The notes below the pieces were generated by a model. The model saw only the letters and a list, made by a program, of their open reading frames with translations. It was not told the DNA's origin and did no database searches. Below are positions 1 through 56,694 of a stretch of DNA of 56,694 nt, one piece after another. This stretch comes from Thermovirga sp. (lineage in GTDB: Bacteria; Synergistota; Synergistia; Synergistales; Thermovirgaceae). Made by a program: the position numbers and the translations under genes. The DNA lies in assembly GCF_017656375.1 (NCBI RefSeq), contig NZ_JACDOB010000009.1, positions 1-56,694 of the forward strand. Reading direction: 5' to 3'. Position 1 is the stretch's first letter; every line of letters starts with the position of its first letter.

Positions 1-38
1 AAGGGCACTTCCTTCCATGAGCGAATCTCGACCGCCAT
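1..38 (-). CDS. 5' end of an unidentified gene (cut by window edge)
   Basis: Only the first 12 codons are visible, beginning MAVEIRSWKEVP. An ATG at 38-36 is preceded on the minus strand by a strong purine-rich ribosome binding site (GGAGG, 41-53), and a well-spaced promoter lies further upstream at 123-150. Too short to assign a function. Confidence 0.5.
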   Translation of the reverse strand, partial: MAVEIRSWKEVP

Positions 39-122
39 ACTCCTCCACCTCCAAACAAATTTCTTCAGCTAAGCCAATTGTACATTTGTATGCATTTTAA
101 CTCCTCGCCAATATATTCCAAC

Positions 123-150
123 ATTATAGCTTTTGTCAATTTCTGTGCAA
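123..150 (-). promoter_or_regulatory. Sigma-70-type promoter for the gene leaving the left edge
   Basis: On the minus strand, TTGCAC (150-145), a 16-base spacer and a perfect TATAAT (128-123). It points at the partial gene starting at 38. Seen in sequence; activity is inferred. Confidence 0.5.
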
Positions 151-221
151 CTTTTGGGGTTACTTAAGAATTCGTAATGTAGTAATATATTTTTACATAA
201 ACCTCTGGGGGTCGTTGTTCA

Positions 222-632
222 GTGACTGATACAGAAAGAAACGTAATAATATTGGCTCTAACGAGCCTCAAAAGTGAGAACCCTCAATTGTGGGGCTATG
301 CCCGTTTGAGAAAAGCGATTTTCTTCCTCCAAAAAGAAGAAGGTGTACCTCTTGGCTTTCCTTTCAAGCTAGAGAGAGGAAGGCCCGTCAGTCCCCAGCT
401 ACAAATCTTTTTAGAAAAAATGAAATATGAAGGACTACTGAATTTCATAGAAACACCTCATGGATACAGGATCGTACCGGGCAAAAAGGGAAAGCACCTA
501 CTGGAAAACAACCCAGGTGTGGCTGTCCGTTACAAAAAGGAAATACAAAACACCTTTAACAAAATAGAACATATGACTTTGACCGAACTGCGCATCAAAT
601 CCCTGGAAGTATTCTTGAAAAACCCCGAATAA
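222..632 (+). CDS. Hypothetical protein, possibly YwgA/Panacea-like
   Basis: 136 residues from a GTG start with a G-rich Shine-Dalgarno 9 bases upstream. The N-terminal half has the pattern of a winged-helix-like domain: a conserved RLRKAIFFLQKE helix, then an R-G-R-P-V-S-P turn followed by a helix ending in EGLL. This arrangement recalls the YwgA/SocA (Panacea) family, in which a buried helix plus a Y/S-P turn are typical, but the match is by eye and weak. The C-terminal 45 residues are charged and helical. No toxin-like partner lies beside it; the next gene is the niacin-type regulator 120 bases downstream with its own promoter. Function unknown. Confidence 0.6.
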   Translation: MTDTERNVIILALTSLKSENPQLWGYARLRKAIFFLQKEEGVPLGFPFKLERGRPVSPQLQIFLEKMKYEGLLNFIETPHGYRIVPGKKGKHLLENNPGVAVRYKKEIQNTFNKIEHMTLTELRIKSLEVFLKNPE

Positions 633-692
633 AGCCAATCCTGTAACCTTCCCCGTTTCAAACAAGAAATTTTTCTTTCCTAACAAGCAAAC

Positions 693-720
693 TTTACAAA
701 ATGCATTTTTATGCTACTAT
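693..720 (+). promoter_or_regulatory. niaR promoter
   Basis: TTTACA (693-698), a 16-base spacer and TACTAT (715-720). The -10 box is overlapped by the 19-base palindrome at 718-736, the arrangement expected for autorepression. Read directly from the sequence; use in vivo is inferred. Confidence 0.55.
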
Positions 721-736
721 CTGCTAGTAGCAGATA
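718..736. promoter_or_regulatory. Perfect 19-base palindrome, candidate NiaR operator
   Basis: TATCTGCTA-G-TAGCAGATA reads identically on both strands. It covers the end of the -10 box and lies just before the ribosome binding site of the regulator gene at 754. A dimeric winged-helix repressor encoded immediately downstream is the obvious candidate ligand. The half-site differs from the Firmicutes NiaR box I remember, so recognition by NiaR is an inference from position. Confidence 0.6.
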
Positions 737-753
737 TGGAGGTGATACTAAGT

Positions 754-1263
754 ATGGCACGAGAGGAACGACTTAAAAAACTTCAGACTCTCCTTGAAGA
801 AGCAGATAGTCCCTTAAGCGGCGAGCATCTTTCCACCATTTTCAGGGTGAGTAGACAAGCAATAGTGCAAGACGTTGCAAAACTAAGAAACAGGGGGCTT
901 CAGATACTCTCCACACCACAAGGTTACGTTTTGCCCAAAAATTCCAAGGTATTTAAAAGAATCATAGCGGTAAAACACGGTCCTGAAGATATAACCTCAG
1001 AGCTTATGGCCATAGTTGCTCTAGGCGGAAGAGTAATAGATGTGATAGTTGAGCATCCCATATATGGGGAAATAAGGGGCAACATAAACGTAACAACAAG
1101 AGATGAAGTCATGAAATTTGTAACATTGATGCAAAGCAGCGGGCAAAACCCTCTACTCTCCCTTTCTCAGGGATTTCACCTTCACACTATTGAGGCAGAC
1201 TCTGAAGAATGTTTGGACAAGATTGAAAAGGCCCTTAAAGACAAGGGTTTTCTGGTTTTGTAA
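754..1263 (+). CDS. niaR: NiaR-family niacin-responsive transcriptional repressor
   Basis: 169 residues from the ATG at 754; an in-frame ATG at 736 exists but overlaps the GGAGGTGA ribosome binding site (738-745), so 754 is chosen. Residues about 5-60 form an HTH_11 winged helix. Residues about 75-169 match the 3H domain: the histidines in VKHG, VEHPIYG and FHLHTIEA are the family's metal/ligand positions. NiaR proteins repress niacin uptake and NAD synthesis genes when nicotinic acid is bound (family knowledge). It is followed after 24 bases by a small membrane protein and a sodium symporter, suggesting the regulon is local transport. The palindrome at 718-736 implies autoregulation. Confidence 0.85.
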   Translation: MAREERLKKLQTLLEEADSPLSGEHLSTIFRVSRQAIVQDVAKLRNRGLQILSTPQGYVLPKNSKVFKRIIAVKHGPEDITSELMAIVALGGRVIDVIVEHPIYGEIRGNINVTTRDEVMKFVTLMQSSGQNPLLSLSQGFHLHTIEADSEECLDKIEKALKDKGFLVL

Positions 1264-1287
1264 AAGTACTGAAAGGAGCGAATTGAA

Positions 1288-1479
1288 TTGGGAAGAAAAG
1301 AGAAATATTTAATCTTAGCAGCAATAGTAATAGTGGCTCTTGATTTTACAGTACCGTATACCATAGCTAAGGAGACTGGTGCCTTTGTATTTTGGGTTGG
1401 ATTGACCCTCTTAACCCTGGCATTAGGATATTTCTTCACGAAAAGCTGGAATAAGAACGAAACGAGGAGGGGCCTTTAA
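1288..1479 (+). CDS. Small membrane protein, symporter partner
   Basis: 63 residues from a TTG start with AAAGGAG 10 bases upstream. Two hydrophobic helices (about residues 7-25 and 30-50) with basic ends, and a charged KSWNKNETRRGL tail. Its TAA stop overlaps the ATG of the symporter by one base (TAATG), so the two are almost certainly translated together. Small two-helix proteins encoded directly ahead of SSS-family transporters (for example YhdT with PanF) are known; a role as accessory subunit is inferred from that pattern. Confidence 0.7.
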   Translation: MGRKEKYLILAAIVIVALDFTVPYTIAKETGAFVFWVGLTLLTLALGYFFTKSWNKNETRRGL

Positions 1480-2921
1480 TGAGCGCATCAATCCTCATAT
1501 GTTCAATTTTAGTGTGGTTTGGTTTAGGAGCCTTCTTGTCGTGGAAGGCAAAGAGAAAAAATGCCTTGAGTATGGCTGAATATTTTCTAGGAAATAGGGG
1601 TATAGGCGGTTTTCTCTCTTCAATGACATATAGTGCCACAACATACAGTGCTTTCATGATGGTGGGCCTCGTAGGAATAACCTATAAAACCGGTATAACA
1701 AGCCTTGGATTTGAATTATCCTACCTCATAGGTACTGTTTTTCTGCTCATGCTATTTGCCCCTAGGTATTGGTCTGCAGGTAAAGCCTTTAACGTAGTAA
1801 CGCCATCAGAAATGCTTTCTGTTCGATACGAAAAACCTAAGGTAGGAGTAGCTGCAGCGATACTCTGCCTAGTGATGCTTATCCCCTATGCCTCTGTCCA
1901 GCTTATGGGAGCAGGATACCTCCTTGAGACATTATCCGAAGGGGCCATATCCTTTACTACCGCTACAGTAATAATAGCACTTATGTCCTTCGTATTTTCC
2001 TGGTGGGCAGGCATTCGATCAGTAGCTTTAACTGATGCCCTTCAAGCAAGCATTATGCTCATTGCAAGCATTATGTTAGCTTTCTTTATAGCTTTTACCC
2101 TATTGCCGGAGGCTGGAGAAAGCATAACAACCATAAACCCCAATAACATGAAAGTTTCTTGGCCTTTCCACATGTTCTTGGGCTTAACATTGCCATGGTT
2201 TTTCTTCGCCGTTACCAACCCACAAGTGGTACAAAGGCTTTATATACCTAAAAATGTCACTAGCATAAGGAACATGATATTGGGCTTCTCTTTTTTCGGG
2301 TTCGTCTACACTCTTTTATGTGTGTTCTTCGGCATCTCCGCATCTAAATTGCTACCAGGCATACCTGCAGCAGACAAAGCCATGCCACGCCTTTTATCCA
2401 TGGTTCCACACCCTCTGGCATTAATTGTAACGCTTAGCATAATAGCTGCTGCAGTCTCCACAATGAACTCTATAATATTAACTCTTAGTTCCATGTTCGG
2501 CAGAGATATTTTAAAGGCCTTAAACCCTCATCTTTCTGAACAAAAGGAACTTATCCTAAGCAAAACATTAATTCCTGTAATAACTGGAATCTGCCTGGTA
2601 TTCGCCCAATACAAGTTCAGTATGATAGCAATACTGTCCTCTATGGCTTCTGGCGGCCTACTCATGCAACTCCCATCAATCTGGGGAACCTTTTTCTGGA
2701 AAAAAGCTACCGCAGAAGGAGCATTTTGGAGCATTGTAATCGGGGGAATTTCCGTAGGTGCCATGTATATAACCGGTGCAAAACCTTTGGGGATTTGGCC
2801 TCCCGTGTGGGGGATTGCGGTCTCTTTCTTGGTTTTTGTAGCCCTGAGCCTCTTTACAACTCCTCCCCCCAGTACAGACATCTTCATGGATCGCCTAAAA
2901 AAAGAATTGAAGAACTTTTAA
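1479..2921 (+). CDS. Sodium:solute symporter (SSS family)
   Basis: 480 residues, about 13 hydrophobic segments, usual SSS length. The N-terminal A-E-Y-F-L-G-N-R signature and the S-A-T-T-Y-S-A-F core after it are the hallmark of the family, and the middle carries the W-W-A-G-I-R-S-V-A-L-T-D-A-L-Q segment that contributes to sodium site and substrate cavity. The start is an ATG translationally coupled to the small protein before it, with GGAGGGG at 1466-1472. Substrate cannot be read from sequence; the NiaR gene at the head of the operon makes nicotinate, nicotinamide or a related vitamin the leading guess. Pantothenate, proline and carboxylate symporters are the alternatives. Confidence 0.85.
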   Translation: MSASILICSILVWFGLGAFLSWKAKRKNALSMAEYFLGNRGIGGFLSSMTYSATTYSAFMMVGLVGITYKTGITSLGFELSYLIGTVFLLMLFAPRYWSAGKAFNVVTPSEMLSVRYEKPKVGVAAAILCLVMLIPYASVQLMGAGYLLETLSEGAISFTTATVIIALMSFVFSWWAGIRSVALTDALQASIMLIASIMLAFFIAFTLLPEAGESITTINPNNMKVSWPFHMFLGLTLPWFFFAVTNPQVVQRLYIPKNVTSIRNMILGFSFFGFVYTLLCVFFGISASKLLPGIPAADKAMPRLLSMVPHPLALIVTLSIIAAAVSTMNSIILTLSSMFGRDILKALNPHLSEQKELILSKTLIPVITGICLVFAQYKFSMIAILSSMASGGLLMQLPSIWGTFFWKKATAEGAFWSIVIGGISVGAMYITGAKPLGIWPPVWGIAVSFLVFVALSLFTTPPPSTDIFMDRLKKELKNF

Positions 2922-2940
2922 AGAAAATTTTTTAAAAAGC

Positions 2941-2975
2941 GGAGGTCAGCACTATTTTTCAGAACGCTGACCTCC
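2941..2975 (-). terminator. Terminator of the aldolase gene
   Basis: Perfect 10-base stem GGAGGTCAGC (2941-2950) / GCTGACCTCC (2966-2975) with a 15-base loop that contains the stop codon of the aldolase. On the minus strand the stem is followed by GC and a run of T. It also faces the end of the symporter gene, so it may act for both. Confidence 0.65.
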
Positions 2976-3608
2976 ACAATAATCTCCAAAAGCCTTACGA
3001 AGCCTTTCAATCTCTTCCAATTCTAGCTGCATAGGATTTCCGGCACATCTTGCCTTGTAATAGATTTCAGCCAAAAATTCGACTACTTCAGCCACCATCA
3101 AAGCATTTTTTATAGAACTGCCCACTGCTACCATGCCATGATTTGCCAGCAAAACCGCCTTGTTAGTACCTATAGTTGAGACGGTTTTGCGAGCCAATTC
3201 TTTCGTCCCAAAAGTGGCGTAAGGGGCCACAGGAACTTTATCTCCGCAAAAAGCTATATAGTAATGAATTGGGGGTATTTCCCAACCCAGGCAAGCTAAT
3301 ATAGAACAGTACAATGAATGAGTATGTACCACTGCCTTTATGTCAGGTCTCGACTCGTATAATGCAAGGTGTAAGCTAAGCTCTGTTGAGGCTTTACGTG
3401 CCCCATCAATAAGAGCCCCTTTTTTTGAAATTATCACTACGTCACCGGCTTCTATTTCATTGTAAGGCACAGCACTTGGAGTGATAGCTATATTTTGCCC
3501 ATCTCCCGTTAATAAACTTAAGTTGCCACCTGTTCCCTTGATTAACCCTAATTCGAACATCTTCCTGCCGTAGAAAGCCACAGCTTCTCGTTCAAACTGA
3601 TATATCAT
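2952..3608 (-). CDS. Class II aldolase/adducin family (FucA/AraD-like) aldolase
   Basis: 218 residues. Visible family motifs: K-G-T-G-G-N-L-S-L phosphate/substrate loop near residue 25, the catalytic glutamate in A-S-T-E-L-S-L-H, the zinc ligands H-T-H-S, and LLANHGMV with the third histidine. This is the L-fuculose-phosphate aldolase / ribulose-5-phosphate 4-epimerase fold. FucA-type aldolases split phosphorylated sugars to dihydroxyacetone phosphate plus an aldehyde; which sugar is used here cannot be told, and no sugar kinase or isomerase lies beside it. Single gene, convergent with the symporter operon. Confidence 0.8.
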   Translation of the reverse strand: MIYQFEREAVAFYGRKMFELGLIKGTGGNLSLLTGDGQNIAITPSAVPYNEIEAGDVVIISKKGALIDGARKASTELSLHLALYESRPDIKAVVHTHSLYCSILACLGWEIPPIHYYIAFCGDKVPVAPYATFGTKELARKTVSTIGTNKAVLLANHGMVAVGSSIKNALMVAEVVEFLAEIYYKARCAGNPMQLELEEIERLRKAFGDYCGGQRSEK

Positions 3609-3675
3609 TTAAGTATTCACCACCTCAAGATGTATATTAACACGCTTTTGGCATACACTGAAAAACTAAAAATGG

Positions 3676-3681
3676 TATACT
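3676..3681 (+). promoter_or_regulatory. -10 element ahead of the PhzF gene
   Basis: A TATACT lies 28 bases before the chosen ATG. The best-placed -35 (TACACT, 3654-3659, 16-base spacer) is poor, so only the -10 box is clear. Confidence 0.35.
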
Positions 3682-3709
3682 TTATAAAAATCACAAAGGG
3701 GTGATGCAT

Positions 3710-4555
3710 ATGATTCAACAGAAACTCCCGTACATACCCATTTACCAGGTAGACGCTTTTACTACTAGGGCCTTTGGAGGAAACCCAGCTGCTGTATGTT
3801 TACTTGAAGAATTTCCAGGAGATAACCTGATGCGAGAAATAGCAGCCGAAATGAACCTCTCAGAAACCGCATTTGTCGTGCCTGTAAAAGCTATTTTTGG
3901 TGAAACTAGCCATTTTGCAATCCGTTGGTTCACGCCAGAGGTCGAGGTCCCTCTCTGTGGGCACGCTACTTTAGCGTCTTCGTTAGTGCTTTTTTCAGAG
4001 ATTGGAGTCCCTGATAAAACCATAATCTTTGAGAGCAAAAGTGGAAAGTTACTAGCCCGATTCGAAAAAGGGCAGATAACATTGGATTTTCCTCTTAATC
4101 CTCCCAAAGAGGTGGACCCGCCTAAAGATATCTTAACTTCTTTGAACATAAAGGACTGTTTGAAATGTGCCATATCCGAGGGTGCTGAAATGCTTTTGTT
4201 ACACCTTGCAGACGAAGAAACTGTAAGAACCTTAAAACCCAATTTCCCCCTAATGCTTAAAGCTGATAAAAGCGGACTAAACTTTCAGGGAGTCATAGTG
4301 ACCGCACAAGCTAGGGATTACGATTTCATCTCCCGATATTTTGGGCCCTGGGAAGGCTTAAACGAAGACCCTGTCACCGGATCAGCTCACACTGTATTAG
4401 CTCCATATTGGGAACAAATATTAAATAAAGAAACTTTTCATGCCTTTCAAGCATCTCGCAGGGGGGGAGAATTAAAACTGAAAATAAAAGAAAACGATCG
4501 GGTTGAAATCACTGGAGGGGGAAAGATAGTTATAAAAGGGAAACTTTTCTTGTAG
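3710..4555 (+). CDS. PhzF family isomerase/epimerase-like protein
   Basis: 281 residues from the ATG at 3710; in-frame GTG (3701) and ATG (3704) are rejected because they overlap the AAAGGGGTGA ribosome binding site. The protein begins with the family's V-D-A-F-T-T-R-A-F-G-G-N-P-A-A-V-C motif; the catalytic glutamate is in N-L-S-E-T-A-F-V, followed by R-W-F-T-P-E-V-E-V-P-L-C-G-H-A-T and, in the C-terminal half, E-D-P-V-T-G-S-A-H. PhzF proteins have a duplicated diaminopimelate-epimerase fold and catalyse isomerisations of small amino or hydroxy acids; most members outside phenazine clusters have no known substrate. No phenazine genes occur here. Confidence 0.85.
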   Translation: MIQQKLPYIPIYQVDAFTTRAFGGNPAAVCLLEEFPGDNLMREIAAEMNLSETAFVVPVKAIFGETSHFAIRWFTPEVEVPLCGHATLASSLVLFSEIGVPDKTIIFESKSGKLLARFEKGQITLDFPLNPPKEVDPPKDILTSLNIKDCLKCAISEGAEMLLLHLADEETVRTLKPNFPLMLKADKSGLNFQGVIVTAQARDYDFISRYFGPWEGLNEDPVTGSAHTVLAPYWEQILNKETFHAFQASRRGGELKLKIKENDRVEITGGGKIVIKGKLFL

Positions 4556-4559
4556 AAAA

Positions 4560-4598
4560 CGGTATGGCGGAATTAAGCACAACTTTTCCGCCATACCG
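4560..4598. terminator. Convergent hairpin between PhzF and PpiC genes
   Basis: Perfect 13-base inverted repeat CGGTATGGCGGAA (4560-4572) / TTCCGCCATACCG (4586-4598), 13-base loop, between two converging genes. No long T-run follows on either strand. Confidence 0.55.
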
Positions 4599-4614
4599 AC
4601 CTTCATTATCCCTC

Positions 4615-5502
4615 TTATTGTACGGCAGGGAAACCTCCTAAAGTAGAGAGCTTAGACTCATCTACTGATACTTGGAACTTCTCCTTTAACCTTTCGATCT
4701 CTTTATCTAAATACCACTGCTGTATATCTTCTCTTATCTTTGGGAGTGCCTCCTCAAAAGATAATTGCCTACTTGGAGACCTTTCCAGAACTTCCACTAT
4801 ATGCCAGCCATACTGGGTCTGGATAGGCCCACCTAATTTCTTGTCTTTGAGGCTAAAAATTAAATCATCAAACTCCTTAACAGTTTGTCCTTTTTGAATC
4901 CAACCTAAGTCTCCACCCTTATTGGCGCTACCTATATCTTTACTATACTCCCTAGCAGCCTCACCAAAATTTTTTTCTTTTGCCAAAAGCTCCAACAGCA
5001 CTCTATTTGCCTTTTCTTTGGAATCAACCAATATGTGTCTGACGTGTACAGCTTCGGGTTTCACGTATTTATCCCTGTTGCTGTCGTAATATTTTTTCAA
5101 ATCCTCTTCTTTGAAACTCCAGCCCTTGGAAATTTTGTTTATGTATGACTGCGCAAGGACGTTTATCGCATTCCACCTCAGCGACAATGCTGTATCAGGA
5201 TCCAACTGCAATCCTTCCATTTGTGCAGCTTGAGAAAGCAACAGTGCTGCAACTACCTTATCCGCAAAGTCCTGTCTCTGAGACATAGTCGTTTGCGCCA
5301 ACACAAAAGGCGCAAAATTCTTTTGGGCACCTGCTTGCTTTACCAATAATAGGACTAATTCATCCTCACCTACTGTCTCCCCAGCAACTGAAATGACCTG
5401 CTCATCCTCTTTAGCTGTGGCAAAACCTGCAAACACCGCTAAGACCATAACCGCCAATAAAAAACCTACCAATTTCCGACTTCCAACTAAATTACTTAAC
5501 AT
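4615..5502 (-). CDS. Exported parvulin-type peptidyl-prolyl isomerase (PrsA/SurA-like)
   Basis: 295 residues. Three ATG codons stand in a row at 5508-5500; AGGAGG abuts the first, so the third (5502) has the best spacing. An N-terminal signal segment (basic GSRK, then a long hydrophobic stretch ending in A-T-A) points to export. Residues about 145-245 form a PpiC rotamase domain: HVRHILVDSKEKA, F-G-E-A-A-R-E-Y-S-K-D, G-G-D-L-G-W and T-Q-Y-G-W-H-I-V-E-V. It would assist folding of secreted or outer-envelope proteins. It is followed upstream by the ClpP-class protease gene, 33 bases away, which fits an envelope quality-control pair. No lipobox cysteine is present, so it is not a PrsA-type lipoprotein. 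Confidence 0.85.
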   Translation of the reverse strand: MLSNLVGSRKLVGFLLAVMVLAVFAGFATAKEDEQVISVAGETVGEDELVLLLVKQAGAQKNFAPFVLAQTTMSQRQDFADKVVAALLLSQAAQMEGLQLDPDTALSLRWNAINVLAQSYINKISKGWSFKEEDLKKYYDSNRDKYVKPEAVHVRHILVDSKEKANRVLLELLAKEKNFGEAAREYSKDIGSANKGGDLGWIQKGQTVKEFDDLIFSLKDKKLGGPIQTQYGWHIVEVLERSPSRQLSFEEALPKIREDIQQWYLDKEIERLKEKFQVSVDESKLSTLGGFPAVQ

Positions 5503-5541
5503 CATCATCCTCCTAGCCTTCGTACAAAGATTGACCTATCT

Positions 5542-6375
5542 TTATTCTTTTTTGTTAGAGGGTGCTCCAAAGTAAGGAGCCGGCACATAATGAACTGAAG
5601 GGCGCCTTTGTCCTGATTGCGGATAAAGATGCATGACATTCCTTATTTCATCAGGCATATCAGTATTCACAAATAACCCTATTTCCGCCGCCTCTTCACT
5701 GCTTATTGGATAATCATGAGTCCACGTACCTTTAGTTAGAATTGTAGCAATTCGCTCTGCCTCTTCTTCCGAGATATTATCCACAAGCAGGTCTTTTACA
5801 AACTTTTTTGTCTGGACCATCGCTTTGCGGGAGACATCAGCCAAGATGAGAGTTTGATCATCAACTTCTGCTACTGGTTTTTCCTCTACTGCCTTAATTA
5901 TAGATGCAGCAGGGAATTGGCCTATCTGTGGATCTACTGGCCCTAAAACAGCATGTTTATCCATCACTATCTCGTCAGCAGCAAGGGCTATTAGGGTTCC
6001 ACCCGACATAGCATAATGGGGGACAAAAACTGTTACCTTAGCTGGATGTTTGTTAAGTGCCGCAGCAATCTGCTCAGCCGCTAGCAGCAAACCGCCAGGT
6101 GTATGTATTATAAGATCTATAGGAGTATCCTCCGATGTCATTCTTATCGCCCTCAATATCTCCTCTGAATCCTCTATGTTGATAAAATTCCTGGCAAACA
6201 TACCCAAAAACCCAACACTTTCCTGTCTATGTATCAAGGTTATTACACGGCTTCCCCTTTTCTTCTCAAGAGTTCTTAGAGCTGCCACCCTCATTCTCTC
6301 AAGGTTCCATTGCTTTATCATGGGAAATACAAAAAAGAACAACATAAATATCCAGAAAAAATCCATACCATACAT
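5542..6375 (-). CDS. Membrane-anchored ClpP-class serine protease (SDH_sah family)
   Basis: 277 residues. A single N-terminal hydrophobic helix (residues 5-20) is followed by a ClpP/crotonase-fold domain: I-I-H-T-P-G-G oxyanion segment, then the nucleophile serine in A-M-S-G-G-T, and the D-K-H-A-V-L-G-P-V-D-P-Q segment after it. This matches the family once called serine dehydrogenase proteinase and related to SppA. Substrate unknown; it probably acts on membrane-linked peptides. RBS AAGGTGG precedes the ATG. It is the first gene of a likely two-gene unit with the PpiC isomerase. Confidence 0.8.
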   Translation of the reverse strand: MYGMDFFWIFMLFFFVFPMIKQWNLERMRVAALRTLEKKRGSRVITLIHRQESVGFLGMFARNFINIEDSEEILRAIRMTSEDTPIDLIIHTPGGLLLAAEQIAAALNKHPAKVTVFVPHYAMSGGTLIALAADEIVMDKHAVLGPVDPQIGQFPAASIIKAVEEKPVAEVDDQTLILADVSRKAMVQTKKFVKDLLVDNISEEEAERIATILTKGTWTHDYPISSEEAAEIGLFVNTDMPDEIRNVMHLYPQSGQRRPSVHYVPAPYFGAPSNKKE

Positions 6376-6459
6376 ATTTCCACCTTCTTTCTAAAGACAC
6401 CTATTAAATTTTTACTCTTTATCAAATGAGTATACCAAAACTAACTCCAAAAAACATTA

Positions 6460-8916
6460 CTAATTTGAGCTTTTAAACTCAAGCTCTCCATCTACTACTG
6501 ATATCTCTATTTTCGTCCCCTTTGCAATTTTCCCTTCTAACAGCATATCAGCCAACGTGTCTTCAACCATACGCTGTAGAGTCCGCCTCAAGGGCCTTGC
6601 ACCATACTTGGGATCATATCCTTGTTCCAAAAGAAACTCCTTAGTTTCCTGTGGAATTACGACCTCTATTCCTTGTTCCTTTAGCCTGCTGGAGACTTCC
6701 TTCAACATTATGTCCAATATTTGCAACAGCTCTTCCCGCCCTAAGGGCTTAAATATTATAATATCGTCCACCCTGTTCAGAAATTCGGGACGGAATGTCT
6801 TACGTAAAGCTTCCATAATGGAGCTTTTCATCTTGCTTATATCGAAAGTCTGCTCCTCAGAAGCGCTAAACCCAAGAGAACGACCCCTCATGAGATCTTG
6901 AGCTCCTACATTGCTGGTCATCACTATAACGCAGTTTCTGAAATCCACTGTATGCCCCTGGCCATCGGTAAGTCTGCCATCCTCCAATATCTGAAGGAGA
7001 ACATTAAAAACATCCGGATGAGCTTTTTCTATTTCATCAAACAAGACAACCGAATAAGGCCTTCTCCTTATAGCCTCCGTAAGTTTTCCTCCTTCTTCAT
7101 ACCCTACATATCCAGGAGGAGCACCGATCAACTTAGCCACTTCGTGCCGTTCCATGTACTCACTCATGTCAAAGCGAACCATAGCGTCATCGCTGCCGAA
7201 CAAAAATTCGGCTACGGATCGAGCAAGTTCGGTTTTGCCTACACCTGTTGGACCAAGGAAAAGGAAACTGCCTATAGGGCGCTTAGGATCCTTAAGCCCG
7301 CTTCTGGCCCTACGAATTGCCCTAGCAACAGCGTTAACCGCCTCACACTGATTCACCATTCTCTTGTGTATTTCTTCTTCCATTCTCAGCAGACGAGTAG
7401 ACTCCTCTTCCGTAAGCTGCTTAACTGGAATTCCTGTCCACTCCGAGACTATTTGAGCAATTTGTTCCTCATCTACCACTGGCTCCTCATTATTCCTTCT
7501 AACTTGCCACTCCTGCCTTTTTGCTTCTATTACTTTAGAAAGCTGCCTTTCCCTGTCGCGAATATGTGCGGCTTTCTCAAACTCTTGGGAAGCTACAGCT
7601 GCTTCTTTTTCTTTCCGTAGGCCTTCAAGCTCTTTCTCCAACTGTCTTATGTCCTCTGGGAGTTCCATGGTATTCAATCTGGCACGAGCTGCTGCCTCAT
7701 CAATTAAATCTATAGCCTTATCTGGCAAAAAGCGCTCTGTTATGTACCTCTCAGAGAGCTTTGCCGCAGCTACCAAAGCCTCATCAGTTATCTTTGCTCT
7801 ATGATGAGCTTCATATCTGTCTCTAAGTCCCTCTAGTATCTTTATTGAATCCTCGACTGAAGGTTCATCAACTTGAACAGGCTGGAATCTTCTTTCTAAA
7901 GCAGGATCCTTTTCGATATGTTTACGATATTCCTCAAGAGTTGTAGCCCCTATAACCTGAAATTCTCCTCTCGCGAGGCTAGGTTTTAAAATATTGGCAG
8001 CATCTACTGCTCCTTCAGCGCCTCCAGCACCAACAATGGTATGTATCTCATCTATAAAGAGAACCACATCTCGGCTTTCTCTAAGCTCCTTGACAAGCTT
8101 TCTCATTCTCTCCTCAAATTCTCCCCTGTATTTAGTACCAGCTACAAGGTTGCCCACGTTCAACTGCACTACTCGCTTTCCTTTAAGCACCTCCGGAACA
8201 TCGCCAGATACAACCTTTTGGGCCAATCCTTCCACTATGGCCGTTTTACCAACCCCTGGGTCTCCAATGAGAACGGGGTTATTCTTTTTACGCCTAGAAA
8301 GAATCTGTATTAACCTCTGGATTTCCTTAGCCCTGCCCACAACTGGGTCAAGTTCCCCCCTCTGAGCCATCTCTGTAAGGTCTATTCCCAGCTGATCAAG
8401 AGTGGGCGTTTTAGAGCGGCTAGAACCCTTCTGCTGCAACTCACCAGCTTCTCTGTATTCTCCATCTTCTCCTTGTTCCACATTGGATAAGACGGTTTTT
8501 ACCTCTGCTCTAACCTTCTGAAGATCTAACCCTAAAGACTGCAAAATCTGAGAAGCTATCCCTTCCCCCTCAGAAATAAGGCCTAAGAGCATATGCTCTG
8601 TCCCTACATAATTAACCCCCATATTTCTTGCTTCCCTCATAGCAAGGTCAAGCACTCTCTTGGCCCTCGGGCTGAGTGGCAGGTCTATTGGCTTGGCCTT
8701 AGGTTCGCCTCTACCAACTATCTGCTCTATTCTAGTTCTAACATCATCAAGGTCTACACCAAAGGATATTAAAACCCTTGCGCCAATACCTTCACCTTCG
8801 GCCAAAAGCCCTAATAATATATGCTCCGTACCTATAACATCGTGCCCCATCTTAAGAGCTTCTTTATGAGCTAACTGTATAACTTTTTTCCCTCTCTCAG
8901 TAAAAAACTGCCACAT
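6460..8916 (-). CDS. clpC: ATP-dependent Clp protease ATPase subunit ClpC
   Basis: 818 residues, normal ClpC length. Two Clp-N repeats fill residues 1-145; AAA domain 1 has Walker A G-D-P-G-V-G-K-T at 218; a UVR-like/middle coiled region (about 395-470) is the McsB adaptor docking site; AAA domain 2 has Walker A G-P-T-G-V-G-K-T at 555. ClpC unfolds proteins, including arginine-phosphorylated ones marked by McsB, and feeds them to ClpP (not in this window). ATG with AAGGAGGT upstream. Last gene of the ctsR-mcsA-mcsB-clpC unit, 30 bases after mcsB. Confidence 0.97.
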   Translation of the reverse strand: MWQFFTERGKKVIQLAHKEALKMGHDVIGTEHILLGLLAEGEGIGARVLISFGVDLDDVRTRIEQIVGRGEPKAKPIDLPLSPRAKRVLDLAMREARNMGVNYVGTEHMLLGLISEGEGIASQILQSLGLDLQKVRAEVKTVLSNVEQGEDGEYREAGELQQKGSSRSKTPTLDQLGIDLTEMAQRGELDPVVGRAKEIQRLIQILSRRKKNNPVLIGDPGVGKTAIVEGLAQKVVSGDVPEVLKGKRVVQLNVGNLVAGTKYRGEFEERMRKLVKELRESRDVVLFIDEIHTIVGAGGAEGAVDAANILKPSLARGEFQVIGATTLEEYRKHIEKDPALERRFQPVQVDEPSVEDSIKILEGLRDRYEAHHRAKITDEALVAAAKLSERYITERFLPDKAIDLIDEAAARARLNTMELPEDIRQLEKELEGLRKEKEAAVASQEFEKAAHIRDRERQLSKVIEAKRQEWQVRRNNEEPVVDEEQIAQIVSEWTGIPVKQLTEEESTRLLRMEEEIHKRMVNQCEAVNAVARAIRRARSGLKDPKRPIGSFLFLGPTGVGKTELARSVAEFLFGSDDAMVRFDMSEYMERHEVAKLIGAPPGYVGYEEGGKLTEAIRRRPYSVVLFDEIEKAHPDVFNVLLQILEDGRLTDGQGHTVDFRNCVIVMTSNVGAQDLMRGRSLGFSASEEQTFDISKMKSSIMEALRKTFRPEFLNRVDDIIIFKPLGREELLQILDIMLKEVSSRLKEQGIEVVIPQETKEFLLEQGYDPKYGARPLRRTLQRMVEDTLADMLLEGKIAKGTKIEISVVDGELEFKSSN

Positions 8917-8946
8917 ATTGCTACCTCCTTGACATCTTTTCGTGTT

Positions 8947-10032
8947 TTAATTGTGTTGTAAAAACTTAAACAACCTGTCTCTTAATATCTCTGCTCTCTT
9001 GGCCTCCACGTACCTTATGTCATTCCTTCTATTGCCTTTACCCTCTCCTGATCCTGATAGGGCCATAACATGCCCCGCCTGAGCATCAAGAATCAGGCGA
9101 TTCAATTCCCCTGAAGATATTTCAGGCAAAATCTTCATTTCGGTTCCCATTCTTACTTTTGAGAGCAATTCCATTGCTTCTTTCATAGATAGCTTCCTGG
9201 CACAACTTACTATCCCCAAACTTCGCCACACTTTATCAGCAAAATCAATGCCTTTTTGCTTAATGAGCCGCTCCCGAGCAAAGTGTTCTTGCTCCACTAC
9301 CCCAAGGGCTATGCTATTAACCTTCTCAACCAACTCTTCCTCAGCAAGCCCCAAAGTTATCTGATTGGATATTTGAAATAAGCTTCCTCCCGGAGGAGTA
9401 CCCTCTCCATACATACCTCTCACGGTTAAACCCACTCTGTTACACTCTCTTACAATCTGCCCCATATGGCCCAAAGCCACTATTCCAGGAATATGCAACA
9501 TAACAGAAGCCCTTAGCCCTGTTCCAGTATTTGTAGGACATGTGGAAAGATATCCTCGCTCGCAATTGAAAGCATAATCTAGGCTCTCCAACTCACTATC
9601 CACTTTCTTAGCCACATGCCACGCATCATGGAGCTGAAGTCCGCCCAAAAACACTTGTATTCTCAAGTGGTCCTCTTCATTCAACATCAAGGAAACAATC
9701 CCTCTATCGTCGAACACAACAGCTCTACCAACATCTTCCCCCTGGGCAAAATTGGGGCTTATCAGATGATTCTCCACCAAGACCATTCTTGATATTTTAT
9801 CCATTTGCTCTAACTTTAAAGCACGACTATTCCTCAACATATAAGACGTCGAAACCTTATCTAATATAAGGTTTTCTATCTCAACTAAAGAATCTTTATC
9901 ACACTTCCAAGGAAAGGGAAACTTTGCGAGGTTTCTTGCTAGCCTTATCCTACTCGACAAAACTATGAAACTTTCATCGCCTCGCCCAAAAACCCACTCA
10001 AGGGGCATGGAAGCAAGTTCAAGAGCTTGCAT
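8947..10032 (-). CDS. mcsB: Protein-arginine kinase McsB
   Basis: 361 residues from ATG 10032 (an in-frame GTG two codons earlier at 10038 is possible; GGAGGAA lies just upstream). The guanido-kinase fold is shown by VLSSRIRLARN near residue 28 and by the catalytic loop L-S-T-C-P-T-N-T-G-T-G-L-R-A-S, where the cysteine and following TN-G-TGLR are the arginine-binding/active-site residues. McsB phosphorylates arginines on damaged proteins and on CtsR, targeting them to ClpC-ClpP (established in Bacillus). The start overlaps the end of mcsA by 14 bases, so expression is coupled. Confidence 0.95.
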   Translation of the reverse strand: MQALELASMPLEWVFGRGDESFIVLSSRIRLARNLAKFPFPWKCDKDSLVEIENLILDKVSTSYMLRNSRALKLEQMDKISRMVLVENHLISPNFAQGEDVGRAVVFDDRGIVSLMLNEEDHLRIQVFLGGLQLHDAWHVAKKVDSELESLDYAFNCERGYLSTCPTNTGTGLRASVMLHIPGIVALGHMGQIVRECNRVGLTVRGMYGEGTPPGGSLFQISNQITLGLAEEELVEKVNSIALGVVEQEHFARERLIKQKGIDFADKVWRSLGIVSCARKLSMKEAMELLSKVRMGTEMKILPEISSGELNRLILDAQAGHVMALSGSGEGKGNRRNDIRYVEAKRAEILRDRLFKFLQHN

Positions 10033-10552
10033 AGTCACGTTCCTCCAACATCCTTATACGATCACGCAACTCTGCCGCCCTTTCATATTCTTCTCTTTCT
10101 ACAGCCATTCTCAATTGATCCTTAAGCAACTTAAGATCCTCACTCAATTCCTGTCTAGACGTAGCTCCAGGCCTTGAGCCCCTATGAACTTCACAACCAT
10201 GAATATTTCTCAATATTGATCCTATATATTTTTCAAAAGCCTTATAACACTCAGCACATCCAAATTTCCCCTCTTTTCTGAAGGTCGCCAAATCCAGCCC
10301 GCATTTTCCACAAACTACCGTCTCATCTTCTGCCGTGCTGGATTTTCTTATAGTATGTTCAGGCCCCATTGGCAAAAGGATCTTTCCTAACAAAGAACCA
10401 ACCTTAAAGTTCAAGCCAATGTCAGGTATTATGCCTTCTTTACTCAAGGCTTGCGCACATTTCTGGCATAGATGGTATTCTGTGATGACACCATCCTGCA
10501 TATGTTTAATATGTAAGGTAGCCTCATTTTCGTTACACCTTTCACACTTCAT
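10019..10552 (-). CDS. mcsA: McsB activator McsA (UvrB/UvrC-motif zinc protein)
   Basis: 177 residues. Two zinc-type Cys clusters: M-K-C-E-R-C ... H-L-C-Q-K-C near the N-terminus and V-C-G-K-C ... G-C-A-E-C in the middle. The C-terminal 35 residues form a UVR motif (L-K-D-Q-L-R-M-A-V-E-R-E-E-Y-E-R-A-A). This is the usual McsA layout; McsA activates the kinase McsB and contacts ClpC. Starts 12 bases after ctsR and overlaps mcsB. Confidence 0.93.
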   Translation of the reverse strand: MKCERCNENEATLHIKHMQDGVITEYHLCQKCAQALSKEGIIPDIGLNFKVGSLLGKILLPMGPEHTIRKSSTAEDETVVCGKCGLDLATFRKEGKFGCAECYKAFEKYIGSILRNIHGCEVHRGSRPGATSRQELSEDLKLLKDQLRMAVEREEYERAAELRDRIRMLEERDYASS

Positions 10553-10564
10553 ATCAAAACCCCT

Positions 10565-11044
10565 CTATTGATAGGCTAGCCCCTTTAACATCCTTTTTAG
10601 CAACTCAGCATGCATTGCCTCCCTCTTATATGGGGAAAGGTCAAAAATATCTCGTGCCATTTCTTCCTGAAAACGTAAGGCCATCTCTATAATCAGGCGC
10701 TCCCTCTGAGAGATAAAATTCCTATGCTGCAAGTTCGCTAAAAGTTTCTTTGCTTCCTGTTCACTAATTAGATCTCCTACTAATTCCTCCACGTGATTTG
10801 CTTTTTCTTCCGGCAAAGAAAGACACAGCCTTATTATTCTTATGTAGCCATGGCCTCCTCTTTGGCTTTCCACAATATATCCTCTTTCAGGAGTAAACCT
10901 GCTTCTTATAACGTAATTTATTTGGCTAGGAACACACCCAAATTTCTCGGCAAGCTCTTTTCTACTTAAAAATATGGATTCACTTTCCTGTTCCTCCAAA
11001 AGTTTGTTTATGTATCTTTCTATAAGTTTAGTGAGACTTGCCAA
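10565..11044 (-). CDS. ctsR: Heat-shock repressor CtsR
   Basis: 159 residues from a TTG start with a G-run ribosome binding site 8 bases upstream. N-terminal winged helix (R-K-E-L-A-E-K-F-G-C-V-P-S-Q-I-N-Y-V-I-R-S-R-F) with the glycine-rich wing G-G-H-G-Y, where the conserved tetraglycine-like thermosensing turn reads R-G-G-H-G-Y-I-R-I. C-terminal dimerisation helices follow. CtsR represses class III heat-shock genes and is inactivated by heat or by arginine phosphorylation. Two matching operators lie at 11060-11076 and 11095-11111, so this operon is autoregulated. Confidence 0.95.
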   Translation of the reverse strand: MASLTKLIERYINKLLEEQESESIFLSRKELAEKFGCVPSQINYVIRSRFTPERGYIVESQRGGHGYIRIIRLCLSLPEEKANHVEELVGDLISEQEAKKLLANLQHRNFISQRERLIIEMALRFQEEMARDIFDLSPYKREAMHAELLKRMLKGLAYQ

Positions 11045-11059
11045 AGTTTACCCCCCTTT

Positions 11060-11076
11060 TTTGACTTATTTTGACA
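11060..11076 (-). promoter_or_regulatory. CtsR box, downstream copy
   Basis: On the minus strand TGTCAAA-ATA-AGTCAAA: two direct heptads separated by three bases, as in the known RGTCAAA-N3-RGTCAAA consensus (first heptad has T for R). It lies between the -10 box and the ctsR start, where bound repressor would block the polymerase. Confidence 0.85.
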
Positions 11077-11081
11077 TCTAA

Positions 11082-11110
11082 ATTATATAGAAATGGTCAA
11101 CATAAGTCAA
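11082..11110 (-). promoter_or_regulatory. ctsR operon promoter
   Basis: On the minus strand TTGACT (11110-11105), 17-base spacer, TATAAT (11087-11082). The -35 hexamer is embedded in the second CtsR box. Near-consensus vegetative promoter. Confidence 0.85.
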
Positions 11111-11111
11111 A
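11095..11111 (+). promoter_or_regulatory. CtsR box, upstream copy (opposite orientation)
   Basis: On the plus strand GGTCAAC-ATA-AGTCAAA, one base from the two-heptad CtsR consensus. It covers the -35 element of the ctsR promoter. Together with the box at 11060-11076 it brackets the promoter on both sides in inverted orientation. Confidence 0.8.
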
Positions 11112-11116
11112 CTAAA

Positions 11117-11716
11117 TTATTGGCCCCTTCCTTTGACTTTTAGCTCCTTGCCTTTCATTAAATTTTCTATATTTTTATGGTGTCTTATTATGACCAATAT
11201 AGCCATGATAATTCCGGCATAAACATAGTATTGATTTGCTCCCATCAATTTCATGAACATAGGAGCTAGGCAAACTGATATTATAGAGGCTAAAGATACG
11301 TATTTGGTTACTCTCATAGTACCGTACCACACAGCCCCGGATACCAAAGCTGCCAAAGGGCAAAGGGCAAAAATCACTCCATATGTTGTGGATACCCCCT
11401 TGCCTCCCCTGAAATGAAGCCACACAGGAAAATCATGGCCTAAAATCGATGCAATCCCAATAACAGCTAAGGTTAACGGATCCACCCCAAAGAAAAACTT
11501 ACACAAAAGGACCAGCACCCCTCCTTTGGCCATATCAAATATCGCCACTGCTATTCCCCAGGGTTTTCCTAAAACTCTTGTTACGTTAGTAGCGCCTATA
11601 TTACCGGAACCTACAGTTCTTATATCTATCTTTTTCTTCCACAAAACCAACAGATACCCCACTGGGATAGATCCCAACAAATATCCCATCATGGCCCCTA
11701 GAAAACCTTCTAACAT
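11117..11716 (-). CDS. plsY: Acyl-phosphate:glycerol-3-phosphate acyltransferase PlsY
   Basis: 199 residues, about five membrane helices. Motif 1 G-S-I-P-V-G-Y, motif 2 G-S-G-N-I-G-A-T-N-V-T-R and motif 3 (F-R-G-G-K-G-V-S-T) are all present. PlsY makes lysophosphatidic acid from acyl phosphate in the inner membrane, the first committed step of phospholipid synthesis. Its ATG lies 7 bases inside the end of the acyl-CoA synthetase gene, so it is probably expressed from that operon. The ctsR promoter begins directly after its stop. Confidence 0.93.
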   Translation of the reverse strand: MLEGFLGAMMGYLLGSIPVGYLLVLWKKKIDIRTVGSGNIGATNVTRVLGKPWGIAVAIFDMAKGGVLVLLCKFFFGVDPLTLAVIGIASILGHDFPVWLHFRGGKGVSTTYGVIFALCPLAALVSGAVWYGTMRVTKYVSLASIISVCLAPMFMKLMGANQYYVYAGIIMAILVIIRHHKNIENLMKGKELKVKGRGQ

Positions 11717-13821
11717 GGGGTTCCCCTCCTGATTATCATTGAATCGACAGCCTTTACCCCCTCCCCCTCGTCAAAAACAAACATGGGGTTTACATCCAAC
11801 TCTTCTAGATCATCTTCAATGCAAGCAAGAACAGAAATCTTTTCTATTGCTTCTGCAAGAGCATCCACATCCTTCTTACTTTTACCTCTAGCTCCCACCA
11901 ATAAAGGATATCCCTTCAACTCCTGAATCATCCTATTGGCTTCCCCTTTAGATATAGGAGCTCTTCTCAAAGATACGTCTTTCAATACCTCAACATATAT
12001 GCCTCCCAAACCTACCGCTACAATGGGCCCAAAAAGCTCGTCTCTTTTTACGCCTATCATAAATTCCAAGCCATTTGGCACCATTTCTTGGATTAGAACT
12101 CCTTGTATCTTATCCTTTGGTACTTCTTTGGCTGCTCTCTCCATAAGACGCCCATAAGCATTTCTCAATTCTTCCTGAGATCTCAGGTTCAATGCCACAA
12201 CCCCTGCTTCTGTCTTGTGAAGTATCTCTGTAGACATAACCTTGAGCGCCACAGGGTATCCTATCTCTTCGGCCGCTTCCAAAGCATCGTTCAGCGTCTC
12301 ACACAGCCTTTCCCTTGTAACAGGCACACCATAGGCACCTAATATTCGTTTTGCTTCGTACTCCGTCAATTTGAGAGGGTAGTCTTTCAGTATGCTTTCC
12401 CGTTTCATGAACTTCACTTCTTCTTCCTGCCCATCAAACCTTTGGGAGCTTTCGTAAAGTTTGGATAATGCCCATGCACATCTGCGTGGGCTTTGGAACA
12501 AGGGGACTCCTTCCTTTCGTAAATAATCCAAAAATTTTCCTCCTTGTTCCCTGTTGATTAACCAACAACATGCCATAGGTTTAGGGCTCTTATCAAAAAT
12601 GCTTTTTATATCATGGGCTACTTTCTGCCCCGACTCTCCTGTTATCATTGAAACAACCACAGAGACCATATCTATATTAGGGCTGTTCATTACAGCATCT
12701 ACACAGGCAGAAAACCCTTCAGGTTGGTTTATCACTTGGGCAGTAAGATCCACAGGATTTCTTGAAGAACCGAAGGGAGGAATATGTTCTTCTACCTTCT
12801 TTCTTGCGTCATCAGGGAGTCTGGGCACCTTTAACCCTACATCATAGGCCCTGTCAGCCATGATTATCCCCCCACCCCCAGAGGTAGTTAAAATCCCAAG
12901 CCTTTTACCCTTGGGGCGTTTGGGTGAACCAAATATCTTGCCTAAGTCAACTATATCCTGGGCATCTTCTATTTCTATGGCACCGTATTGTTTAAATATG
13001 GTCTTCCAGACAACCTCGTCTCCTGCAAGAGCTGCAGTGTGACTTTTCACCGCTTCCTGCCCCGTAGGGCTTTTGCCTACTTTAAGCACCGCAACAGGCA
13101 AATCTCTCCTTTTGGCCTTTGAAAGCAAATCTATAAAACGATTTCCATCTCTTATACCTTCTAAATAAAGGACCAAAAGTCTGACCTCAGGGTCATCTGT
13201 AAAGGCCATGCCAAAATCAATTACATCTAAATCCGCCTGGTTTCCTGTAGTCACAACGTAGCGGAATCCCACCCCGTTTTCTGCCGCCATAGCAAAGGAA
13301 GCAAATCCAAAAGCTCCACTCTGGGAAACATATGCTACATGCCCTTTAGGTCTGGCATCGGAATCCAACGAGGCTGAAAAACTCAAGGGTATAGATGAAA
13401 CAAAATTCACAAGCCCTTGGCAATTAGGGCCCAGTATTCTTGTGCCTCCTGCTTTAGCCATCTTCACTAGTTCGTCCTGGGCTTGCTGGTTATCGCTTTC
13501 CGCAAAACCAGAAGAAAAAATCACGGCAAAAGGCACACCTCGTTGGGCACTCTGCTTTAGAACCGCAGGTACCAATTCTGCCCTTACTCCTACCAAGACC
13601 ACATCAGGAGTTTCTGGTAATGATGCCACATCTGGATAACACGCCAGACCGTCTATCTCCTTATATTTTGGATTTACTGGATAAATTCTACCCTTAAAAC
13701 CATACCTTTTAAGAAGCTTCAATGGACGCCCGGATATGCTTTCTTTGTTGGCAGATGCCCCTACTATAGCTACTGAGCTAGGTTCTATAAGTTTCCTGAT
13801 ATCAGCACCACTATTCCCCAT
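11710..13821 (-). CDS. ADP-forming acetate/acyl-CoA synthetase (fused alpha-beta)
   Basis: 703 residues with the GGAGGTAAG ribosome binding site before ATG. N-terminal CoA-binding Rossmann domain (S-V-A-I-V-G-A-S), a succinyl-CoA-ligase-like middle, the phosphohistidine segment V-K-S-H-T-A-A-L-A-G-D, and a C-terminal ATP-grasp domain (E-I-G-Y-P-V-A-L-K-V ... G-V-L-I-Q-E-M-V). This is the fused form of the AcdA-AcdB enzyme that converts acyl-CoA, ADP and Pi into acid, CoA and ATP, an energy-conserving step in amino-acid fermenters. A pimeloyl- or Pat-type acetyltransferase is excluded because no GNAT domain is attached. Neighbouring Fe-alcohol dehydrogenase gene upstream fits fermentation. Confidence 0.88.
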   Translation of the reverse strand: MGNSGADIRKLIEPSSVAIVGASANKESISGRPLKLLKRYGFKGRIYPVNPKYKEIDGLACYPDVASLPETPDVVLVGVRAELVPAVLKQSAQRGVPFAVIFSSGFAESDNQQAQDELVKMAKAGGTRILGPNCQGLVNFVSSIPLSFSASLDSDARPKGHVAYVSQSGAFGFASFAMAAENGVGFRYVVTTGNQADLDVIDFGMAFTDDPEVRLLVLYLEGIRDGNRFIDLLSKAKRRDLPVAVLKVGKSPTGQEAVKSHTAALAGDEVVWKTIFKQYGAIEIEDAQDIVDLGKIFGSPKRPKGKRLGILTTSGGGGIIMADRAYDVGLKVPRLPDDARKKVEEHIPPFGSSRNPVDLTAQVINQPEGFSACVDAVMNSPNIDMVSVVVSMITGESGQKVAHDIKSIFDKSPKPMACCWLINREQGGKFLDYLRKEGVPLFQSPRRCAWALSKLYESSQRFDGQEEEVKFMKRESILKDYPLKLTEYEAKRILGAYGVPVTRERLCETLNDALEAAEEIGYPVALKVMSTEILHKTEAGVVALNLRSQEELRNAYGRLMERAAKEVPKDKIQGVLIQEMVPNGLEFMIGVKRDELFGPIVAVGLGGIYVEVLKDVSLRRAPISKGEANRMIQELKGYPLLVGARGKSKKDVDALAEAIEKISVLACIEDDLEELDVNPMFVFDEGEGVKAVDSMIIRRGTPC

Positions 13822-13859
13822 TTCTCTTACCTCCAGTTATCCCTATTCCGCTACGCCTT

Positions 13860-15041
13860 TTACCACGCCTTTTCATAAATAATGCGAATGTCATCTACGG
13901 ACAATCTCTTAGGATTATTCCCCAACAACCTTTTTTCCTTGAAGGCTGCCTCAGCCATCCTAGGTATAGCGTCCTTAGGAATCTCAAGATCTCGCAGCTG
14001 AGTAGGAACATCTATTGCCTCTGCAAGCTCTATGACAAAATCTATTACCCTGAAAGGTTCTACTGAGTCGGATTGGCAAGACACATTGCCATTTCCTCCT
14101 ACCACCGTCATAGCCTCAGCCATTTCCCTATACAGCTTCTCGTTTCCTGGCATATTATACTCTAGAACATGTCTCAACATTACTGTGTTGGCCACACCGT
14201 GCGGTATGTGAAATTCTCCTCCTAATGGGTAAGCTAAAGCATGAACAGCAGCCGTTCCCGCCATAGAAAACGCCATCCCTGCCAACAGGCTGCCTAAAGC
14301 AACATTGTATCGAGCCTCTCTGTCTTTTCCATCGTGTACTGCCCTTTTGAGAAACCCATATATCTTTTTGGTTGCGGATAAAGATAATTCCTTGCTCAGT
14401 GGGTTCGCATTTATGGAGATAAAGGACTCTATAGCATGTACCAAAGCATCCATGCCTGTACTAGCAGTAATATGTCGAGGTAATTCCCAAGTAAGCACAG
14501 GATCTACTATAGCTACATCACATACTAGATGAGGGCTTACTATCCCTTTTTTAACATTCTCTTCCTTGAAAGTGAATATTGCCACAGGGGAAACTTCTGA
14601 ACCGCTTCCAGCGGTTGTGGGCATTAAAATTACAGGCAGGCCCTTTCGTGGAATTTTATTTATTCCTACAATTTGATCCAATGTAACGTCCCCTAGCTCG
14701 GCCAAAACCCCCAAAACTTTAGTAAAATCCATAGTACTACCTCCCCCTAGACCTATAAGGGCGTCACATCTTTCTTTCTTAATCAAATCTGAAACTTCCT
14801 GCAATAATTCTATGGGGGGCTCTGGCTCTACTCCATTAAATAAAAAAGGCTCAATTCCCGCTGCCTCGAGAAGACTCTTAATTTGGCTGAAAGCTTGGGT
14901 TTTAGGCATAGTGGGACCGGTTATTAAAGCTGGCCTTTTTGCACCTAATTCCAATATGCGATGAGGTAGCTCCTTTGCTTTACCTTCCCCAAAAACAACC
15001 TTAGATGGATAGTTAAACACTATATCTTTTTTACTCATCAT
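13860..15041 (-). CDS. Iron-containing alcohol dehydrogenase
   Basis: 393 residues from ATG 15041; an upstream in-frame GTG at 15059 overlaps the AAAGGAG ribosome binding site and is rejected. NAD(P)-binding G-G-G-S-T-M-D, then P-T-T-A-G-S-G-S-E-V, and metal ligands in D-A-L-V-H-A-I-E, H-A-L-A-Y-P-L-G-G-E-F-H-I-P-H-G. The family interconverts alcohols and aldehydes or ketones with an Fe2+ (or Zn2+) centre. 38 bases upstream of the acyl-CoA synthetase gene, so the pair could move carbon between alcohol, aldehyde and acid pools. Exact substrate not readable. Confidence 0.9.
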   Translation of the reverse strand: MMSKKDIVFNYPSKVVFGEGKAKELPHRILELGAKRPALITGPTMPKTQAFSQIKSLLEAAGIEPFLFNGVEPEPPIELLQEVSDLIKKERCDALIGLGGGSTMDFTKVLGVLAELGDVTLDQIVGINKIPRKGLPVILMPTTAGSGSEVSPVAIFTFKEENVKKGIVSPHLVCDVAIVDPVLTWELPRHITASTGMDALVHAIESFISINANPLSKELSLSATKKIYGFLKRAVHDGKDREARYNVALGSLLAGMAFSMAGTAAVHALAYPLGGEFHIPHGVANTVMLRHVLEYNMPGNEKLYREMAEAMTVVGGNGNVSCQSDSVEPFRVIDFVIELAEAIDVPTQLRDLEIPKDAIPRMAEAAFKEKRLLGNNPKRLSVDDIRIIYEKAW

Positions 15042-15074
15042 ACACCTTCTCCTTTCCACCGAACCATACGTACT

Positions 15075-15662
15075 CTACGGCAGAATAACTACAATCATGC
15101 CCTTTTTCACTTCTTTAACCAACACTAACAAATCCTCGTTTTTCAGGCGAATACATCCTTCTGTAGCTTTTGTGCCAATAGAGTTTGGATCATGGGTTCC
15201 GTGAATCCCTATCCCTCTGTAGGGAGTCTTTAATCTTATAAAATAAGGCCCATACGCTCCAGAGATAGGTCCCCTACCATCCCCAAAATCATGGACCCAA
15301 TAGCTCGAGTTTTCTACAGATACCACTGAAAACACGCCCTCTGGTGTCCTCATGTCTCCAGATTTTTGTTTATCACCATCATTTTTTCCTATAGCCACGG
15401 GATAAGAGGCAATAGCCGATCCCCCCCTATAGAGGGTCAAAGTAAAATCTTGTTTTCTCACCAAAATCCATTCTTTTCCCTTCAAACCATAAGTGTATAC
15501 TATCTCTTTTACCTGAGACTCTTCCAAGGCATCAAAAGAGGAAGCAAGAGCTTCTCTAATGCCCCACGTGCTTGTATGGGGAAAAAACATTTCTGCTAAG
15601 CAAACCAATAGGACAAGCAAGAAGCATAGGGAAACTACAAAGCTGCATCGCACATCTTTCAT
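15075..15662 (-). CDS. L,D-transpeptidase (YkuD domain), exported
   Basis: 195 residues from ATG 15662, chosen because GAGGAGGT sits 8 bases upstream; the reading frame is open 20 codons further without a ribosome binding site. An N-terminal hydrophobic segment (residues 7-25) gives export or anchoring. The YkuD domain runs from about residue 65 and ends with the catalytic I-H-G-T-H-D-P-N-S-I-G ... E-G-C-I-R-L motif; the cysteine is the nucleophile. Such enzymes make 3-3 peptidoglycan cross-links or attach proteins to the wall. First gene of a probable run with the alcohol dehydrogenase (33-base gap). Confidence 0.88.
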   Translation of the reverse strand: MKDVRCSFVVSLCFLLVLLVCLAEMFFPHTSTWGIREALASSFDALEESQVKEIVYTYGLKGKEWILVRKQDFTLTLYRGGSAIASYPVAIGKNDGDKQKSGDMRTPEGVFSVVSVENSSYWVHDFGDGRGPISGAYGPYFIRLKTPYRGIGIHGTHDPNSIGTKATEGCIRLKNEDLLVLVKEVKKGMIVVILP

Positions 15663-15803
15663 CAACAGGTACCTCCTCAAATTACCATCCATTATTCCTT
15701 TATCACCTATAAAGAATAGCAAACTTTTACATTAATTTCCCGCCTTCTCGAAAATTTGTATATACTTTCTGTGTAAACGTTTAAGAGAGGAGCTGTAAAA
15801 ACA

Positions 15804-16046
15804 TTGAGCAAGGAAATTCAAGCTTTGATTGGTGCCATATTTATGGGAGTTGGGGCTTATTTTTTAGCATATTCGCATGGGGAACGAATATGGGGGAAAC
15901 CCAAAAAGGCCAAAAGGACCAGGCCCGAAGGATTCTATGATCCCAAAACCCCTCAATCGTCAGAACGAAGAAACCACATATTAAAATCAATCATGGTCGG
16001 CGTTGCAATAGCCATAATGTTCTTTTTCTATTTTTACATGAGATGA
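15804..16046 (+). CDS. Small two-helix membrane protein
   Basis: 80 residues from a TTG start preceded by AGAGAGGAGC. Hydrophobic helix at residues 6-24, a basic middle rich in K/R/P (GKPKKAKRTRPEGFYDPK), and a second helix at 63-79 ending the protein. No family recognised. It precedes the oligoendopeptidase gene by 32 bases on the same strand and is probably cotranscribed. A TATACT lies about 45 bases upstream. Confidence 0.6.
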   Translation: MSKEIQALIGAIFMGVGAYFLAYSHGERIWGKPKKAKRTRPEGFYDPKTPQSSERRNHILKSIMVGVAIAIMFFFYFYMR

Positions 16047-16078
16047 ATTAAATAAAACAGATCAGGAGGAAGCAAAAC

Positions 16079-17911
16079 ATGAAAACAATGAAAAACAGCA
16101 AAAATCCACACATGAAGCCTATACCCGAAAGGAAGGACATACCAGAACATTACAAGTGGAAACTACAAGACCTTTTCGAGACAATCGATGATTGGAATAA
16201 GGCCATCATTGAAGTCGAAAGATTATTGGCTCAAATCGAAAACTACAAGGATAAACTGGGCCAAAATCCTCAAACGCTGCTAGAATGCCTAAAACTGGCC
16301 GATGAAATAGGACAAAAAAGCGACAAGATACTTGTATATGCTCATATGAAAAGCCACGAAGACACCAGAGACGCTAAAGCTCAATCAAACGCCCATAAGG
16401 CCACTTCTCTTTTCATCCAAGCACAAAAAGCTTGTTCATTTATTACACCTGAAATCCTCCAAATAGGCGAAGAAAAGATAACAGAATACATCGAGACAGA
16501 AGAGCGCCTGGCTAAATATGAATTTTTTCTCAAAGATATCCTCAGAAGGAAAGCCCATACTCTAGAGACCTCCGAAGAATATCTTCTAGCTGGGGCCGGC
16601 GAAATAGCTCAAGGGCCTGAAGACATATTTTCTGCATTAACCAACGCTGATATCCAGTTTCCCAACATAACCAACGGTAAGGGAGAAGCAATACCTTTAT
16701 CTGAAGAGCGTTTCAGCACATTCCTAACCTCCACAGACAGAACATTGAGGAAGAACGCTTTCCATGCCCTTTTTGATACTTACGGTAGCTTTAAAAACAC
16801 CTTATCTGCAACTTACAGTAGCGCTATAAGGAGTTCACTATTTTTCGCTAGAGCAAGAAATTTCAACTCCACATTGGAAGCTTCACTTTTTAATAACTCT
16901 ATACCCGTTTCTGTATACAACCAGTTAATAAACCAAATCAACAAAAACCTTGAGGCCTTACATAAATATGTGTCCCTCAAGAAAAAGGCTTTAAAATTGG
17001 ACGAAATCCACATGTATGACATGTACGTGAACATAGCCGGTGAGCCCTACGAACACATTCCCTTTGAAGAAGCCCAAGAAATTGTGCTTGATGCTCTAAA
17101 ACCTCTAGGGACAGAATATCTAAAACTTGTTGAGGAAGGGTTTTCTTCCCGATGGATAGATGTATATGAGAACAAGGGCAAGCGAGGTGGGGCATACTGT
17201 TGGGGATGTTATGGAGGGCACCCCTACGTTCTTCTAAATTACAATGGGAAATTAAAAGATGTATTTACCCTTGCCCATGAGATGGGGCACGCGATCCATC
17301 AAGCATATACAAATGCCACCCAACCGTACATTTATTCCGGCCACAGCATATTCGTGGCTGAAGTTGCGTCCATAGTAAACGAAATACTCCTCAACATAGC
17401 CCTAACCGGGAAAGCCTCAACAAATGAAGAGAAGAAATACTTCATGCACGTAATGACCGAACAAATAAGAACAACGGTGTTCAGACAAACCTTATTCGCT
17501 GAATTTGAGCTTAATGTCCATCAGATGACCCAAAAAGGTGAAGCTCCGTCACATGAAACACTTTGCTCATTGTGGATGGACCTAAACAGAAAGTATTACG
17601 GACCCGAGATAGCTCTTGACGCAAACCTTGCCTTTGAGTGGGCAAGAATTCCTCATTTTTACTCTCCTTTCTACGTATATCAATACGCCACAGGTTTCGC
17701 TGCTGCTTTGAGTATCGCAAATGCCATCGCCAATGAAGGCGCGCCAGCACAAAAAGCATATATTCAATTCCTAAAAAGCGGTAAATCTGACTATCCTATA
17801 AATCTACTCAAAAAAGCAGGGGTGGACATGTCTACTGGCGAACCAATAAAAGAAGCTATGAATTTCTTCTCCGAGAAAGTCGAAAATCTCGAACAAATTC
17901 TTAGTGATTAA
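16079..17911 (+). CDS. pepF: Oligoendopeptidase F (M3 metallopeptidase)
   Basis: 610 residues, typical for the family. The zinc motif L-A-H-E-M-G-H-A-I-H has H400, E401 and H404, and the third ligand glutamate follows in F-V-A-E-V-A-S. PepF cleaves short cytoplasmic peptides, matching a peptide-fermenting lifestyle. ATG preceded by CAGGAGGAAG. A strong terminator (17938-17966) ends the unit. Confidence 0.93.
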   Translation: MKTMKNSKNPHMKPIPERKDIPEHYKWKLQDLFETIDDWNKAIIEVERLLAQIENYKDKLGQNPQTLLECLKLADEIGQKSDKILVYAHMKSHEDTRDAKAQSNAHKATSLFIQAQKACSFITPEILQIGEEKITEYIETEERLAKYEFFLKDILRRKAHTLETSEEYLLAGAGEIAQGPEDIFSALTNADIQFPNITNGKGEAIPLSEERFSTFLTSTDRTLRKNAFHALFDTYGSFKNTLSATYSSAIRSSLFFARARNFNSTLEASLFNNSIPVSVYNQLINQINKNLEALHKYVSLKKKALKLDEIHMYDMYVNIAGEPYEHIPFEEAQEIVLDALKPLGTEYLKLVEEGFSSRWIDVYENKGKRGGAYCWGCYGGHPYVLLNYNGKLKDVFTLAHEMGHAIHQAYTNATQPYIYSGHSIFVAEVASIVNEILLNIALTGKASTNEEKKYFMHVMTEQIRTTVFRQTLFAEFELNVHQMTQKGEAPSHETLCSLWMDLNRKYYGPEIALDANLAFEWARIPHFYSPFYVYQYATGFAAALSIANAIANEGAPAQKAYIQFLKSGKSDYPINLLKKAGVDMSTGEPIKEAMNFFSEKVENLEQILSD

Positions 17912-17937
17912 ATATGCAACATACAGCACTCCATATA

Positions 17938-17966
17938 AAAAGGGGCTCTCAAAGAGAGCCCCTTTG
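17938..17966. terminator. Rho-independent terminator after pepF
   Basis: Perfect stem GGGGCTCTC (17942-17950), AAA loop, GAGAGCCCC (17954-17962), bordered by A on the left and T on the right. Works in both directions between pepF and the convergent FMN enzyme gene. Confidence 0.85.
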
Positions 17967-18002
17967 AATGCGTTTCTTCCTCGTTGTCACAAGACCTAAG
18001 CA

Positions 18003-19073
18003 TTAATTCCCGAAAAGGTCCTGAAATATCTCCTCTACCGACTCCTGCTTGGTTAACTTAGAGACATTTGTGCCGCAGAAGAATAACCCTTCCTCCCATC
18101 TCCCCCAAAACGCATCAACCAATGCTTGAGCTATGCAAAAGGTCTTTTCTCCTCTTCTGTATGAACAATGGTGCAAACAGTTGGCAAAACAAGGTTTGCT
18201 TTCCACATTGCCTTTTAAATACCTATCTATAAAGGGAGAACGTAGTACCCTACCAGGGATGCCTACAGGGCTTTTTATTATTACCACATCGTTACCTTTC
18301 GCTCGCAAAATTATATCTTTATACGCATCTGACGCATCTCCCTCGACAGCAACCATGAACCTAGTACCCATTTGTACCCCGCTTGCGCCGAGTTCGAACA
18401 TTCTTAACATGTCAGACCTATTCCACACACCCCCTGCCGCAACTATAGGAATATCTACTTTCAGTTCTTTCTCTAAATACTCCTTTATTTCCGGAATGAC
18501 CTTTTCTGGAGAAAATTGCTCGGAGAAGACTTGCTCTTCCTTGGTTACGCCTAAATGTCCTCCGGCATATAGTGGAGTTTCCACTACAAACCCGTCGGGC
18601 AACCTGCCGTACTGCTTTCCCCATCTCTTTACAATTATTCTCACTGCTTTTAAAGAACTCACTATGGGAACTAATGCAACATCAGGGTAATCCTTCGTTA
18701 TCCCAGGAAGGCTCAAAGGCAATCCAGCGCCGGAGATAATGACATCAGCGCCTCCTTCACAAGAAGCCCTCACCTGGTCCTCGTAATCTGTTAAGGCAAC
18801 CATTATATTAACAGCTATTACACCATCAGGAGCTTCGTTCCTAGCCTGATGCAAACATTTAATGATTTCCTTCTTGTTTGCCTCAAAATAATTACTGCCA
18901 TCATAGTCTGAGGACGCAACAGCGAGCCCCACAGTTGCTATAGTACCCACGCCTCCCGCTTTAGCTACCGCACCTGCAAGGTTTGGGCCAGAAATCCTTA
19001 CCCCCATCCCCCCTTGTATCAAAGGAAATTTAGGCCTATGCTTCCCAATCTTTAGTTCTGGTATCAAATCCAT
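18003..19073 (-). CDS. FMN-dependent nitronate monooxygenase / FabK-like oxidoreductase
   Basis: 356 residues from ATG 19073, which follows a GGTGGGGG ribosome binding site; an in-frame ATG at 19103 lacks one. TIM-barrel flavoprotein motifs: Q-G-G-M-G-V near the start, A-G-G-V-G-T-I-A, I-I-S-G-A-G-L-P, and G-A-S-G-V-Q-M-G-T-R-F phosphate-binding segment. An extra C-terminal Cys cluster (C-F-A-N-C-L-H-H-C ... F-C-I-A-Q) is not part of the classical 2-nitropropane dioxygenase core and might bind metal. FabK (enoyl-ACP reductase) is the alternative, but no fatty-acid genes lie nearby. Confidence 0.8.
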   Translation of the reverse strand: MDLIPELKIGKHRPKFPLIQGGMGVRISGPNLAGAVAKAGGVGTIATVGLAVASSDYDGSNYFEANKKEIIKCLHQARNEAPDGVIAVNIMVALTDYEDQVRASCEGGADVIISGAGLPLSLPGITKDYPDVALVPIVSSLKAVRIIVKRWGKQYGRLPDGFVVETPLYAGGHLGVTKEEQVFSEQFSPEKVIPEIKEYLEKELKVDIPIVAAGGVWNRSDMLRMFELGASGVQMGTRFMVAVEGDASDAYKDIILRAKGNDVVIIKSPVGIPGRVLRSPFIDRYLKGNVESKPCFANCLHHCSYRRGEKTFCIAQALVDAFWGRWEEGLFFCGTNVSKLTKQESVEEIFQDLFGN

Positions 19074-19148
19074 TTTTCCCCCACCCAAAAGATATACCTC
19101 CATTCAAAAGTTTTATTCTCTTATTATCTCTGGCTCTCATTAACGGCG

Positions 19149-19799
19149 CTACGATTCTGCATTTTCCTTGTTTCCCTTGACCTTCGCCAGTTTATAGCTA
19201 TTACCCATTTTATTATATACTCCCAGAACTTTGCTAATATATTTTTTGCCATTTTTGCCTAAATATCTGGCAAGGGCTTTTTTAACATCATAATTACTGG
19301 ATTTCATATACCAAGAAAAAATATAAGTACCTGCCATTATATTGTTTCTTGGCTCCATAAGGTCTTTAAGGCTTTTTATCTGATTAAATGCAGATCTAAG
19401 TCCCTTTTTATGAACTTTCCAATTAATCTGCATCAAGCCATACGCGTATTTCGATCTCGCATTCCTCTTCACTGTAGATTCTTTTATTATCAAAGAAGCT
19501 ATTAAAAAGGGATCTATCCCAAAGAGCTTTGAAGACTCCATGACATAGCTCGCATATTCCCATGCTTCTTCTTTTCTCAATTTATGATTCGCTCTCAGAA
19601 AACTTTCAGCTATTATGGATCTTTTCACTACACTTTCAGTGCTAATTTCACCGGGGCTTATTTCTGCCGCAGTATTCTTGTGTTCTAACCTAACCAGGCA
19701 ATCTCCTTCAGCTGAGGACACACCAGGATAAAATAAAAGTATTAAAGCTATCACAAAGAAGATAAAGACACAAACGGAAATTCTACGAGCCTCAACCAA
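19149..19799 (-). CDS. Lytic transglycosylase (SLT domain), secreted
   Basis: 216 residues from a TTG at 19799 with AAAGGAG 8 bases upstream; longer in-frame starts lack a ribosome binding site. N-terminal hydrophobic signal (residues 6-26, V-S-S-A cleavage-like end). The lysozyme-like domain has the catalytic glutamate in L-I-I-K-E-S-T and the downstream Y-A-Y-G-L-M-Q-I-N motif; a helical C-terminal repeat G-K-N-G-K-K-Y-I-S-K-V follows. It would cleave peptidoglycan glycan strands with 1,6-anhydro end formation. Confidence 0.85.
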   Translation of the reverse strand: MVEARRISVCVFIFFVIALILLFYPGVSSAEGDCLVRLEHKNTAAEISPGEISTESVVKRSIIAESFLRANHKLRKEEAWEYASYVMESSKLFGIDPFLIASLIIKESTVKRNARSKYAYGLMQINWKVHKKGLRSAFNQIKSLKDLMEPRNNIMAGTYIFSWYMKSSNYDVKKALARYLGKNGKKYISKVLGVYNKMGNSYKLAKVKGNKENAES

Positions 19800-19861
19800 G
19801 TTAACCACTCCTTTTTTCAAATAAAACCAACGAAATGGACGAACCAAAGTGTACCTTATAA

Positions 19862-19909
19862 AAAAGGGAAGGGGCAAGCTTTTATTTAAAAGCTTGCCCC
19901 TTCCCTTTT
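19862..19909 (-). terminator. Strong terminator after the selenoprotein gene
   Basis: Perfect 22-base stem (19862-19883 / 19888-19909) with a 4-base loop, followed on the minus strand by TTTTTT. It lies 11 bases past the selenoprotein stop codon. Confidence 0.9.
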
Positions 19910-19920
19910 CTTATTGCTTA

Positions 19921-20208
19921 TTAAACTAGAGCTGTTGGTACATATAAAACCCAACCATCCCAACTCTTTTGAGCTTCCACCTTAACCGTGTCTTTAGAGA
20001 ATTTCATTCCTTTAGGAATCCAAATAGTAAGCTCCTGATCTTCTAAGGCAAAATAATCAGAAGCTGCTTCAGGCTCACCGCTCTCGACGAGAGCTACAGG
20101 GATCCTGCATCAGCCACTGCCTATAGTAGTCTCCACCAAGTGCCCTGCAAGCCCTTGGGAAGATAAAACATCCTTAGCCTTATCTGAAACCTCTAACTTT
20201 AAATCCAC
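19921..20208 (-). CDS. HesB-like (CC/Se-motif) selenoprotein with in-frame TGA
   Basis: 95 residues from GTG 20208 (GGAGGG 8 bases upstream) to TAA at 19923-19921. Codon 33 is TGA (20112-20110), inside G-S-G-U-C-R-I-P-V; the frame is otherwise open and coding in character on both sides. The shape (short N-terminal helix, G-x-G-U loop, then beta-rich A-L-V-E-S-G ... T-I-W-I-P-K) resembles the HesB/IscA fold, and the adjacent Sec-Cys matches the small family annotated as CC/Se motif selenoproteins. The C-terminal Cys-Gly-Cys of true IscA is absent. A hairpin with the hallmarks of a bacterial SECIS follows the TGA. A sigma-70 promoter and a strong terminator make it a single-gene unit. Function unknown; redox or metal handling is likely. 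Standard gene finders would split or miss it. Confidence 0.85.
20080..20112 (-). promoter_or_regulatory. Bacterial SECIS element next to the Sec TGA
   Basis: After the TGA (20112-20110) the minus strand folds into a perfect 6-base stem GCTCTC (20094-20089) / GAGAGC (20085-20080) with a three-base loop GTC. The loop begins with G and starts 21 bases after the TGA, within the distance seen for SelB-binding elements, which need a G in the first two loop positions (established knowledge). Confidence 0.75.
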
Positions 20209-20249
20209 TATCAGTACCCTCCTTCTATGTCTTAAAAATATCCGCGCTT

Positions 20250-20278
20250 TTTATACCACTATAGGGTTATTTTATCAA
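20250..20278 (-). promoter_or_regulatory. Promoter of the selenoprotein gene
   Basis: On the minus strand TTGATA (20278-20273), 17-base spacer, TATAAA (20255-20250), 42 bases ahead of the GTG start. Confidence 0.6.
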
Positions 20279-20316
20279 GAGAAAGACTAACAATTTTGTG
20301 TTAAAATTGCCCTACT

Positions 20317-21093
20317 ATGATGATGTGGTCTTCAAAAAAAGATACAAGGGGCAACAAACCAATAAAAGTCCTCTATAGGGATGACTTTCTCTTTGCTGTG
20401 GCCAAGCCTGCTGGGATCTTTGTCCACAGGACAGCTTTAAGCAGAGAAAAAGGCCCTTTTCTCCTGCAAGAGGCAAGAAATCTTTTTGGAAATCATCTAT
20501 ACCCTGTCCACAGACTAGATAGACCCACATCAGGATTGGTTATATTCGCGACCAATCCTCAAATAGCAAAATCCCTAGGTGAAGCCTTTAAAAGAAAAAA
20601 GATAGCAAAGACCTACATCGCTGTGGTACGAGGGTGGACTAAAGATTCAGACACAATAGACAAACCTCTAATTAAAATAACAGAGGGAGAGGACTCTTGT
20701 CCTACGCAGCCTAAAACTCAAGAAGCTATAACCAGGTACAAAACTATTGCGAGAACAGAAATTCCTTTTGCCGTCTCAAGATACTCAACAAGCCGTTACT
20801 CATTGGTCCTAGTCAACCCAATAACAGGAAGAAGACATCAAATAAGAAGGCATTTCAAGCACATTTCTCATCCCATAGTTGGTGATGTACTTTACGGAGA
20901 CGGAAAACACAATAAATTTTTTCGCCTCCACTTCCAGTCCAACAGGCTACTTCTCCATTCACTGAGCATAAGGCTAAGGCATCCTGTATATGGACATTCT
21001 TTAAACATAACAGCTCCCCCGGATCCAGGCTTCCAAAATGTCCTGTCTCTCTTAGGATGGAAGGAAATAGTTGATGGGCTTATAATCCAATAA
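20317..21093 (+). CDS. truC: RluA-family pseudouridine synthase, TruC-like
   Basis: 258 residues; three ATG codons start it and no clear ribosome binding site helps choose between them. The catalytic aspartate is in V-H-R-L-D-R-P-T-S-G. The N-terminal order V-L-Y-R-D-D-F, V-A-K-P-A-G, V-H-R-T follows E. coli TruC closely, which modifies U65 of some tRNAs, rather than the larger RluA/C/D with S4 domains. R-R-H-Q-I-R-R-H-F is the conserved C-terminal motif. A tRNA gene lies immediately downstream on the other strand. Substrate assignment is by motif resemblance only. Confidence 0.8.
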   Translation: MMMWSSKKDTRGNKPIKVLYRDDFLFAVAKPAGIFVHRTALSREKGPFLLQEARNLFGNHLYPVHRLDRPTSGLVIFATNPQIAKSLGEAFKRKKIAKTYIAVVRGWTKDSDTIDKPLIKITEGEDSCPTQPKTQEAITRYKTIARTEIPFAVSRYSTSRYSLVLVNPITGRRHQIRRHFKHISHPIVGDVLYGDGKHNKFFRLHFQSNRLLLHSLSIRLRHPVYGHSLNITAPPDPGFQNVLSLLGWKEIVDGLIIQ

Positions 21094-21122
21094 CTAACAG
21101 CATATAAGCAACAATAAAAGAA

Positions 21123-21149
21123 AAGGCTCTGCTATATAAGCAGAGCCTT
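21123..21149. terminator. Bidirectional terminator between truC and tRNA-Leu
   Basis: Perfect 10-base stem AAGGCTCTGC (21123-21132) / GCAGAGCCTT (21140-21149), 7-base loop. Confidence 0.75.
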
Positions 21150-21158
21150 GATTCATCA

Positions 21159-21245
21159 TGGTGCGGAGGGGGAGACTCGAACTCCCACAGCCCGGAGGCC
21201 ACCAGGCCCTCAACCTGGCGCGTCTACCTGTTCCGCCACCCCCGC
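21159..21245 (-). tRNA. tRNA-Leu (anticodon GAG)
   Basis: 87 bases with encoded CCA (21161-21159). Acceptor arm GCGGGGG pairs with CCTCCGC allowing one G-U. The anticodon stem CCAGG/CCTGG holds the loop TTGAGGG, giving anticodon GAG for CUC/CUU. The T arm is GGGAG-TTCGAGT-CTCCC. A long variable arm, as in class II tRNAs (Leu, Ser, Tyr), lies between. Confidence 0.95.
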
Positions 21246-21301
21246 GCATCAAGCGCGAATGCAATTATAAAAAAGATGTTTCAAATCGTCAACTACAATT
21301 A

Positions 21302-22228
21302 TCACAAACCAAGGAAACTGATCCATGCTGGCAAAGTAAAAATAGAAAATATCGTAGTCGCTACAACTACCTGGGCACAATAATTGTAGTCCATGTGCAT
21401 ACCTTTAGCTAAAACAAAATTGTTCACTGCCGAAGGCATAGCCGAAACCAGTACTATTGTCTTCATGAGGGGGCTTTCTACAGGCCAAATGCAAAAAGCT
21501 CCAAAAACTATGGCTGGGTGGATTGCTAACTTTATAACCGACTCCAACCAAGTATGCTTAAAGGCATCCCATAAGTTCTCTAGTTCCAAAGAAGCCCCAA
21601 GACTCAAAAGAGCTATACCACTAGCAGTATTACCTATTATTTTGAAGGCCCCGTCCATCCACTCTGGTAGATCATTAAAACCAGCAGCAGATCCCGCCAC
21701 ACCTAAAAAACATCCCCAAATAAGCGGGTTTTTCAGTAGCTTCTTCCCTGTTTCCAAAAGAGATTCAAATGACAAAGTCCCACTGAGGGCTGTTTGGGCC
21801 CACGTAAGACTTATGATGTTGTATCCCAACATTCCCACAGCCAAAAATAAAGACAAAGAGTTTACTCCATCTTGCCCCAGTGCTAAAGTTACAGCTGGAA
21901 TCCCCATAAAAATATTGTTTGCCCTCACTGATATTAGAACTGTAACTGCTCTTTTCTCATTACTCTTATGGCGCAATCTAGCCAGCAACCAAGCCAGTGG
22001 TGGGACAATTACAAAAGGTACATGGACAGCCCAGAAAAGATTGGGGTTGTCAAATATGCCTGCTCCAACCTTTAGAGTGGATCTAAAGAGCAAAACAGGA
22101 AGTACAACCCAATACAGTAAGTCATTCAATTGAGAAACTAAGCTTTTCTGGAGAATCCCTAGCTTCTTTACTAAGTAACCAATAAATATAACTATAAACA
22201 AAGGCAACACTATAAAAGCACTATGCAT
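21302..22228 (-). CDS. AEC-family transporter (auxin efflux carrier type)
   Basis: 308 residues with about ten hydrophobic segments. The opening F-I-V-I-F-I-G-Y-L-V-K-K-L-G and the L-Y-W-V-V-L-P-V-L-L-F segment are typical of AEC permeases such as bacterial malate/malonate carriers. Substrate unknown. Lies upstream of, and on the same strand as, tRNA-Leu and downstream of rplS. Confidence 0.82.
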   Translation of the reverse strand: MHSAFIVLPLFIVIFIGYLVKKLGILQKSLVSQLNDLLYWVVLPVLLFRSTLKVGAGIFDNPNLFWAVHVPFVIVPPLAWLLARLRHKSNEKRAVTVLISVRANNIFMGIPAVTLALGQDGVNSLSLFLAVGMLGYNIISLTWAQTALSGTLSFESLLETGKKLLKNPLIWGCFLGVAGSAAGFNDLPEWMDGAFKIIGNTASGIALLSLGASLELENLWDAFKHTWLESVIKLAIHPAIVFGAFCIWPVESPLMKTIVLVSAMPSAVNNFVLAKGMHMDYNYCAQVVVATTIFSIFTLPAWISFLGL

Positions 22229-22258
22229 TTTAATTTAACACCTTGAAAGATATAAGTT

Positions 22259-22293
22259 AGGGCCATGCCACAAATCTATTGCTACATGGCCCT
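22259..22293. terminator. Inverted repeat at the end of the rplS operon
   Basis: Perfect 9-base repeat AGGGCCATG (22259-22267) / CATGGCCCT (22285-22293) with a 17-base loop. No T-run follows on the minus strand, so whether it terminates rplS is uncertain; on the plus strand a T-rich stretch follows but no gene reads in. Confidence 0.45.
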
Positions 22294-22316
22294 ATTGTTG
22301 TTTTCATTTTGACTGC

Positions 22317-22667
22317 TTAAAATCTTCTTTCCTTGATCCTGGCAGCCTTACCACTCAATTTGCGCAAATAGTACAGCTTTGCTCTTCTTACCTTTCCGTA
22401 ACGCGACACCTCAATCTTCTCAATTGAAGGAGTATGAAGCGGGAAAATTCTTTCCACACCCACGCCCCCGGAGACCTTTCTTACGGTGAAGGTCTCTCTG
22501 GCTCCACCATGTTTTCTGGCTATTACAACTCCTTCAAATATCTGGATTCTTTCACGGTTTCCTTCTTTTACCTTAACATGGACCTTAACGGTATCTCCTG
22601 GCCTGAATTCAGGAATCTCCTTTTTCGCGTATTTTCTCTCAATAAGCGCAATTTTCTGATCCATCAT
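22317..22667 (-). CDS. rplS: 50S ribosomal protein L19
   Basis: 116 residues. The sequence [13 protein letters not shown] near residue 22 and the basic segment [18 protein letters not shown] are diagnostic. L19 sits at the 30S-50S interface. Overlaps the end of trmD by 4 bases and closes the ylxM-to-rplS operon. Confidence 0.97.
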
Positions 22668-23911
22668 CTATCCCTCCCGATGGGAACTTCTTTTTTTTCC
22701 AATCCTATTATTCTTTCCAGTGTCACAGCGACACTGATTATCCCTGAAAAAATATCTCCACTATCGTTAACCCCTAGCGGATTTCTAAGACAAACGCCTA
22801 CCATATCTTCCGCTTTACATTGATAACAAAAGGCCACAGGGCGACAAAAACCCAAGATTCTCATCTTTAATTCATCCCAATGAATTCTGTTTGCCTTGTT
22901 CTCGCTCGTTATAGCTACCATGTATGGACTACTTTTTTCTTTTTCCTTTATCCAGCTAACTGCCCTGTCCATATTAGGTACTACTTTTATCATTTCTGCA
23001 TACTCGTCGCACTCAGCTTCTAATTTTGCCAATCTCGAGAGCAAGATTCTTATTTTCTGCCTTATAGCAGCCTCCTTAAGCAACAAAATTACCTTTCTAC
23101 AGCCAGCTCTTTCAGATACGCTTATTATATTCTTCAAAAACTTAATTACAACCTCTTCAGGTAGCCCCGCTTCATCACCTAATACTCTTGAGGCATCACC
23201 CCAAATGAGGTATACACCCTTTTCAATGTAAGGTGCTAGAAAAGCATTTCCTACAATATCTGGCCTCCTGGATAATGTCCTTGCTATGGACTCTCGGCGT
23301 CGCCAACTAGCCACGGCTCCATGGTCTCCATTTAAGAGGACCTCCGGCACCTTCAACCCCCTCCACACCGACGGGCGTGTGTAATGGGGGTGATCGAGCA
23401 TCCCCTTGGCAAAAGAATCATCTTCAACGGCGCTAGATTTGCCTACTACTCCCTCTACCCTCCTGGAGACAGCGTCAACCACTATAAGGGCAGGAAGCTC
23501 ACCTCCAGTTAGAACATAGTCCCCAACAGACACTTCCATGTCGGCATATGCCTGTATAAAGCGCTCATCAACACCTTCATAATGGCCGCAGACCAATATC
23601 AAATGTTGCTCTGTAGCCAGCGATTCAACTAAAGCTTGATTTAGCAATCTACCTTGCGGACTTAAGCATATAACCTTTGCAGCTGGGCTTTTCACAAAAT
23701 CAACAGCTCTTGCTAGAGGTTCTGCCTTTAATACCATACCTCCGCCACCGTATGCATAATCATCTATCTGGTTATGCGGAGGCTCTGCAAACATTCTGGG
23801 GTTTACGACATCACATTCTATCAACCCCTTCTGCACGGCTTTTCCTATTACGCTTGTCTTAAAATAAGCTTCAACGAAATCGGGAAAAGCCGTAACCACA
23901 GAAAACCTCAT
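22664..23911 (-). CDS. trmD: tRNA (guanine37-N1)-methyltransferase TrmD with long C-terminal extension
   Basis: 415 residues from ATG 23911, which overlaps the rimM stop as TGATG; an in-frame ATG at 23920 also exists. Residues 1 to about 240 are a complete SPOUT Trm[47 protein letters not shown] and R-P-S-V-W-R-G. The remaining 175 residues are not part of normal TrmD (about 245 aa). They look like the C-terminal domain of the family of RNA methyltransferases often encoded next to trmD (Methyltrn_RNA_4), but the usual glycine-rich SAM motif is poor, so this half may be structural. Methylates G37 of CNN-reading tRNAs to prevent frameshifting. Confidence 0.92.
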
Positions 23912-24441
23912 CAATCCCATAGCCCCTCCAAGAGCGAAACTATCATTTCCTGTTTTTCCAGGTCAATTGAACTTATCATTTCTTTGGCTGCAGGGATCAT
24001 CTTTTCCTCACCTGCAGGAGTCTCAACCAAAAAGACATCAACTCCCCCTGTCACAAGGACATCCTTGATGTGTCCCAACTCCTCAAGGGTCTCACTGTCC
24101 TTCACGGATAATCCAATGAGGTCATCAATCCAATAGCGACCTTCAGGTAAGGAAACCCGCTCTTCCTTCTTTATCTTAATTATCAGGCCCTTTAGAGCTT
24201 CTGCTTCTTCTCTAGTATTGACATTTTCTGCCCTGGCCAACACAAAGCCCTTATCGACCTGGAAACGGACCGACAGCAAGCGCAACGTCAACTTGTGGGA
24301 GCCTAAAGCTCCGTACAGCTTTATTTCCTCCATATTTTTGAATCTCTCAGGGAAATCAGTCAAAGGCAGAATCTTAAACTCACCCCTAATCCCGTGAGCC
24401 CCCACAATTTTCCCTACTGCTGTCAATTCCAAATCTTTCAA
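23911..24441 (-). CDS. rimM: 16S rRNA processing protein RimM
   Basis: 176 residues from a TTG at 24441 with GAGGTG just upstream; a longer in-frame start at 24471 would overlap the KH gene and lacks a ribosome binding site. V-G-K-I-V-G-A-H-G-I-R-G-E-F near the start and the C-terminal PRC-barrel motif Y-W-I-D-D-L-I-G ... L-G-H-I-K-D are diagnostic. RimM assists 30S assembly around S19. Confidence 0.92.
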   Translation of the reverse strand: MKDLELTAVGKIVGAHGIRGEFKILPLTDFPERFKNMEEIKLYGALGSHKLTLRLLSVRFQVDKGFVLARAENVNTREEAEALKGLIIKIKKEERVSLPEGRYWIDDLIGLSVKDSETLEELGHIKDVLVTGGVDVFLVETPAGEEKMIPAAKEMISSIDLEKQEMIVSLLEGLWD

Positions 24442-24451
24442 ACCCAGCACC

Positions 24452-24697
24452 TCATTCTTCCGAAATATCAACTTCTACTTTCTCATTAGGCTTAATTGAA
24501 GACGCTTTGGCTATATGCCTTATAGCATTAATTGTTGTGCCGCGCTTTCCTATTACCCTACCAATATCTTCTGGAGCCGTCGTTATTAACACCTTCACGA
24601 CACCATTTTCTGAGCGTTTCGAAGTTATCTCAACGCTCTCTGGTTTGGCAACTATATTCCTTACCAGAAAACCAATTAACTCATCATATTCCGGCAT
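24452..24697 (-). CDS. khpA: KH-domain RNA-binding protein KhpA (YlqC)
   Basis: 81 residues consisting of one KH domain with the RNA-contacting G-R-V-I-G-K-R-G-T-T loop. Standard place between rpsP and rimM. KhpA with KhpB binds many RNAs and affects cell division in Gram-positives; the role here is by homology. Confidence 0.92.
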   Translation of the reverse strand: MPEYDELIGFLVRNIVAKPESVEITSKRSENGVVKVLITTAPEDIGRVIGKRGTTINAIRHIAKASSIKPNEKVEVDISEE

Positions 24698-24706
24698 CGT
24701 ACACCT

Positions 24707-24976
24707 CTACTGCTTCTTACCCGAAAGGAATTTCTCCCAAACTCCAGTTTTTACAAATAGCGCTCTTGCTGTCTCTGACGGCTGAGCGCCATTGAAAAGC
24801 CAATACAATGCCCTATCTTCCTTAACATTGATTTCTGCAGGATCTGTCATGGGATTATACGTCCCTATCTGCTCAATACACATCCCATCCCTTGGTGCTC
24901 TTTGATCCGTTACTACCAAACGGTAGAACGGTCTCTTTTTGCGCCCGAAACGGGCCAACCTAATCCTCACTGCCAT
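24707..24976 (-). CDS. rpsP: 30S ribosomal protein S16
   Basis: 89 residues. Opening [18 protein letters not shown] and the segment Y-N-P-M are diagnostic for bS16. Nine bases ahead of khpA, in operon with ffh upstream. Confidence 0.97.
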
Positions 24977-25040
24977 CTAATACACCTCCTGATTTTTTGC
25001 TATTTGCTATTTATAGCTAGACTCCCCCTGATTCTCCAAT

Positions 25041-26381
25041 TTACTTGAAAGGAAGCCCTCGTGGGAGCCTAAACCCCCTGCCTTTGCGTCCTTTAAATTG
25101 CTTAAATATCTCGTTCATGTTTTTATGATAACTCAAAACCTGATTGACCATTTGGACCGATGTACCTGAGCCATATGCAATTCTTCTCCTTCGGCTGCCT
25201 TTTATGATCTTGGGATTCTTCCTCTCCTCCGGAGTCATGGACAGAATTATAGCCTCAATATGCTTTAGCTTGCTGTCATCCATTTGTGCTCCAGCAAGTT
25301 CTTTTATTTTCCCGCCACCTGGCAGCATTTCTACTATTTTTTCTAACGGGCCCATACGCTTTATCTGTCTTATCTGTTGGAGCAAGTCTTCCATCGTAAG
25401 CTTGCCTTTGGCAATATTCTTTGTAACCTTTTCTACATCCATAAAGTCAGAAACCTGTTTTACCTTCTCGGCCAACCCTTTAAGATCGCCCATGCCTAAA
25501 ATTCTCTGGGCCATCTGTTCGGGGTCAAAAATCTCTATATCATCCAGCTTCTCGCCTACACCTATATATTTAACAGGGACATCCGCTACGGCCTTGGCAC
25601 TCAGTAGGGCTCCCCCTCTGGCATCTCCATCCATCTTTGTTAGGATCAGGCCCGTCAAATCCAAGTCCCCATGAAAAGCCTCCGCCACCCTTATAGCCTC
25701 TTGGCCTGTCATTGCATCCAACACAAGCAAAACTTCTGTGGGATTGGTCATCTCCTTTATATCCACAAGCTCCTGCATAAGCTCTTCATTTACATGCAAT
25801 CGGCCTGCAGTATCCAGGATAAGTACGTCGTACAATCTGGATGTAGCATAATCTATAGCATCCCCAACAAGCTTCTTAAGGTCTGCATCCCCTTTCTGGG
25901 GACCGAAAAATCCAACGCCAGCACTATTTGCCAAAATTTCCAACTGCTCCACCGCGGCAGGCCTCTTCAGATCACATGCCACAACCAATGGCTTATGACT
26001 TCCCTTTAGCTTTTTGGCTATCTTCACACAAGTAGTAGTCTTTCCTGCCCCTTGCAACCCTACCATCATACAGATAGTAGGTGGCTTAGAAGCAAAAGAA
26101 ATCCCTTTAGATGTTTTACCCCCCATTAAATTCACAAGCTCTTCGTATACTATGGCCTGTATCTGCTGAGCAGGGGTTATAGAATCTAAAACTTCCCTCT
26201 GGGTCGCTCTCTCCTTTATCTTTTCCGCAAGCTCTTTGGCCACTTTAAGACTTACATCACCCTCAAGAAGGGCGCGCCTGACCTCCCTTACGGCCTCGGC
26301 TATATCCTGTTCAGATAATTTGCCTTTGTTTCTTAAAAGACCCAGAGCCTTCTCAAATCTTTTCTTAAGAGTATCTAACAT
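25041..26381 (-). CDS. ffh: Signal recognition particle GTPase Ffh
   Basis: 446 residues. N domain (1-85), G domain with G-L-Q-G-A-G-K-T-T-T (P-loop), D-T-A-G-R-L, T-K-M-D-G-D-A-R-G-G, and a Met-rich M domain with S-M-T-P-E-E-R and the RNA-contacting S-R-R-R-R-I-A-Y-G-S-G. Targets membrane and secreted proteins to SecYEG with FtsY and 4.5S RNA, neither of which is in this window. Four bases after ylxM. Confidence 0.97.
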   Translation of the reverse strand: MLDTLKKRFEKALGLLRNKGKLSEQDIAEAVREVRRALLEGDVSLKVAKELAEKIKERATQREVLDSITPAQQIQAIVYEELVNLMGGKTSKGISFASKPPTICMMVGLQGAGKTTTCVKIAKKLKGSHKPLVVACDLKRPAAVEQLEILANSAGVGFFGPQKGDADLKKLVGDAIDYATSRLYDVLILDTAGRLHVNEELMQELVDIKEMTNPTEVLLVLDAMTGQEAIRVAEAFHGDLDLTGLILTKMDGDARGGALLSAKAVADVPVKYIGVGEKLDDIEIFDPEQMAQRILGMGDLKGLAEKVKQVSDFMDVEKVTKNIAKGKLTMEDLLQQIRQIKRMGPLEKIVEMLPGGGKIKELAGAQMDDSKLKHIEAIILSMTPEERKNPKIIKGSRRRRIAYGSGTSVQMVNQVLSYHKNMNEIFKQFKGRKGRGFRLPRGLPFK

Positions 26382-26385
26382 GGAT

Positions 26386-26751
26386 TCACCCGTCCCTTTC
26401 TTCTCTTTCTAATTCAGCCAGCTTTTTTATCTCTAAGATCAAGTCGTCAGGCAAATTTACGTTAGCTTCTCTGCATATATCCCAAAGCCTCATAAGGCAA
26501 TTCATATATCTTTGTTCCATACTGGCAAAACCCAACAGATTCTCAAACTTTACAAGCCTCGTTTTGGCCCTGTTATATAAATCGTGAACTCCTTGGCGAG
26601 TCATATTAAGCAACTCTGCCGATTCTGCCAATGACAAATCCTCGCTTTGATGCATCTGGAAAGCAGCTCTTTGCTTTTCAGTTAAAAGAGGGGCATAAAC
26701 GTCAAACAGCCTCTCCACTTTTATTCTTTCCTCAAGGTCACTCGTCGTCAT
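26386..26751 (-). CDS. ylxM: SRP-associated helix-turn-helix protein YlxM
   Basis: 121 residues with a sigma-70 region 4-like HTH (L-T-E-K-Q-R-A-A-F ... S-L-A-E-S-A-E-L-L-N-M-T-R-Q-G-V). Its position directly ahead of ffh is the standard one; YlxM stimulates SRP GTPase in streptococci. First gene of the operon behind the consensus promoter. Confidence 0.9.
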   Translation of the reverse strand: MTTSDLEERIKVERLFDVYAPLLTEKQRAAFQMHQSEDLSLAESAELLNMTRQGVHDLYNRAKTRLVKFENLLGFASMEQRYMNCLMRLWDICREANVNLPDDLILEIKKLAELEREERDG

Positions 26752-26781
26752 ACAACCTCCATCTCCTTATAGAACGGAGCG

Positions 26782-26810
26782 ATTATACGCGGGAGACAAT
26801 ACCGTGTCAA
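26782..26810 (-). promoter_or_regulatory. Consensus promoter of the ylxM-ffh-rpsP-khpA-rimM-trmD-rplS operon
   Basis: On the minus strand TTGACA (26810-26805), exactly 17 bases, TATAAT (26787-26782): both hexamers match the sigma-70/SigA consensus at every position. Confidence 0.9.
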
Positions 26811-26871
26811 GCAATACACCTTGACAGCAAAACATTTTTGTATTTTGTTCTCTGGATACCAAACATAAAAA

Positions 26872-26900
26872 GATGGGGGATATTACTCTCTTCCCCCATC
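26872..26900. terminator. Hairpin downstream of the His-rich protein gene
   Basis: Perfect 9-base stem GATGGGGGA (26872-26880) / TCCCCCATC (26892-26900). On the minus strand the stem is followed by TTTTTATG, so it terminates the 26942-27244 gene. Confidence 0.75.
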
Positions 26901-26941
26901 CCTCTTACTTTTCAAACAAGACTAAAAACATCACATTCAGC

Positions 26942-27244
26942 TTAATGGTGATGATGGTGAGGATGTTCGTGGGAGTGCCCATCACCCTCTGTGCTCAATA
27001 TTTTCTCCTCCAACTTCTCTAAAGAATTCCAAAGCAATTTCATAGATTTCTGTTTCTGCTCTATCACATGGGAAAGAGCATGCTTCACTTCATGATCATC
27101 AATCATATGCCATCTAGCTACCACATCGTTCATCAAATTGAGCTCTTCAGCCAAAGTCTCTCTCAATAACTCTGCAACAGACAAAGGGTCATCCACATGT
27201 TCATGCACATGGCCCACAGAATCCGGCGTAATAACTCTGCACAT
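26942..27244 (-). CDS. Small helical protein with histidine-rich tail
   Basis: 100 residues. The middle (about 20-85) is predicted by eye as two amphipathic helices with several His and Glu (W-H-M-I-D-D-H-E-V-K-H-A-L-S-H-V), reminiscent of ferritin-like helical bundles but too short to assign. The C-terminus reads G-H-S-H-E-H-P-H-H-H-H-H and the N-terminus has G-H-V-H-E-H, so metal binding (Ni, Zn or Co) is likely. ATG with GGAGGG. Monocistronic with its own terminator. No close family recognised. Confidence 0.7.
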   Translation of the reverse strand: MCRVITPDSVGHVHEHVDDPLSVAELLRETLAEELNLMNDVVARWHMIDDHEVKHALSHVIEQKQKSMKLLWNSLEKLEEKILSTEGDGHSHEHPHHHHH

Positions 27245-27405
27245 AAATATCCCTCCTGTACGCTTAATGCGAAGTAGATAACACTATTCGCTCAAAATAT
27301 CACACATCGTTAATATACCTCAAAAGATTGAAAAGGCAAGCTGTTTTTGGAATAATGAAAATGTGTTTATAAAAATACAGAACACAATAGGGGGTAGTGT
27401 TCCAA

Positions 27406-28071
27406 ATGAATCCTATGCAAGAGAAAAACAAATCAATATGGAAAGATGTGCACAAAAAACTAGGAGAATCAGTCGTAAAGGCCCTTAATGCGAAGGGATA
27501 TAAAGCCTACTATTTCTCTTCTTCAGAAGAAGCAGCCAAAGAGATCGCCAACATGATCCCGCCTGGTTCTACGGTAGGAATTCCAGGCACTTGCACAGTA
27601 AGGGAGATGGGCCTCATAGAACTTCTGTCGGACAAAGGGTGCACAACACATCACCATTGGGATCCCAATCTGTCTCCTGAAGAAAGAAAAGCAAAATTTA
27701 AAGAAGAACTGATGAGTGATTACTACATAACCAGCACAAATGCCCTTACTATTGATGGGACTTTTGTCAATATAGACGGCACAGGAAACAGAATAGCTGG
27801 AATGGCTTGGGGAGCCAACAAACTGATCTTCGTTGTGGGCATAAATAAAATATGCCCTGATCTTGATAGCGCTCTTAAAAGAGTTCATAACGTGGCAACT
27901 CCTCCAAATGTCACTCGCCTTGGCGGCTATGATGTACCTTGCGCCAAGTTGGGCTACTGCGTAGATTGCAACAGCCCCAGCAGGGTATGCAGGGCCACTT
28001 TGATTCTAGAGCGGGCTCCTTTCGGAAGGGACATTTACGTCTTTCTCATCGGGGAAAACCTGGGCTACTAG
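27406..28071 (+). CDS. LUD-domain protein (LutC/YkgG, DUF162 type)
   Basis: 221 residues from ATG 27406; an in-frame GTG at 27397 is only 2 bases from the GGGGG ribosome binding site. Motifs of the LUD family: P-P-G-S-T-V-G-I-P-G-T near residue 45, T-S-T-N-A-L-T-I-D-G-T-F-V-N-I-D-G-T-G-N-R and G-M-A-W-G-A-N-K. A C-terminal Cys set (C-A-K-L-G-Y-C-V-D-C ... R-V-C) is common in the stand-alone clostridial type. LutC takes part in lactate oxidation with LutA and LutB, but those are not encoded here, so a lactate role is not supported. Confidence 0.8.
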   Translation: MNPMQEKNKSIWKDVHKKLGESVVKALNAKGYKAYYFSSSEEAAKEIANMIPPGSTVGIPGTCTVREMGLIELLSDKGCTTHHHWDPNLSPEERKAKFKEELMSDYYITSTNALTIDGTFVNIDGTGNRIAGMAWGANKLIFVVGINKICPDLDSALKRVHNVATPPNVTRLGGYDVPCAKLGYCVDCNSPSRVCRATLILERAPFGRDIYVFLIGENLGY

Positions 28072-28093
28072 TTTCCATCAATCAGATAATCAG

Positions 28094-28125
28094 AAACGGG
28101 AGGCAGATTATTTAGCCTCCCGTTT
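28094..28125. terminator. Bidirectional terminator between LUD gene and trkH
   Basis: Perfect 11-base stem AAACGGGAGGC (28094-28104) / GCCTCCCGTTT (28115-28125) with 10-base loop and T on both exits. Confidence 0.85.
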
Positions 28126-28151
28126 TATGTACTACACTATCTTGAAAGCAT

Positions 28152-29603
28152 TTATTTTTTCCAAGCTTCAGGCATGAATAAAATCATGACCGTATATATT
28201 TCTAATCTGCCCAAAAGCATACAGAAAGAAAGAACCCATTTGCCTAATAGAGGAATGTGGGCATAGTTTTCTGCAGGTCCCACCGTCCCTAAGCCTGGGC
28301 CTATGTTACCTATAGTGGCAGCTACACTCGCTATAGACGTGAGAACATCTACACCTAAAGCGCTCATAACCAAAGCAGCAATGGCAAAAAGAGTTATATA
28401 TAATATAAAAAAGGCGGTAATTGACCCAAGGACATCTCTCTCTACTACCTGACCTCCCGTCCTTACATGCAAAACAGCAGAAGGGTGCAATAGGCGCTTA
28501 AGTTCATTTCTAACATGTCTCAACAGCAACATTATTCTGAGGTTCTTGATTCCGCCACCAGTTGAACCTGCACATCCTCCAACAAACATCAAAAAAAGCA
28601 ACATATACTGCACATAAAATGGCCATTTCTCGTAATCTGCAGTCACATAACCTGTAGTAGTCACAATGCTGACCACCTGGAAAGCTGCGTATCTTAAAGA
28701 TTTTAATAAAGACCCATATGTACCGCTAATATAAAGAAAACTGGTAGCTGTAACTATAGCCAAAAAGGTGAGAATCGTATAAAAACGAAACTCCTCATCC
28801 TTCCACCAAGCTTTCAGGTTGCCCCTGAGCATCATATAATGCAGCGCAAAGTTAGCTCCGGCAAGGAACATAAATACAGTTATGACCCAATCAAAATACG
28901 GATTTTTGTACTGCCCGATGCTTCCATTGAGAGGAGAAAATCCCCCGGTTGCCATAGTTCCAAATGTGTGAGTCAAGGACTCGAAGAAATTCATCCCCCC
29001 CACCCACAAAAAAGCTACTTCGAGAGCAGAGAGAAACACATAAACGCCCCAAAGCAAAAGGGCCGTCTGTTGAATACGGGGGGTAAGTTTTTCAGGAACA
29101 GGCCCAGGGACTTCCGCCTTGTAAAGCTGCATTCCTCCAACACCCAAGAAAGGTAAAACAGCAAGACTTAAAACTATTATGCCCATACCACCCAACCAGT
29201 GGGTTAAATCACGCCAGAACAGAATACCTCTAGGGTTGGATTGTATATCAGTCAAAACAGAGGCTCCTGTAGTAGTAAAACCAGACATGGCCTCAAAAAA
29301 GGCGTCCGTAAATGTAGGTACCGTTCCATTGAAGAGGTAAGGCAAACCACCTATTATTGATGCTACAACCCACGAAAGGGTAACAGTAGCAAAAGCTTCC
29401 CTAACTTCTATATCTCGGATCTTAGCCTTTCGACTTATCAACAGAAGAGTCACGGAAACCGACAATCCGACCGCTATACTCTTAAAAAAGGGCAGCATGT
29501 CGGAAGACCCATCAACAAGAGTCCATCCAAGAGGCCAGAGCATAAACACAGATATTATGGCTGCCAAAACGCCTAGGACCCTCAGAATTACCATAAACCT
29601 CAA
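28152..29603 (-). CDS. trkH: Potassium uptake channel TrkH
   Basis: 483 residues with four M-P-M repeats. Pore-loop selectivity segments are visible: G-F-T-T-T-G-A-S, M-A-T-G-G-F, S-T-T-G-Y replaced by V-T-T-T-G-Y, and G-C-A-G-S-T-G-G-G. The TTG start overlaps the trkA stop as TTGA (an ATG three codons in is possible). TrkH forms the membrane channel gated by the TrkA ring. Confidence 0.92.
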   Translation of the reverse strand: MRFMVILRVLGVLAAIISVFMLWPLGWTLVDGSSDMLPFFKSIAVGLSVSVTLLLISRKAKIRDIEVREAFATVTLSWVVASIIGGLPYLFNGTVPTFTDAFFEAMSGFTTTGASVLTDIQSNPRGILFWRDLTHWLGGMGIIVLSLAVLPFLGVGGMQLYKAEVPGPVPEKLTPRIQQTALLLWGVYVFLSALEVAFLWVGGMNFFESLTHTFGTMATGGFSPLNGSIGQYKNPYFDWVITVFMFLAGANFALHYMMLRGNLKAWWKDEEFRFYTILTFLAIVTATSFLYISGTYGSLLKSLRYAAFQVVSIVTTTGYVTADYEKWPFYVQYMLLFLMFVGGCAGSTGGGIKNLRIMLLLRHVRNELKRLLHPSAVLHVRTGGQVVERDVLGSITAFFILYITLFAIAALVMSALGVDVLTSIASVAATIGNIGPGLGTVGPAENYAHIPLLGKWVLSFCMLLGRLEIYTVMILFMPEAWKK

Positions 29604-30979
29604 GAGACATTTACCCCCAAGATATTCAGTGCTTGTTGCATTTTATCCGATGATGCAAAAAGGACCACTTGATCTCCCTCTTCCAACTGAGTCTCCCCTG
29701 TAGGAACAAATACGTTACCCCGCCTAGAGACCAAAGCTACTAATACCCCTTTCGGTAATCCAGCTTCAGCTAGCACCACACCTAACACTTCACTATTTTT
29801 ACCAACAGTCACCTCAAGTATTTCGGCATCTATTCTTTCAATTATAGACAATGCTCCGGCAGCAGAAGGATAAAGGACGTATCTCATTATAACTGAAGCC
29901 AAGGCCTGATTAGGGTTTACCATCGCATCAACAGGCAGATATTTATCTAATTTTTCAAAAAATCCCCTTCTTACAACGGCTATACTTTTATTTGCTCCCA
30001 AGGCCTTTCCTATCACGCCCATCAATATATTCCGTTCATCGTTCGCAGTAGTGGCGACAAATCCATCTATTCCCTCTATTCCTTCGCTCCTAAGCAGTTC
30101 TTCATCTGCTCCATCGCCTACAAGGACTATGGTCCTTTCTAGTTCCCTCGCAAGCTTATCGCACTTATCCTTGTCTTGATCTATAAGTCTAATATCCAGC
30201 TGGGGATATCTAGTTTCCAATCTTTTAGCAACACGAAAGCCTATTTTGCCGCCACCTACAATTATCACTTTCCTAAGTTTCCTGCTTTTCTGCCTTTTGA
30301 AAAGTTCTTCAAGTTCAGCCAACTGCCCTTTCAAGGTGATAACAAAACACAAATCCCCCGCTTGCAGTTCAGTTTCCCCAAAGGGGACAAATCCCCTTCC
30401 GTCCCTTTCAACGTACGCTATTAGAGCCATTATATTTGGATACTTCTCCCTCACATTTTTGAGGCTTTGGCCTATTAAGGGCGATTCATCGGAAACTCTA
30501 AAAGTGTAAAGTCCTGCCATCCCTCCAAAGAATTCAGCCGTATAGTCTGAGGCATTGACAGATAGAAGTTCTTCTATCTGCCTAGCTACTGATCGTTCAG
30601 GAGAGATCATGACATCGATACCCAAGTCTCGAGCCCATCCGGGGCTATCGGTATATTCTAGCCCCCTTGCCCTGGATATCACTCTAGAAACTCCGGCCCG
30701 CTTAGCTATCCAACAAGCCAAAATATTTACTTCATCGTGGTTAGTGCATGCAATTAAAATATCCACATCGCTTTTCGACTGTGCAATACCTGCTTTTTCC
30801 AATATAGGAGGTCGAGCCCCATTGCCTCTTACTACCATTACATCCAGCTCGTTTTCCACCTTTGAGGCTCGCATCTCATCTTTTTCCACTAATGTGACGT
30901 CATGGCCTTGTTGAGATAGGTTTTTTGCAACGTTATAACCCACCTCTCCGGCTCCTACAACGACCACTTTCAATGGCAT
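29600..30979 (-). CDS. trkA: Potassium uptake regulator TrkA
   Basis: 459 residues; ATG 30979 follows AAAGGGG, a TTG one codon earlier is the alternative. Two TrkA-N/TrkA-C halves: G-A-G-E-V-G at the start and G-G-G-K-I-G near residue 240 are the two NAD(H)-binding Rossmann glycine motifs. Binds NADH/NAD and nucleotides to gate TrkH. Overlaps trkH; the pair is one operon. Confidence 0.93.
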   Translation of the reverse strand: MPLKVVVVGAGEVGYNVAKNLSQQGHDVTLVEKDEMRASKVENELDVMVVRGNGARPPILEKAGIAQSKSDVDILIACTNHDEVNILACWIAKRAGVSRVISRARGLEYTDSPGWARDLGIDVMISPERSVARQIEELLSVNASDYTAEFFGGMAGLYTFRVSDESPLIGQSLKNVREKYPNIMALIAYVERDGRGFVPFGETELQAGDLCFVITLKGQLAELEELFKRQKSRKLRKVIIVGGGKIGFRVAKRLETRYPQLDIRLIDQDKDKCDKLARELERTIVLVGDGADEELLRSEGIEGIDGFVATTANDERNILMGVIGKALGANKSIAVVRRGFFEKLDKYLPVDAMVNPNQALASVIMRYVLYPSAAGALSIIERIDAEILEVTVGKNSEVLGVVLAEAGLPKGVLVALVSRRGNVFVPTGETQLEEGDQVVLFASSDKMQQALNILGVNVS

Positions 30980-31071
30980 CAACCCCTTTTATTTGTACCT
31001 ATGAAAGCTTACACGTTTTTAGGCATTAGGAAAAGTGGTAAACTTACTTTCATAGAAGAGGAGGGATTCAG

Positions 31072-32061
31072 ATGAGTAAAAGAGGCAAGGTCGCCTTTGT
31101 AGGCACCGGAGGAACCATCAGCATGACCTACAGCGATAGACAAGGTGGCCTTATCCCAACCGAATCAGCTGGCTCCATTTTAGAAGCAGTACCAGAAAAC
31201 TATAAAGAAAACCTGGAAATAATTGATTGGGGTCACCAGCCTAGCAGTCATTACACGATAAGAATGACTGTCGATCTCGTACAGCTCCTCTATAAACTGG
31301 TACAGGACGGAATAAGTGGCATAGTTATAGCATGCGGCACAGACACTCTAGAGGAAATGGCCTACTTGACTGATCTTTTATGGCCATATCCTCAACCAAT
31401 TATCTTCACAGGTGCTATGCTTCCCATCGGTACTCCCGGCTCTGAAGCCGCATCAAACCTAATCCAATCATTGACCGCGGCCTCTTGTGAGCGCCTGTGG
31501 GGAATGGGTGTTCTTACCTGTCTACAGGACCAATTATTCGCTGCGTCAGAGGTAGCTAAGGAAATAGGCCACAGAAAAGACGCATTCTACGCACCTGGCA
31601 GGGGACCTGTAGGGGAATTTGTTGACGGCCAAATTTACATTATTCGCAAGCCCAAACGCCCTCCATTCTTGGGACAAGACATCCACCCCGCTAGCAAAAT
31701 AGCAGTCCTTTGGGCTACCTTGGGAGGCGGAGAAGAAACCCTTTCATGCCTTGCAGAAAATTGTGACCTGGACGGGTTAATACTAGCCGGTTTCGGTGCA
31801 GGCAACATATCCCCTTCGTGGATAAAGTACCTTAAACCTTTGCTAAAAAAAGGGCTCCCTATAGTTATCACATCTCGCTGCCACAAAGGGCACACCAGCA
31901 TTCAATACGCTTATGAGGGAAGCACAAAGAAACTTCTTGAAATGGGGGTCTACGACGGAGGGTGGCTAAGACCTCACCAAGCAAGGTTGCGCTTAGCTGT
32001 AGCTTTAGGCGCTGGGCTGAAAGGTGAAAACCTACAAAAATACCTTAAGGACGAGCTTTAA
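31072..32061 (+). CDS. L-asparaginase (type I, cytoplasmic form)
   Basis: 329 residues without a signal peptide. The first catalytic threonine is in G-T-G-G-T-I-S-M and the second triad in A-C-G-T-D-T-L-E-E. Converts asparagine to aspartate and ammonia, matching an amino-acid fermenter. ATG with GAGGAGG ahead. Single gene between trkA (divergent) and the permease (convergent). Confidence 0.9.
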   Translation: MSKRGKVAFVGTGGTISMTYSDRQGGLIPTESAGSILEAVPENYKENLEIIDWGHQPSSHYTIRMTVDLVQLLYKLVQDGISGIVIACGTDTLEEMAYLTDLLWPYPQPIIFTGAMLPIGTPGSEAASNLIQSLTAASCERLWGMGVLTCLQDQLFAASEVAKEIGHRKDAFYAPGRGPVGEFVDGQIYIIRKPKRPPFLGQDIHPASKIAVLWATLGGGEETLSCLAENCDLDGLILAGFGAGNISPSWIKYLKPLLKKGLPIVITSRCHKGHTSIQYAYEGSTKKLLEMGVYDGGWLRPHQARLRLAVALGAGLKGENLQKYLKDEL

Positions 32062-32075
32062 TGCTCGCCCTTAAG
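32044..32075. terminator. Hairpin overlapping the stops of asparaginase and TauE genes
   Basis: 13-base stem with one mismatch (CTTAAGGACGAGC 32044-32056 / GCTCGCCCTTAAG 32063-32075), 6-base loop. It overlaps the ends of the two converging genes; no T-run is visible. Confidence 0.55.
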
Positions 32076-32823
32076 CTCCCAAAGCACTGGAGGCCATCCT
32101 TATAGCACTGGCAAAAACTGCTGCGGCTAAGATATAGCGTATCCATCTATTGCCCTTGTTCACTGCAAACCACGTCCCTACGTAGGCCCCACACATATTT
32201 CCTGCTGCTAGGGAAAAACCAATCACAAAATCCACCATGCCTTTAGAAGCAAAAAGAGCCAAGCTCACAGTGGTATAAGTTAAGACTATGGCTACTTTCA
32301 GGGCATTCGCTCTGACAAGGTCCTTTCCCAAGACTCCCACTAGAGCCCATATCAAAATAAACCCAACTCCTGCCTGAATAAAGCCTCCGTATACACCTAT
32401 CAGAAAAAATATCGGGATCTTGGCCCACATAGGGAAATGCTTGTCCTTTTGAGTTTCCCACATCTTGGGTTTTAATATCAATAGAGCTGCCATTATCGAA
32501 ATGATAACTGCTATTACCAACTTCAAAAATCTCTCATCAATGTTTATTACGATATAAGTACCCAATACAGCTCCTATCAGAGCTGGAAAGGCCAACGGCA
32601 GCGCCTCTTTTACATCTAGAACTCCCTTTTTTTTGAACCTGAAGGTCCCAACAGTATTCTGCAAAAGAATGGCAACCCTATTAGTGGCATTAGCCACAGC
32701 AGCATCTAAACCTAAAAAAACTAAAAAAGGCAAAGAAAGCAAACTTCCACCACCCGCAATAGTATTGATAAAACCTGCAACTATACCTACTAGAATTGTA
32801 AGAACTATAGTAAAAGAAGTCAT
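32071..32823 (-). CDS. TauE/SafE (TSUP) family anion permease
   Basis: 250 residues with about eight membrane helices in two halves. G-F-I-N-T-I-A-G-G-G-S near residue 17 and G-V-Y-G-G-F-I-Q-A-G-V-G-F in the second half are the paired family motifs. Members export sulfite, sulfoacetate or similar anions; substrate unknown here. Confidence 0.85.
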   Translation of the reverse strand: MTSFTIVLTILVGIVAGFINTIAGGGSLLSLPFLVFLGLDAAVANATNRVAILLQNTVGTFRFKKKGVLDVKEALPLAFPALIGAVLGTYIVINIDERFLKLVIAVIISIMAALLILKPKMWETQKDKHFPMWAKIPIFFLIGVYGGFIQAGVGFILIWALVGVLGKDLVRANALKVAIVLTYTTVSLALFASKGMVDFVIGFSLAAGNMCGAYVGTWFAVNKGNRWIRYILAAAVFASAIRMASSALGA

Positions 32824-32929
32824 TTTTTCACCTCACATTTATTTTGTTTTTGTTAATAGGACCACCTCTTTATTTCCCGCATTATTGTGCTAAAATATAA
32901 CACATAATCCCCTATAGGAGGTGGGTATC

Positions 32930-33352
32930 ATGCGTTATGCTGTCAGTTCTGACTGCATTTTCATAAGGCCAGGAGATGACGAAGAACTCCTTAGGTGCAT
33001 CTCTACGGCCTGCGAAGAATATTCTATAGACTCTGCTGTAGTGGTAACGGGTCTAGGCATGTTAAAAGAAGTTACCTTCGGATGGTATACTGGAAATGAT
33101 TACATCAAAGAAGATTTAACAGGCCCGTTCGAGCTCTCGTCTTTAAGCGGCAATGTAAGCATAAGAGGTGCTTCTCTTTATCCTCACTTGCACGCAGTCA
33201 TAAACACATCCGACCATAGACCTTTCAGCGGCCATATATTACGCGCCATATGCTACCACAACCTTGAGATAACCTTGATGCCCCTTAATTCCATAAAGTT
33301 GCGAAGAGAACATAACGGCTGGTTTGAAGCCATAGTTCCAGAAAAAAGGTAA
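32930..33352 (+). CDS. PPC/DUF296-domain protein
   Basis: 140 residues from ATG 32930 (an in-frame GTG at 32921 overlaps the GGAGGTG ribosome binding site). A single PPC (plant and prokaryote conserved) domain with A-V-V-V-T-G-L-G, P-H-L-H-A-V-I and F-S-G-H-I-L motifs; the three histidines in P-H-L-H and S-G-H-I are the usual metal-site residues. In bacteria the domain occurs alone as a trimer of unknown role; no AT-hook is present. Confidence 0.8.
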   Translation: MRYAVSSDCIFIRPGDDEELLRCISTACEEYSIDSAVVVTGLGMLKEVTFGWYTGNDYIKEDLTGPFELSSLSGNVSIRGASLYPHLHAVINTSDHRPFSGHILRAICYHNLEITLMPLNSIKLRREHNGWFEAIVPEKR

Positions 33353-33360
33353 ACTATAAC

Positions 33361-33849
33361 TTAGCGTTTGGCTATATCCCTTACTTCAGCAGAAGTATAC
33401 ACAACCAGGTCTTTTGGCGCTACAGGAAAGTATGCAAATTCTGTTCCTGCTGCAGCCCATACAATGTCAAACTCCAATAGATCTTTGTCTAGTAACGTGG
33501 GGGGATGCTCATCATATCCTACAGGAGGCACTCCCCCCACTTCATAACCGAAGGTTTCCCTTATATAATCCGGGGATGCAAATTTAACCTTCTTGACGTT
33601 CAGGGCTTTCTTGACCTTCTTAAGGTCCACTTTGTTTACCCCAGACATCAAAGCCAATACAGCTCTCTGCTCCGTAATCAGGATCAAGCTCTTTAGAATC
33701 CTGCTCGGCTCAACTCCTATCGCCGAAGCAGCATCTTCTACAGTCTTTATGGTCATCTTGCTCTCCACAATTTGCCCCCTATATCCCAGTTCCCTTAATG
33801 ATAGGCGAACCCTTTCCGTTGCATCTTGGATAACTTTACTCATTGTCAC
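33361..33849 (-). CDS. YbaK/ProX-type aminoacyl-tRNA deacylase
   Basis: 162 residues from a GTG with GAGGTGG upstream (ATG 33843 is possible). Family motifs K-S-L-I-L-I, V-K-F-A-S-P and G-G-V-P-P-V-G, with the lysine of V-D-L-K-K-V-K. YbaK hydrolyses Cys-tRNA(Pro) and related family members edit other mischarged tRNAs; which tRNA is edited here is not known. Confidence 0.85.
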   Translation of the reverse strand: MTMSKVIQDATERVRLSLRELGYRGQIVESKMTIKTVEDAASAIGVEPSRILKSLILITEQRAVLALMSGVNKVDLKKVKKALNVKKVKFASPDYIRETFGYEVGGVPPVGYDEHPPTLLDKDLLEFDIVWAAAGTEFAYFPVAPKDLVVYTSAEVRDIAKR

Positions 33850-34132
33850 ACTGCACCACCTCTTAAAACTTTGGCCTTATCAGCTTGTTTTATCAAGAAA
33901 ACAAAATAAATAAAAGGGCTAAACACACATTAACACGCATTTAAAGCTTACAAAGCCATTTCCTTCATCCAACCAGCATCATACATAATATGCTTCTAGC
34001 ATTATTACGGCTTAATATCGCAAAATCTTAATGGCTTGTTTCTGAATCAGCGATTTTCCTATTTTGTTAAAAACTGTGCATTTTTACTATATTGCTTTAT
34101 AATAAGTTAAAAGAAAAGAAGGAGGTGGTATT
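33850..34132. other. Intergenic region upstream of the KaiC operon
   Basis: A 283-base A+T rich gap between divergent genes. Apart from the -10 element and ribosome binding site of the KaiC operon I see only a weak inverted repeat near 33985-34010 (AATATGC/GCATTATT). No open frame of substance and no RNA signature. Confidence 0.4.
34098..34103 (+). promoter_or_regulatory. -10 element for the KaiC/c-di-GMP operon
   Basis: TATAAT at 34098-34103; the 17-base-spaced -35 position reads TGTGCA, which is poor. A strong ribosome binding site GAAGGAGGTGG (34118-34128) follows. Confidence 0.5.
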
Positions 34133-34501
34133 TTGAGCACACCAGCTGAAGAAAAAATAAGCCGTTACGAATCTTTGCTACAAGAGATGTGGACAACCTC
34201 CGCACAGTACCTCGGTGCTTTTTCTGTAAAACTTTTAGTTGAAAGAGTAGCATGGGAAATCTCTCAAGACTACAAAGAGATGGAGCTCCTATATTTTGAT
34301 GAAAATGGAATATCTTGTGCCGAAATCGCAAATGCAGTGAAAATAAACCCAGACATCCCAATTGACGATATGTTTATGAAATTTATTTCGAAATATGTAG
34401 AAATACTGGCAAGGTTGTTGGGCTATGAACAAACAAACAAAATAGCAAGCAAACTCAAAGAAGAATTCCCCGATTTCCCAATTGATCCAAAGGAGGAATA
34501 A
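34133..34501 (+). CDS. Small helical protein of unknown function, first in KaiC operon
   Basis: 122 residues from a TTG with GAAGGAGGTGG 5 bases upstream. Mostly helical by eye, with an N-terminal region rich in E/K/S, one strand-like E-L-L-Y-F-D-E-N-G and a C-terminal helix (I-L-A-R-L-L-G-Y) ending in an acidic F-P-I-D-P-K-E-E. No Cys or catalytic motif. It ends 3 bases before the KaiC-like gene, so it is translationally close to it and probably an adaptor or partner. Not recognised as a known family. Confidence 0.65.
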   Translation: MSTPAEEKISRYESLLQEMWTTSAQYLGAFSVKLLVERVAWEISQDYKEMELLYFDENGISCAEIANAVKINPDIPIDDMFMKFISKYVEILARLLGYEQTNKIASKLKEEFPDFPIDPKEE

Positions 34502-34504
34502 ATA

Positions 34505-35911
34505 ATGAATAAATTAAGAACCGGCATCGAAGGGCTAGACAATATCACTGATGGCGGAATTCCTATGTATTCATTAAATATCATCTCAGGTGCACCCGGG
34601 AGTGGAAAGACAATATTCATTCAAAATATTATCTTTAACAGTGCAAAGCGCGGCCTTAAAACCTTATACCTCACCACCATATCCGAATCACAATTCAAAA
34701 TGGTAAGACATCTACAAGAGTTCGATTTTTTCTCAGACGACTTTTTGGGAAATAATTTTGTTTACTGCGACTTGGGAGCCACACTGCGTAGAGATGGCGC
34801 CCAAAACGCCCTGAACTATCTTAACAGCATGATAAGGCAACATAAGCCTGACTTGCTTGTAATAGATAGCTTCAAGGCCATAAGGGATATCTTTTCCGAT
34901 GAAAAGATCTTTAGGGCTTTCGTCTTTGAATTAGCTACTGCTTTATCTATATGGGAGGTTACTGTATTTCTAGTAGGGGAATATGAGGAAAAAGACGTGA
35001 CTCTCTTGAGCGAATTTGCCATAGCTGACGGAATTTTCCATCTTTATGGGCAAGAGGAGCGGCGGTTCCAAAAGAGGTTTCTGCGCATATTGAAGATGCG
35101 GGGAACCAACTTCGAACAAGGAGAACACCTATTTCAAATTACTTCCGAGGGGATAAAAATATTCCCTCGCATGAAGCCAGAAGGTAAAGAACTTGCATAT
35201 AAAGTTGCCACGTCAGATAAAAAAGAATTCGGCATAACAGGATTGGATGAAATGCTGGATGGTGGCCTAAAAGAAGGGACTGTTACACTTATTTCAGGAG
35301 GAACCGGCTCAGGCAAAACGTTGTTTGGCCTTAAATTTTTGCTAGAGGGAGCTAAAAAAGGCGAAAAGGGGTTGTTTATATCCTTTGAAGAGCCAGTTGA
35401 CCAGCTGATTGAGAATGCAGATGAATTAGGATGGGATTTGAATAAATATATAACAAACGGTTTACTTGATATTAGATTTTATTCTCCAATTGAGCTAGAT
35501 ATAGATAAACATGGCTTTGATATATTAAACGTAATCAAAGACGAAAGAATAGATAGGATCGTCATAGACAGCATATCCTCTTTTGAAACTAGCGTAGCCA
35601 ACCTGGAAAAGTACAAAGACTACTTATGGGCATTAACGCAAAACATTAAAAGGCAACGCACTACTGCCCTTTTCACTGTACTAAACGAGAGCCTCTTTTC
35701 TCCTGTAGTAATTACAAAAGCCCAAATCTCCCTAATATCAGACAATATAATCGTTCTAAGATATGTGGAAGATACCTCAAAAGTCAAAAAAGTTCTAGGT
35801 GTCCTGAAGGCACGAGGCGCGAACCATGATAAGGACCTTAGAGAGTATGAAATTACGTCAAATGGAATAAATATCCTTGGAAAGCTAGATAAAGCCGACA
35901 TATTAAAGTGA
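34505..35911 (+). CDS. Double-domain KaiC-like ATPase
   Basis: 468 residues. Two RecA/KaiC domains: the first with Walker A G-A-P-G-S-G-K-T at 29-36, the second with G-G-T-G-S-G-K-T at 265-272. Each is followed by a family Walker B region (L-L-V-I-D-S and R-I-V-I-D-S). The catalytic glutamate pair E295-E296 (F-E-E-P) is present in domain 2 but replaced by I-S-E-S in domain 1, so only the second domain is expected to hydrolyse ATP normally. Phosphorylation-site segments of cyanobacterial KaiC are absent, and no kaiA/kaiB is nearby; circadian function is not implied. Eleven bases ahead of the GGDEF gene. Confidence 0.85.
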   Translation: MNKLRTGIEGLDNITDGGIPMYSLNIISGAPGSGKTIFIQNIIFNSAKRGLKTLYLTTISESQFKMVRHLQEFDFFSDDFLGNNFVYCDLGATLRRDGAQNALNYLNSMIRQHKPDLLVIDSFKAIRDIFSDEKIFRAFVFELATALSIWEVTVFLVGEYEEKDVTLLSEFAIADGIFHLYGQEERRFQKRFLRILKMRGTNFEQGEHLFQITSEGIKIFPRMKPEGKELAYKVATSDKKEFGITGLDEMLDGGLKEGTVTLISGGTGSGKTLFGLKFLLEGAKKGEKGLFISFEEPVDQLIENADELGWDLNKYITNGLLDIRFYSPIELDIDKHGFDILNVIKDERIDRIVIDSISSFETSVANLEKYKDYLWALTQNIKRQRTTALFTVLNESLFSPVVITKAQISLISDNIIVLRYVEDTSKVKKVLGVLKARGANHDKDLREYEITSNGINILGKLDKADILK

Positions 35912-35922
35912 GGTATTGGTGA

Positions 35923-37335
35923 ATGCAAACTGATCTCTTGTTAAGCGTTTCACTACGATATTGGCAGGATTTTCAAGACACGCTGGCAGAAGTGGTGGAC
36001 GCAAATATTTATGTATTTGACGCAAAGGGAAATATTTTTTCCAGTTTCAGCAAGGATGTGGCACCCTGCAAAAAGATAAACCAAGGCAACACATTGTCTA
36101 ATGAGGAATGCATAAATTTCTATAAAGGCGCATTAGTGTCTTTAAAAGATAAGAATATCCTCACCTGCCCATACGGTAATAGACTGTATGTCTATCCATT
36201 GGGGAGTAGTGTACATAAAATAGGGTCCTTAGTTGTAGCTCCTAAAAACGGAAAAATTACGCCAGAAGGTGAAGGAGAAAAATCCTTTATAGCTAAGGCG
36301 AACAACATTAGCCAAACTGTTAACGAAGTCCTTAAAGCTATTCTCGAAAAAAACCTTTTGGGGTTACGCAGTCTCGAACTAAACAGCATCTACGAAATCA
36401 GCCGATTGATGACTTCAACAATAGAATTAGAAAAAGTCATAGATCTCATAACTAACTCCCTGATCATAATATATAGGGCTAATTTGGCTTTTGTTGGCCT
36501 TCGTGAAGATGACAAAATCAAAATAGCAAAAGCAAAGGGCAAAATGGGGGAGCTTTTGACAGGCAAAGAATTTTCCATGCTACATCCGTTAATGGAAAAA
36601 GTTTTCTCTAAAGTTGAACCCTCCTTTTTGAGTATGCAGGAATTGCAAAATTTTATTGATTTTTCCGATTTGAAGATGAGTCCAGAGGACAAAATCTTGC
36701 TTTATCCTCTATGGACTTCTGTTGGAAGCGTAGGGTTATTGGGTATAACTTTTCCGACAAATGCGATGTCAGGAGAAGAAATAAAAAACCTGCAAATTTA
36801 CGTTAACTTCGCTGCTATATCGCTAGCTAATGCACGGCTTATCACTCGGTTAGAAAAAGAGGCAGAGACAGATTTTCTGACAGGACTCTATAACAAGCGA
36901 AGCATTATCAACTTGCTAATCAGCGAAAGAGAAAGGACTATTAGGTATAAAAACCCTCTAGCTGTTATTTTTATCGACATTGATGATTTCAAATCCTACA
37001 ACGATGCCTTCGGCCATGTAGCCGGCGATGTAGTGTTACAAAGGTTAGCTGAAGTGATAAAAAATTCTATAAGGAAAATCGACATTGCAGGGCGCTATGG
37101 AGGCGAGGAGTTTGTGCTTATCCTTCCCGGCACACAGGAAGAAGGAGCCCTTGCAGTTGCAGAAAGAATACGAAAATCTATAGCGCAACACCCCTTCCCA
37201 CATCGCAATATCACCGTAAGCTCTGGTGTAACAATGGCACAAGAAGGAGACTCTGCACATTCTTTACTGGAAAGGGCAGACAGGGCCTTGTACAAAGCCA
37301 AGCGCCAAGGGAAAAATTGTAGCTGTTTGATATAG
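35923..37335 (+). CDS. Diguanylate cyclase with PocR-like and GAF sensor domains
   Basis: 470 residues. N-terminal ~130 residues with a Cys set (P-C-K-K-I-N, E-E-C-I-N-F, I-L-T-C-P-Y-G) resembles the PocR ligand-binding domain. A GAF domain covers about 150-305. The C-terminal GGDEF domain has the active-site G-G-E-E-F at 393-397 and the inhibitory RxxD (R384-D387) five residues before it, so feedback inhibition by c-di-GMP is expected. Cytoplasmic, no membrane segment. ATG start, 11 bases after the KaiC-like gene. Confidence 0.88.
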   Translation: MQTDLLLSVSLRYWQDFQDTLAEVVDANIYVFDAKGNIFSSFSKDVAPCKKINQGNTLSNEECINFYKGALVSLKDKNILTCPYGNRLYVYPLGSSVHKIGSLVVAPKNGKITPEGEGEKSFIAKANNISQTVNEVLKAILEKNLLGLRSLELNSIYEISRLMTSTIELEKVIDLITNSLIIIYRANLAFVGLREDDKIKIAKAKGKMGELLTGKEFSMLHPLMEKVFSKVEPSFLSMQELQNFIDFSDLKMSPEDKILLYPLWTSVGSVGLLGITFPTNAMSGEEIKNLQIYVNFAAISLANARLITRLEKEAETDFLTGLYNKRSIINLLISERERTIRYKNPLAVIFIDIDDFKSYNDAFGHVAGDVVLQRLAEVIKNSIRKIDIAGRYGGEEFVLILPGTQEEGALAVAERIRKSIAQHPFPHRNITVSSGVTMAQEGDSAHSLLERADRALYKAKRQGKNCSCLI

Positions 37336-37384
37336 CAACTTAACAATAACCTGGACAAGTGTCATGTCAAAGGAGAGATATAGG

Positions 37385-38590
37385 TTGGACAACGAGACTA
37401 AAAACACTAATTTGGAGCATAATTTCAATTTAGGCCAAAATGACCTTCGCTTATTAAGGGTCCTTAGATCTAGTCTTGATTTGGCTCTCTCCAAAGGCCA
37501 GGAGCAAAACACAAAAATGCTAAGTAAACTCATTCAACTAGGACAGCAAGCCTCTTCCAGTTTAGAGGTTGATACTATCATTAAAACCTCGCTGGAGAAT
37601 ATACTTGAAATCGTAGATAGCAAATGGTGTGCCATTGGGCTTCTTGATGAGGAAACCGGAAAGATTGTATTAAGAGAAAACATAAAACAAGATGGGAAAT
37701 CTCAATTTTGCTCCACGGAAATACCTGCAGAAGAAGATTGTGTACGCAAAGTAATGAAAAATGGAAGCCCGCTTACAATAACAAATATAGCCGATTCTAG
37801 TTTAAGTTGCTCCCTAATGTCGAAATGTCTCGGTTACCTTGATTGCAACGATACTGGGGCAATAATCCCCATCAAAGGAAGAACCAAAACACTAGGTATA
37901 CTTGTAACATATTATTCATCTGCTATGATCTCAAATAAGATTAATTATTTATCTATCATAGCAAATCAAATTGGCTTAGCTATTGAAAATGCCCAGCTTT
38001 ATGAATCCCTACAGAGGCAGTACGTGAGCGTAGTAAACGCTTTGGCAGCAACATTAGAGGCAAAGGACGCATACACAAAGGGCCACTCATTGCGCGTAGC
38101 AACATGGTCAAGAGCAGTAGCTAAAGAAATGGGGCTCTCTGATAAACAGCAAGAAATGATCTACGTTGGAGGCCTTTTGCATGACATAGGGAAGGTGGGC
38201 GTAAGTGAACGAATATTGTTGAAGGGCGACAAGCTCACGGCAGAGGAAAAAGAAGCAATACAAAAACATCCCCTAATAGGGGCAAAAATTTTGGAACCAG
38301 GTAACTTACCAGAAGATATAATTAAAGCAGTTATGTACCACCATGAGAATTATGACGGGAGCGGTTATCCTGAAGGCCTCACCGGCGAGGAAATACCCGT
38401 ATTAGCTCGCATTATCAATGTAGTAGATGCTTACGATGCGATGACATCTGATAGGCCCTATCGTAGTTCTTATACCCAGAATTGGGCAACAGAAGAACTG
38501 GACCGCAATGCAGGCAAACAGTTCGACCCCACAGTTATAGAAGCATTCAAAAAATTAATTAGCCGAGGCGAACTGGGATTCTCCTTGTGA
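37385..38590 (+). CDS. GAF-HD-GYP c-di-GMP phosphodiesterase
   Basis: 401 residues from TTG 37385, chosen because AAAGGAGA lies 8 bases upstream; an in-frame ATG at 37364 without a ribosome binding site would add 7 residues. GAF domain at about 50-205. HD-GYP domain with metal ligands H266-D267, H319-H320 and the signature G-S-G-Y-P at 325-329, so catalytic residues look intact. Such enzymes hydrolyse c-di-GMP to GMP. Paired with the cyclase 29 bases upstream (to ATG), giving opposing activities in one operon. Confidence 0.85.
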   Translation: MDNETKNTNLEHNFNLGQNDLRLLRVLRSSLDLALSKGQEQNTKMLSKLIQLGQQASSSLEVDTIIKTSLENILEIVDSKWCAIGLLDEETGKIVLRENIKQDGKSQFCSTEIPAEEDCVRKVMKNGSPLTITNIADSSLSCSLMSKCLGYLDCNDTGAIIPIKGRTKTLGILVTYYSSAMISNKINYLSIIANQIGLAIENAQLYESLQRQYVSVVNALAATLEAKDAYTKGHSLRVATWSRAVAKEMGLSDKQQEMIYVGGLLHDIGKVGVSERILLKGDKLTAEEKEAIQKHPLIGAKILEPGNLPEDIIKAVMYHHENYDGSGYPEGLTGEEIPVLARIINVVDAYDAMTSDRPYRSSYTQNWATEELDRNAGKQFDPTVIEAFKKLISRGELGFSL

Positions 38591-38632
38591 AGCCAAGCGG
38601 AAGCATACTAGCTAGAATTGTAAATGAAACTC

Positions 38633-39109
38633 TTATCTTTGAGAGCGCTGGGGACAATTGTCACAAACAGGCTTTTCACCGGTTTCTATAAACTCTTTAA
38701 AATGCTCTAACCATCGCGGGGAGCCGTACTGGCAATGAGCTAGAAATTTTATGAAACTGACAACCCTTTCTCTGCATGCAGGCGTAATATAATGTTCAAA
38801 GCGGCATGCATTTGTTTTGGCTTCATCAATGTCCAAATTCAATATCTTTTCAAAAAAATCCATCAAAATCTTCTCTCTATTAATCAGCACCTCAGCCAAA
38901 GCTTTCCCCTCATCGCTAAGAGAAACGTATCCATAACTTCCCTGAATGACCAAACCTGCTTCCTTAAGCCCCGAAAGGCTTCCTACTACCGTTGGGGATT
39001 TGACTCCTAAAGCCTGTGCCAAGTCTTTCACTCTTACTACCTTGTTTTCTTTCTCCAATTTATATATTGTTTTAAGGTAGTCTTCGTTTCTTGCAGTTAG
39101 TCGTTCCAT
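38633..39109 (-). CDS. DtxR/MntR-family metal-dependent regulator
   Basis: 158 residues. N-terminal winged helix (Y-L-K-T-I-Y-K-L-E ... L-G-V-K-S-P-T-V) and a dimerisation region with metal-ligand-like F-E-H-Y-I. The C-terminus has a C-D-N-C pair (K-P-V-C-D-N-C-P-Q-R) usual in Fe/Mn DtxR members. No transporter gene is next to it; its regulon is elsewhere. ATG with AGGTGAAG. Confidence 0.88.
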   Translation of the reverse strand: MERLTARNEDYLKTIYKLEKENKVVRVKDLAQALGVKSPTVVGSLSGLKEAGLVIQGSYGYVSLSDEGKALAEVLINREKILMDFFEKILNLDIDEAKTNACRFEHYITPACRERVVSFIKFLAHCQYGSPRWLEHFKEFIETGEKPVCDNCPQRSQR

Positions 39110-39186
39110 ATTAGCTTCACCTATCTTTGTTAGTTTTTATAAAACAAAGTATGACCGTAAACATTTTATTAGTCAAGGAGGCTTAT

Positions 39187-40068
39187 ATGTATAACTCTGT
39201 TTATTTGGCCCAGCTCGCCACCTCGGCATGTATTCAAGAAGTAATGACCTCACCAAAGCCTGGCTTAGTCGACAGGCTTGGCCCTGGAGCCCATAAAGAC
39301 ATGGATTTCACAACTTTTTTACTGAGTGCCTTAACCCTTGCTCCCTTCTGGCAAGAACAGGCAAATGTTGGACTTTCTGGCGTTGCCCCTCACAATGCTC
39401 TGCCGTATCTTAGAGGTATAGGGAAAGCCATGGAGTCAGCTATGCTGAAAGCCACCGATGGTATTAACACCCACAAAGGCCTAATTTTTGCCCTCTCTCT
39501 TCTGGTGTACGCTGCGGGATATATTATCCATTTGAAGAAACCTATTGACCCAAAGCTTTGCACATCCTTCGCATCTCAAGTAGTTCAAGGATGCTGTAAA
39601 AAAGAGCTTGAAGTGCTTAGGGAATCGTTACCCAATAGGCCTCTGACAAATGGAGAGAAACTGTTTCTTAATTATGGTTTGACTGGAATCAGGGGAGAAG
39701 CAGAACAGGGCTTCCCTACAGTAATAAACTGGGGACTGCCCGCACTGAGGTATGCCTTATCCACTGGAGCTTCATTGAATGATAGCGCCCTTTACGCTCT
39801 CTTTCGTATAATGAAAAGCTGCGAAGACACTAATGTGGTCTCTAGAACAAGCTATTATTTCTGGTCTAATATATATTCAAAATATGTCGACAAACTTCTA
39901 AAGCTGCCTATCCCCTTCTCCAAAAAAGATAGGCAGCTGATTAAACAAGTCGATAAAATATTCAGCCAACAAGGAGTTAGCCCTGGAGGAGCCGCAGACC
40001 TGCTAAGCTGTACGCTATTCCTTTACTGGGTGGAATCCAGGCCTTCTCTTCCCTATCATCCACAGTAA
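39187..40068 (+). CDS. CitG/MdcB-like triphosphoribosyl-dephospho-CoA synthase
   Basis: 293 residues from ATG 39187 with AAGGAGG 6 bases upstream; the open frame extends further 5' without a ribosome binding site. Characteristic T-S-P-K-P-G-L-V-D and G-A-H-K-D-M-D-F segments near the start and I-N-T-H-K-G in the middle. CitG and MdcB make the prosthetic group precursor of citrate lyase or malonate decarboxylase from ATP and dephospho-CoA. Neither lyase is encoded in the window, so the pathway remains open. Confidence 0.8.
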   Translation: MYNSVYLAQLATSACIQEVMTSPKPGLVDRLGPGAHKDMDFTTFLLSALTLAPFWQEQANVGLSGVAPHNALPYLRGIGKAMESAMLKATDGINTHKGLIFALSLLVYAAGYIIHLKKPIDPKLCTSFASQVVQGCCKKELEVLRESLPNRPLTNGEKLFLNYGLTGIRGEAEQGFPTVINWGLPALRYALSTGASLNDSALYALFRIMKSCEDTNVVSRTSYYFWSNIYSKYVDKLLKLPIPFSKKDRQLIKQVDKIFSQQGVSPGGAADLLSCTLFLYWVESRPSLPYHPQ

Positions 40069-40113
40069 GAATATAATATCCTTGCTGTAGAGAACGAACA
40101 TGGAGGATAAAAG

Positions 40114-40482
40114 TTGAGTTTAGGATTAAGAATAAAAACAATGAGAAAAGCCAGAGGTTTTACACAACAAAAATTAGCAGAGATGGTGGGAGTAAGCAGA
40201 ACGTACATACAAACACTGGAGAGCAATAGACGCCTTCCATCAATGAAGCTCCTCCAAAATCTAGCCCGAGCTTTAGATGTAAATCTCTCTGACTTAGTTT
40301 CTGACAACCAAAACAAAAAACTTATACGTGCTCAGTTAGAAGAATATTTAGACTATAGATCTGAGATGGAAGTCTGGTATAAGGACATAAAGCTTACAAG
40401 GTATGAACTTGATTTGATAAAAAAGCTAATTGAAACAGTCTTGGACTATACCCAAAAAAGCAATATTAATAACTCTAATTAG
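40114..40482 (+). CDS. XRE/Cro-family transcriptional regulator
   Basis: 122 residues from a TTG with GGAGGATA upstream. HTH (F-T-Q-Q-K-L-A-E-M-V-G-V-S-R-T-Y-I) in the first 60 residues, then a helical C-terminal region with no ligand-binding domain recognised. Close ahead of the radical SAM gene on the same strand. Confidence 0.85.
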   Translation: MSLGLRIKTMRKARGFTQQKLAEMVGVSRTYIQTLESNRRLPSMKLLQNLARALDVNLSDLVSDNQNKKLIRAQLEEYLDYRSEMEVWYKDIKLTRYELDLIKKLIETVLDYTQKSNINNSN

Positions 40483-40508
40483 CCAAGCTGTACAAAGGAG
40501 ATGAAACA

Positions 40509-41444
40509 TTGAAAAAACTGCCTTTTTTTATACCCATGCAATCATGTCCCAATAGATGTATTTACTGCAACCAATGGGCCATTACAGGACAGTCAAACGG
40601 TCTAACTGCAGAAAAGGTGCTCGCAAAAATAGAAAAGACTGACCAGCCTGTAGAAATATGCTTTTTTGGGGGAAGCTTCACCTGTCTTCCTCAAAAAATC
40701 CGCACAAGCTTGCTTGAAGCTGCAGCACGAGCTCCAAAGGGTAGCCGCATAAGAATGTCTACCCACCCTTTATGCATCACTGAGGAAATAATAGATGAAC
40801 TAAAACAATATAACGTTGGTGCAGTAGAATTAGGCGTATCTTCGTTGGACGACGAAGTACTTGCCTTCTGCAAAAGAGGCTACACCTCCGAAATAGCTCT
40901 AGAAAAACTTAAAGCTCTTCTATCTGCGGGCTTCGTGGTAGGAGCTCAATTGATGACAGGCTTGCCCTACCAACAAACAGAAAGCACCATAAACGACTTG
41001 AAAAAACTTAGCAAAATAAAAGGTCCCTCTTCAATGCAAATAAGACTTTACCCTTGTTTAGTCTTTCCTGGCACAGAACTGTTCTCCTTATGGGAAAAAG
41101 GAAGCTATACTCCTCTAACTGAAGAGCTTTGCATAAAACAAACAGCTCAAGTGCTCTTTCATGCTGAAAACATGGGATTCGAAATCCTTCGAATAGGATT
41201 ACACGAAACTGATTCTTTAAGAGGAACAGTCAAAGCTGGACCAGCTCATCCAGCTTTGGGTGAACTGGTACGCTCTGAGGCCCTCATAGAAAAGCTAATC
41301 AAAACAAACCCCAAAGGCCCATGGATTGTTTCGACAAGGCACCGTTCTCTCTTAAGCGGTCATTCAAGAAGAGGCATAACTGTTTTGGCTAACAAGACCG
41401 GACTGACAGAATCTGAATTATTCAAAAGAATTATCTGGTGGTAA
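40509..41444 (+). CDS. Radical SAM protein (Elp3/HemN-like)
   Basis: 311 residues from a TTG 8 bases after AAAGGAGATG. The cluster motif C-P-N-R-C-I-Y-C (CxxxCxxC) is near residue 13, with the G-G-S-F motif after it. The overall layout resembles the Elp3-like N-terminal radical SAM domain without the acetyltransferase domain. The substrate is unknown. 27 bases after the XRE gene, so likely cotranscribed. Confidence 0.8.
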   Translation: MKKLPFFIPMQSCPNRCIYCNQWAITGQSNGLTAEKVLAKIEKTDQPVEICFFGGSFTCLPQKIRTSLLEAAARAPKGSRIRMSTHPLCITEEIIDELKQYNVGAVELGVSSLDDEVLAFCKRGYTSEIALEKLKALLSAGFVVGAQLMTGLPYQQTESTINDLKKLSKIKGPSSMQIRLYPCLVFPGTELFSLWEKGSYTPLTEELCIKQTAQVLFHAENMGFEILRIGLHETDSLRGTVKAGPAHPALGELVRSEALIEKLIKTNPKGPWIVSTRHRSLLSGHSRRGITVLANKTGLTESELFKRIIWW

Positions 41445-41488
41445 CAACGCCAAAAAGAAATTTCCCACAGGGGGTTTGTACTTAGGCT

Positions 41489-42847
41489 ATGTTTAGAATT
41501 TCTAAAATACAAGTTGATATGGGCACCGAAAGCACAGGCAAAGCCCTACTTAAACTGGCCATTCCCTCGGTGCTTTCAATGTTTTTCCATACGCTGTTTC
41601 ACTTAATTGACACTATTTTCGTGTCATGGCTAGGGGAAATATCTCTAGCAGCAATGTCCTTATCCTTTCCTCTTTTGTTCGTAATTTTTGCCGTAGTTAA
41701 CGGAATGGCCGTAGGAACTACAACATGCGCAACAAGAGAACTTGGGGCAAACAATACGGCAAAAGCACAAACCTTTGCTAACGCAGCCCTTTTGCTTATT
41801 CTAGGGCTATCTCTACTACCCATTCCTCTTTTGACCCCAGATTTATCTAATAAATTCTACTTCATATTGGGTGGAAAAGGTGCAGTATTACCCGAATGCT
41901 ACGCTTATTCATCCTGGATGATCCTAGGGGCCCCCTTGATGGGGCTTGCTCTGCTCGGGGAATCCCTTTTCAGGAGCCAGGGCGACACATTCACCCCTAT
42001 GATGAGCATGCTTATAGGCAACCTACTGAATATTCTATTGGACCCAATACTTATTTTTGGCTTAAAGTGGGGAATAGCTGGAGCGTCAATTGCTACCTTC
42101 ATCGGAAGAATAGTTTCTTTAGCTTACTTGGCCTATAAACTGAAAAAGGAAGCTCGCCTCAGACCCACACTTAGGTTCGATAAATCTTTCCCTAAATATT
42201 GGAAGGACATATCTATCGTCGGCTTCCCCGTTGCCCTATCCCAAACCAGTATGGCAATAGGAGCAGCCTTAATGAATAAAATCCTTTCTCTCTTCGGTCC
42301 AGCAGCTATAAGTGCCTGGATGCTAGGCAATAGAATAGAAATGTTCGCTTTCCTCCCTGTATTCGGGCTCAATTCTGGATTGATACCCTTTCTGAGTTAC
42401 AACATAGGAAAAGGAAATTTCCAGAAGGTAAAAGAAGCTGTGATGTTAGCATCAAAGGCTGCAGTAGTTCTAATGCTCTCAATCGGGCTTTTACTCTTCA
42501 GTTTCCCCCAAGTTTTCCTACTTCCCTTCTCTCCAACCCCACAAATGGCTTCTATGGCCATAGACTCTGTAAGAGCATCTGCAACAGGTTATATCTTTGC
42601 CGCAATAGATATAACCTTATGGGGCCTTTTTCAAGGAAGTGGTTATGCATACTTTGGCATGATCTCTCAGCTAGCCAGAACCTTACTTTTTAGAGCTCCT
42701 TTAGGTTATTTAATGGGCATATATTTTGGCATAAAAATTCTCTGGTGGTGCCAGCCCATATCTGCATTAGGCTCTCTTCTTTTGTCATTACTATTCGCAA
42801 AGAAAGTGCTAAATTTAATCCAAGGAAATATAAACTCAAAAGCATAG
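41489..42847 (+). CDS. MATE-family multidrug/sodium antiporter
   Basis: 452 residues with 12 hydrophobic segments in two halves. The opening L-K-L-A-I-P-S-V-L-S-M-F-F and the second-half D-I-T-L-W-G-L-F-Q-G-S-G are typical of NorM/DinF-like MATE pumps. Export substrate unknown; the 44-base gap after the radical SAM gene makes cotranscription likely. Confidence 0.85.
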   Translation: MFRISKIQVDMGTESTGKALLKLAIPSVLSMFFHTLFHLIDTIFVSWLGEISLAAMSLSFPLLFVIFAVVNGMAVGTTTCATRELGANNTAKAQTFANAALLLILGLSLLPIPLLTPDLSNKFYFILGGKGAVLPECYAYSSWMILGAPLMGLALLGESLFRSQGDTFTPMMSMLIGNLLNILLDPILIFGLKWGIAGASIATFIGRIVSLAYLAYKLKKEARLRPTLRFDKSFPKYWKDISIVGFPVALSQTSMAIGAALMNKILSLFGPAAISAWMLGNRIEMFAFLPVFGLNSGLIPFLSYNIGKGNFQKVKEAVMLASKAAVVLMLSIGLLLFSFPQVFLLPFSPTPQMASMAIDSVRASATGYIFAAIDITLWGLFQGSGYAYFGMISQLARTLLFRAPLGYLMGIYFGIKILWWCQPISALGSLLLSLLFAKKVLNLIQGNINSKA

Positions 42848-42851
42848 GTTG

Positions 42852-42880
42852 TTGACTATAGTTTCTATTCAATTTATACT
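42852..42880 (+). promoter_or_regulatory. RpiR-gene promoter
   Basis: TTGACT (42852-42857), 17 bases, TATACT (42875-42880), 57 bases before the ATG of the RpiR gene. Confidence 0.8.
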
Positions 42881-42895
42881 GGAAAGCAGATTTTG

Positions 42896-42909
42896 TAAAC
42901 AATTGTTTA
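42896..42909. promoter_or_regulatory. Perfect palindrome, candidate RpiR operator
   Basis: TAAACAATTGTTTA reads the same on both strands and begins 15 bases past the -10 box, where a bound repressor would stop the polymerase. The regulator gene starts 28 bases downstream, suggesting autoregulation. Confidence 0.5.
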
Positions 42910-42937
42910 TTTATCAGCAACATGAGGAGTGTAATAT

Positions 42938-43807
42938 ATGGAACCCAAAGATTTACAAGAACTGCTACGGGAAAAAATGGACGGCATGCCTAAAAAGGCA
43001 AAAAGGGTAGTAGAATACCTGCTTTCCAATATGAGAGAAGCTGCTTTCAAGTCTATAGGGGAGGTAGCCGACGAACTCGCTGTGTCAAAGGCACAACTTG
43101 TAAGGGTAGCCAGGATGCTTGGTTTCGAAGGCTATTCTGACCTGAAAGAAGTATTGCAGCAGGCCATCCTTGAGCAGGTAAACCCTGCGGTCATGCTTAC
43201 CAAAGTCCTTAAAAACCGCCACGACCTTCCCAACCAGATGCTTCAAGTGGAACATGCCAACCTGGAAGGGACGTGGAAGCAGTTAGAGCCTGAAAAAGTT
43301 AGCGCCTTTTGCGATATTATAAGCAACTCCGTTATAACCTATTGCATGGGGTGGGGCATATCCTCATTGGTTGCTGAGTCTCTTTATATGAGGCTTAGAG
43401 TAATGGGCATACGTTCCATCTTGCTGAAAAGGTCAAGCCTAACCTTGCAAGAGCAAACGCGTTCCGTTGGTCCAGATGATGCTGTGGTAGTATGCGAACT
43501 TCCCAGTTTCGTCCTTGAAGTTACAGAATCAGTAGTGTTAGCTAAAGAGCAGGGATCTAAAATTATAACGATAACGGACAGTCCCGCTGCTCCAATATGC
43601 AAATATTCCGACTTGCAGTTCTTCGTGAGCGCAGCAAGCCCTATGTTTGGAAGCAGCATTTTAGGCCCCCTGTTTCTAGTACACTTGCTATCTTCTGTCC
43701 TCGCGGTAAACATGGGAGAAAAAGTGCAATCAGCATTAGAAAAACAGGCCCAATTTTTACACGATGAGAGGATATTCCACCCCGTCTTTGGACTCAAATA
43801 CACCTAA
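42938..43807 (+). CDS. RpiR-family transcriptional regulator (HTH_6 + SIS)
   Basis: 289 residues. HTH_6 domain (1-75) with S-I-G-E-V-A-D-E-L-A-V-S-K-A-Q-L-V, then an SIS sugar-phosphate-binding domain (about 120-260). The expected ligand is a phosphosugar or amino-sugar phosphate; no sugar genes adjoin it. A promoter and a palindromic operator candidate lie directly upstream. Convergent with the UPF0173 gene. Confidence 0.85.
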   Translation: MEPKDLQELLREKMDGMPKKAKRVVEYLLSNMREAAFKSIGEVADELAVSKAQLVRVARMLGFEGYSDLKEVLQQAILEQVNPAVMLTKVLKNRHDLPNQMLQVEHANLEGTWKQLEPEKVSAFCDIISNSVITYCMGWGISSLVAESLYMRLRVMGIRSILLKRSSLTLQEQTRSVGPDDAVVVCELPSFVLEVTESVVLAKEQGSKIITITDSPAAPICKYSDLQFFVSAASPMFGSSILGPLFLVHLLSSVLAVNMGEKVQSALEKQAQFLHDERIFHPVFGLKYT

Positions 43808-43810
43808 TAA

Positions 43811-43852
43811 GCTAAAGGGGGAAGACCAGAACTTTCTAGCCTTCCCCCTAGC
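43811..43852. terminator. Terminator between RpiR and UPF0173 genes
   Basis: Perfect 9-base stem AGGGGGAAG (43816-43824) / CTTCCCCCT (43841-43849), extended by GCTA/TAGC with a small bulge. Confidence 0.65.
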
Positions 43853-43876
43853 AAAAATCTCATCAGCTCGTTAACC

Positions 43877-44560
43877 TCAAATTTCTAAAGTCTCCCCGAC
43901 TGCTAGAACCTTAACATCCGCAAGGGTCGATGCTTTCTTCGCAAAAACTTCAGGGGACGCTTTTATGACTTCAAAAGTGTTATAGTGCATGGGAACTACA
44001 ATACGAGGTCTTATAAAGCTAACAGCCCTAACTGCATCATCGATATCCATGGTATAATTCCCACCTATTGGCAAAAGGGCCACATCAACTTTTTCCTCTT
44101 CTAGCAACTTCATCTCATATGTAAGGCCCGTATCACCTGCGTGATATATTTTCTTGCCTTCAACTTCTATTAAGAAACCTCCGGGTGTACCGCCGTATAG
44201 CATGGTATCGCCTTCTTGGATTCCAGAACCATGCCATGCTGGGGTCATTCGTACCTTTCCAAAGGGAAAGGTAAAGGTTCCTCCAACCTGCATAAAATGG
44301 CACTTAACTCCCTTTTTTGCCAAGTAGTGGCAGATTTCAACGTTAGATACCACAGTAGCCCCACTTTTTTGGGCAATTTCAATGGTATCTCCTATATGGT
44401 CACCATGTCCGTGGGTTACAAAAATATAATTTCTGTCATAAAAAGAGGAAAGTGGGACGTTTAATACGCCACTACCCGTTATAAAGGGGTCAATAAGCCC
44501 CTTCAGGCCTTCTCCATCAACCGCAAAAGCCGCATGCCCCAAAAATCTGATGCTTACCAC
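43877..44560 (-). CDS. UPF0173-type metallo-beta-lactamase fold hydrolase
   Basis: 227 residues from a GTG. Zinc ligands T-H-G-H-G-D-H, H-A-G-D-T-G and V-P-M-H-Y-N. Found widely as a stand-alone enzyme of unknown substrate; some members are similar to beta-lactamase-fold L-ascorbate-6-phosphate lactonases, but this identity is not established. Confidence 0.85.
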
Positions 44561-44605
44561 AAATATCCCCCCCTTTTACATCTTCAATAGAAACTTTTAT
44601 CTTCT

Positions 44606-44899
44606 TTATCGCCCCTTACAGATGGTTCCCATAATCTCTATCTCTGCCTGCGAATAATGGCCAGATTCGTGAATCCTAAGCCCCTTCAAGGTTACCTCCA
44701 ACGTACGGCCACCTTGCAATAATAATCTTACATCTTTATTTTTATTTTGTTCGTACCAAGCCTTCATATCATGCGTCTCTTCCCAACCTTGCATCACTAA
44801 GTGACCCTCTACCATGTTATTGTCAAGCAAAGTAAGGGCATATCTCCAAGGTCTGTAATGAGCCTGCTCGATAATTACTCCCCTTCCTTCAACTAACAA
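44606..44899 (-). CDS. Hypothetical protein after aspS
   Basis: About 97 residues. Beginning at a TTG that overlaps the aspS stop by 7 bases; no strong ribosome binding site is visible, so the start is uncertain. Mixed strands and helices (Y-A-L-T-L-L-D ... V-R-L-L-L-Q-G-G ... E-I-E-I-M-G), one Cys, no recognised family. It is the last gene of the hisS-aspS unit. Confidence 0.55.
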   Translation of the reverse strand: MLVEGRGVIIEQAHYRPWRYALTLLDNNMVEGHLVMQGWEETHDMKAWYEQNKNKDVRLLLQGGRTLEVTLKGLRIHESGHYSQAEIEIMGTICKGR

Positions 44900-46707
44900 A
44901 CATCTGCACCGTCCTTCGCTTCCTCTTTTAATTTTATGAACAATTCCTCAAGCTGGCTCTCTTCTACATCTGAAGGTGCTCCAGTCATAAGGCACTGTCC
45001 TCTCTGAGTCTTTGGAAAGGCTATAACTTCACGTATGGATTTCTTCTTGCCAAGTAACATCACTAGCCTGTCCAACCCCAAAGCTATACCCCCATGAGGA
45101 GGCGTACCATAGGATAACGCTTCAAGAAGAAATCCAAATCGTTCTTTTGCTTTCTCCGGAGTTATGGAAAGTGCCTCAAATAACATCCTTTGGACACCTG
45201 CATCATGGATTCTTATAGAACCCCCACCTATCTCATTTCCATTCAAAACTATATCGTACGCCCTTGATCGCACCTTTCCAGGATCTTTTGGCAAAAGCTC
45301 TAGATCTTCGTTTTTAGGAGCTGTAAATGGATGGTGAATAGAAACCCATCGCCCTTCTTCCTCGTCCCACTCCAACAAGGGGAAATCTGTCACCCACAGG
45401 ACCTTCCAACTGTCTTCCTCTATTAAACCTAGCCTATTAGCCACTTTTATCCTAATTTGCCCAAGAATCTCGCAAGCTTTCTTAAAATCTGTATCTGCCA
45501 CTATCAACAATAAATCTCCATCTTTCATATGGAGCTGCTCTACCAAATTGTGTTTTTCTTCGTCGCTGAGCTTCTTAGCCAGGGGCCCTTTCATGTTCTG
45601 CTCTTTAAAAGGACATGGAACCATACCTTTCGCTCCCAATTCTTTTGCATAGTCTTCCAGCTCAGCCAATTCTTTCCGCGAAAGTTCTCCTCCACCCGGA
45701 ACCAAAAGCCCTCTTATGGTTCCACCACCCTCTAGGACCTTAACAAAAGGAACAAAGGAAGTGCTAGAGAAAATCGGGGTTAAGTCTTTTATTTCCAGAG
45801 GGATTCTTAAATCTGGCTTATCTGAGCCAAAACGCTCTATAGCTTCCTTATAGGAAAGCCTCACAAATGGCCTTTCCAAGGCCACACCTATCACCGCCTC
45901 AAAAAGGCCAACCAAATATTCTTCTATCAATTCTATTACGTCCTCTTCCGTTATAAAGCTCATCTCTATGTCTATCTGAGTGAACTCTGGTTGCCTGTCT
46001 GCTCTCAAATCTTCATCTCTGAAGCACTTGGCAATTTGGTAGTACCTGTCCACCCCACCCACCATGAGTATCTGCTTGAAAAGTTGTGGTGACTGGGGCA
46101 GTGCATAAAATTTCCCCGGCGCTAGCCTGCTTGGAACAAGAAAATCCCTGGCCCCTTCGGGAGTTGACTTTGTAAGCATAGGTGTTTCTACCTCTATAAA
46201 CCCTCTAGCACCAAGGAAATTTCTGGTAAAGGACGCAACAGCACTTCTCAAGCGCAGGGCCTCCTGCATTTGAGATCGCCTTATGTCGAGATAACGATAT
46301 TGAAGTCGCAAATTTTCGTAAACTTTATCAGTATCCCACAAATCGAAGGGGGGTAGCTCTGCAGACGAAAGTATCACCATCTCTTCTGCTATTACTTCCC
46401 ACTCTCCAGTCTCCAGAGAAGGGTTCTCTGTGCCCTCAGGCCTTCTTCGTACTTTCCCTTTTATTGCCACAACATATTCACTTCTTAGAGATTTGGCTTC
46501 TTCATGAAGATTAGGGTCTTCCTCGGGGTTGAAAACTACCTGAACCAGCCCTGTGTGATCCCATAACTCTATGAATATTAGCCCTCCAAGGTCCCTTCTC
46601 CTTCTCACCCAACCGTTAAGGACTATGTTTTCTCCCTCATCAGTTCCTCTCACGTGCCCACAATATTTTGTACGTCTCCATCTTTCCTCAAAAATGCCTT
46701 CTTTCAT
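44893..46707 (-). CDS. aspS: Aspartyl-tRNA synthetase, bacterial type
   Basis: 604 residues. N-terminal OB fold anticodon-binding domain (G-W-V-R-R-R-R-D-L-G-G), class II motif 2 F-R-D-E-D-L-R-A-D-R-Q-P-E-F-T-Q-I-D, a bacterial GAD insertion, and motif 3 G-G-I-A-L-G-L-D-R-L. Charges tRNA-Asp; whether it also charges tRNA-Asn cannot be read from the sequence. 25 bases after hisS. Confidence 0.97.
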   Translation of the reverse strand: MKEGIFEERWRRTKYCGHVRGTDEGENIVLNGWVRRRRDLGGLIFIELWDHTGLVQVVFNPEEDPNLHEEAKSLRSEYVVAIKGKVRRRPEGTENPSLETGEWEVIAEEMVILSSAELPPFDLWDTDKVYENLRLQYRYLDIRRSQMQEALRLRSAVASFTRNFLGARGFIEVETPMLTKSTPEGARDFLVPSRLAPGKFYALPQSPQLFKQILMVGGVDRYYQIAKCFRDEDLRADRQPEFTQIDIEMSFITEEDVIELIEEYLVGLFEAVIGVALERPFVRLSYKEAIERFGSDKPDLRIPLEIKDLTPIFSSTSFVPFVKVLEGGGTIRGLLVPGGGELSRKELAELEDYAKELGAKGMVPCPFKEQNMKGPLAKKLSDEEKHNLVEQLHMKDGDLLLIVADTDFKKACEILGQIRIKVANRLGLIEEDSWKVLWVTDFPLLEWDEEEGRWVSIHHPFTAPKNEDLELLPKDPGKVRSRAYDIVLNGNEIGGGSIRIHDAGVQRMLFEALSITPEKAKERFGFLLEALSYGTPPHGGIALGLDRLVMLLGKKKSIREVIAFPKTQRGQCLMTGAPSDVEESQLEELFIKLKEEAKDGADVC

Positions 46708-46732
46708 ACATATTTCCTCCCGACGTTCTTTG

Positions 46733-48001
46733 CTATTCCGTTAATTTCTTCTTTATAAACGTTACAGCTTCCTCTTTTGGCACTTCAACCTGTTCGCCAG
46801 TTACCATATCCTTTATGGAAATCTTCTTAGCTTTTATTTCTTCTTCGCCTAAAATACAAACACAAGCTGCCCCCAGCTGATTTGCTAGCTTCATCTGGCC
46901 TTTAAAGCTTTTTCCATTGAAATCCATATCTGAAGATATTCCTTCTATTCTAAACTCCTGCATCAACTTCAAGGCTTCCTTGCGTTCAAAGTCACCTAAA
47001 GCAACTACGAACACTTCAAGGGAAGGTTCTTTCCCAAAAGAGCAACCTTGCTGCTCCATAGTAAGAACTATCCTTTCTAATCCCGCAGCAAAACCCACTC
47101 CAGGAGTATGCTTGCCTCCTATTGCCTCCGCAAGGTTGTCATATCTTCCTCCACCACATACAGCATTTTGTGCTCCTAAATCACCTGAAATAACCTCATA
47201 AGCTGTTTTAGTATAGTAATCCAAACCCCTCACAAGCCGATTATCTATGGAATAATGCAACCCCAAAACATCAAGCCCTACCTTCAATCCTTCAAAATGC
47301 TCCTTACATTCGGGACATAGATAGCTTATCGTCTTTGGAGCATTTTCTGTTATGGCTCTACAGGTGGGATTCTTACAATCCAATATACGGAGAGGATTTC
47401 TGTTATATCTACTCCTGCATGTAGGGCACAACTCTTCTAAATGAGGCTCTAAAAACTTTTGCAGCGCTTCTTTGTGAACAGGCCTGCATACCGGGCACCC
47501 CACAGAATTGATAACCACATCCAAACCTCGCATTCCAAGCCTTTTAAATAACTCCACAGATAGGGCTATTACCTCCACATCCACGTAGGGGTCCTGTGAA
47601 CCTATAGCCTCAAAATCCAACTGCCAAAACTGGCGATAACGCCCTTTTTGAGGCCTTTCATAACGAAACATGGGCCCAGCGCTCCACAATTTTACCGGCT
47701 GCGGCCTCTGATCCATCCTGTTTTCCAGATAAGACCTAACCATTGAAGCAGATAGCTCTGGGCGCAAGGTCAAGCTTCTGCCTCCCCTGTCCTCAAAAAT
47801 GTACATCTCTTTTTCTACTACGTCGGTGGTACTACCCACACCTCTTGCAAAAAGCTCTGTCTGCTCAAAGATGGGGAGATGGACTTCCTTATAATTGAAA
47901 TCCTGCGCCACCTCTGATGCAGTCTTAAGCACAAAAGCCCATTTCCACGACTCTTCCGGAAGGATATCTCTCACACCACGAGGAGCCTTAATGCTCACCA
48001 T
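46733..48001 (-). CDS. hisS: Histidyl-tRNA synthetase
   Basis: 422 residues. P-R-G-V-R-D-I-L-P near the start, motif 2 F-R-Y-E-R-P-Q-K-G-R-Y-R-Q-F, HisA motifs L-V-R-G-L-D-Y-Y-T and G-G-G-R-Y-D-N-L. A Cys set (C-P-V-C ... C-P-T-C ... C-x4-C) in the middle is normal for some bacterial HisRS. First gene of hisS-aspS. Confidence 0.97.
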   Translation of the reverse strand: MVSIKAPRGVRDILPEESWKWAFVLKTASEVAQDFNYKEVHLPIFEQTELFARGVGSTTDVVEKEMYIFEDRGGRSLTLRPELSASMVRSYLENRMDQRPQPVKLWSAGPMFRYERPQKGRYRQFWQLDFEAIGSQDPYVDVEVIALSVELFKRLGMRGLDVVINSVGCPVCRPVHKEALQKFLEPHLEELCPTCRSRYNRNPLRILDCKNPTCRAITENAPKTISYLCPECKEHFEGLKVGLDVLGLHYSIDNRLVRGLDYYTKTAYEVISGDLGAQNAVCGGGRYDNLAEAIGGKHTPGVGFAAGLERIVLTMEQQGCSFGKEPSLEVFVVALGDFERKEALKLMQEFRIEGISSDMDFNGKSFKGQMKLANQLGAACVCILGEEEIKAKKISIKDMVTGEQVEVPKEEAVTFIKKKLTE

Positions 48002-48083
48002 AAAAAAACCCCCTTAAATCTTCATAAGCCTCTAGTGGCCCTTCTATTTTATTCCTTTTAATTTATTACCCTATATCTGATTG

Positions 48084-48112
48084 ATTCTACCATCCGAAGG
48101 GAAAGTTGTTAA
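48084..48112 (-). promoter_or_regulatory. hisS-aspS promoter
   Basis: On the minus strand TTAACA (48112-48107), 17 bases, TAGAAT (48089-48084). No T-box features (no T-box bulge or antiterminator motif) lie between it and hisS. Confidence 0.7.
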
Positions 48113-48117
48113 TGGTT

Positions 48118-48143
48118 AAAAAGGCCTGCCATAACGGCAGGCC
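48118..48143 (-). terminator. spoVS terminator
   Basis: Perfect 8-base stem GGCCTGCC/GGCAGGCC (48123-48130 / 48136-48143), followed on the minus strand by TTTTT (48122-48118). Confidence 0.88.
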
Positions 48144-48192
48144 CACATAAATTTTTTATTGATATTAGCTGATGGCCAGAGAACCCTCTAAC

Positions 48193-48453
48193 CTACCTGC
48201 TCTCCAACTGGAACTTGATTGCGGTACGCTCTTCACCGTCGATATCAATCTTCGCAAAAGCAGGTATACATATCAAGTCTATGCCATTAGGAGCCACATA
48301 CCCCCTCGCAATCGCAATAGACTTCACCGACTGATTTACAGCACCAGCACCAACAGCCTGAACCTCTACTGCACCCTTCTCACGCAGCACTGCTGCAATC
48401 GCTCCTGCGACGGACTTGGGTTGAGAGTTTGCAGAGACCTTGAGAACTTCCAT
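48193..48453 (-). CDS. spoVS: Stage V sporulation protein S (SpoVS)
   Basis: 86 residues from ATG 48453 (GAGGAGGG ribosome binding site 8 bases away; the longer in-frame start at 48492 lacks one). Opening V-L-K-V-S-A-N-S-Q-P-K-S-V-A-G-A and later A-V-N-Q-S-V-K-S-I-A-I-A-R are typical of this highly conserved Alba-like family. SpoVS is needed for spore formation in Bacillus, yet the family is also common in non-sporulating bacteria, so sporulation is not implied. Confidence 0.93.
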   Translation of the reverse strand: MEVLKVSANSQPKSVAGAIAAVLREKGAVEVQAVGAGAVNQSVKSIAIARGYVAPNGIDLICIPAFAKIDIDGEERTAIKFQLESR

Positions 48454-48533
48454 GTTTTTTCGCCCTCCTCTTAATATTCCAACAAGATTCATGCTAGGTT
48501 TTTTCTATGTTAATACCGCTAAAAGCACAATTA

Positions 48534-48563
48534 AGTATACCTTGATTTTATATAGTAACGCAA
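48534..48563 (-). promoter_or_regulatory. spoVS promoter
   Basis: On the minus strand TTGCGT (48563-48558), 18 bases, TATACT (48539-48534). Confidence 0.5.
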
Positions 48564-48599
48564 GTTCAGAAAATTTAGCAAAACATATTTCTCTCAAAC

Positions 48600-50441
48600 T
48601 CACACCGGCAGCCAGTGCGCAAATTCTTCTACTTTAAGCTTCTTCAATACTTCAATATTGGGGATACCATTCTCTCCCCAACCGCGGAAATTATAATACT
48701 CTTCTAGCTGACTTTCCAGATCTGGTAGCAATCCTTCAGATCCTCCACTATCCCTGGGCTCCTTAAGAATTCTTTCAGGTAAGATGTCATCTTTTCTCGT
48801 CATACCAACCCCAACATTGAAGACTTTCTTCATGGTATATATCCTTTCGCCAGCCTCTAGAAAATCATCCTTAGAGAGGCGGAAACTTGTAACATACTCA
48901 AGCCACTCGCACATGGTTGAAATATCCACGCCTAAAAGAACCGCAAATTTGCAAATTTTTAATGAGTCCAGTACGGAGCAGAGATTCTGGAATTTAGCAG
49001 TCATTATTCCCTTTCCCTTATCTGCCTTTCTGTCCACTGTCTGGGGATATCCAAGCTCTGGAAATACAGCAGATCTCTCCCATGGATAAGAATAGCTGTT
49101 GAGGTGGCATGCCCCACGCACTGAAGTAGCATATCCAGAAGCAAGGCTCTTAAAACATCTAGGATCATGTGCCGGAAGCTCCAACCCCTTGACATGAATG
49201 GCAAAGTGTTCCGATCCCTTTCCTATTTTCTCAGAAGCCTTCCTAGCGCCTTGTCCTAACACCTCACCTATGCCTTCTTTGAAAGCGATCATGCGAATAA
49301 GCCTCAAAAGAGCCTGCCCATCTCCCCAATTAAGTGTTCCCTGAAGATCGAAATCCTTTAAAATTCCTCTTTCATAAAGTTCCATCGCAAAGGCAATAAC
49401 TGATCCTGTAGATATAGTATCCAATCCATACCTGTTGCACAGGGCATTAGCTTCGGCTATTACATTCAGGTCATCCACCATGCAGTTGCTTCCCAACATT
49501 GCCACTGTCTCATATTCAGGGCCTCCACAAATATCTCCATTAAGGTTGACGACCCTTCCACACCTTATAGGGCACGCCATACATCCATAATTTCCGGCTA
49601 AAATTGTTTCAGCCATATGCTGCCCTGTAATTGAAGACACCTTCTCCTTGAAGGAGCCCAAACTCCAATTCTTGACAGGCAGGTCCCCTAGCTCCTCAGC
49701 CAATGCTGTACCCCCAGCTGTCCCATACAGGCTCAAGCCATAACCCCTGTCTTTTAGGATACTAGCTTTTTCTTTGATGGTGGCTATTAATTTGTCTCTG
49801 TCAAAAACTTCTACAGTTTTCTCCCCACCAACTACAAGGGCTTTCAGCTTTTTGGAACCCATTACAGCTCCAGCCCCACCTCTGCCTGCGGCCCTTGCGT
49901 CAGGCCCATCGTGGAAAATACCAGCTAGTGGAACCATGTTTTCCCCGGCAGGCCCTATGCAGGAAACCCCTATAGTTTTTCCGTATAGGTTCTTCAAAAA
50001 CGCTTCTGTCTCTACAGTATCCAATCCCCACAACGGATTTGCATCGTTGAAAGAGATAGAACCGTTGAAAATAGATACATATACAGGTTCCTTCGATTTG
50101 CCTATTATAATGACCCCATCAAATCCTGCTCTCTTGAGGTGGAATCCAAAGGTGCCTCCTGCATCGGATTCTAAAAAAACGCCTGTCAATGGGGACCTAG
50201 TCACTACTTGATGTCTGCCCGATGTGGGTATGCCCGTACCCTGGTAAGGCCCAACCATGTAAATAAGAGGGTTTTCCGGGCTAAGAGCCTCTGTTTTGGG
50301 AGTGCAATATTTCAGCAAAAAGTAGCTCCCCATACCAGAACCGCCTATGAATTTTCTTGCGAATTCTTCCTCGTAATTTATTACCCTAACAGCCCTACTA
50401 GTAAGGTCTACCAAGGCTACCTTTCCATTGTATCCGTACAC
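48600..50441 (-). CDS. Aldehyde:ferredoxin oxidoreductase (tungsten/molybdenum)
   Basis: 613 residues from a GTG with AAAGGAGG upstream. The [4Fe-4S] motif C-M-A-C-P-I-R-C is present, with the fourth Cys in D-S-L-K-I-C-K-F. R-G-G-A-G-A-V-M-G-S-K-K-L-K-A is a pterin-contact motif. AOR oxidises aldehydes to acids and reduces ferredoxin, consistent with disposal of aldehydes from amino-acid fermentation. Preceded by a CBS protein (36-base gap) and a membrane-anchored protein of unknown role. Confidence 0.92.
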   Translation of the reverse strand: MYGYNGKVALVDLTSRAVRVINYEEEFARKFIGGSGMGSYFLLKYCTPKTEALSPENPLIYMVGPYQGTGIPTSGRHQVVTRSPLTGVFLESDAGGTFGFHLKRAGFDGVIIIGKSKEPVYVSIFNGSISFNDANPLWGLDTVETEAFLKNLYGKTIGVSCIGPAGENMVPLAGIFHDGPDARAAGRGGAGAVMGSKKLKALVVGGEKTVEVFDRDKLIATIKEKASILKDRGYGLSLYGTAGGTALAEELGDLPVKNWSLGSFKEKVSSITGQHMAETILAGNYGCMACPIRCGRVVNLNGDICGGPEYETVAMLGSNCMVDDLNVIAEANALCNRYGLDTISTGSVIAFAMELYERGILKDFDLQGTLNWGDGQALLRLIRMIAFKEGIGEVLGQGARKASEKIGKGSEHFAIHVKGLELPAHDPRCFKSLASGYATSVRGACHLNSYSYPWERSAVFPELGYPQTVDRKADKGKGIMTAKFQNLCSVLDSLKICKFAVLLGVDISTMCEWLEYVTSFRLSKDDFLEAGERIYTMKKVFNVGVGMTRKDDILPERILKEPRDSGGSEGLLPDLESQLEEYYNFRGWGENGIPNIEVLKKLKVEEFAHWLPV

Positions 50442-50476
50442 AACGGGCTCCTCCTTTATATTGATTATATTGATTT

Positions 50477-50947
50477 TTATTTATAAAAGTTGCTATCTAC
50501 CTCTTCCTTTGCACTCCGCAGGATGTGGTCCAACAAATCTGCCCTGCTAACCATCCCTACAAAGATTCCATCAGAAAGGATCGGAGCCCTCTTTAGATTG
50601 GATTTCATCATCATCATAGCCACTTGAAAATCACTGTCATTTTCATCGAAGGCTATAACTTTCTTTACCATATATTTCTCTACAGGGTCATTACTTATCT
50701 TCAAAAGCCTTTTGCCAAATTGGCCAAAATCCGGCAAAAACGAAGGGTCTTTCAAAAAATCAAAATATCCTGGTAAAGCAGCCCTTATAATGTCTTTCTC
50801 GCTTATGAAGCCAACCAGATGTCCTTCCTGATCTGCTACGGGCAACCCGGAAACTCTATGAGTAGAAAGAACCTCCACGGCCTCGGCTATAGTTGTATCA
50901 GGAAACAAAGCTGTTAAATCCCTATCCATTAACTCGCCTATACGCAT
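50477..50947 (-). CDS. CBS-domain pair protein
   Basis: 156 residues made of two CBS motifs (T-I-A-E-A-V-E-V-L-S-T-H-R-V-S-G-L-P-V and the C-terminal repeat with R-A-P-I-L-S-D-G-I-F-V-G-M-V-S-R). CBS pairs sense adenine nucleotides or metals. Between the AOR and the unknown 300-residue protein, all on the same strand. Confidence 0.85.
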   Translation of the reverse strand: MRIGELMDRDLTALFPDTTIAEAVEVLSTHRVSGLPVADQEGHLVGFISEKDIIRAALPGYFDFLKDPSFLPDFGQFGKRLLKISNDPVEKYMVKKVIAFDENDSDFQVAMMMMKSNLKRAPILSDGIFVGMVSRADLLDHILRSAKEEVDSNFYK

Positions 50948-50983
50948 GGACTCGCCCCCAAAAACAATATTGAATATAAAATA

Positions 50984-51886
50984 TTATAACGAAGAGACAG
51001 GAACAGGAAGCAAACGCAAAAAAACTCTTTTTGGACTTCCTTCTCCCGTTGACTCCTCCTTCAACTCTTTCATTTTAGCACTCCATGCATGAGCCTCATT
51101 CTCATAATCAAAACCAACACTTAAGGCATCTTTCGCCCCTCTTAAGCTTATAACTAAAAGGGGCTTTGAATTATTGTACCCATCTGGCAAAAGTTCTACT
51201 CTTTCTATATCCTTTCCCCTGTAAATCTTGAAATCTTCTCCAAAATTCTCTCTTATAGCGAAAGCCCCCCTAGATTGATCCAACAAAATTACAGCTCCTT
51301 TATCGTTTACTATATCACCTACACTTGGAATAAAATCATTCAGAAGGTAAAAGAAACTCGATTGAAGAGAGCCTGTCCCATCGTCATGCCTAGGGAAAAG
51401 AGTCTTCTCATTTTGTCTGTCCACTACAAACCAATCTTTTATACTACCTGGCAAATCAGGTACCCCAAACACCACACTTCTTGCTCCCCTTCTTACGTAC
51501 CCCCCCAACTCAGGCAGAAAACCTTCTATCTTGCCGTAATGCAACTTTCCATCTCTATCAAGGAATATATAAGAGCTGTTTTTGTCATCATCCCCTAAAA
51601 TCACACCATCTGGAGGTACATCAAAAACCTTTTTAGGCATGAAATCCTTCAAGGAAATATGCCTATCATGGATTGGAAACACCCCCATGAAAGTTCTATT
51701 TTCTTCCTGTACGATCCTAGCCATTCTCACGTAGCGAGTCATCTCAAAAGGGGTATTATAAAGGCCCAATTTCTTGCTCAGATATTTCTTAGCTTTGTTT
51801 TTCAATCTTTTATGATCTATGAAAGCATAAATGACAAATACTACGAAAAATAACAGCGCAAACAGCAAAAAACGGAATATACCCAC
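50984..51886 (-). CDS. Membrane-anchored protein of unknown function
   Basis: 300 residues from a GTG with GGGGGAT upstream. One N-terminal hydrophobic helix (residues 4-22), then a soluble beta-rich domain with no recognised motif. Low similarity by eye to any known family. In a run with the CBS and AOR genes (36 bases from CBS). Confidence 0.6.
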   Translation of the reverse strand: MGIFRFLLFALLFFVVFVIYAFIDHKRLKNKAKKYLSKKLGLYNTPFEMTRYVRMARIVQEENRTFMGVFPIHDRHISLKDFMPKKVFDVPPDGVILGDDDKNSSYIFLDRDGKLHYGKIEGFLPELGGYVRRGARSVVFGVPDLPGSIKDWFVVDRQNEKTLFPRHDDGTGSLQSSFFYLLNDFIPSVGDIVNDKGAVILLDQSRGAFAIRENFGEDFKIYRGKDIERVELLPDGYNNSKPLLVISLRGAKDALSVGFDYENEAHAWSAKMKELKEESTGEGSPKRVFLRLLPVPVSSL

Positions 51887-51926
51887 GCTAAATCCCCCTT
51901 CAATTTATTTAATATGGTTTTTAGGC

Positions 51927-51943
51927 TATACTTTTAGTATACT
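51927..51943. promoter_or_regulatory. Inverted repeat in the AOR/ThiF divergent region
   Basis: TATACT (51927-51932), TTT, AGTATA (51936-51941), with TATACT repeated at 51938-51943. It provides -10-like elements for the genes on either side and could carry an operator. Function unproven. Confidence 0.3.
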
Positions 51944-51988
51944 TTAAAAAGGTTAACAAAAAAAGCTACGCGTGGAGAGGGAATTTAA

Positions 51989-52822
51989 ATGCAAAAACCT
52001 TGGCAAAAACTACTCCTAGAAAAAGCTGAAAAAAAAGATGACTATTTTCTGGTGTCGTGGAAATTATGTAGACAAATTGCTGTAAAAGAAGGCATCCTAT
52101 CTCGCGATGTGGAAAGGTGGGCCTGCCAAAACGGCCTTTGTCCATCAAGATACGAACGATCCATTGGGACTCTAGGGCTAGAGGGGCAAGCTAGATTGCT
52201 TAAATCATGCGCTTTCGTGGCAGGATGCGGAGGGCTAGGTGGCCTTATTGTGGAACTACTGGCCAGAGCTGGTGTTGGCAAAATAATTTTAACAGATGGC
52301 GACAAATTCGATGACAACAACCTAAATAGGCAACTTCTTTGTGCAGAAGAACACTTAGGTGCCTTTAAGGCCGAAGTTGCCCAAAAAAGGATAAAAGCAA
52401 TAAACGGAGCGGTCGAGACCAAATGCCACTTGACGCGCATTTCGGAGGAAAATGCCTTAGCCCTACTTGAAGACGCAGATATAGCAATAGATGCATTAGA
52501 CAATATGAGCGCAAGAAAAGCCCTTTTAAATGCCTGCAGGCAAAAGAACATACCAATGGTACATGGAGCTATAGGAGGTTTTTGGGGGCAGGCAATGCTT
52601 ATTACTCCTAAGGACACTGCTCCATGGGAATTAATGGAATCAGAAACAGAGAAGGGCGTAGAGGTAAAAACTGGCAATCCGCCCTTTACTCCAGCATTTA
52701 TTGCAGCCATAGAAGCAGCGGAGGCAATAAAATACCTTGCTGGCATTGAGCCCCCCCTTGGAGATCTTCTTTTTTGTGACCTTAAAATCTATGATTTTCA
52801 AAAAATAAAAACTTCAAACTAG
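51989..52822 (+). CDS. ThiF/MoeB/HesA-fold E1-like protein lacking the usual cysteines
   Basis: 277 residues with GGAGAGGG before ATG. The ATP-binding G-C-G-G-L-G-G and preceding R-Y-E-R-S-I-G resemble MoeB/ThiF. D-G-D-K-F-D-D-N-N-L-N-R-Q-L-L also fits. The region that should carry the catalytic cysteine and the two CxxC zinc pairs (after G-A-I-G-G-F-W-G) lacks them. About 60 residues of extra N-terminal sequence precede the fold. Its neighbourhood (tungsten-type AOR) hints at a role in pterin cofactor sulfur transfer, but no MoaD/ThiS gene is seen. Confidence 0.75.
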   Translation: MQKPWQKLLLEKAEKKDDYFLVSWKLCRQIAVKEGILSRDVERWACQNGLCPSRYERSIGTLGLEGQARLLKSCAFVAGCGGLGGLIVELLARAGVGKIILTDGDKFDDNNLNRQLLCAEEHLGAFKAEVAQKRIKAINGAVETKCHLTRISEENALALLEDADIAIDALDNMSARKALLNACRQKNIPMVHGAIGGFWGQAMLITPKDTAPWELMESETEKGVEVKTGNPPFTPAFIAAIEAAEAIKYLAGIEPPLGDLLFCDLKIYDFQKIKTSN

Positions 52823-52836
52823 GCATTTAGTGCCTA
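52820..52836. terminator. Short hairpin between ThiF-like and IclR genes
   Basis: Perfect 6-base stem TAGGCA (52820-52825) / TGCCTA (52831-52836), 5-base loop, overlapping both stop codons. Confidence 0.4.
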
Positions 52837-53579
52837 AACTGTAGTTTATAGGAAAAATCATTAGCAGCGTCTTTAAGAAGCTGGATCCACAAGGGAACTT
52901 TTTCCATGTTTTCGTCAGTCCTAGGGGCATTCATGGCAAGACAAGCAAACACCTTTCCATCTTTACCGAATACGGGAACCGATACGCCCATCACCCCTAA
53001 GCTGAAAGTTTGGTCCTCCACACAGTATCCATTTACCCTTATTGCCTCATAATCTTTGAGCAATTCTTCTTTGTCCACTATCGTGTATGGGGTCCGCTTT
53101 TCCAAGTTGGCTTCCGATAAAATTTTCTCAATGGTCTGAGGATCCTGATATGCCGCTAACAATCTACCTGTAGACCCTCCATTAATAGGGAGGCCTTGCC
53201 CTATAAAATCATTAAATTCGTACAAGGCTCCTGGCCTGGTTCTCTTACATATGACTACTGGCCTGTCCCCTTCCCAGATAGCCAAATAAACTGTCTCATT
53301 TATGACCTGCAATAAGTGATCCAATATGGGGCCAGCAATTTCTTCGTAGCCGATATATTTGTTGTATACCCTCCCTAACCTAAGACATATGGGACCTAGA
53401 TGGTATTTCTTAGTCGAAGGATTTTGCACTACAAAACTCTCCTTGCGCAGCTCCACAAGAATTTTATAAAGGCCACTTTTAGCAAGCAACAATTCCTCCG
53501 AAAGCTCCGTGAGAGAATATTCAAATGGAGGTTCTGCAAGGGTTTTCATTATTTTCAATGCTTTTTCCAAACTAGACAT
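52827..53579 (-). CDS. IclR-family transcriptional regulator
   Basis: 250 residues. N-terminal winged helix (Y-S-L-T-E-L-S-E-E-L-L-L-A-K-S-G-L-Y) and a C-terminal IclR effector domain (Y-L-A-I-W-E-G-D-R-P-V ... P-I-N-G-G-S-T-G-R-L-L-A-A). Effector unknown. ATG with AGGAGG. A candidate operator lies upstream at 53644-53668. Confidence 0.85.
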   Translation of the reverse strand: MSSLEKALKIMKTLAEPPFEYSLTELSEELLLAKSGLYKILVELRKESFVVQNPSTKKYHLGPICLRLGRVYNKYIGYEEIAGPILDHLLQVINETVYLAIWEGDRPVVICKRTRPGALYEFNDFIGQGLPINGGSTGRLLAAYQDPQTIEKILSEANLEKRTPYTIVDKEELLKDYEAIRVNGYCVEDQTFSLGVMGVSVPVFGKDGKVFACLAMNAPRTDENMEKVPLWIQLLKDAANDFSYKLQFRH

Positions 53580-53643
53580 TGATTTGCCTCCTTAGGAGTT
53601 AAGTTTATCTATTAGAATAAACTCTCCGGTGTCTTTTTGCAAC

Positions 53644-53668
53644 ATGTTATTATTACAACAAATAACAT
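53644..53668. promoter_or_regulatory. Inverted repeat, candidate IclR operator
   Basis: ATGTTATT (53644-53651) / AATAACAT (53661-53668) with a 9-base spacer, in the divergent region between iclR and glnS. Confidence 0.35.
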
Positions 53669-53756
53669 ATTACGCATGTTTTTCTTTTTATTTGGTAGAA
53701 TACAATAATAGCTTCAGTATCGAGGCATTCTAAGGAATGGAGGATGATGTTCTAAG

Positions 53757-55436
53757 ATGAAAAACTCTTCACGAAAAGCCAACAATTTCTTGGAGCAGAT
53801 AATAATTGACGACCTTGAATCCGGAAAGGTAGACAAAATTATAACCCGATTCCCTCCGGAACCCAATGGGTATCTCCATATAGGCCACGCAAAGTCCATA
53901 TGCATCAACTTTGGACTTGCAGAAAAGTTTGGTGGAGAGTGTAACCTGAGATTTGATGACACAAACCCAACAAAAGAAGAGCAAGAATATGTAGATGCAA
54001 TCATAAGGGACGTAGAGTGGTTAGGCTTTAAATGGGCAAAGTTGTGTTTTGCCTCCGATTATTTCGACCAGTTCTATGAATGGGCCATAGAGTTAATAAA
54101 GGCTGGCAAAGCATACGTAGACCATCAATCGCCCGAGGAGATTCGCCGTACAAGAGGTACCTTAACAGAACCAGGTATAGAATCTCCCTACAGGAATAGA
54201 TCTGTAGAGGAAAACCTAATGCTCTTTGAAAAAATGAGAAAAGGCGAATTTCAAGAGGGAGAGTGTGTACTGAGAGCAAAAATAGACATGTCGCACCCCA
54301 ATCTTAACATGCGTGACCCCGTAATGTACCGTATTTTGAAGAAAAAACACCACAGGACAAAAGACAAGTGGTGCATTTATCCAATGTACGACTTCGCCCA
54401 TGGATATGAGGATGCCATAGAAGGCGTAACACACTCTATATGTACCTTGGAATTTCAAGACCACAGGCCTCTTTATGACTGGTTTTTAGACAATGTCAGC
54501 GTTCCCCACAGGCCAAGGCAATATGAATTTGCGCGATTGAATCTTTCATACACCGTAATGAGTAAACGAAAACTTTTAGAGTTGGTGGAAAAAGGTTATG
54601 TAAATGGATGGGATGACCCCCGAATGCCAACTCTAAGTGGCCTTAGGAGAAGGGGCTTCACTCCTTCATCCATAAGGAAGTTTTGTGAAGAAATAGGAGT
54701 ATCAAAAACTAACAGCCTAGTAGATATAGAATTTCTTTACCATTGCATAAGAGAAGAACTAAACAAAACTACAAATAGGGTAATGGCCGTACTCAATCCC
54801 CTGAAAGTAGTAATAGAAAATTACCCTGATAACTTAGTGGAAGAGATTGATGCCTTAAACAACCCGGAGGACCCCAATTCTGAATGGAGGAAGGTCCCTT
54901 TCTGTAAAGAAATATATATAGAAAAAGAAGATTTTATGGAAGATCCTCCCAAAAAGTACTTCCGCCTCGCCCCAGGCAGAGAGGTTAGATTAAAACATGC
55001 ATATTTCATAACATGCAAAGAAGTAATCAAAGACGAAAATGGAGAAGTGGTGGAATTGCGGTGTACCTACGACCCTGCATCAAGAGGTGGAGAATCTCCA
55101 GATGGAAGAAAAGTTAAAGGAACCATTCACTGGGTATCGGCAAGGCACGCACAAAAAGCTGAAGTCCGTTTATATGACAATCTATTCACTCTACGCAACA
55201 TGGACGAAATGGAAGAAGGAAAGGACTATAAAGATTACATAAACCCCAACTCCCTAAAAGTGATTACAAATGCACTCATTGAGCCAACGTTGAAAGACTT
55301 AAAACCTCTTCAGCGCTTCCAGTTCCTGCGCCATGGATACTTCTGTGTAGATTACGACTCTACCCCTGAACGGCCTGTCTTTAATCGCATAGTTTCATTA
55401 AAGGATTCCTGGGCAAAAATAGCAGGAAAAAAATAA
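53757..55436 (+). CDS. glnS: Glutaminyl-tRNA synthetase
   Basis: 559 residues. The class I HIGH motif reads [15 protein letters not shown], and V-M-S-K-R-K-L (KMSKS-like) lies near residue 268. C-terminal beta-barrel anticodon domains as in E. coli GlnRS (554 aa). Its presence means Gln-tRNA is made directly. ATG 12 bases after GGAGG. Confidence 0.96.
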
Positions 55437-55456
55437 TATATAATAAGACCACCTCA

Positions 55457-55482
55457 GGCGATAAAGCTTCAGCTTTATCGCC
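55457..55482 (+). terminator. glnS terminator
   Basis: Perfect 11-base stem GGCGATAAAGC (55457-55467) / GCTTTATCGCC (55472-55482), TTCA loop, followed by TTCCCTCTT. Confidence 0.75.
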
Positions 55483-55562
55483 TTCCCTCTTAAATACTGA
55501 CGTCACAGAGCAATCACCTACTACTCAGCATATCTAAATATCCACAAGGCTCTTTTCTCTTT

Positions 55563-55937
55563 TTATATGGCTGAAACATCCATGGAATGAACTTCTCCCA
55601 TGTCATCCTGAAACTCAACAATAACACGATCAGATGAATCTTTATACATGGTAAGAAAATGCTTACACTTAGTCTCAATTGAGTAATGCCCCGTCCTACT
55701 AGAAAAACATCCCTCAACTGGCTCATGACACAAAGGGCACTCAAAATTACAGCAGCTATCCGCTATATCATCCAAAGATACTGGAACTTCTTCACCCAAA
55801 TCATCTATAAAAAGAACCATGTTTTCAGATTTCACGAATCTATCGAAATGATCGCAACCTCTATCCAGCCCCTCAATCTCTGAATATCTGGTAATAGCAC
55901 CACATATGGGACATTCTACTCTCCAAAACTTCAACAT
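55563..55937 (-). CDS. Tandem-duplicated Cys-rich (zinc-site) protein
   Basis: 124 residues from ATG 55937 (a GTG three codons earlier overlaps the ribosome binding site). Two copies of a ~55-residue unit: V-E-C-P-I-C ... C-D-H-F ... V-L-F-I-D-D-L-G-E-E-V, then F-E-C-P-L-C ... C-K-H-F ... V-I-V-E-F-Q-D-D-M-G-E-V. Each unit has C-P-x-C plus a C-x-H-F, which looks like a zinc ribbon. No family known to me. Between glnS and the proC leader, divergent from the leader. Confidence 0.7.
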   Translation of the reverse strand: MLKFWRVECPICGAITRYSEIEGLDRGCDHFDRFVKSENMVLFIDDLGEEVPVSLDDIADSCCNFECPLCHEPVEGCFSSRTGHYSIETKCKHFLTMYKDSSDRVIVEFQDDMGEVHSMDVSAI

Positions 55938-56017
55938 CTTCACCACCCCCTCTACCTTATTATTAGTTTACCACTTTATCCAAAAATAAATCAACGGAAC
56001 AATTTAGGTTTCTAGAA

Positions 56018-56046
56018 TTGACGAAATATAAAAAACAGTTTATCCT
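56018..56046 (+). promoter_or_regulatory. Promoter of the proC leader
   Basis: TTGACG (56018-56023), 17 bases, TATCCT (56041-56046). Confidence 0.7.
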
Positions 56047-56084
56047 ACAGTCTAACCATATTAATGAGTATAGCAGGTGAAAAA

Positions 56085-56177
56085 ATGGCTTATGTAACCA
56101 GAAATACCAACCCTTGTCCTTGCCCTACCGTCATGCCTGGAAGATGCATCTTCCGGGGAGGGTTGGTTTTGTCTTGA
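56085..56177 (+). CDS. Candidate proline-rich leader peptide ahead of proC
   Basis: A 30-codon frame with CAGGTGA 4 bases upstream of the ATG. Codons 10-18 hold four CCT (Pro) codons and two Cys codons (N-P-C-P-C-P-T-V-M-P), then G-R-C. The RNA it covers folds: CCAACCC (56107-56113) can pair with GGGTTGG (56160-56166) around a perfect GGAAGA-TGCA-TCTTCC hairpin (56139-56154). A stalled ribosome at the Pro codons would open the outer stem. The peptide is not recognised; translation is inferred. Confidence 0.5.
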   Translation: MAYVTRNTNPCPCPTVMPGRCIFRGGLVLS

Positions 56178-56206
56178 GCCAGATTGTCTAAATCCAGGTG
56201 CAGGAC

Positions 56207-56248
56207 AAATGCCGCCGGTCTCGGAAGACCGGCGGCATTTTTTATTTT
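56207..56248 (+). terminator. Strong terminator between leader and proC
   Basis: Perfect 15-base G+C-rich stem (56207-56221 / 56226-56240), CGGA loop, then TTTATTTTTTT. It sits 25 bases ahead of the proC ATG, leaving no room for a separate promoter after it. Confidence 0.92.
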
Positions 56249-56272
56249 TTTAAAAAAAGAGGAGGGATGAAG

Positions 56273-56694
56273 ATGCCAGAAAAAGAAACCACCGTAACTA
56301 TCATCGGAGCGGGCATAATAGGAGGAGCCATAGCAGAAGCGCTAGCCCCCCACTTCAAGGTTATAGCGACAAGAAGAAAGATCCATAAGCTGAACGGCCT
56401 TGAGGAAAAAGGGGTTGAGGTCTCGCAAAACAACAAGGAAGCAGCACAAAAAGGGGACATAATAATTTTATCTGTGAAACCATCCCAAGTTATCAGCGTA
56501 TTAAAGGAAATCAAAGAGGAGGCAAGGGGAAAGGTCATCATCTCCTTTGCCGCAGCTATACCTACAGAACTAATGAAGAAAGTGGCATCGGATAGCAAGA
56601 TAGTAAGAGCCATGACCAATACCGCCGTCAAAGTGAGAAAAGGGTACACCCTCTACACCCATTCCGACGAGCTAGAGGAGAGAGAAGTCGCCCT
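56273..56694 (+). CDS. proC: Pyrroline-5-carboxylate reductase (cut by window edge)
   Basis: The first 140 codons are visible. ATG 56273 has GAGGAGGG 6 bases upstream (an ATG two codons earlier overlaps it). N-terminal Rossmann motif I-I-G-A-G-I-I-G-G-A-I-A-E and then I-I-L-S-V-K-P-S-Q-V and R-A-M-T-N-T-A-V fit ProC, which reduces pyrroline-5-carboxylate to proline with NAD(P)H. Another Rossmann dehydrogenase of the same superfamily is possible since the C-terminal domain is missing here. Runs off the right end. Confidence 0.8.
   Translation, partial: MPEKETTVTIIGAGIIGGAIAEALAPHFKVIATRRKIHKLNGLEEKGVEVSQNNKEAAQKGDIIILSVKPSQVISVLKEIKEEARGKVIISFAAAIPTELMKKVASDSKIVRAMTNTAVKVRKGYTLYTHSDELEEREVA

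Follow-up and report, generated by a model that had tools for sequence, protein, structure and literature searches.

A probable selenoprotein with an A-type carrier fold in Thermovirga sp. and its relatives across Synergistota

The A-type Fe-S carriers IscA, SufA and ErpA (PF01521) have a cysteine at position 35 and a CxC motif at the C terminus. HesB-like selenoproteins (TIGR01911, and NF038090 for the IscA/HesB type) belong by name and fold to the same superfamily, with selenocysteine (Sec) near the first ligand cysteine. NF041239 is a separate NCBI family, that of the CC/Se motif (seleno)proteins, first predicted in Moorella thermoacetica. It is already catalogued, with its motif given as CxxU (PMC13188914), and Synergistota are already known to be rich in selenoproteins (PMC5029168). 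Here we analyze a 56,694-nt stretch of DNA (the window) on contig 9 of a Thermovirga sp. genome (G000; 1.8 Mb in 85 contigs, 99% complete) that very probably encodes a 95-residue protein made with Sec at position 33, judging from its sequence and that of its homologues.

The gene and its flanking signals

An earlier sequence-only reading proposed a 95-codon frame interrupted by TGA within G-S-G-U-C, leaving the strand unstated. We found this frame on the minus strand, running from a GTG start at 20208 down to 19924, with a TAA stop at 19921-19923. Its sole in-frame TGA is codon 33 (20110-20112, context IGSG-U-CRIP), and Cys34 comes next. With TGA read as Sec, the product is VDLKLEVSDKAKDVLSSQGLAGHLVETTIGSGUCRIPVALVESGEPEAASDYFALEDQELTIWIPKGMKFSKDTVKVEAQKSWDGWVLYVPTALV. 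Scanning the window for other TGA-split frames with more than 100 codons on each side returned none.

The same reading had assigned the gene its own ribosome binding site, promoter and terminator. The first is evident in the region AGAAGGAGGG (20217-20226, minus strand), which places GGAGG 8-9 nt ahead of the GTG, and AAGGAGGGT is kept in the same-genus genome G001. The terminator is likewise clear, as a near-perfect inverted repeat followed by a T run (19862-19909, minus strand; -40.5 kcal/mol, z = -8.3) that is kept with changes in G001; an Rfam scan of the locus gave nothing beyond chance matches to its stem. The promoter claim held up less directly, since a strict sigma-70 scan of the locus called none. 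That scan requires a -10 box ending in T and so missed TTGATA-N17-TATAAA (20278-20250, minus strand). We consider a promoter there likely, because the block is almost unchanged in G001 while the bases around it have drifted.

Divergent from the gene lies a pseudouridine synthase (PF00849; 20317-21093, plus strand), which could also use the candidate promoter. Downstream, behind the terminator, is an SLT-domain lytic transglycosylase (19149-19877, minus strand), whose true start is probably below 19862. Both neighbors fall outside the unit: with its own ribosome binding site, candidate promoter and strong terminator, the selenoprotein gene is probably transcribed alone. In the same-genus genome, transposase-like genes (by eye; L069, 2459-3688 and 7063-8225) flank the orthologue; they are absent from the window.

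Selenocysteine at codon 33

Checking the genome for selenocysteine machinery recovered the full set. The selA (578 bits) and selB (384 bits) genes adjoin each other on contig 1, a tRNA-Sec (selC) with anticodon TCA (UCA) is on contig 3 (78.9 bits), and selD is on contig 19 (349 bits). The selD gene (L036, 1501-2430) is itself a selenoprotein gene, in which the codon of the SGU motif is TGA.

The read-through protein was matched in 43 of 61 related genomes, nearly always by a sequence with exactly one in-frame TGA at the same place, and the sequence 3' of the TGA is conserved across the whole family. A family profile search was positive in 74 of 188 Synergistota genomes and found no family member in the other 114. 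Contig searches used a 12-row alignment, the 40-row version being too diverse, and returned 18 loci, by their named records Synergistota without exception, and no homologue was found in plasmid and phage collections. G000 itself has four paralogues, on contigs 9 (the window), 6, 36 and 12, each with a TGA in its core. The tree we built (82 rows, few columns) carries no claim about deep branching among paralogues.

Among 85 aligned homologues, the residue-33 column is UGA in 68 sequences and codes for Cys in 10; the other seven comprise four with Ser, two with Arg and one with Trp. The sequence-only reading had named a genome lacking selA/B/C, or homologues without Cys or Sec at this position, as grounds against it, and neither check refuted it. 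A lone stop within an otherwise open frame is also what a pseudogene carrying a nonsense mutation would show, or an error in sequencing, with TGA as a genuine stop. Retention of the TGA in many genera and in all four G000 paralogues, the predominance of Cys among the substitutes and the conservation of the SECIS leave that reading a vanishingly small probability, and we rejected both pseudogene and sequencing error on the conservation of the TGA. An alternative genetic code was also considered and dropped. Decoding of UGA as another residue such as Trp, or termination to yield a functional 32-residue peptide, is highly improbable: one relative (L074) does have TGG at this codon, but Cys is the usual substitute, the Sec machinery is complete and the sequence after the TGA is conserved family-wide.

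The Cys forms include that of L125 (G140), where Sec and Cys copies lie in tandem; a SECIS persists in the Cys copy (TGT) in decayed form, as if Sec had only recently been exchanged for Cys. Ser, Arg or Trp replaces Sec in L056, L057, L064, L126, L127 (one genus), L074 and L075; some of these forms keep a Cys-rich C-terminal tail, and their function, as far as sequence can tell, must differ from that of the Sec forms.

The sequence-only reading also placed a 6-bp hairpin with a G-first loop 21 bases after the TGA. This hairpin is present as GCUCUC-GUC-GAGAGC (20080-20094, minus strand), the candidate upper hairpin of a bacterial SECIS (bSECIS), but its six-pair stem begins 15 nt after the UGA and it is the loop that lies at 21 nt. 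Published bSECIS elements have a loop of 3-9 nt with G within its first two bases, a stem of 4-16 bp, a distance of 16-37 nt from the UGA and a minimum free energy (MFE) of -7.5 kcal/mol or below (PMC13188914). The hairpin falls within every one of these ranges (loop GUC, 6 bp, 21 nt, -8.4 kcal/mol). Taken alone, such a structure is not rare, as 3.7% of the window's TGA triplets are followed by a comparable one. When the gene was recoded synonymously, 4.3% of sequences had a comparable hairpin and 0.25% had the same stem at the exact place.

What raises the hairpin above chance is its conservation at the same distance across the family. Sixty-one of 67 Sec homologues pair at five or more of the six stem positions, at the same distance and without gaps, and a qualifying hairpin was observed in 51 of 57 sequences against 11.6 expected from codon resampling with the protein sequence held fixed. 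Compensatory changes point the same way. The pair formed by the third base of Ala39 with the first base of residue 43 (Ser/Gly) is C-G in some members and U-A in others, and one clade has swapped CUC/GAG for ACG/CGU. The apical GU is invariant among 56 distinct sequences, and four later, more distant members have AUA. Non-Sec relatives mostly lack the pairing, with 13 of 15 pairing at four positions or fewer; the remaining two appear to have been converted recently and carry a SECIS remnant. In an independent-contrast test, the Ala39/residue-43 pair moved in the same direction wherever both changed, and with just 2-3 contrasts on well-supported branches this covariation did not reach significance. 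We take the family-wide conservation of the hairpin as decisive for a predicted SECIS, in agreement with the original proposal of a selenoprotein with an adjacent element.

We read codon 33 as Sec because of the full sel machinery, the UGA/Cys column and the conserved, covarying SECIS. SelB, tRNA-Sec and the bSECIS just 3' of the UGA would then insert Sec at position 33 with no stop.

Relation to IscA and to known selenoprotein families

An AF2 model of the protein (pLDDT 87) was compared to the PDB with Foldseek. The leading matches were of the SufA, IscA, HI1723 and DsrR types, followed by a clear drop. Scores for the window protein were E about 0.01 (best 0.009), with probability up to 1.0 and TM-score about 0.5, and the contig-6-type paralogue matched better (E = 4e-4). 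The model thus supports placement in the IscA/HesB fold superfamily. A search of PDB chain sequences with the family profile gave nothing significant.

In a profile comparison to eight IscA/ErpA-type sequences, Sec33 aligned opposite Cys35 of E. coli IscA (E = 0.0016), whereas 12 shuffles and one reversal gave E values from 0.016 to 0.9; the hhalign probability of the IscA profile match was low, at 16%. This computation shows Sec33 at the predicted position of the first cluster-binding Cys of IscA. The window protein therefore shares its fold with the A-type carriers and has Sec where they have their first Cys, but it lacks their C-terminal CxC.

The sequence-only reading had labeled the protein "HesB-like / CC-Se", which merges two separate NCBI families. 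The HesB/IscA fold stands, but membership in the HesB-like selenoprotein models does not: TIGR01911 and NF038090 did not match the protein and had zero matches in 61 and 41 Synergistota genomes, and the HesB-like selenoprotein motif UxGP (PMC13188914) is absent, the window protein reading UCRI. The nearest family is NF041239, the only model to match in an NCBIfam search (E = 7e-8), although at 32.5 bits the protein falls short of the curated cut-off of 40 bits. Homology spans 86 of the 91 model positions and places Sec at a Cys column. This model matched 39 of 40 family members (best 2e-13), and the contig 6 paralogue exceeds the cut-off at 42.5 bits.

The window protein seems to lack the CC pair itself. 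In a substitution scan against NF041239, Cys at residue 32 gained 6 bits and Ser at 33 lost 3.5 bits, which suggests, from substitution scores, that the CC pair corresponds to residues 32-33. The window protein has Gly32-Sec33-Cys34, so that the first Cys of the motif would be missing and an extra Cys follows the Sec. Pfam gave no match for the window protein; PF01521 matched 8 of 40 family members (best 2e-5), the window protein not among them. By profile homology, the window family is related to a known, uncharacterised selenoprotein family.

Thiol partners, paralogues and possible roles

A Cys next to Sec and a Cys towards the C terminus seldom occur together in the family. Among proteins with a Sec-Cys (UC) motif, 9 of 12 distinct sequences lack a C-terminal Cys, whereas 40 of 51 distinct sequences without UC have a C-terminal Cys (Fisher p = 8e-4, uncorrected for shared descent). 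The UC type includes the window protein, its G001 ortholog and relatives in G004, G038 and G023. This anticorrelation suggests that Sec pairs with one thiol partner, which would lie next to it in some members and in others on the C-terminal tail, the site of the IscA CxC. In the window protein, Sec33 and Cys34 would form a vicinal selenol-thiol pair that substitutes for the C-terminal Cys kept by most paralogues, and the pair may serve as ligand to a soft metal or to an Fe-S cluster, or may cycle via a selenenylsulfide.

We hold with good confidence that the best overall explanation is a cytosolic 95-residue selenoprotein with an A-type carrier fold, SECIS-directed Sec33 and a Sec-Cys site for soft-metal/Fe-S or redox chemistry. 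The biochemical role is harder to predict, and handling of metal or clusters is our tentative suggestion. A metal-free thiol/selenol oxidoreductase, reducing peroxide or disulfide through a Sec33-Cys34 selenenylsulfide cycle, is possible but doubtful. Sec adjoins a Cys, paralogues without the pair mostly carry a C-terminal Cys able to resolve, and most uncharacterised selenoproteins are likely redox proteins (PMC13188914); the fold, however, is that of an A-type carrier rather than thioredoxin, and a UxxC motif is missing. A role outside both metal or cluster handling and thiol/selenol redox seems unlikely.

The IscA fold and the Sec at a ligand position also raise the idea of a Sec-dependent Fe-S cluster carrier standing in for the A-type carriers. 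PF01521 proteins were found in none of 41 Synergistota genomes compared to 9 of 14 control genomes, an absence that allows such a role without showing one. Against it, A-type carriers are missing from many bacteria (PMC2682760), the family is itself missing from 114 of 188 Synergistota, and no suf or isc genes were noticed beside the genes examined. We judge this substitution to be very unlikely, and return to the broader reading of a metal, cluster or redox site.

Genomic context differs among the paralogues. Directly behind a pseudouridine synthase lie 44 of the 67 Sec forms, usually with an HD-domain protein before and often with glutamate dehydrogenase after. This locus (HD-domain protein, pseudouridine synthase, selenoprotein, glutamate dehydrogenase) appears in most Synergistota families examined (L041, L038, L044, L006, L008, L009 and others). 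The pseudouridine synthase beside the window gene is divergently oriented and shares 28-35% identity with the enzymes of the conserved locus. No client is conserved with the window's own type, which was found only in G000, G001 and G004. The contig-36 type is placed immediately ahead of an aldehyde:ferredoxin oxidoreductase gene, and a paralogue with a GGUCSR motif precedes this gene in L039 (2640-2936, minus strand) and L043 (1995-2291, minus strand). The contig-12 type has a signal-like N-terminal segment, by which it is probably exported, and follows NiFe hydrogenase genes and a DnaJ-domain protein. In L040 (about 2977-3267, plus strand), L042 and L045, the signal-like paralogue has the DnaJ-domain protein on one side and another small protein of membrane type on the other, and it follows NiFe hydrogenase and a probable maturation protease.

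A bolder account is that Synergistota, lacking A-type carriers, multiplied a Sec version of the fold, so that a genome may carry as many as four paralogues with a separate client for each; Sec would bind metal or cluster and would not act as a redox catalyst. We think this improbable, if a little less so than the substitution for A-type carriers considered above. If true, one paralogue would serve beside aldehyde:ferredoxin oxidoreductase, one would be exported beside NiFe hydrogenase, one would belong to the pseudouridine-synthase/glutamate-dehydrogenase locus, and the window form would be the one with a vicinal Sec-Cys.

The known biology of Sec decoding is unchanged by this protein, which is a variant of an already known kind, since both the selenoprotein wealth of Synergistota (PMC5029168) and family NF041239 (PMC13188914) were on record. 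Routine gene calling would overlook or truncate this probable selenoprotein, and the closest curated model leaves it unclaimed; its family is multi-copy across Synergistota and has cytosolic and probably exported forms. On an IscA-like fold, forms with Cys next to Sec can be set against forms whose Cys is C-terminal, a clear structure-function contrast that opens an uncharacterised selenoprotein family to functional tests.
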